Of a stretch of DNA of 16,343 nt, positions 1 to 16,343 are shown piece by piece. Below the pieces are notes generated by a model. That model had not been told where the DNA came from, did no database searches, and saw nothing but the letters and a program-made list of their open reading frames with translations. The stretch spans positions 1 to 16,343 of the forward strand of contig JAPPKP010000367.1 of assembly GCA_028819955.1 (NCBI GenBank). The letters are read 5' to 3'. This DNA comes from Rhodospirillaceae bacterium (lineage in GTDB: Bacteria > Pseudomonadota > Alphaproteobacteria > UBA828). Made by a program: the position numbers and the translations under genes. The first letter of the stretch is position 1; each line of letters opens with the position of its first letter.

Positions 1-43
1 GGCCCGGCCGGGCCGCCCGGAAGCAAAACAAACCGAAAACACT

Positions 44-82
44 GTTACCCATGTAACCGGTCCATAGTGTTACCTATGCTTC
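44..82. promoter_or_regulatory. Inverted-repeat operator with a second, diverged copy
   Basis: A perfect inverted repeat, GTTAC-CCAT-GTAAC, lies at 44-57. A related copy starts 25 bp later at 69 (GTTACCTATG), but its right arm is degenerate (GCTTC instead of GTAAC). The region is AT-richer than its surroundings and lies between the end of the FIST gene and the window edge. The arrangement resembles a two-site operator for a dimeric TetR/MarR-size repressor. The regulated gene would lie left of the window, transcribed leftward. The regulator family is inferred only. Confidence 0.4.
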
Positions 83-131
83 CGGTTGCACACGTTCGAG
101 CCGCCGAGACCCCGTAAGGTGGGATATTGCT

Positions 132-1247
132 CTACGGGAAGAGGGTGAGGACGCCGGTGTAGCCGTAGAGCCGGTTGTGCGAAATCTCGCCGTTGCAGAA
201 GAAGCCCACCAACGGCACGTCGCCGAGGGTGCGTTCGATCAGCCGCAGCTCCTCCGAGGCCTCGCCGAACATGTTGGGGCCGCGGGCGAGGCAGGTGAAG
301 TAGAGGGCGCCGCGCGGCGCGGTGCCGGCCCGGCGCTTTACCGATTCCACCATGCGGCCGAGGTCGTGCTCCGCGGCGGCCGTGTCGCGCCGGCAGAATT
401 GCAGCTGGGTGCCGCGCTCCACCAGCTCGCCGATGCCGATCAGGCCCCGGTCGACGTCGAAGCCCACGATGTTGCGCACCAGATAGTCGCCGGTGTCGCT
501 GCCCGAGACCGGGAGCGCGGCGAAGATGAGGCCGCCGACCTTGCGCAGGTCGCTCGCGAGCTCCTCGCCGATCTCCTCTTTGAAGACCTCCAGCGCCGGC
601 CGCCCGTCGAGCTCGATCAGGATGTTGGCCCGGCAGTCGGTGATCTCGTGACTCGGGCCGATGGGCATGCAGCTCTGGCTGAGCGCGGTGGCGACGGTGA
701 CGGTCTCCGACAGCAGAACGCCGGAGACCCCGCCCTCGGTGACGCCGCCCGCGATCTGCGCGGGCACCGCGCGCGACGAGGAGAGGCCGCCGACCAGGAA
801 GCCGTCGAGCTCCTCGGCGAGGTCGGCGATGATATCGCCCGTGCGCTGGTTGCGCGGGTCGGCGTGAACGATGCCGAACCGCGCGGGCGCGCGGGCGATC
901 CAGGCGCCGTTGTCGCGGCTGAACTCGCCGAGGTCGTCGCGGACGGTCTCGAAGACGCGATAGCTCGTGGGGTCGAGGTCGGCGACCATGACCGCGGCTG
1001 CGGGCTCGTCGAAGTATTCGCGCCCGGTGGCGCAGATGCCGATGCCGACCGAGCCCACCCACTCGTCGATGCCGGTCGCGCGCTTGAGCCGGTCAAGTGC
1101 GGCCGGCAGGTGATCGCCGATCGCGTCGGTGACGTAGAGCATGCCCAGGCCCTGCTGCGGCAGGGTGGGGCCCAGCCGCTCGATGCAAGCCTCGATGGCG
1201 GCCTCGCCGCTGGACCCGCCGGCGTGGGCGAAGTGAAATCGCGTCAT
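132..1247 (-). CDS. FIST domain signal-transduction protein
   Basis: The 371-aa product matches FIST (F-box and intracellular signal transduction) sensory proteins. An N-terminal FIST domain occupies roughly residues 30-225, with typical segments such as GSVGIGICATG, ADPRNQ and the GGLSSS turn. A FIST_C domain follows, containing ARGPNMFG and ending in a GFFCNGEI-type segment. The family is thought to bind small ligands, perhaps amino acids, and usually feeds kinases or cyclases. This copy has no output domain fused to it, no signal peptide and no membrane segment, so it should be a cytoplasmic stand-alone sensor. The start is the ATG preceded by AGAGG, a weak ribosome site. It lies 63 nt downstream of the amidase stop on the same strand, so co-transcription is likely. 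The ligand is unknown. Confidence 0.85.
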   Translation of the reverse strand: MTRFHFAHAGGSSGEAAIEACIERLGPTLPQQGLGMLYVTDAIGDHLPAALDRLKRATGIDEWVGSVGIGICATGREYFDEPAAAVMVADLDPTSYRVFETVRDDLGEFSRDNGAWIARAPARFGIVHADPRNQRTGDIIADLAEELDGFLVGGLSSSRAVPAQIAGGVTEGGVSGVLLSETVTVATALSQSCMPIGPSHEITDCRANILIELDGRPALEVFKEEIGEELASDLRKVGGLIFAALPVSGSDTGDYLVRNIVGFDVDRGLIGIGELVERGTQLQFCRRDTAAAEHDLGRMVESVKRRAGTAPRGALYFTCLARGPNMFGEASEELRLIERTLGDVPLVGFFCNGEISHNRLYGYTGVLTLFP

Positions 1248-1259
1248 CCTCTGCGTCCC

Positions 1260-1313
1260 GGCGCTATGGCGCGCTCAACCGCGCGCGCGTTGGCAGGCCC
1301 AATGGTGCGCTCA
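1260..1313. repeat. Imperfect 18-bp direct repeat in the amidase-FIST spacer
   Basis: Two 18-bp copies at 1296-1313 and 1260-1277 match at 15 of 18 positions. Read on the minus strand they begin TGAGCGCACCAT and TGAGCGCGCCAT. The first copy contains the amidase stop codon. A small tandem-type duplication with later drift is the simplest reading; no function is evident. Confidence 0.4.
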
Positions 1314-2657
1314 CTGGCGCGCCTCCTGCAAGCGGCCGGCACACCAGGCCGCCGCGCGCAGCGTCGTGGCATCGGCGCCGAAGCGCCCGACGACCTGTAG
1401 GCCGAGCGGCAGGCCGTCCACCGCAAGGACCGGGACGTTGACCGCAGGCACGCCGAGCATGGTCCAGAGCATGGTCTGGGCGCGGCTTCCCGTGAAGGCC
1501 AGGCCTTCGGGCGCGGCACCCGGCGCGGCTGGCGTGAGCGCCGCATCGTAGGGCCGCATCGCACGCTCGAACGCGCGCCGCATCGAGTCCGCCGCGTCGA
1601 GCAGGGCAAGGTAGCCGTCGGCATCGATCTCCCGGCCCCCTTCGATATGCTTGCGTATGGTTGGGGACAGGTCTGCCGCGCCGCGCTCGTACCAGGGCGC
1701 AAGCGCGTGGGCGACCTCGCGCCGCATGATGCCGATATGCGCCGCCCCCGCCCGGTCGAAGGGAGAGCGCAAGGCGAGCGGCGCCGCGCCGCACGCTTCC
1801 GCTGCTGCCTCCAGGGTCGCCTTGGCAGCCGGCTCGACCTCCTCCCAGGCCGGCTCCCTGATGAAGGCGAGCCGGGGCCGCCCGAGAGGAAGCGTGAGGG
1901 CGGTGGCGAGGCGGGTCGGCGCACGCCCGGCGCTCGCCTGATCCAATCCGTCGTCGCCGGAGAGCGCGTCGATGCCGAGCGCGACGTCCTGCGCCGCGCC
2001 TGCGAGCACCCCCACGTGGTCGAGCGTGCGCGCCAGTCTCGTAACCCCGGTGCGGGGGATCGTGCCGAAGCTCGGCTTCATGCCCCACACGCCGCAGAAG
2101 GCCGCAGGCCGCACCACGGAGCCGGCGGTCTGGGTGCCGAGAGCGAGGGGCACGCCGCCCGCCGCCACCGTGGCTGCCGAGCCCGAGGACGAGCCACCCG
2201 GTGTGCGCGAGAGCGCGTGCGGGTTGCGGGTGGCGTTGGCGGCGCCGCAGGCAAGCTCGGTGGTCACGGTCTTGCCGAGGATCAGAGCGCCCGCCGCGCG
2301 CAGGCGGCGCACGACCGTGGCATCCGCGTCCGGCCTGCGTCCATGGTCGAGCGGGGTGCCGTTCCCGGTCGGCTGGTCGGCGGTATCGATGATGTCCTTG
2401 ACGGCGACGGGTACACCGGCGAGCGCACCGCGCGGGCCGGCGTCGTCAATCGCCTGCGCCCGCGCCGCAGCCTCGGCGGCGTCGAGATGGTGCCACGCGT
2501 GAACCGCTGGCTCCGTCTCGGCGATGCGGTCCAGGGCCGCACCACAGGCCGCCGACGCGCTCTCGCGCCCGGCGCGGACATTGGCCGCGATCTCCGCCGC
2601 ACTCGGGCAATCCGGCAACACCGGCCTGGATTCTTTGCCCTTCCGGCTCCTTGTCAT
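1311..2657 (-). CDS. Amidase signature family hydrolase
   Basis: The 448-aa protein belongs to the amidase signature (GatA/AtzF-like) family, which hydrolyses C-N amide bonds with a Ser-cisSer-Lys triad. All three elements are visible: Lys87 in PVAVKDI, the Ser-rich GGSSSGS loop near 154-160, and the nucleophile Ser180 in TAGSVVRPAAF. Length is normal for a stand-alone amidase. I chose the ATG at 2657 because GGGGGC lies just upstream and the homologous region begins soon after; the frame stays open further upstream into the divergent glycosyltransferase, which I regard as accidental. No signal peptide is present, so it is cytoplasmic. No GatB or GatC lies nearby, so a tRNA amidotransferase role is unlikely. 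The substrate cannot be told from sequence. The gene probably forms an operon with the downstream FIST gene. Confidence 0.9.
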   Translation of the reverse strand: MTRSRKGKESRPVLPDCPSAAEIAANVRAGRESASAACGAALDRIAETEPAVHAWHHLDAAEAAARAQAIDDAGPRGALAGVPVAVKDIIDTADQPTGNGTPLDHGRRPDADATVVRRLRAAGALILGKTVTTELACGAANATRNPHALSRTPGGSSSGSAATVAAGGVPLALGTQTAGSVVRPAAFCGVWGMKPSFGTIPRTGVTRLARTLDHVGVLAGAAQDVALGIDALSGDDGLDQASAGRAPTRLATALTLPLGRPRLAFIREPAWEEVEPAAKATLEAAAEACGAAPLALRSPFDRAGAAHIGIMRREVAHALAPWYERGAADLSPTIRKHIEGGREIDADGYLALLDAADSMRRAFERAMRPYDAALTPAAPGAAPEGLAFTGSRAQTMLWTMLGVPAVNVPVLAVDGLPLGLQVVGRFGADATTLRAAAWCAGRLQEARQ

Positions 2658-2721
2658 CGTGCCCCCATTGTCGCAATCCGCCTCTCGTTCATCCCGCTCG
2701 GCACGGCTGCGGCGCCCTTGC

Positions 2722-2750
2722 TTGGCAAGCCATGCGGGCACGGCTATAAG
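2722..2750 (+). promoter_or_regulatory. Sigma-70-type promoter of the glycosyltransferase gene, overlapped by a palindrome
   Basis: A -35 box TTGGCA (2722-2727) and a -10 box TATAAG (2745-2750) are separated by exactly 17 bp; each matches consensus at 5 of 6 positions. The -10 box lies inside an inverted repeat CGGCT-ATA-AGCCG (2741-2753), which could be an operator. The -10 box ends 7 nt before the ATG, so initiation is expected at or next to the A of the start codon. Confidence 0.7.
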
Positions 2751-2757
2751 CCGACGC

Positions 2758-3795
2758 ATGCTTGTCACCCTGGTCGACGACTCCATCCCGTTCAACGGGA
2801 TGACCCCGGCATATCAACCGATTGGAGGCGCCGAGAAGGCGTTCGCCAGCCTGCCGGCGGCGCTCGCTCGCCAGGGCCACGTGGTGCGTGCCGTCAACCG
2901 CAGCCCGAACAGCCTGAGCTTCGAGAACGTAAGCTGGATTCATTGGGATGGCCGGAAGCCGCCCATCACCGAGGTGCTGATCGCGTTCCGCAAGCCGGCG
3001 CTGCTGGAGTTCACGCGGGCGGTCAAGGCGCGCATCCTCTGGGTCGCCGGGCCGCCGGACTATCTTCACCGGCCGCAGGTCAACGAAGTGCTGAAACGCA
3101 CCGATGCCAAGCTTGTGTTCCTGGGCAATACCCATTCCGAAGCCTATCGGAGCCAGGGCGAGGACCTGGTCTACTACCGCTCCATCGCGCCGGGCGTGCG
3201 CGAGGAATACCGCAACAACGACGAGATGTCTCCCGAGGACCCGCCGACCGCGGTGGTCACCACCCACCCCAAGCACGATCTCGCCTGGCTGCTCGAATTG
3301 TGGATCGAGCGGATTCGCCCTCAAGCGCCGAACGCCCAGTTGCAGGTCTATTCGGCTGGCTTCAAGCGCGCCGAGACCGCCGGTGACACCCTCGCCGAAG
3401 ATCTCCAGCCGATTTACGAGAAGGCGCGCGCCGGTGCCGAGCACGGGGTGACCATCATGGCGCCCGGTGGCGACCGGGACATGGCGAAGGCCTACGGCAG
3501 GGCCCGGGTGCACCTCTACCCCGGCTCCGAACGCGAGATGTATTGCTCGACGTTGGCGGAATCGCAGGCCGTCGGCCTGCCGGCGGTGGCCCGGCCGGTC
3601 GGTTCCGTGAAGGAGCGGTTCACCGATCGCCAATCGGGCTTTCTCGCGCCCGACGACGATGCCTTCGTCGAGAACGCTCTGGCCATGTTGACGGACGACG
3701 ACGCGTTCCAGGCCGCAAGCAAGACCGCCCGTCGAAGCGGCCGCAGCCGCAGCTGGGATACGGCAGCGACCGAGTTCGAGACGCTGTTTCGGTAA
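2758..3795 (+). CDS. GT-B glycosyltransferase (GT4-like)
   Basis: The 345-aa protein looks like a retaining GT-B glycosyltransferase of the GT4 type. The N-terminal half carries the GGAEKAF segment near residues 23-29, usual for a GT4 acceptor domain. The C-terminal nucleotide-sugar domain has E260-x7-E268 within the stretch around LYPGSEREMYCSTLAESQAVG, followed by GLPAVA and the GFL (DGF-like) region. The usual DGxD/GxGP catalytic segments are less clear. No membrane segment or signal peptide is seen. Sugar donor and acceptor are unknown, and no other polysaccharide gene is nearby, so it is an isolated transferase. The start at 2758 is supported by homology beginning at MLVTLVDD and by the promoter placed immediately before it. 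There is no Shine-Dalgarno sequence, which fits a leaderless message. It is divergent from the amidase gene. Confidence 0.85.
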   Translation: MLVTLVDDSIPFNGMTPAYQPIGGAEKAFASLPAALARQGHVVRAVNRSPNSLSFENVSWIHWDGRKPPITEVLIAFRKPALLEFTRAVKARILWVAGPPDYLHRPQVNEVLKRTDAKLVFLGNTHSEAYRSQGEDLVYYRSIAPGVREEYRNNDEMSPEDPPTAVVTTHPKHDLAWLLELWIERIRPQAPNAQLQVYSAGFKRAETAGDTLAEDLQPIYEKARAGAEHGVTIMAPGGDRDMAKAYGRARVHLYPGSEREMYCSTLAESQAVGLPAVARPVGSVKERFTDRQSGFLAPDDDAFVENALAMLTDDDAFQAASKTARRSGRSRSWDTAATEFETLFR

Positions 3796-3816
3796 AGCGT
3801 TTTGTCGCTCACGGCA

Positions 3817-3906
3817 GCCGGCCTACGGCCGGCGCCTGCGCGGGCGCGCCGCAAAGCGGCGGGCCGCGGTCGCGGCCTGCCGCGCGTCCGTCGAAAGCGG
3901 ACGCGC
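3817..3906. terminator. Four tandem perfect hairpins at a convergent junction
   Basis: Four self-complementary units follow one another: 3817-3833 (7-bp stem, 3-nt loop TAC), 3847-3861 (6-bp stem, loop AAA), 3862-3877 (7-bp stem, 2-nt spacer) and 3882-3906 (9-bp stem, 7-nt loop). They fill most of the 143 nt between the converging glycosyltransferase and RraA-like genes. None is followed by a clear T run, so they could be Rho-assisted bidirectional terminators or a REP-like palindromic element. The stems are read directly; the function is inferred. Confidence 0.55.
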
Positions 3907-3938
3907 TCTCACCTACTCCGCAATCGCCCGGCAACGCC

Positions 3939-4595
3939 CTACATGACGCCGTATTTCTCCCAGGCTTCGGTGGTGGAGAGGCCGGCCTCGATCTCCTGGG
4001 CGATGACGTTTTCGATGCGGCGCTTTTCCAGCGCCTTCTCCACGCATTCGGCTGTGACGTCGCTCGGGACCACGAGTACGCCGTCGTCGTCGCCCACGAT
4101 CAGGTCTCCGGGCCGGACGGCGACTTCGGCGATGCGAACCGGCTCACGATAGGCGACCACGCGGCCCCGGCCGCGCTGGTCCTGCGCGTAGGAGCCGCGG
4201 GCGAAGACCGGCAGCGTCATGGCGCGGATCTCCCGCGTGTCGCGCATGTAACCATCGAGCACGGCCCCCGCCGCGCCCTGGGCCAGCGCCCGTGTGGTCA
4301 TCAGCTCGCCCCAGAGCGCGAACGGCGGCGCGCCGGCGGCGGCGACGTAGACCTCGTCCTTGCCGAGGGAATCCAGGGCCTCGAACATCAGGCCGAAGCT
4401 GTGATCGTCCGGGGTCGCTGCGATCTCCAGCAGCGGCATCGCTCGGCCGACCAACGTGGCGCCGGGCATGGTCGAGCAGATTTCGGGCGGCAGGAACTGA
4501 TGGCGGCGGCCGAGGGTGTCCAGCACGTCCCCCAGCTGCGCGGTGGAAAGCTCGGCACGGACCTTCGCGAGAAGCGTGTCGGGAACCTGGGTCAT
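3939..4595 (-). CDS. RraA family protein (HMG/oxaloacetate aldolase-like)
   Basis: The 218-aa product belongs to the RraA / 4-hydroxy-4-methyl-2-oxoglutarate (HMG) aldolase family. It shows the GELMTTRA segment (about 96-103), the substrate- and metal-binding D114-G-x2-R118-D119, and the C-terminal GDLIVGDDDGVLVVP motif. In HMG/CHA aldolases these residues bind Mg2+ and pyruvate-type substrates. Because the gene sits last in a catabolic operon, an aldolase or decarboxylase role on a 2-oxo acid is more likely than inhibition of RNase E. Its ATG overlaps the preceding reductase stop as ATGA, implying translational coupling. It converges on the glycosyltransferase gene. Length is normal for the family. 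Exact substrate unknown. Confidence 0.88.
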   Translation of the reverse strand: MTQVPDTLLAKVRAELSTAQLGDVLDTLGRRHQFLPPEICSTMPGATLVGRAMPLLEIAATPDDHSFGLMFEALDSLGKDEVYVAAAGAPPFALWGELMTTRALAQGAAGAVLDGYMRDTREIRAMTLPVFARGSYAQDQRGRGRVVAYREPVRIAEVAVRPGDLIVGDDDGVLVVPSDVTAECVEKALEKRRIENVIAQEIEAGLSTTEAWEKYGVM

Positions 4596-5503
4596 GGTGT
4601 GTCTTCCTCCGGCTGGGTCGGGCGCGTGCGGTCGATCAGGGTCGCGATGACGGGATGGTAGCGCGCGCCGAGGCCGCGCTCGATGGCTTCGGAGAACAGC
4701 GCCTTGACCAGCGCAGCACCCTCGGCGTCGATTCCTGATTCGGCCGCGAGTTCAAGCGCGTAGTCGAGGTCCTTCAGCGCATAGGTTATGGGGAACGCGC
4801 CCTCAGGGTAGCGCTCCTCCAGCATCGCCTTCATGCCGTGGTTGCGCAGCGCGAAGCTGTCACCCGAGCTGCGGCCCACGGCCTCCAGGAACGTCCGGGG
4901 CTCGATCCCCTGACGGCGGGCGATCGCGAGGCCCTCGGCCAGCGCCCGGACGTTCTGGAAGAGGATCATGTTGTTCAGGATCTTGACTGCCTGCCCGCTT
5001 CCGGCCGGGCCGCAATGGGTCACGTCCTGGGCGATGTGGGCGAGCAGGGGGAGCAGGCGCTTCACCAGCGCAGCATCGCCGCCGACCATGATGCTGAGCG
5101 TACCGTCGACGGCGGCCTGGCGCGTGCGCGCGATCGGCGCATCGGCGAAGGCGATGCCGCGCGCGGCGAAGGCGCTTTCCAGCTCGCGGGCGAGCGCGGG
5201 CGGCGCGGTGCTGGTGTCGACCACCGTGCGCCCGGCGTTGACGTGCTCGATCAGGCCGCCGTCGCCGAGGCAGACGGCCCGCACCTCGCGGCCCGAGGGG
5301 AGCGACAGGAAGATTAGGTCGGCGGCCGCAGCGAGTGCTGCAATGGAGGGCGCGATGTCCGCTCCGTCGGCGGCGAGCCGCTCCAGCGGCGCCGGGTCGA
5401 GGTCGTAGGCGGTGACCGGCCCGTCGTGCTTGCGCACGAGGTTGCGGCACATGGGCTCGCCCATGACGCCCGTGCCGACGAAGCCGACGCGGATGCCGCT
5501 CAC
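4592..5503 (-). CDS. NAD(P)-dependent beta-hydroxyacid dehydrogenase (3-hydroxyisobutyrate dehydrogenase family)
   Basis: The 303-aa protein has the dinucleotide-binding GFVGTGVMG at 7-15, the inter-domain region from about 160, and the catalytic Lys174 with Asn178 in the GSGQAVKILNNM segment. This is the beta-hydroxyacid dehydrogenase family (3-hydroxyisobutyrate, tartronate semialdehyde, sulfolactaldehyde and related substrates). The substrate loop is unusual: the common DAPVSGG is replaced by DAPIART (121-127), recalling the GRT-type loop of YihU-like sulfolactaldehyde reductases, so a classic 3-hydroxyisobutyrate activity is doubtful. The start is GTG at 5503, overlapping the TGA of the flavoprotein gene (GTGA); homology begins at once. 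Its own stop overlaps the RraA-like start. The open frame above 5503 is a shadow within the flavoprotein gene. Confidence 0.88.
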   Translation of the reverse strand: MSGIRVGFVGTGVMGEPMCRNLVRKHDGPVTAYDLDPAPLERLAADGADIAPSIAALAAAADLIFLSLPSGREVRAVCLGDGGLIEHVNAGRTVVDTSTAPPALARELESAFAARGIAFADAPIARTRQAAVDGTLSIMVGGDAALVKRLLPLLAHIAQDVTHCGPAGSGQAVKILNNMILFQNVRALAEGLAIARRQGIEPRTFLEAVGRSSGDSFALRNHGMKAMLEERYPEGAFPITYALKDLDYALELAAESGIDAEGAALVKALFSEAIERGLGARYHPVIATLIDRTRPTQPEEDTP

Positions 5504-7005
5504 CGGTCGCGGCCTTCCTTCGCGAACCGGGCGGCGCCGGTGCCGGCGAGGCGGCCGAAGACCGCGCCCGAGACCAGGCCGGTGCCGCCCGGATAGTTGC
5601 CGTAGAAGAGTCCGCCGACCAGCTCGCCTGCCGCGTAGAGGCCGGGAATCGGCGCGCCGGAGACCGCCTGCACCTGGGCGCCGGGGTCGATGGTGAGGCC
5701 GCCGAAGGTGAAGGTGATGCCGCAGGTTACGGCGTAGGCCTCGAAGGGCGGGGTCTCGATCCGGTTGGCCCAGTTGGACTTGGGCGGCGCGATGCCGCGG
5801 GTGCCGCGGCCGTCCTTCACGGTCGGGTCGAAAGGGACCTCGGTCGTCACGGCGTCGTTGTACGCTCGCACGGTCGCGAGGAAGCGCGCGCCATCGATGC
5901 CTTCCATGCGCGCGGCAAGCGCCTCCAGCGTGTCGGCCTTCGCCTTGGTGACCTGGCGGATGCGGTACTCGTCGCGCAGCAGATGGGTCACCTGCGCGTC
6001 GAAGACCTGCCACGCCACCTGGCCGGGCTGCTCCAGCACGCGGCGGCCGTAGGCGGCGTAGGTGTAGTTTCGAAAATCCGCGCCCTCGTCGACGAAACGC
6101 TCACCCGCCGCGTTGACGACGATCGAGAAGGGGTAGCTGTGCTTCTGGAAGCCGTCGCCCACGGCGAGGTCGCCGAATTCCGGCGCGTTGCGGTCCCAGG
6201 CGACCGCGTGGCAGCCCGACCAGTTGCCGGCCGACATGGCGCCGGCGTCCAGCGCCATACGGATACCGTCGCCCTGGTTGAAGCGGGTCCCGCGCACCTT
6301 GGCGAGGTCCCAGCCGGGGCCGAGATAGCGTGCCCGCCACGCGGCATTGGCCTCGAAACCGCCGCAGGCGAGCACGACGGCCCGCGCACGGACGTCCGTC
6401 GTGCGCCCGCCGATGCGCGCGATCACGCCGTGCACGCCGTCGTCGTCGGTGAGCAGAGAGAGACCTGGGGCCTGGTAGTGGACGGCGATGCCCGCCTTCG
6501 CTGCAGCCTCGTAGAGAGACGCGACGAGGCCCGGTCCGCCGCCCCAGGCTTCGACCGCGAGCCCACCCCAGAAACGAAACCTGCCGTCCTCCCGCTTGAA
6601 TGCCTGGCGGCCGTAGCTCGGCTGGAAGCGCACGCCCTTCCCGCGCAGCCAGACGAGCGTGGGGTGGCTGCGGGTCACGAGTTGCTCGACGAGGTCGGGG
6701 TCGGCGCGGTACCGGGTGAGCCGCGCCATGTCGTCGTAGTAGTCGGCCTCGGTGTAGGCGCCGAAATCGGTCTCAGCGAGCTCGCGCTCGGAGAGATCGG
6801 GCATCAGCGCGCGGAGCGAATCGGCCCCGTCGAAGACCACCCGCATGGCGCCGGCGGTAAAGGTGCTGTTGCCGCCACGCTCCTCTTCCGGCGCGGCCTC
6901 CAGCAGGCGCACGCTGGCACCGGCCTCCGCCGCTGCAAGCGCTGCCGAGAGCGCGGCATTGCCGCCGCCCACGACCACCACATCGGCCCGGAGTTCGTCG
7001 CTCAT
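5500..7005 (-). CDS. TcuA-like FAD-dependent dehydrogenase
   Basis: The 501-aa flavoprotein belongs to the fumarate reductase/succinate dehydrogenase flavoprotein superfamily and most resembles FAD-dependent tricarballylate dehydrogenase (TcuA). Visible features are the N-terminal FAD fold VVVVGGGNAA (about 9-18), Glu36 at the end of the second strand, the ERGGNST loop (42-48), and a C-terminal FAD-binding segment with GELVGGLFYGNYPGGTGL. Known TcuA oxidises tricarballylate to cis-aconitate and is re-oxidised by the membrane protein TcuB. No TcuB, TcuC transporter or TcuR regulator is in view, so the substrate may differ. The start at 7005 has GGAGCGGG immediately upstream; the longer open frame would run into the phosphotransferase gene. 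It overlaps the downstream reductase by 4 nt. Cytoplasmic, with no signal peptide. Confidence 0.85.
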   Translation of the reverse strand: MSDELRADVVVVGGGNAALSAALAAAEAGASVRLLEAAPEEERGGNSTFTAGAMRVVFDGADSLRALMPDLSERELAETDFGAYTEADYYDDMARLTRYRADPDLVEQLVTRSHPTLVWLRGKGVRFQPSYGRQAFKREDGRFRFWGGLAVEAWGGGPGLVASLYEAAAKAGIAVHYQAPGLSLLTDDDGVHGVIARIGGRTTDVRARAVVLACGGFEANAAWRARYLGPGWDLAKVRGTRFNQGDGIRMALDAGAMSAGNWSGCHAVAWDRNAPEFGDLAVGDGFQKHSYPFSIVVNAAGERFVDEGADFRNYTYAAYGRRVLEQPGQVAWQVFDAQVTHLLRDEYRIRQVTKAKADTLEALAARMEGIDGARFLATVRAYNDAVTTEVPFDPTVKDGRGTRGIAPPKSNWANRIETPPFEAYAVTCGITFTFGGLTIDPGAQVQAVSGAPIPGLYAAGELVGGLFYGNYPGGTGLVSGAVFGRLAGTGAARFAKEGRDR

Positions 7006-7037
7006 CCCGCTCCAGCGATCTAGCTCGGACCGCCGCG

Positions 7038-8570
7038 TTACTCCGCTGCCCGCTCGCTGAGCCGCGATTGCAGCGCGGCGCAGAGCGTGCGCAGGACTTC
7101 GAGGCGGGCGTGCCGCTTGTTGTTGCCGGGGACCAAGGTCCACGGCGCCTCACGGGTGCTGGTGCCGGCGATCATGTCGTTGGCGGCGTCCTCGTAGGCC
7201 TCCCACTTCGCGCGGTTGCGCCAGTCTTCCTCGGTCAGCTTCCAGCTCTTGTAGGGGTTCTCCTTGCGCGCCAGGAAGCGCCGCTCCTGTTCGTCCTTGT
7301 CGATGTGGAGCCAGAACTTCATCAGCAGCGTGCCGTGGCCGATGATCTGCTCCTCAAAGTCGCGGATCTCAGCGTAGGCGCGGCGCCATTCCGCCTCAGT
7401 CGCGAAAGACTCGACGCGCTCCACCAGGAGCCGGCCGTACCAGCTCCGGTCGAACACCGCGATCTGCCCGGCCTCGGGCAACCGGCGCCAGAAGCGCCAG
7501 AGATAGTGATGGGCGCGCTCCTCGTCGCTCGGCGCGCTCACCTGGTGCACGCGGTAGCTGCGGGCGTCCAGCGCCGAGACCATGCGCCGGATGGCGCCCC
7601 CCTTGCCGCCGGCGTCCCAGCCTTCGAACACGAGCACGACGGAGAGCCCGTGCAGGAGGTTCTGCGCGGCGAGCCAGTAGAGATCGGCCCTGAGGCGCGC
7701 CATCGATTTCTCGTAGGCCTTGCGGCCGACGACGTTGGAATGATCGATCGTCGCCAGCGGCTTGACCTCCCGCACGGAGGCACCGACCACCGCCGGGCCC
7801 ACGACAGGTGCACGGGCGCGGAAGCCGGCATCAGGAGGGGGCAGGCCGGCAAGGCGCGCTTCGAGCGCCCGGTTCACCATGCCCAGCACCCTGAGCGAGC
7901 GATAGCGCGCGTGGCGGCCGTCGACCACGAGCCACGGCGCCTCGGCGGTGCTGGTGCGGGTGATGATGTGCTCCGCGGCCTCGTTGAAGTGGTCGTAGCG
8001 GTGCCAGTTGCGCCAGTCCCACTGTGAAATGCGCCAGTGGTCGCGCGGGTGCTTCTGCAGGGCCTCCAGGCGCTGCTGCTGAGCCTTCTTGTCGAGGTGC
8101 ATCCAGAACTTGAGGATCAGCGCCCCGTCGTCGGCGAGCGTCCGCTCGAACGCCGCGATGCGTTCGAGCTTGCGGTCGAGGGCGCTCGGCCCGATGCGCC
8201 CGTAGGCGCGGTCCAGCAAGGGTGCCGAGTACCAGGAGCTGAGGAAGAGCCCGAGCCTGCCGCGGGCCGGCAGGTCGCGCCAATAGCGCCAGAACTCGGG
8301 CCGCTGGCCTTCCTCTTCCGTGAGCCGGTCGTAAGCGTGGGTGACGATCCGGCGCGGGTCGAGCCACTCGGTGAGCAGGTTGACCGTCTCCCCCTTGCCG
8401 CCGCCGTCCACGCCGGCGAACAGCACGATGACGGGAAAGTCCGCCTGCGCCAGCGCACGCTGGGACTCCACCAGCGCAACCCTGAGTGCCGTCGCCTGCT
8501 CTTCGAACGCGGCCTTGGAAAGCTCCCGTGTCCGCTCGCGCTCGACCTCTTCGAATACCCGCGCGCTCAT
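7038..8570 (-). CDS. pap: Polyphosphate:AMP phosphotransferase (fused two-domain PPK2)
   Basis: The 510-aa protein is a duplicated PPK2 fold typical of class II PPK2 enzymes, which phosphorylate AMP to ADP using polyphosphate. Domain 1 (about 20-240) has the Walker A loop GVDGGGKG (53-60); domain 2 (about 280-500) has GWDAGGKG (317-324) and the lid/Walker B stretch DRSWYGRLLVER (374-385). In domain 1 the matching position reads SSWYSAPLLDR, without the Asp-Arg pair, so the C-terminal half is probably the active one. Both halves repeat the KFWxHxDK and DWRNxxxxxxY signatures, showing an old internal duplication. The start ATG follows GGGGAGGGAG, a strong ribosome site. It lies 32 nt upstream of the TcuA-like gene on the same strand, so read-through is possible although no metabolic link is obvious. 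Confidence 0.92.
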   Translation of the reverse strand: MSARVFEEVERERTRELSKAAFEEQATALRVALVESQRALAQADFPVIVLFAGVDGGGKGETVNLLTEWLDPRRIVTHAYDRLTEEEGQRPEFWRYWRDLPARGRLGLFLSSWYSAPLLDRAYGRIGPSALDRKLERIAAFERTLADDGALILKFWMHLDKKAQQQRLEALQKHPRDHWRISQWDWRNWHRYDHFNEAAEHIITRTSTAEAPWLVVDGRHARYRSLRVLGMVNRALEARLAGLPPPDAGFRARAPVVGPAVVGASVREVKPLATIDHSNVVGRKAYEKSMARLRADLYWLAAQNLLHGLSVVLVFEGWDAGGKGGAIRRMVSALDARSYRVHQVSAPSDEERAHHYLWRFWRRLPEAGQIAVFDRSWYGRLLVERVESFATEAEWRRAYAEIRDFEEQIIGHGTLLMKFWLHIDKDEQERRFLARKENPYKSWKLTEEDWRNRAKWEAYEDAANDMIAGTSTREAPWTLVPGNNKRHARLEVLRTLCAALQSRLSERAAE

Positions 8571-8729
8571 CTCCCTCCCCGTCGAGGGCCATCCCCGTAG
8601 GATTACGCGGACTCTCTCCCTCCTGCGTCGCAGGCGGCCTCTCCGGGCCCGTCCTGCACGCTCGGGTTATAACCGTATTACGCCGGTGAGACGATTTCGA
8701 CATGCATTTGGCGTTGCCCGGCCGCGCAA

Positions 8730-8832
8730 TCAGCCGTGGATATCCTCGGTCTCGGCGCAGAGAGCGCCGTAGAGGTCGGGCCGGCGGTCGCGGCAAGCCG
8801 GCGCGTCCGAACGCCCATCCTGATCGATTCGG
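8730..8832 (-). pseudogene. Possible remnant of the 3' end of a nitrilase/carbon-nitrogen hydrolase gene
   Basis: Downstream of the anti-sigma stop, one minus-strand frame ending at the TGA at 8730-8732 reads ...CRDRRPDLYGALCAETEDIHG. The RDRRPDLYG block resembles the C-terminal tail of nitrilase-superfamily proteins such as carbamoylputrescine amidase or beta-ureidopropionase. Nothing upstream in this frame looks like the rest of such an enzyme, since it enters the anti-sigma gene. I read it as a possible decayed gene end, but the resemblance rests on a short motif and may be chance. The hairpin at 8753-8769 lies inside this stretch. Confidence 0.3.
8753..8769. terminator. Small hairpin downstream of the anti-sigma gene
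   Basis: A perfect 6-bp stem, CGGCGC / GCGCCG, encloses a 5-nt loop. It lies 64 nt after the anti-sigma stop in the direction of transcription. It has no T tract, so intrinsic termination is uncertain. Between here and the phosphotransferase start at 8570 I see only a 10-bp palindrome GGTTATAACC (8665-8674) and an inverted repeat at 8622-8634 (CCTGCG-T-CGCAGG), possible control sites of the pap operon. Confidence 0.25.
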
Positions 8833-9279
8833 CTATTGCCCGGCCTGTTCGGCCGTGTTCTTCCTGAGCGTAATGACGTTGAGCTCATCTCGGCGCTGAT
8901 ACTTCACGTCGTCCATCAACTGCTGCACGAGGAAGAGGCCGAGACCGCCGAGAGAGCGCTCTTCCAGAGACGCGTCGATATCCGGATCCCTCTCCAGCGA
9001 GGAGTCGAACGCCCGGCCGTCATCCACGATCTCGATGACGAGCACATCGCCCTCCATGCTGAGGGAGAGTCCGATCCTGTGCTGCTCGTCGTCGTCGTAG
9101 CCGTAGCTGATGGTGTTGGTCAGGATCTCGTCGATCGAGAGATTGACCGCATAGGCGATCTGCGACGTGATCTCCCGCTGCTCGCAGAACGCGTCGATCC
9201 TCGCTGCGGCAGCGCCGATCTCCTGCAGGTCGTTGACCAGCGAGAGCTCCAGCATGTCGTCGTGCGCGTTCTCGTCCAT
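8833..9279 (-). CDS. RsbW-type ATP-binding protein (anti-sigma factor kinase)
   Basis: The 148-aa protein is a stand-alone GHKL ATPase domain of the RsbW/SpoIIAB (HATPase_c_2) type. The N box NLSIDEILTNTISYGY spans about 46-61, the G1 box DDGRAFD lies at 87-92, and the G2 box GGLGLFLV at 111-118. Such proteins bind and inhibit a sigma factor or phosphorylate a STAS-domain antagonist in partner-switching pathways. No STAS protein, PP2C phosphatase or sigma factor is present in the window, so its partners must be encoded elsewhere. The ATG at 9279 lacks a clear ribosome site; an internal ATG at codon 9 is an alternative. It is transcribed divergently from the aminotransferase operon. Confidence 0.85.
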   Translation of the reverse strand: MDENAHDDMLELSLVNDLQEIGAAAARIDAFCEQREITSQIAYAVNLSIDEILTNTISYGYDDDEQHRIGLSLSMEGDVLVIEIVDDGRAFDSSLERDPDIDASLEERSLGGLGLFLVQQLMDDVKYQRRDELNVITLRKNTAEQAGQ

Positions 9280-9498
9280 CGGCCATACGTGTCGCGATGC
9301 CGCAGGGCTGCGTATCGGCTCTCACCACGCCCACCTTTACGCCTATTCAGGAGGCCATGCCAAGCGGTTTGCGCGAGCGCGAACCTCGTTGCCCCAGGCT
9401 CTGCCTCACTTGATCGAACCCGCCCTGCCGGCCACACTGGCAGCGGTGGACTGGCCGAGCGGGTACGCGCCCGGTCGCTACAGGGAGGAACGACCGAG

Positions 9499-10845
9499 AT
9501 GTCCAACGACGCCGAAGCTGCGCTGCTCGATCGAGACAACGCGCACCTGCTCCATCCGCTGCACAGCCGTGCCATCCACGCCACCGGCAAGGTCTGGGTC
9601 GGCGGGGAAGGGGCCTTTCTCGTCGATGCGAACGGGGACCGCTTCATCGACGGCCTCTCCGGCCTCTGGAACAACACCGCCGGCAACGGCTGCCGCGAGC
9701 TGGTCGAGGCCGGAAGCAAGCAGCTCGCCGAAATGGCTTACGCGTCGGGGTATGCCGGCAGCACCAACCCGCGCGCGATCGAGCTTGCCGAGAAGCTCGC
9801 GCGGATCACCTACCCCGACATCAACCACTTCTTCTTCACGTCGGGCGGCGGCGAGGCGACCGACAGCAACATCAAGATGGCCCGCTACTACTGGAAGCTG
9901 AAGGGCCAGCCGGATAAGACCAAGGTCATCGCCCGCATCTGGGGCTACCACGGCGTCACGCTCGCCGCCATGTGCGCGACGGGGATGAGCATCTACTGGC
10001 CGGCGTTCGAGCCGCGCATGCCGGGCTTCACGCATATCCCGAGCCCCTATCCCTATCGCTACGAGGCGCCGGAGGGGGCGGAGAGCCAGGGCATCGCAGC
10101 GGCCGACGAGCTGGAGAAGGCCATTCTCGCGGAAGGGCCGGAGACGGTGGCGATGTTCATCGCAGAACCGGTGCAAGGCGGCGGGGGCGTGATTCCGCCT
10201 CAGCCCGACTACTTCCCGCGCATTCGCGAGATCTGCACCAAGTACGACGTGCTGATGGTGTCGGACGAGGTCATCACCGGGTTCGGCCGCACCGGCAAGA
10301 TGTTCGGCCTGCAGCACTGGGGCGTCGAGCCCGACATGATCCAGTTCGCCAAGGCGATCACGTCGGGCTACTTCTCCCTGGGCGGCATCGGGATCAGCGA
10401 CGAGATCGCCAGCACGATGCACGAGAGCGGCAAGCCCTGGATGCACGCCTACACCTACAGCGCGCATCCCACCGGCTGCGCCATCGGCTGCGCGATGCTC
10501 GACCTGGTCGAGCGGGAGGATTTTCCCGGCCAGGCCGCGGCGAAGGGCAAGCGCCTGCTGGTCGGCCTCAAGGACGCGCTCGCCGATCATCCCAATGTCG
10601 GCGACATCCGCGGCCTCGGGCTCATGTGCGGCGTGGAGTACGTGAAGGATCGGGCGACCAAGGAGAGCTTCGATCCCGGCGACGGGATCGCCGCCAAGAT
10701 CCACGCCGAGGCGGTGTCGCGCGGTCTCTTCAGCCGCTTCCGGCCGGACGTCTACATGGTCGCGCCGCCGATCATCATCGACGACGAGACCATCGACCGG
10801 ATGGTGGAGATCACTGCCGAGTCCACGCGCGCCGTCCTCGGCTGA
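9499..10845 (+). CDS. Class III (PLP-dependent) aminotransferase
   Basis: The 448-aa protein is a fold-type I class III (omega) aminotransferase, similar in style to SpuC/beta-alanine:pyruvate transaminases. The PLP site is complete: TSGGGEA (114-120), Y150-H151-G, D256 in SDEVITGFGRTG (255-266), Lys285 as the Schiff-base lysine in KAITSGY, and the YTYSAHP segment (318-324). Members move an amino group from a terminal amine or beta/gamma-amino acid to pyruvate or 2-oxoglutarate. The ATG at 9499 follows AGGGAGGAA, a strong ribosome site. It is the first gene of a five-gene run, and the Fe-S oxidoreductase starts 16 nt after its stop. That context suggests it aminates a carbonyl made by the downstream dehydrogenase, or supplies one to it. 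Substrate not determinable. Confidence 0.92.
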   Translation: MSNDAEAALLDRDNAHLLHPLHSRAIHATGKVWVGGEGAFLVDANGDRFIDGLSGLWNNTAGNGCRELVEAGSKQLAEMAYASGYAGSTNPRAIELAEKLARITYPDINHFFFTSGGGEATDSNIKMARYYWKLKGQPDKTKVIARIWGYHGVTLAAMCATGMSIYWPAFEPRMPGFTHIPSPYPYRYEAPEGAESQGIAAADELEKAILAEGPETVAMFIAEPVQGGGGVIPPQPDYFPRIREICTKYDVLMVSDEVITGFGRTGKMFGLQHWGVEPDMIQFAKAITSGYFSLGGIGISDEIASTMHESGKPWMHAYTYSAHPTGCAIGCAMLDLVEREDFPGQAAAKGKRLLVGLKDALADHPNVGDIRGLGLMCGVEYVKDRATKESFDPGDGIAAKIHAEAVSRGLFSRFRPDVYMVAPPIIIDDETIDRMVEITAESTRAVLG

Positions 10846-10861
10846 AAGCGGTAATCAGGAC

Positions 10862-12193
10862 GTGGCGGGGCAGGGACGGCCCGAAGCGCGCCCCGCCATC
10901 GACTGGGAGGCGCCCGCGTACCTCGACGCAGGTGCGCTCGACGATGAGCTGCGCCGCGTCGCTGGTGTGTGCCACACCTGCCGCCGCTGCGAGGACCTCT
11001 GCGAGAGCTTCCCGAGGCTCTTCGACCTGATCGACGGCGCGGGCGGCGTGGCCGCGCTGAAGAGCGCCGGCTTCGAGAGCGTGGGCGCGGCCTGCACGCT
11101 CTGCGACATGTGCTATCCGGTCTGCCCCTACACGCCGCCGCATGTGCACGCGGTGGACTTTCCCGCCCTGATGGTTCGCCAGCGCGCGCGCGCGCTGCGC
11201 GACGGCGGGGTCGGCCCCATGGAGCGCGCCCTGGGCGAGACCGATCGCAACGGCCGCTGGTTCGGTACTTTCGCGCCGTTCGCCAATTGGGCGGCGCGCC
11301 GCGGCAACGGGCTCACCCGGTCCCTTATGCAAGCGTTCGCCGGCATTCACCGCGATGCGGTGCTGCCGCGCTTCCATGCCCGTCGCTTCAGCCGCCGGGC
11401 CAAGGCGTCTTCGGTTCCGCTGAACGAGCGAGCGCCGGCTGCCGGCCGCAAGGCCGTGATCTATGCGACGTGCTTCGTCGAGTACAACAACCCCGGCATC
11501 GGCCATGCGGCGCAAGGCGTGCTCGCGAAGAACGGCGTCGAGACCAGGGTCGTCTATGACGAATGCTGCGGAATGCCGCAGCTGGAGCGCGGCGACGTTG
11601 CCGAGGTGTGCCGGCGTGCCCGCCGCGTTGCCGCAACGCTCGGCTCCTGGATCGAGCGCGGCTGGGACGTGGTCGCGCCGATCCCGTCGTGCGCGCTGAT
11701 GATGAAGACGACATGGCCGCAGTACCTGCCGGACGATCCGGCGGTGGCGCGGCTCACGGAACGCACGCACGACATTTCGGAGTACATCGTGGGCATCGCC
11801 CGCGCCGAGGGGCTCGCCGAGGGACTGGCGCCGCTAGACGGCAAGATCGCACTTCACCAGGCCTGTCACGCCAGGGCCCAGGACATCGGTGCGAAGGCTG
11901 CCGTCATGCTGCGCATGATCCCGCAGAGCAACGTGCTGATGATGCAGCGCTGCGCGGGGCACGGCGGCACCTGGGGCGTGATGAAGCGGAATTTCGAGAC
12001 CGGCATGAAGGTCGGCGAGCCGGTCATCCGGCAGGCGGCCGAGAGCGGCCGCCCTTACCTCGCCTCGGAGTGTCCGCTCGCCGGCGAGCACATCGTGCAG
12101 GGGATGGAGCGGACCGGCGCGGGCCGCGCACACCCGACGCGCGCCTATCACCCGATCGAGCTGATGGCGATGAGCTATGGCATCGACACCTGA
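10862..12193 (+). CDS. CCG-domain Fe-S oxidoreductase (HdrD/GlpC-like)
   Basis: The 443-aa cytoplasmic protein has two 4Fe-4S motifs, C37-x2-C40-x2-C43-x3-C47 and C78-x2-C81-x2-C84-x3-C88, followed by two cysteine-rich CCG-type domains. The first CCG domain has C204, C235-C236-G and C277. The second has C335, C364 (CAG rather than CCG) and C404, so it is partly degenerate. Similar architecture occurs in the GlpC subunit of anaerobic glycerol-3-phosphate dehydrogenase, in HdrD, and in Fe-S proteins found beside rubrerythrin. I infer an electron-carrier subunit. Its place before a G2DH3-like subunit and a GMC dehydrogenase suggests it accepts electrons from that enzyme. No transmembrane helix is apparent. 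The GTG start has only a weak CAGGA upstream; translational coupling to the aminotransferase is likely. Confidence 0.85.
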   Translation: MAGQGRPEARPAIDWEAPAYLDAGALDDELRRVAGVCHTCRRCEDLCESFPRLFDLIDGAGGVAALKSAGFESVGAACTLCDMCYPVCPYTPPHVHAVDFPALMVRQRARALRDGGVGPMERALGETDRNGRWFGTFAPFANWAARRGNGLTRSLMQAFAGIHRDAVLPRFHARRFSRRAKASSVPLNERAPAAGRKAVIYATCFVEYNNPGIGHAAQGVLAKNGVETRVVYDECCGMPQLERGDVAEVCRRARRVAATLGSWIERGWDVVAPIPSCALMMKTTWPQYLPDDPAVARLTERTHDISEYIVGIARAEGLAEGLAPLDGKIALHQACHARAQDIGAKAAVMLRMIPQSNVLMMQRCAGHGGTWGVMKRNFETGMKVGEPVIRQAAESGRPYLASECPLAGEHIVQGMERTGAGRAHPTRAYHPIELMAMSYGIDT

Positions 12194-12614
12194 GGTCGCC
12201 CTCGATAAGCACGCGCAAGCGACGCTGACGGCGATGGCGCGCGCGCTCTATCCCCACGACTTCCTGGACGACTCCCCCTACCGCCGCGTGGTCGATATCG
12301 TTGCGGAGGAGGGGGGAGCAGCCAGACGCACGCTGCTGGCGGAAGGGGTCGCGGCGCTGGATGCGGTGGTCGGGCGCTCCTTCGTCGACCTCTCGGAGAA
12401 GGAGAAGGTGACGGCGCTCTATGCCATCGAGGGCTCGCAGTTCTTCGAGGTCGTCAGGGCCGCCACAGCGCGCCATCTCTACGACAATCGCGCGCTTTGG
12501 CCCCGTTTCGGTTACGAAGGGGCGTCGTCCCACCTCGGCGGCTATATCGAGCGCGGCTTCGACGACCTCGACTGGATCTCCGAGGATGAGGTGGAGGCGG
12601 AGGCCGACCGATGA
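12177..12614 (+). CDS. Gluconate 2-dehydrogenase subunit 3-like small subunit
   Basis: The 145-aa protein resembles the small (gamma) subunit of the gluconate/fructose/FAD-glucose dehydrogenase group (gluconate 2-dehydrogenase subunit 3 family). It has the N-terminal LTAMARALYPHDFLDD helix and the FFEVVRAATARHLYDN segment near residues 88-103. In known complexes this subunit carries a Tat signal and escorts the GMC subunit to the periplasm. This one begins directly in the mature-like domain: there is no twin-arginine motif and no hydrophobic stretch, so the complex should stay in the cytoplasm. Its ATG lies 17 nt inside the end of the Fe-S gene and its stop overlaps the GMC start (ATGA), indicating tight coupling. 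A later start at codon 20 is possible but would remove the conserved helix. Confidence 0.82.
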   Translation: MASTPEVALDKHAQATLTAMARALYPHDFLDDSPYRRVVDIVAEEGGAARRTLLAEGVAALDAVVGRSFVDLSEKEKVTALYAIEGSQFFEVVRAATARHLYDNRALWPRFGYEGASSHLGGYIERGFDDLDWISEDEVEAEADR

Positions 12615-14215
12615 ACCTGCCATATCTGGATGACGAGGACGTCCCCGCCGTCACCTACGACCTGAACGACGACAGCGTCGTCGTCGTCATCGGCTCGGGC
12701 GCCGGCGGCGGCACCATGGCCGACGAGCTGACCCGGCGGGGGATCGATGTGGTTCTGCTGGAGGCCGGGCCGCGCTTCAAGATGAGCGATTTCGTCAACG
12801 ACGAGTGGGCGATGTACGACCTGCTCACCTGGAAGGACGAGCGCGCCTGCACCGGCGGCTCGCCCATCGCCCGCGACTACCCGACGGCGCCGACCTGGAC
12901 CTGCAAGGGGCTGGGCGGCACCACGCTCCATTGGGCGGGCATGTGTCCGCGCCCGGATCCTTACGAGTTCAAGGTGCGTTCCACCTACGGCGAGGTGGAG
13001 GGTGCCGCCCTGGAGGACTGGCCGGTCGACCACGAGGAGATGGAGCCCTTCTACCGCGAGGCCGAGAGCAAGATGGGCGTCACCGGGCGGCACGGTATCC
13101 CGCACCACCGGGGCAACAACGCCTGCCGGGTCATGTCGCTCGGCGCGAAGCGCATGGGCTATCGCGACTACGGCCCCAACAACGTGGCGATCAACGCGGT
13201 GCCTCGCAACGGGCGCAACGCCTGCGACCAGATCGGATTTTGCATGCAGGGCTGCCGCTCGGGAGGCAAGTGGTCCACCTTCGTCTCAGAGCTGCCGCGC
13301 GCAGAGGCGACGGGCCATTGCGAGATTCGCACGCGCTCGATGGCGCTCCGCATCGAGCACGACGACGGCGGCCGGATCAGCGGGGTGCTCTATGCCGATG
13401 CCGACGGCCGCCATCACCTGCAGAAGGCGCGCGTGGTCTGCGTGGCGGCGAACTCGATCGAGACCGCGCGGCTGCTGCTCAACTCGGAGTCCAGCGCGTG
13501 GCCGGACGGGCTTGCCAACGGATCGGGCGCGGTCGGCCGGCACTACATGCGTCACGTGACGGCCTACATGTACGGAGAGTTCCCGAGGCCGGTGCGCATG
13601 TACCGCGGCATGGTCGTCTCCGGCATCATCCGCGACGAGGCGCGTCACGACCCGGCGCGCGGCTTCGCCGGCGGTTTCTACATGGGCTCCATGGGCCTCG
13701 GCCTGCCGTTCTTCGCGGCGTTCATGAGCCCGGGGCGCTGGGGCCGCGACTACACGAGCTGGATCGAGGCCTACGAGCGCGTCGGCGGGGTGTTCGTGAA
13801 CGGCGAGGATTTGCCGATCGCCTCCAACCGGGTGACGCTGCATCCCAGCGAGAGAGACCAGTACGGGCTGCCCATCGCGTGCCTCAACCTCGACGATCAC
13901 CCCAACGATCTCGCGATGAAGCGATACTCCTACCGCAGCGGGATCGCGATCCTGGAGGCTGCCGGCGCGCTCCGCATCTTCTGCTCGCCGCCGCTGCCGG
14001 TCTCGCACAATCTCGGCACCTGCCGCATGAGCGCCGACCCCGACGCCGGCGTGGTCGACCGCTGGGGCCGGAGCCACGAGATCCCCAACCTCTTCATCTC
14101 CGACGGCAGCCAGTTCACTTCGTCGCTCGCGGGCAACCCGACGCTCACCATCGTCACCCTCGCCATCCGCCAGGCCGGCCACATCGCCCGCCTCATGGGC
14201 CGCGGAGAAATCTAG
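12611..14215 (+). CDS. GMC-family FAD dehydrogenase, catalytic subunit with predicted [3Fe-4S] site
   Basis: The 534-aa protein is the catalytic subunit of a gluconate/fructose/FAD-glucose dehydrogenase-like complex. It has the FAD motif GSGAGG (28-33) with E51-A-G-P, the flavin loop GGTTLHWAG (102-110), the catalytic His466 in SHNLGTCRM and Asn509 in the AGNPTLT segment. Cys205-x5-Cys211-x3-Cys215 reproduces the spacing reported for the [3Fe-4S] ligands of Burkholderia FAD-glucose dehydrogenase, so I expect an intramolecular Fe-S relay. The enzyme should oxidise an alcohol or sugar hydroxyl to a carbonyl and pass electrons on rather than use oxygen. No signal peptide is seen. The ATG overlaps the small-subunit stop (ATGA). 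No cytochrome c gene follows; an AhpD-like gene starts 83 nt later. Confidence 0.9.
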   Translation: MNLPYLDDEDVPAVTYDLNDDSVVVVIGSGAGGGTMADELTRRGIDVVLLEAGPRFKMSDFVNDEWAMYDLLTWKDERACTGGSPIARDYPTAPTWTCKGLGGTTLHWAGMCPRPDPYEFKVRSTYGEVEGAALEDWPVDHEEMEPFYREAESKMGVTGRHGIPHHRGNNACRVMSLGAKRMGYRDYGPNNVAINAVPRNGRNACDQIGFCMQGCRSGGKWSTFVSELPRAEATGHCEIRTRSMALRIEHDDGGRISGVLYADADGRHHLQKARVVCVAANSIETARLLLNSESSAWPDGLANGSGAVGRHYMRHVTAYMYGEFPRPVRMYRGMVVSGIIRDEARHDPARGFAGGFYMGSMGLGLPFFAAFMSPGRWGRDYTSWIEAYERVGGVFVNGEDLPIASNRVTLHPSERDQYGLPIACLNLDDHPNDLAMKRYSYRSGIAILEAAGALRIFCSPPLPVSHNLGTCRMSADPDAGVVDRWGRSHEIPNLFISDGSQFTSSLAGNPTLTIVTLAIRQAGHIARLMGRGEI

Positions 14216-14298
14216 GCCGCCTCTCCCCGCGACTCTGGCCGCGTGCCGCGATCCGCGCTATCCCGGCGGGAGGCGCACTCGCAGCATGGGAGGAGAGC

Positions 14299-14703
14299 AT
14301 GGCGACGCTGCCGCTGGTGGACTACGACGACGCCCCGCCGGAGGTCCGCGCGGTCTACGACGACATCATGGAGACCCGCAAGACCGACTGGATCAACAAC
14401 TTCTGGAAGGTGCTGGCCAACGATCCGCCCACGCTTGCGCGCACCTGGAACAGCATCAAGGAGGTGATGGCGCCCGGCGCCCTCGACCCGCTGACCAAGG
14501 AGCTGATCTATGTCGCGGTGAGCGCCACCAACGGCTGCGAGTACTGCATCCGCTCCCACACCGCAGGCGCCAGGCGGCAGGGGATGACCGACGCCATGCT
14601 GGCCGAGCTGATGGCGGTGGTGGGCATGGCGAACGAGACCAACGCGCTCGCCAACGGCTACGCGGTCGATGTCGATGCGGCATTTCTGAGGGATGCCAAG
14701 TAA
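14299..14703 (+). CDS. Carboxymuconolactone decarboxylase/AhpD-family protein
   Basis: The 134-aa protein belongs to the CMD/AhpD-like superfamily. The hallmark C-x2-C-x3-H is present as CEYCIRSH at about residues 77-84, within the typical helical core, followed by the usual LAELMAVVGMANETNALANG helix. Members with this cysteine pair are often thiol-dependent peroxidases or disulfide reductases rather than true decarboxylases. The ATG at 14299 follows GGGAGGAG. The frame is open far upstream through the GMC gene, but only this start has a ribosome site and homology. As last gene of the dehydrogenase operon it may protect the Fe-S partners against peroxide or process the product; both are inference. 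Confidence 0.85.
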   Translation: MATLPLVDYDDAPPEVRAVYDDIMETRKTDWINNFWKVLANDPPTLARTWNSIKEVMAPGALDPLTKELIYVAVSATNGCEYCIRSHTAGARRQGMTDAMLAELMAVVGMANETNALANGYAVDVDAAFLRDAK

Positions 14704-14752
14704 GCCGGAGCGGTCCCCGCAACATCAGGGCACCTGAACCGCCCGGCCTTTG
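14704..14752. terminator. Probable bidirectional terminator
   Basis: GCCGG-(A)-GCGGT at 14704-14714 pairs with ACCGC-CCGGC at 14738-14747, giving a 10-bp stem with one bulged A and a 23-nt loop, followed by CTTTG. It begins directly after the CMD-family stop and ends just before the 3' end of the oppositely oriented tRNA, so it could end both transcripts. The T run is short. Confidence 0.45.
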
Positions 14753-14755
14753 TGG

Positions 14756-14831
14756 TGGTAGCGGGGGAGGGACTCGAACCCCCGACCCATGGATTATGAT
14801 TCCACTGCTCTACCGACTGAGCTACCCCGCC
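14756..14831 (-). tRNA. tRNA-Met (anticodon CAT)
   Basis: A 76-nt cloverleaf is complete on the minus strand. The acceptor stem GGCGGGG pairs with CCCCGCT (one G-U at position 1-72). The D arm is GCTC/GAGC with an AGTCGGTA loop. The anticodon stem GTGGA/TCCAT encloses ATCATAA, giving anticodon CAT (14796-14798). The T arm is GGGGG/CCCTC with loop TTCGAGT. CCA is encoded in the DNA. The G1-U72 pair and the overall sequence fit an elongator tRNA-Met. The initiator tRNA would have an unpaired position 1 and GGG/CCC next to the anticodon loop; the lysidine-modified tRNA-Ile(CAT) is a less likely alternative. Confidence 0.95.
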
Positions 14832-14842
14832 CCAGGAGCCGG

Positions 14843-14889
14843 AAGCGCACCGCTATACGCGGCGCCCTCGCCGCCGTCAAGCGCACCGC
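14843..14889. repeat. 11-bp direct repeat flanking the tRNA promoter
   Basis: AAGCGCACCGC occurs at 14843-14853 and again at 14879-14889, an exact repeat with a 36-bp period. The copies overlap the outer edges of the -10 and -35 boxes of the tRNA promoter. It may be a binding site pair or chance. Confidence 0.35.
14852..14880 (-). promoter_or_regulatory. Sigma-70 promoter of tRNA-Met
   Basis: On the minus strand, TTGACG (14875-14880) and TATAGC (14852-14857) are separated by exactly 17 bp. The -10 box lies 20 nt before the mature tRNA 5' end, the distance expected for a short 5' leader removed by RNase P. The -35 box begins 27 nt after the stop of the upstream binding-protein gene, so the tRNA has its own promoter. 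Confidence 0.8.
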
Positions 14890-14907
14890 AGAAAAGGATG
14901 GTGTCGC

Positions 14908-15936
14908 CTAGCGGAACGGGGGCGAGTAGAGGGCGCCGCCGTCCGAATAGAGGGCGCTGAGGCCGCGCGGCAGGCCCAGCGGACTGCCGGCGCCAAGGTA
15001 TTTCTGGAAGATCTCAGCGTAGTTTCCTTCCGCCGCGATGGCACGTACCGCCCATTGCGGATCGAGGCCCAGCATCTCGCCCAAGGAGCCTTCCGTGCCC
15101 AGCATCCGGTTGATCTCAGGGTGATCGGTTCCCTCCGCCATCTCCATGACGTTCGCCTGGGTCACGCCGAGCTCTTCGGCCGTGATCAGCGCGTTCAGCA
15201 CCCAGCGCCCGATGTCCGCCCACTGGTCGTCGCCGTGGCGCACCAGCGGTCCCAAGGGCTCCTTCGAGATGATCTCCGGGTAAATCATGTGTGCGTCCGG
15301 GTCGGCGAAGGTCGATTTCGTTGCCGCCAGGCCCGAGACGTCCGTCGTGTAGACGTCGCAGCGCTCTGCCTTGTAGGCCGCGCGTGCCTCGGCGTTGGTC
15401 TCCAGCGGCACGGGCTCGTAGGCGATGCCGTTGACGCGGAAGTAATCGGCCAGATTGAGCTCGGTGGTGGTGCCGCTCTGGATGCAGATCGAAGCGCCGT
15501 CGAGCTCGATGGCGCTCTCCACGCCGAGCTCGCGCTGGCCGAGGAAGCCCTGGCCGTCGTAGTAGTTGATGCCGACGAAGGTGAAGCCCAGGTCGACATC
15601 GCGCGAATAGGTCCAGGTCGTGTTGCGCGAGAGCACGTCGACCTCACCCGACGCCAGGGCCGGGAAGCGGGTCTTGCCCGTGAGCGTGACGAAGGAGACC
15701 TTCTCCGCATCGCCGAGGACGGCGGCTGCGAGCGCCCGGCAGTAGGCGGCCTCGAAGCCCGTCCACCGGCCCGTGTCGTCGGTTTGGGAGAAGCCGGGCA
15801 GTCCCGGATTGATGCCGCATCTGAGCCGGCCGTCGGCCCGCACGTTGTCGAGCGTTCCCGCATGACCCGGAAGTGCCGCCGCAAGGACCAATGTGCCGGC
15901 CACCACGAGGGCTCCGGCGATCTTCGAAAGACCCAC
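14908..15936 (-). CDS. AapJ-like general L-amino-acid ABC transporter, periplasmic binding protein
   Basis: The 342-aa protein matches the AapJ/BztA solute-binding family of polar amino-acid ABC importers. The signal peptide covers residues 1-26, with an early Lys, a hydrophobic core and cleavage after GHA. The mature protein starts GTLDNV, followed by LRCGINPGLPGFSQ, a KTRFPALASGEVDVLSRNTTWT segment typical of the family, and a family-like C-terminus ending YSPPFR. I chose the GTG at 15936 because GGAGGAGAGGG lies directly upstream and a proper signal peptide results; the ATG 75 nt earlier lies in a predicted -35 box. No AapQ, AapM or AapP gene follows, since a tRNA promoter comes immediately after, so the permease must be elsewhere. 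Likely substrates are glutamate, aspartate or broad L-amino acids. Confidence 0.92.
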   Translation of the reverse strand: MGLSKIAGALVVAGTLVLAAALPGHAGTLDNVRADGRLRCGINPGLPGFSQTDDTGRWTGFEAAYCRALAAAVLGDAEKVSFVTLTGKTRFPALASGEVDVLSRNTTWTYSRDVDLGFTFVGINYYDGQGFLGQRELGVESAIELDGASICIQSGTTTELNLADYFRVNGIAYEPVPLETNAEARAAYKAERCDVYTTDVSGLAATKSTFADPDAHMIYPEIISKEPLGPLVRHGDDQWADIGRWVLNALITAEELGVTQANVMEMAEGTDHPEINRMLGTEGSLGEMLGLDPQWAVRAIAAEGNYAEIFQKYLGAGSPLGLPRGLSALYSDGGALYSPPFR

Positions 15937-15960
15937 CCCTCTCCTCCGAAAATCTGCATC

Positions 15961-16011
15961 TTGAGAAACCGGTTGCAGCTCGTATACGCGATATAGCCAG
16001 GGATAGGTCAA
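15961..16011. promoter_or_regulatory. Overlapping divergent promoters for the binding-protein and monooxygenase genes
   Basis: Minus strand: TTGACC (16006-16011) and TATACG (15981-15986), 19 bp apart and about 45 nt before the AapJ-like GTG. Plus strand: TTGAGA (15961-15966) and TATACG (15983-15988), 16 bp apart. Both -10 boxes share the palindrome CGTATACG (15981-15988). Spacings are not ideal, so the minus-strand promoter is the more credible and the plus-strand one tentative. The remaining stretch 16012-16183 is AT-richer at first and has no recognised gene. Confidence 0.4.
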
Positions 16012-16183
16012 TGACTATTATCCTCGGGCAGCTACAACAATTTCCTATAGCAAACGGGTGCGGATGGCATCCCTAGCTTCCGCCCATGGAAGCGGCCTTG
16101 CGTGCCATCGGGCGGACGGGGACAATCGCCTCGCCCGGCGCGCCCGGCGCCACGCCTGCTTGCACGGCTACGGTGACCTTTCC

Positions 16184-16343
16184 ATGAGCGACCAATCCGA
16201 CCTGTCGAAGCCGCTGAAGACCTGGAGCCATCTCGCCGGCAAGCGGCGCAGGCCCAGCGAGTACGAGATCGTCTCGACCAACCTGCTCTGGAGCACCGAC
16301 GACGAGATGCCGTGGGCGCTCTCGCCCGACATCGACATGAACA
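16184..16343 (+). CDS. Soluble diiron monooxygenase hydroxylase, beta subunit (TmoE-like), 5' part
   Basis: Only the first 53 codons are in the window. The N-terminus, with KPLKTWSHLAGKRRRPSEYE followed by IVSTNL and SPDIDMN, matches the start of the hydroxylase beta subunit of the toluene-4-monooxygenase/alkene monooxygenase group (TmoE, IsoE-like). In these enzymes the beta subunit supports a diiron alpha subunit that inserts oxygen into aromatic or alkene substrates; beta itself has no metal site. It differs clearly from phenol hydroxylase or propane monooxygenase beta subunits as I know them. A GGTGA sits 7 nt before the ATG. A 33-codon frame from 16086 ends in the overlapping ATGA, but it has no ribosome site. 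The rest of the gene and its partners lie to the right. Confidence 0.8.
   Translation, partial: MSDQSDLSKPLKTWSHLAGKRRRPSEYEIVSTNLLWSTDDEMPWALSPDIDMN

Follow-up and report, generated by a model that had tools for sequence, protein, structure and literature searches.

Among the GMC-family dehydrogenases, those that carry a [3Fe-4S] cluster are known in exported forms linked to cytochromes, and direct-electron-transfer glucose sensors are built on them. A gene cluster in a Rhodospirillaceae bacterium raises the question of where such an enzyme works, and to what it passes its electrons, when its genes specify neither an export signal nor a cytochrome. The cluster lies on contig JAPPKP010000367.1, of which a stretch of 16,343 bases (hereafter the window) was analyzed. 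ORF analysis of the window showed three overlapping genes on the + strand in the order Fe-S protein, small subunit and GMC dehydrogenase. The overlaps are 17 nt between the Fe-S and small-subunit genes and 4 nt between the small-subunit and GMC genes, as a first-pass annotation of the same DNA had described. With moderate confidence, we propose that the products form a flavoprotein dehydrogenase of three subunits, located in the cytosol or peripherally at the membrane, in which the Fe-S protein replaces cytochrome c and electrons go to the quinone pool.

A six-frame scan of the window showed zero CxxCH heme motifs, in agreement with the first-pass annotation, indicating that the gene cluster contains no cytochrome c subunit. 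A class III aminotransferase gene (9499..10845, + strand), whose stop lies 16 nt before the Fe-S gene, is perhaps part of the same operon. A CMD/AhpD-like protein is encoded 83 nt 3′ of the GMC gene (14299..14703, + strand), and a tRNA-Met (CAT) gene lies just downstream of the three-gene operon (14756-14831, - strand). Farther away, genes for RraA-like, 3-hydroxyisobutyrate-dehydrogenase-like and FAD_binding_2 flavoprotein products stand in a row on the - strand (3939-7143) and possibly represent another catabolic cluster.

The catalytic subunit (534 aa; 12611..14215, + strand) matched Pfam GMC_oxred_N and GMC_oxred_C and has at least 7,680 homologues at E ≤ 0.001. Its best match among solved structures was fructose dehydrogenase (FDH; E 5e-44), followed by FAD-GDH. 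Alignment with FDH identified C205-x5-C211-x3-C215 (13223..13255, + strand) as the predicted [3Fe-4S] ligands, which is the C-x5-C-x3-C feature of the FDH, FAD-GDH and GADH complexes. All three cysteines were invariant in 28 aligned sequences, and their spacing is identical to that of Cys212/218/222, shown to hold a [3Fe-4S] cluster in BcGDH (PMC6719666). His466 (14006..14008, + strand), aligned with a histidine of FDH and invariant in the 28 sequences, is the predicted catalytic base, and Asn509 (14135..14137, + strand), nearly invariant in the same set, is the second predicted catalytic residue. These conserved residues support, at the level of sequence, a predicted path from substrate through FAD to the [3Fe-4S] cluster inside the GMC protein.

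The small subunit (145 aa; 12177..12614, + strand) is probably a homologue of the Tat-exported hitchhiker or gamma subunit, and the Tat-type small subunits aligned were 36-43% identical to it. As for the subunit type named by the first-pass annotation (Gluconate_2-dh3, PF13618), 22 of 56 aligned relatives matched it at E ≤ 0.01, and the window protein itself gave a weak match (E 0.21). A leader is impossible on the window protein because a stop lies two codons 5′ of its ATG, which bears out the annotated lack of a Tat signal. The same holds beyond the window: among the best 120 of 790 small-subunit homologues at E ≤ 0.001 (window's own included; 124-153 aa), every one has at most 23 residues ahead of a conserved YPHD stretch, leaving no room for a leader (0/120), so that the suggested loss of export extends to the listed homologues. 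The other listed homologues were 61-90% identical to the window protein, and one comes from a Rhodospirillales bacterium. Four twin-arginine regex matches among the 120 all fell inside the mature domain and were rejected as Tat leaders. According to PMC6719666, the small subunit of BcGDH adjoins the [3Fe-4S] cluster; retention of the subunit without its leader is in line with a function in structure and not in export.

Exported relatives were surveyed in a genome-contig scan that gave at least 80 loci with a GMC protein 50-58% identical to that of the window. A small-subunit gene was found upstream of the GMC gene in 79 of the 80 listed loci, the exception (L001) having four GMC genes in a row. 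An RRxFL-type motif was present in 76 of these 79 small subunits, the misses being the Actinobacterial loci L078 and L080 and the ambiguous L074, and in 96/101 once later, partly overlapping loci were added, with further misses in the apparently broken frames of L124 and L135. The Actinobacterial small subunits (L078, 7315-7974; L080, 7438-7986) stand beside GMC and zinc alcohol dehydrogenase genes and represent a second leaderless form, without an Fe-S protein. A VOC protein was encoded just upstream of the small subunit in 54 of the 79 loci, and Pfam scanning of the 76 upstream ORFs that could be selected from the 79 found Glyoxalase in 50 and Cytochrom_C in four.

Some of the exported relatives carry a c-type cytochrome gene at the position of the window's Fe-S gene. 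A CxxCH cytochrome was encoded within about 1.8 kb upstream in 13/79 listed loci, and the two annotated plasmids inspected, from Sphingobium and Indioceanicola, both have the order cytochrome, VOC, small subunit, GMC. The proposed replacement of the cytochrome is supported by this part of the exported set. The multiheme cytochrome that the first-pass annotation gave as the usual partner did not hold for the closest GMC relatives, whose neighboring cytochrome, where present, is monoheme. The 80 listed loci gave no strong match to the Fe-S protein of the window; L006 has a 24-bit match 3 kb downstream. At L154 (Sphingobium) and L155, a VOC/glyoxalase-like gene lies just 5′ of the Tat small subunit and behind the cytochrome c gene, with gloB and dld next in L154, and a sigma-54 regulator resembling that of L154 occurs in 14 of the 80 listed loci. 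Neighbors of the L154 type hint at diol, acyloin or 2-oxoaldehyde metabolism.

In the window, the place of the cytochrome is taken by a predicted electron-transfer subunit of 443 aa with a GTG start (10862..12193, + strand), which has at least 6,768 homologues at E ≤ 0.001. The homologue counts of the three products exceed what chance would give. Pfam detected a CCG domain (PF02754, residues 199-282, E 9.8e-10) and weak 4Fe-4S dicluster matches. In an alignment of 53 sequences, the first 4Fe-4S motif, CxxCxxCxxxC (C37/40/43/47; 10970..11002, + strand), was invariant, and the second, C78/81/84/88 (11093..11125, + strand), is an ungapped CxxCxxCx3CP that marks the clade. The first CCG half (C204, C235-C236, C277; 11471..11692, + strand) was likewise invariant, and the second (C335, C364-A-G-H367, C404; 11864..12073, + strand) is degenerate with invariant cysteines. 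The annotated pair of 4Fe-4S motifs and CCG cysteines thus stood in all 53 sequences, with the qualification that one CCG half is degenerate. The label "HdrD/GlpC-like" could be sharpened to RFO as the closest family, whose members are encoded in the rubrerythrin-DUF3501 clusters of peroxide defense. The protein scored below the NCBIfam equivalog cut-offs for GlpC, the anaerobic glycerol-3-phosphate dehydrogenase subunit C (176 of 278 bits for NF008369 and 105.8 of 279.9 bits for TIGR03379).

PMC5114695 describes RFO beside rubrerythrin and DUF3501 and proposes that it transfers electrons to aerobic-type rubrerythrin. The best 120 Fe-S homologues listed (window included) fell by their second motif into 70 with CxxCxxCx3C, 48 with CxxCxxCx4CP and two unclassed; the x4 class corresponds to the RFO family of that source (PMC5114695). 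All 37 RFO-like genome loci carried x4, a feature seen here and not a published criterion, and in the RFO-type loci whose neighbors were scanned rubrerythrin was confirmed in 5/5 and DUF3501 in 3/3. The x3 class formed one side of a branch with SH-aLRT 98 in a 74-row tree, and the branch was retained (100/97) in a 56-row tree from which the motif segment was taken out and whose root was set by the distant loci G019, G020 and G025. In the latter tree, the x3 class was nested within the x4 class beside the RFO of genomes G001 and G147 (joint set 100/100), indicating that the window protein is nested among RFO-type sequences. One further protein, P0066, combines a window-type second cluster with an RFO-type N-terminus and first motif on a contig of 1,533 bases, and is possibly a recombinant or a chimeric contig.

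Co-location of the genes was scored from equal longest-contig sizes between the lists of the best 120 clusters each for the Fe-S protein, the GMC protein and the small subunit; sizes were matched, not coordinates. Besides the window, 19 of 71 entries of the x3 list (2 of the 71 unclassifiable) matched the contig size of a small-subunit or GMC entry: 16 matched small subunits, six GMC proteins and three both. Two of the shared contigs are just 2,605 and 3,709 bases long, so the genes on them must be close. Among x4 entries, 1/48 shared a contig size, on a 3.76-Mb contig that is little informative. True sharing may be commoner, since each list held the best 120 clusters, and chance matches are possible, since the size 20,561 was common to two Fe-S proteins of different sources. 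Taken with this caution, the repeated sharing supports the dedicated partner suggested by the first-pass annotation, and the co-occurrence it had asked for is a property of the x3 clade and not of the wider RFO family, in which the flanks of 37 inspected RFO-type loci, covered to at most 1.5 kb, contained neither GMC nor small-subunit genes.

The GMC phylogeny (76 rows, quick method) placed all seven rows labeled as linked to Fe-S or leaderless small-subunit proteins within a 21-row set (SH-aLRT 96), nested in a 53-row set (SH-aLRT 99) without any Tat-linked row. The label does not mark one branch, since rows without a known context are interspersed among the linked ones. The 53-row set includes tandem GMC arrays from two genomes, G001 and G147, which are those sampled for their alphaproteobacterial order. 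In these genomes an array has as many as five GMC genes, no small-subunit gene was found anywhere and, at the thresholds used, the Fe-S relatives were of the RFO type only, indicating that the non-exported GMC group exceeds the three-gene operon. Individual arrays (L001, L142, L144 and L145) consist of two to five tandem genes from the GMC subfamily of the window and lack a small subunit. Probably, duplication of an RFO gene of the rubrerythrin-DUF3501 cluster took place in a lineage of uncultivated Alphaproteobacteria, where the gene became associated with a non-exported GMC dehydrogenase.

In the proposed mechanism, the GMC subunit would oxidize an alcohol, diol or sugar on FAD, from which the electrons would move to the [3Fe-4S] cluster at the surface of the same subunit. 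Over this cluster the small subunit, having no leader, would act as a cap and docking platform instead of as a Tat carrier. The CCG Fe-S protein would substitute for cytochrome c, with its two cubanes and one or more CCG-bound clusters relaying the electrons to the quinone pool. From the gene overlap and linkage we infer the transfer from GMC to Fe-S protein; complex formation and the direction of flow are likewise deduced, and quinone is the presumed acceptor by analogy with EtfD and other CCG proteins.

Alternative readings differ mainly in what lies beyond the Fe-S protein. A rather unlikely one is a cytosolic complex that makes no membrane contact and reduces a soluble carrier (ferredoxin or ETF) or another protein. 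It draws on the absence of a hydrophobic segment from the Fe-S protein, the small subunit and the GMC protein, and on the fold matches of the Fe-S protein, which include HdrB- and LutA-type CCG proteins, both soluble. However, a scan of 14 window proteins revealed neither ferredoxin nor ETF, and quinone reduction is served by EtfD, GlpC and GlcF, all three of them CCG proteins that partner flavoproteins. Since the Fe-S protein nests in RFO, it may instead have kept an RFO-like role, with GMC electrons reducing peroxide by way of the AhpD-like protein downstream or of a rubrerythrin whose gene lies elsewhere. The closeness of the AhpD/CMD gene to the GMC gene and the rubrerythrin-feeding role proposed for RFO (PMC5114695) speak for this, but that role is itself a proposal and the scan of the 14 window proteins revealed neither rubrerythrin nor DUF3501; we regard the reading as unlikely. 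Its bolder form is an alcohol-fueled cytosolic peroxidase for peroxide detoxification, in which the Fe-S protein, derived from an RFO copy that departed from its rubrerythrin cluster, feeds GMC electrons to a rubrerythrin- or AhpD-type peroxide reductase and not to quinone; it is unlikely as well.

Continued export, or use of a cytochrome c encoded elsewhere, would agree with the 66/79 Tat-linked listed loci that, by the criteria used, likewise have no cytochrome gene directly upstream (in 5/79 the sequence available on that side is shorter than about 1.2 kb). No leader is possible on the window small subunit, none was seen in the 120 listed homologues and, to our knowledge, CCG proteins are cytosolic in the known systems, which makes this reading very unlikely. 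RFO-like relatives occur widely, in 172 of the 385 alphaproteobacterial genomes sampled (E ≤ 1e-100), and an ordinary RFO gene could adjoin the small-subunit and GMC genes by happenstance; the 17-nt overlap, a distinct clade marked by a cluster spacing of its own, contig sharing repeated down to 2.6-3.7 kb and the lack of such neighbors at the 37 RFO-type loci leave that explanation scarcely credible.

The individual parts, and the principle of a CCG protein serving a flavoprotein, are already known. The pairing of a CCG Fe-S protein with a GMC enzyme, the absent export and the RFO origin were not found in searches of open papers, most subscription papers lying outside these searches. If true, the quinone-linked complex would show a compartment change of a GMC enzyme, with the leader absent, the partner swapped and the small subunit kept, and would separate the structural from the export role of that subunit. 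It would also give a first partner enzyme to an offshoot of RFO, a family of unproven function, and a new route feeding electrons from GMC-type enzymes into respiration inside the cell.

Compared with the FDH, FAD-GDH and gluconate dehydrogenase complexes (GMC, hitchhiker and cytochrome c), the window likewise encodes a GMC subunit with surface [3Fe-4S] ligands and lacks the Tat leader and the cytochrome, having a CCG Fe-S protein instead. The nearest GMC and small subunits in named genomes are those of the Tat operons of Azospirillaceae, Sphingobium, Bradyrhizobium and others, which share the order small subunit, GMC; they differ in their Tat motif and in having cytochrome and VOC genes, where present, at the window's Fe-S position. 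RFO proteins, the nearest Fe-S relatives in the sampled genomes (up to 64% identity), have the identical invariant cysteine set, whereas their second cluster motif is one residue longer and their genes adjoin rubrerythrin and DUF3501, unlike the window's Fe-S gene. The CCG flavoprotein partners EtfD, GlpC, GlcF, LutA, LdhH and DgcB share the two cubane motifs and two CCG halves; we know of none that serves a GMC enzyme, and searches of open papers showed none either. EtfD has a membrane domain with heme b that the window protein lacks, yet it matched the window Fe-S model over 367 residues and is the electron acceptor of a flavoprotein, the role proposed here for the Fe-S protein.
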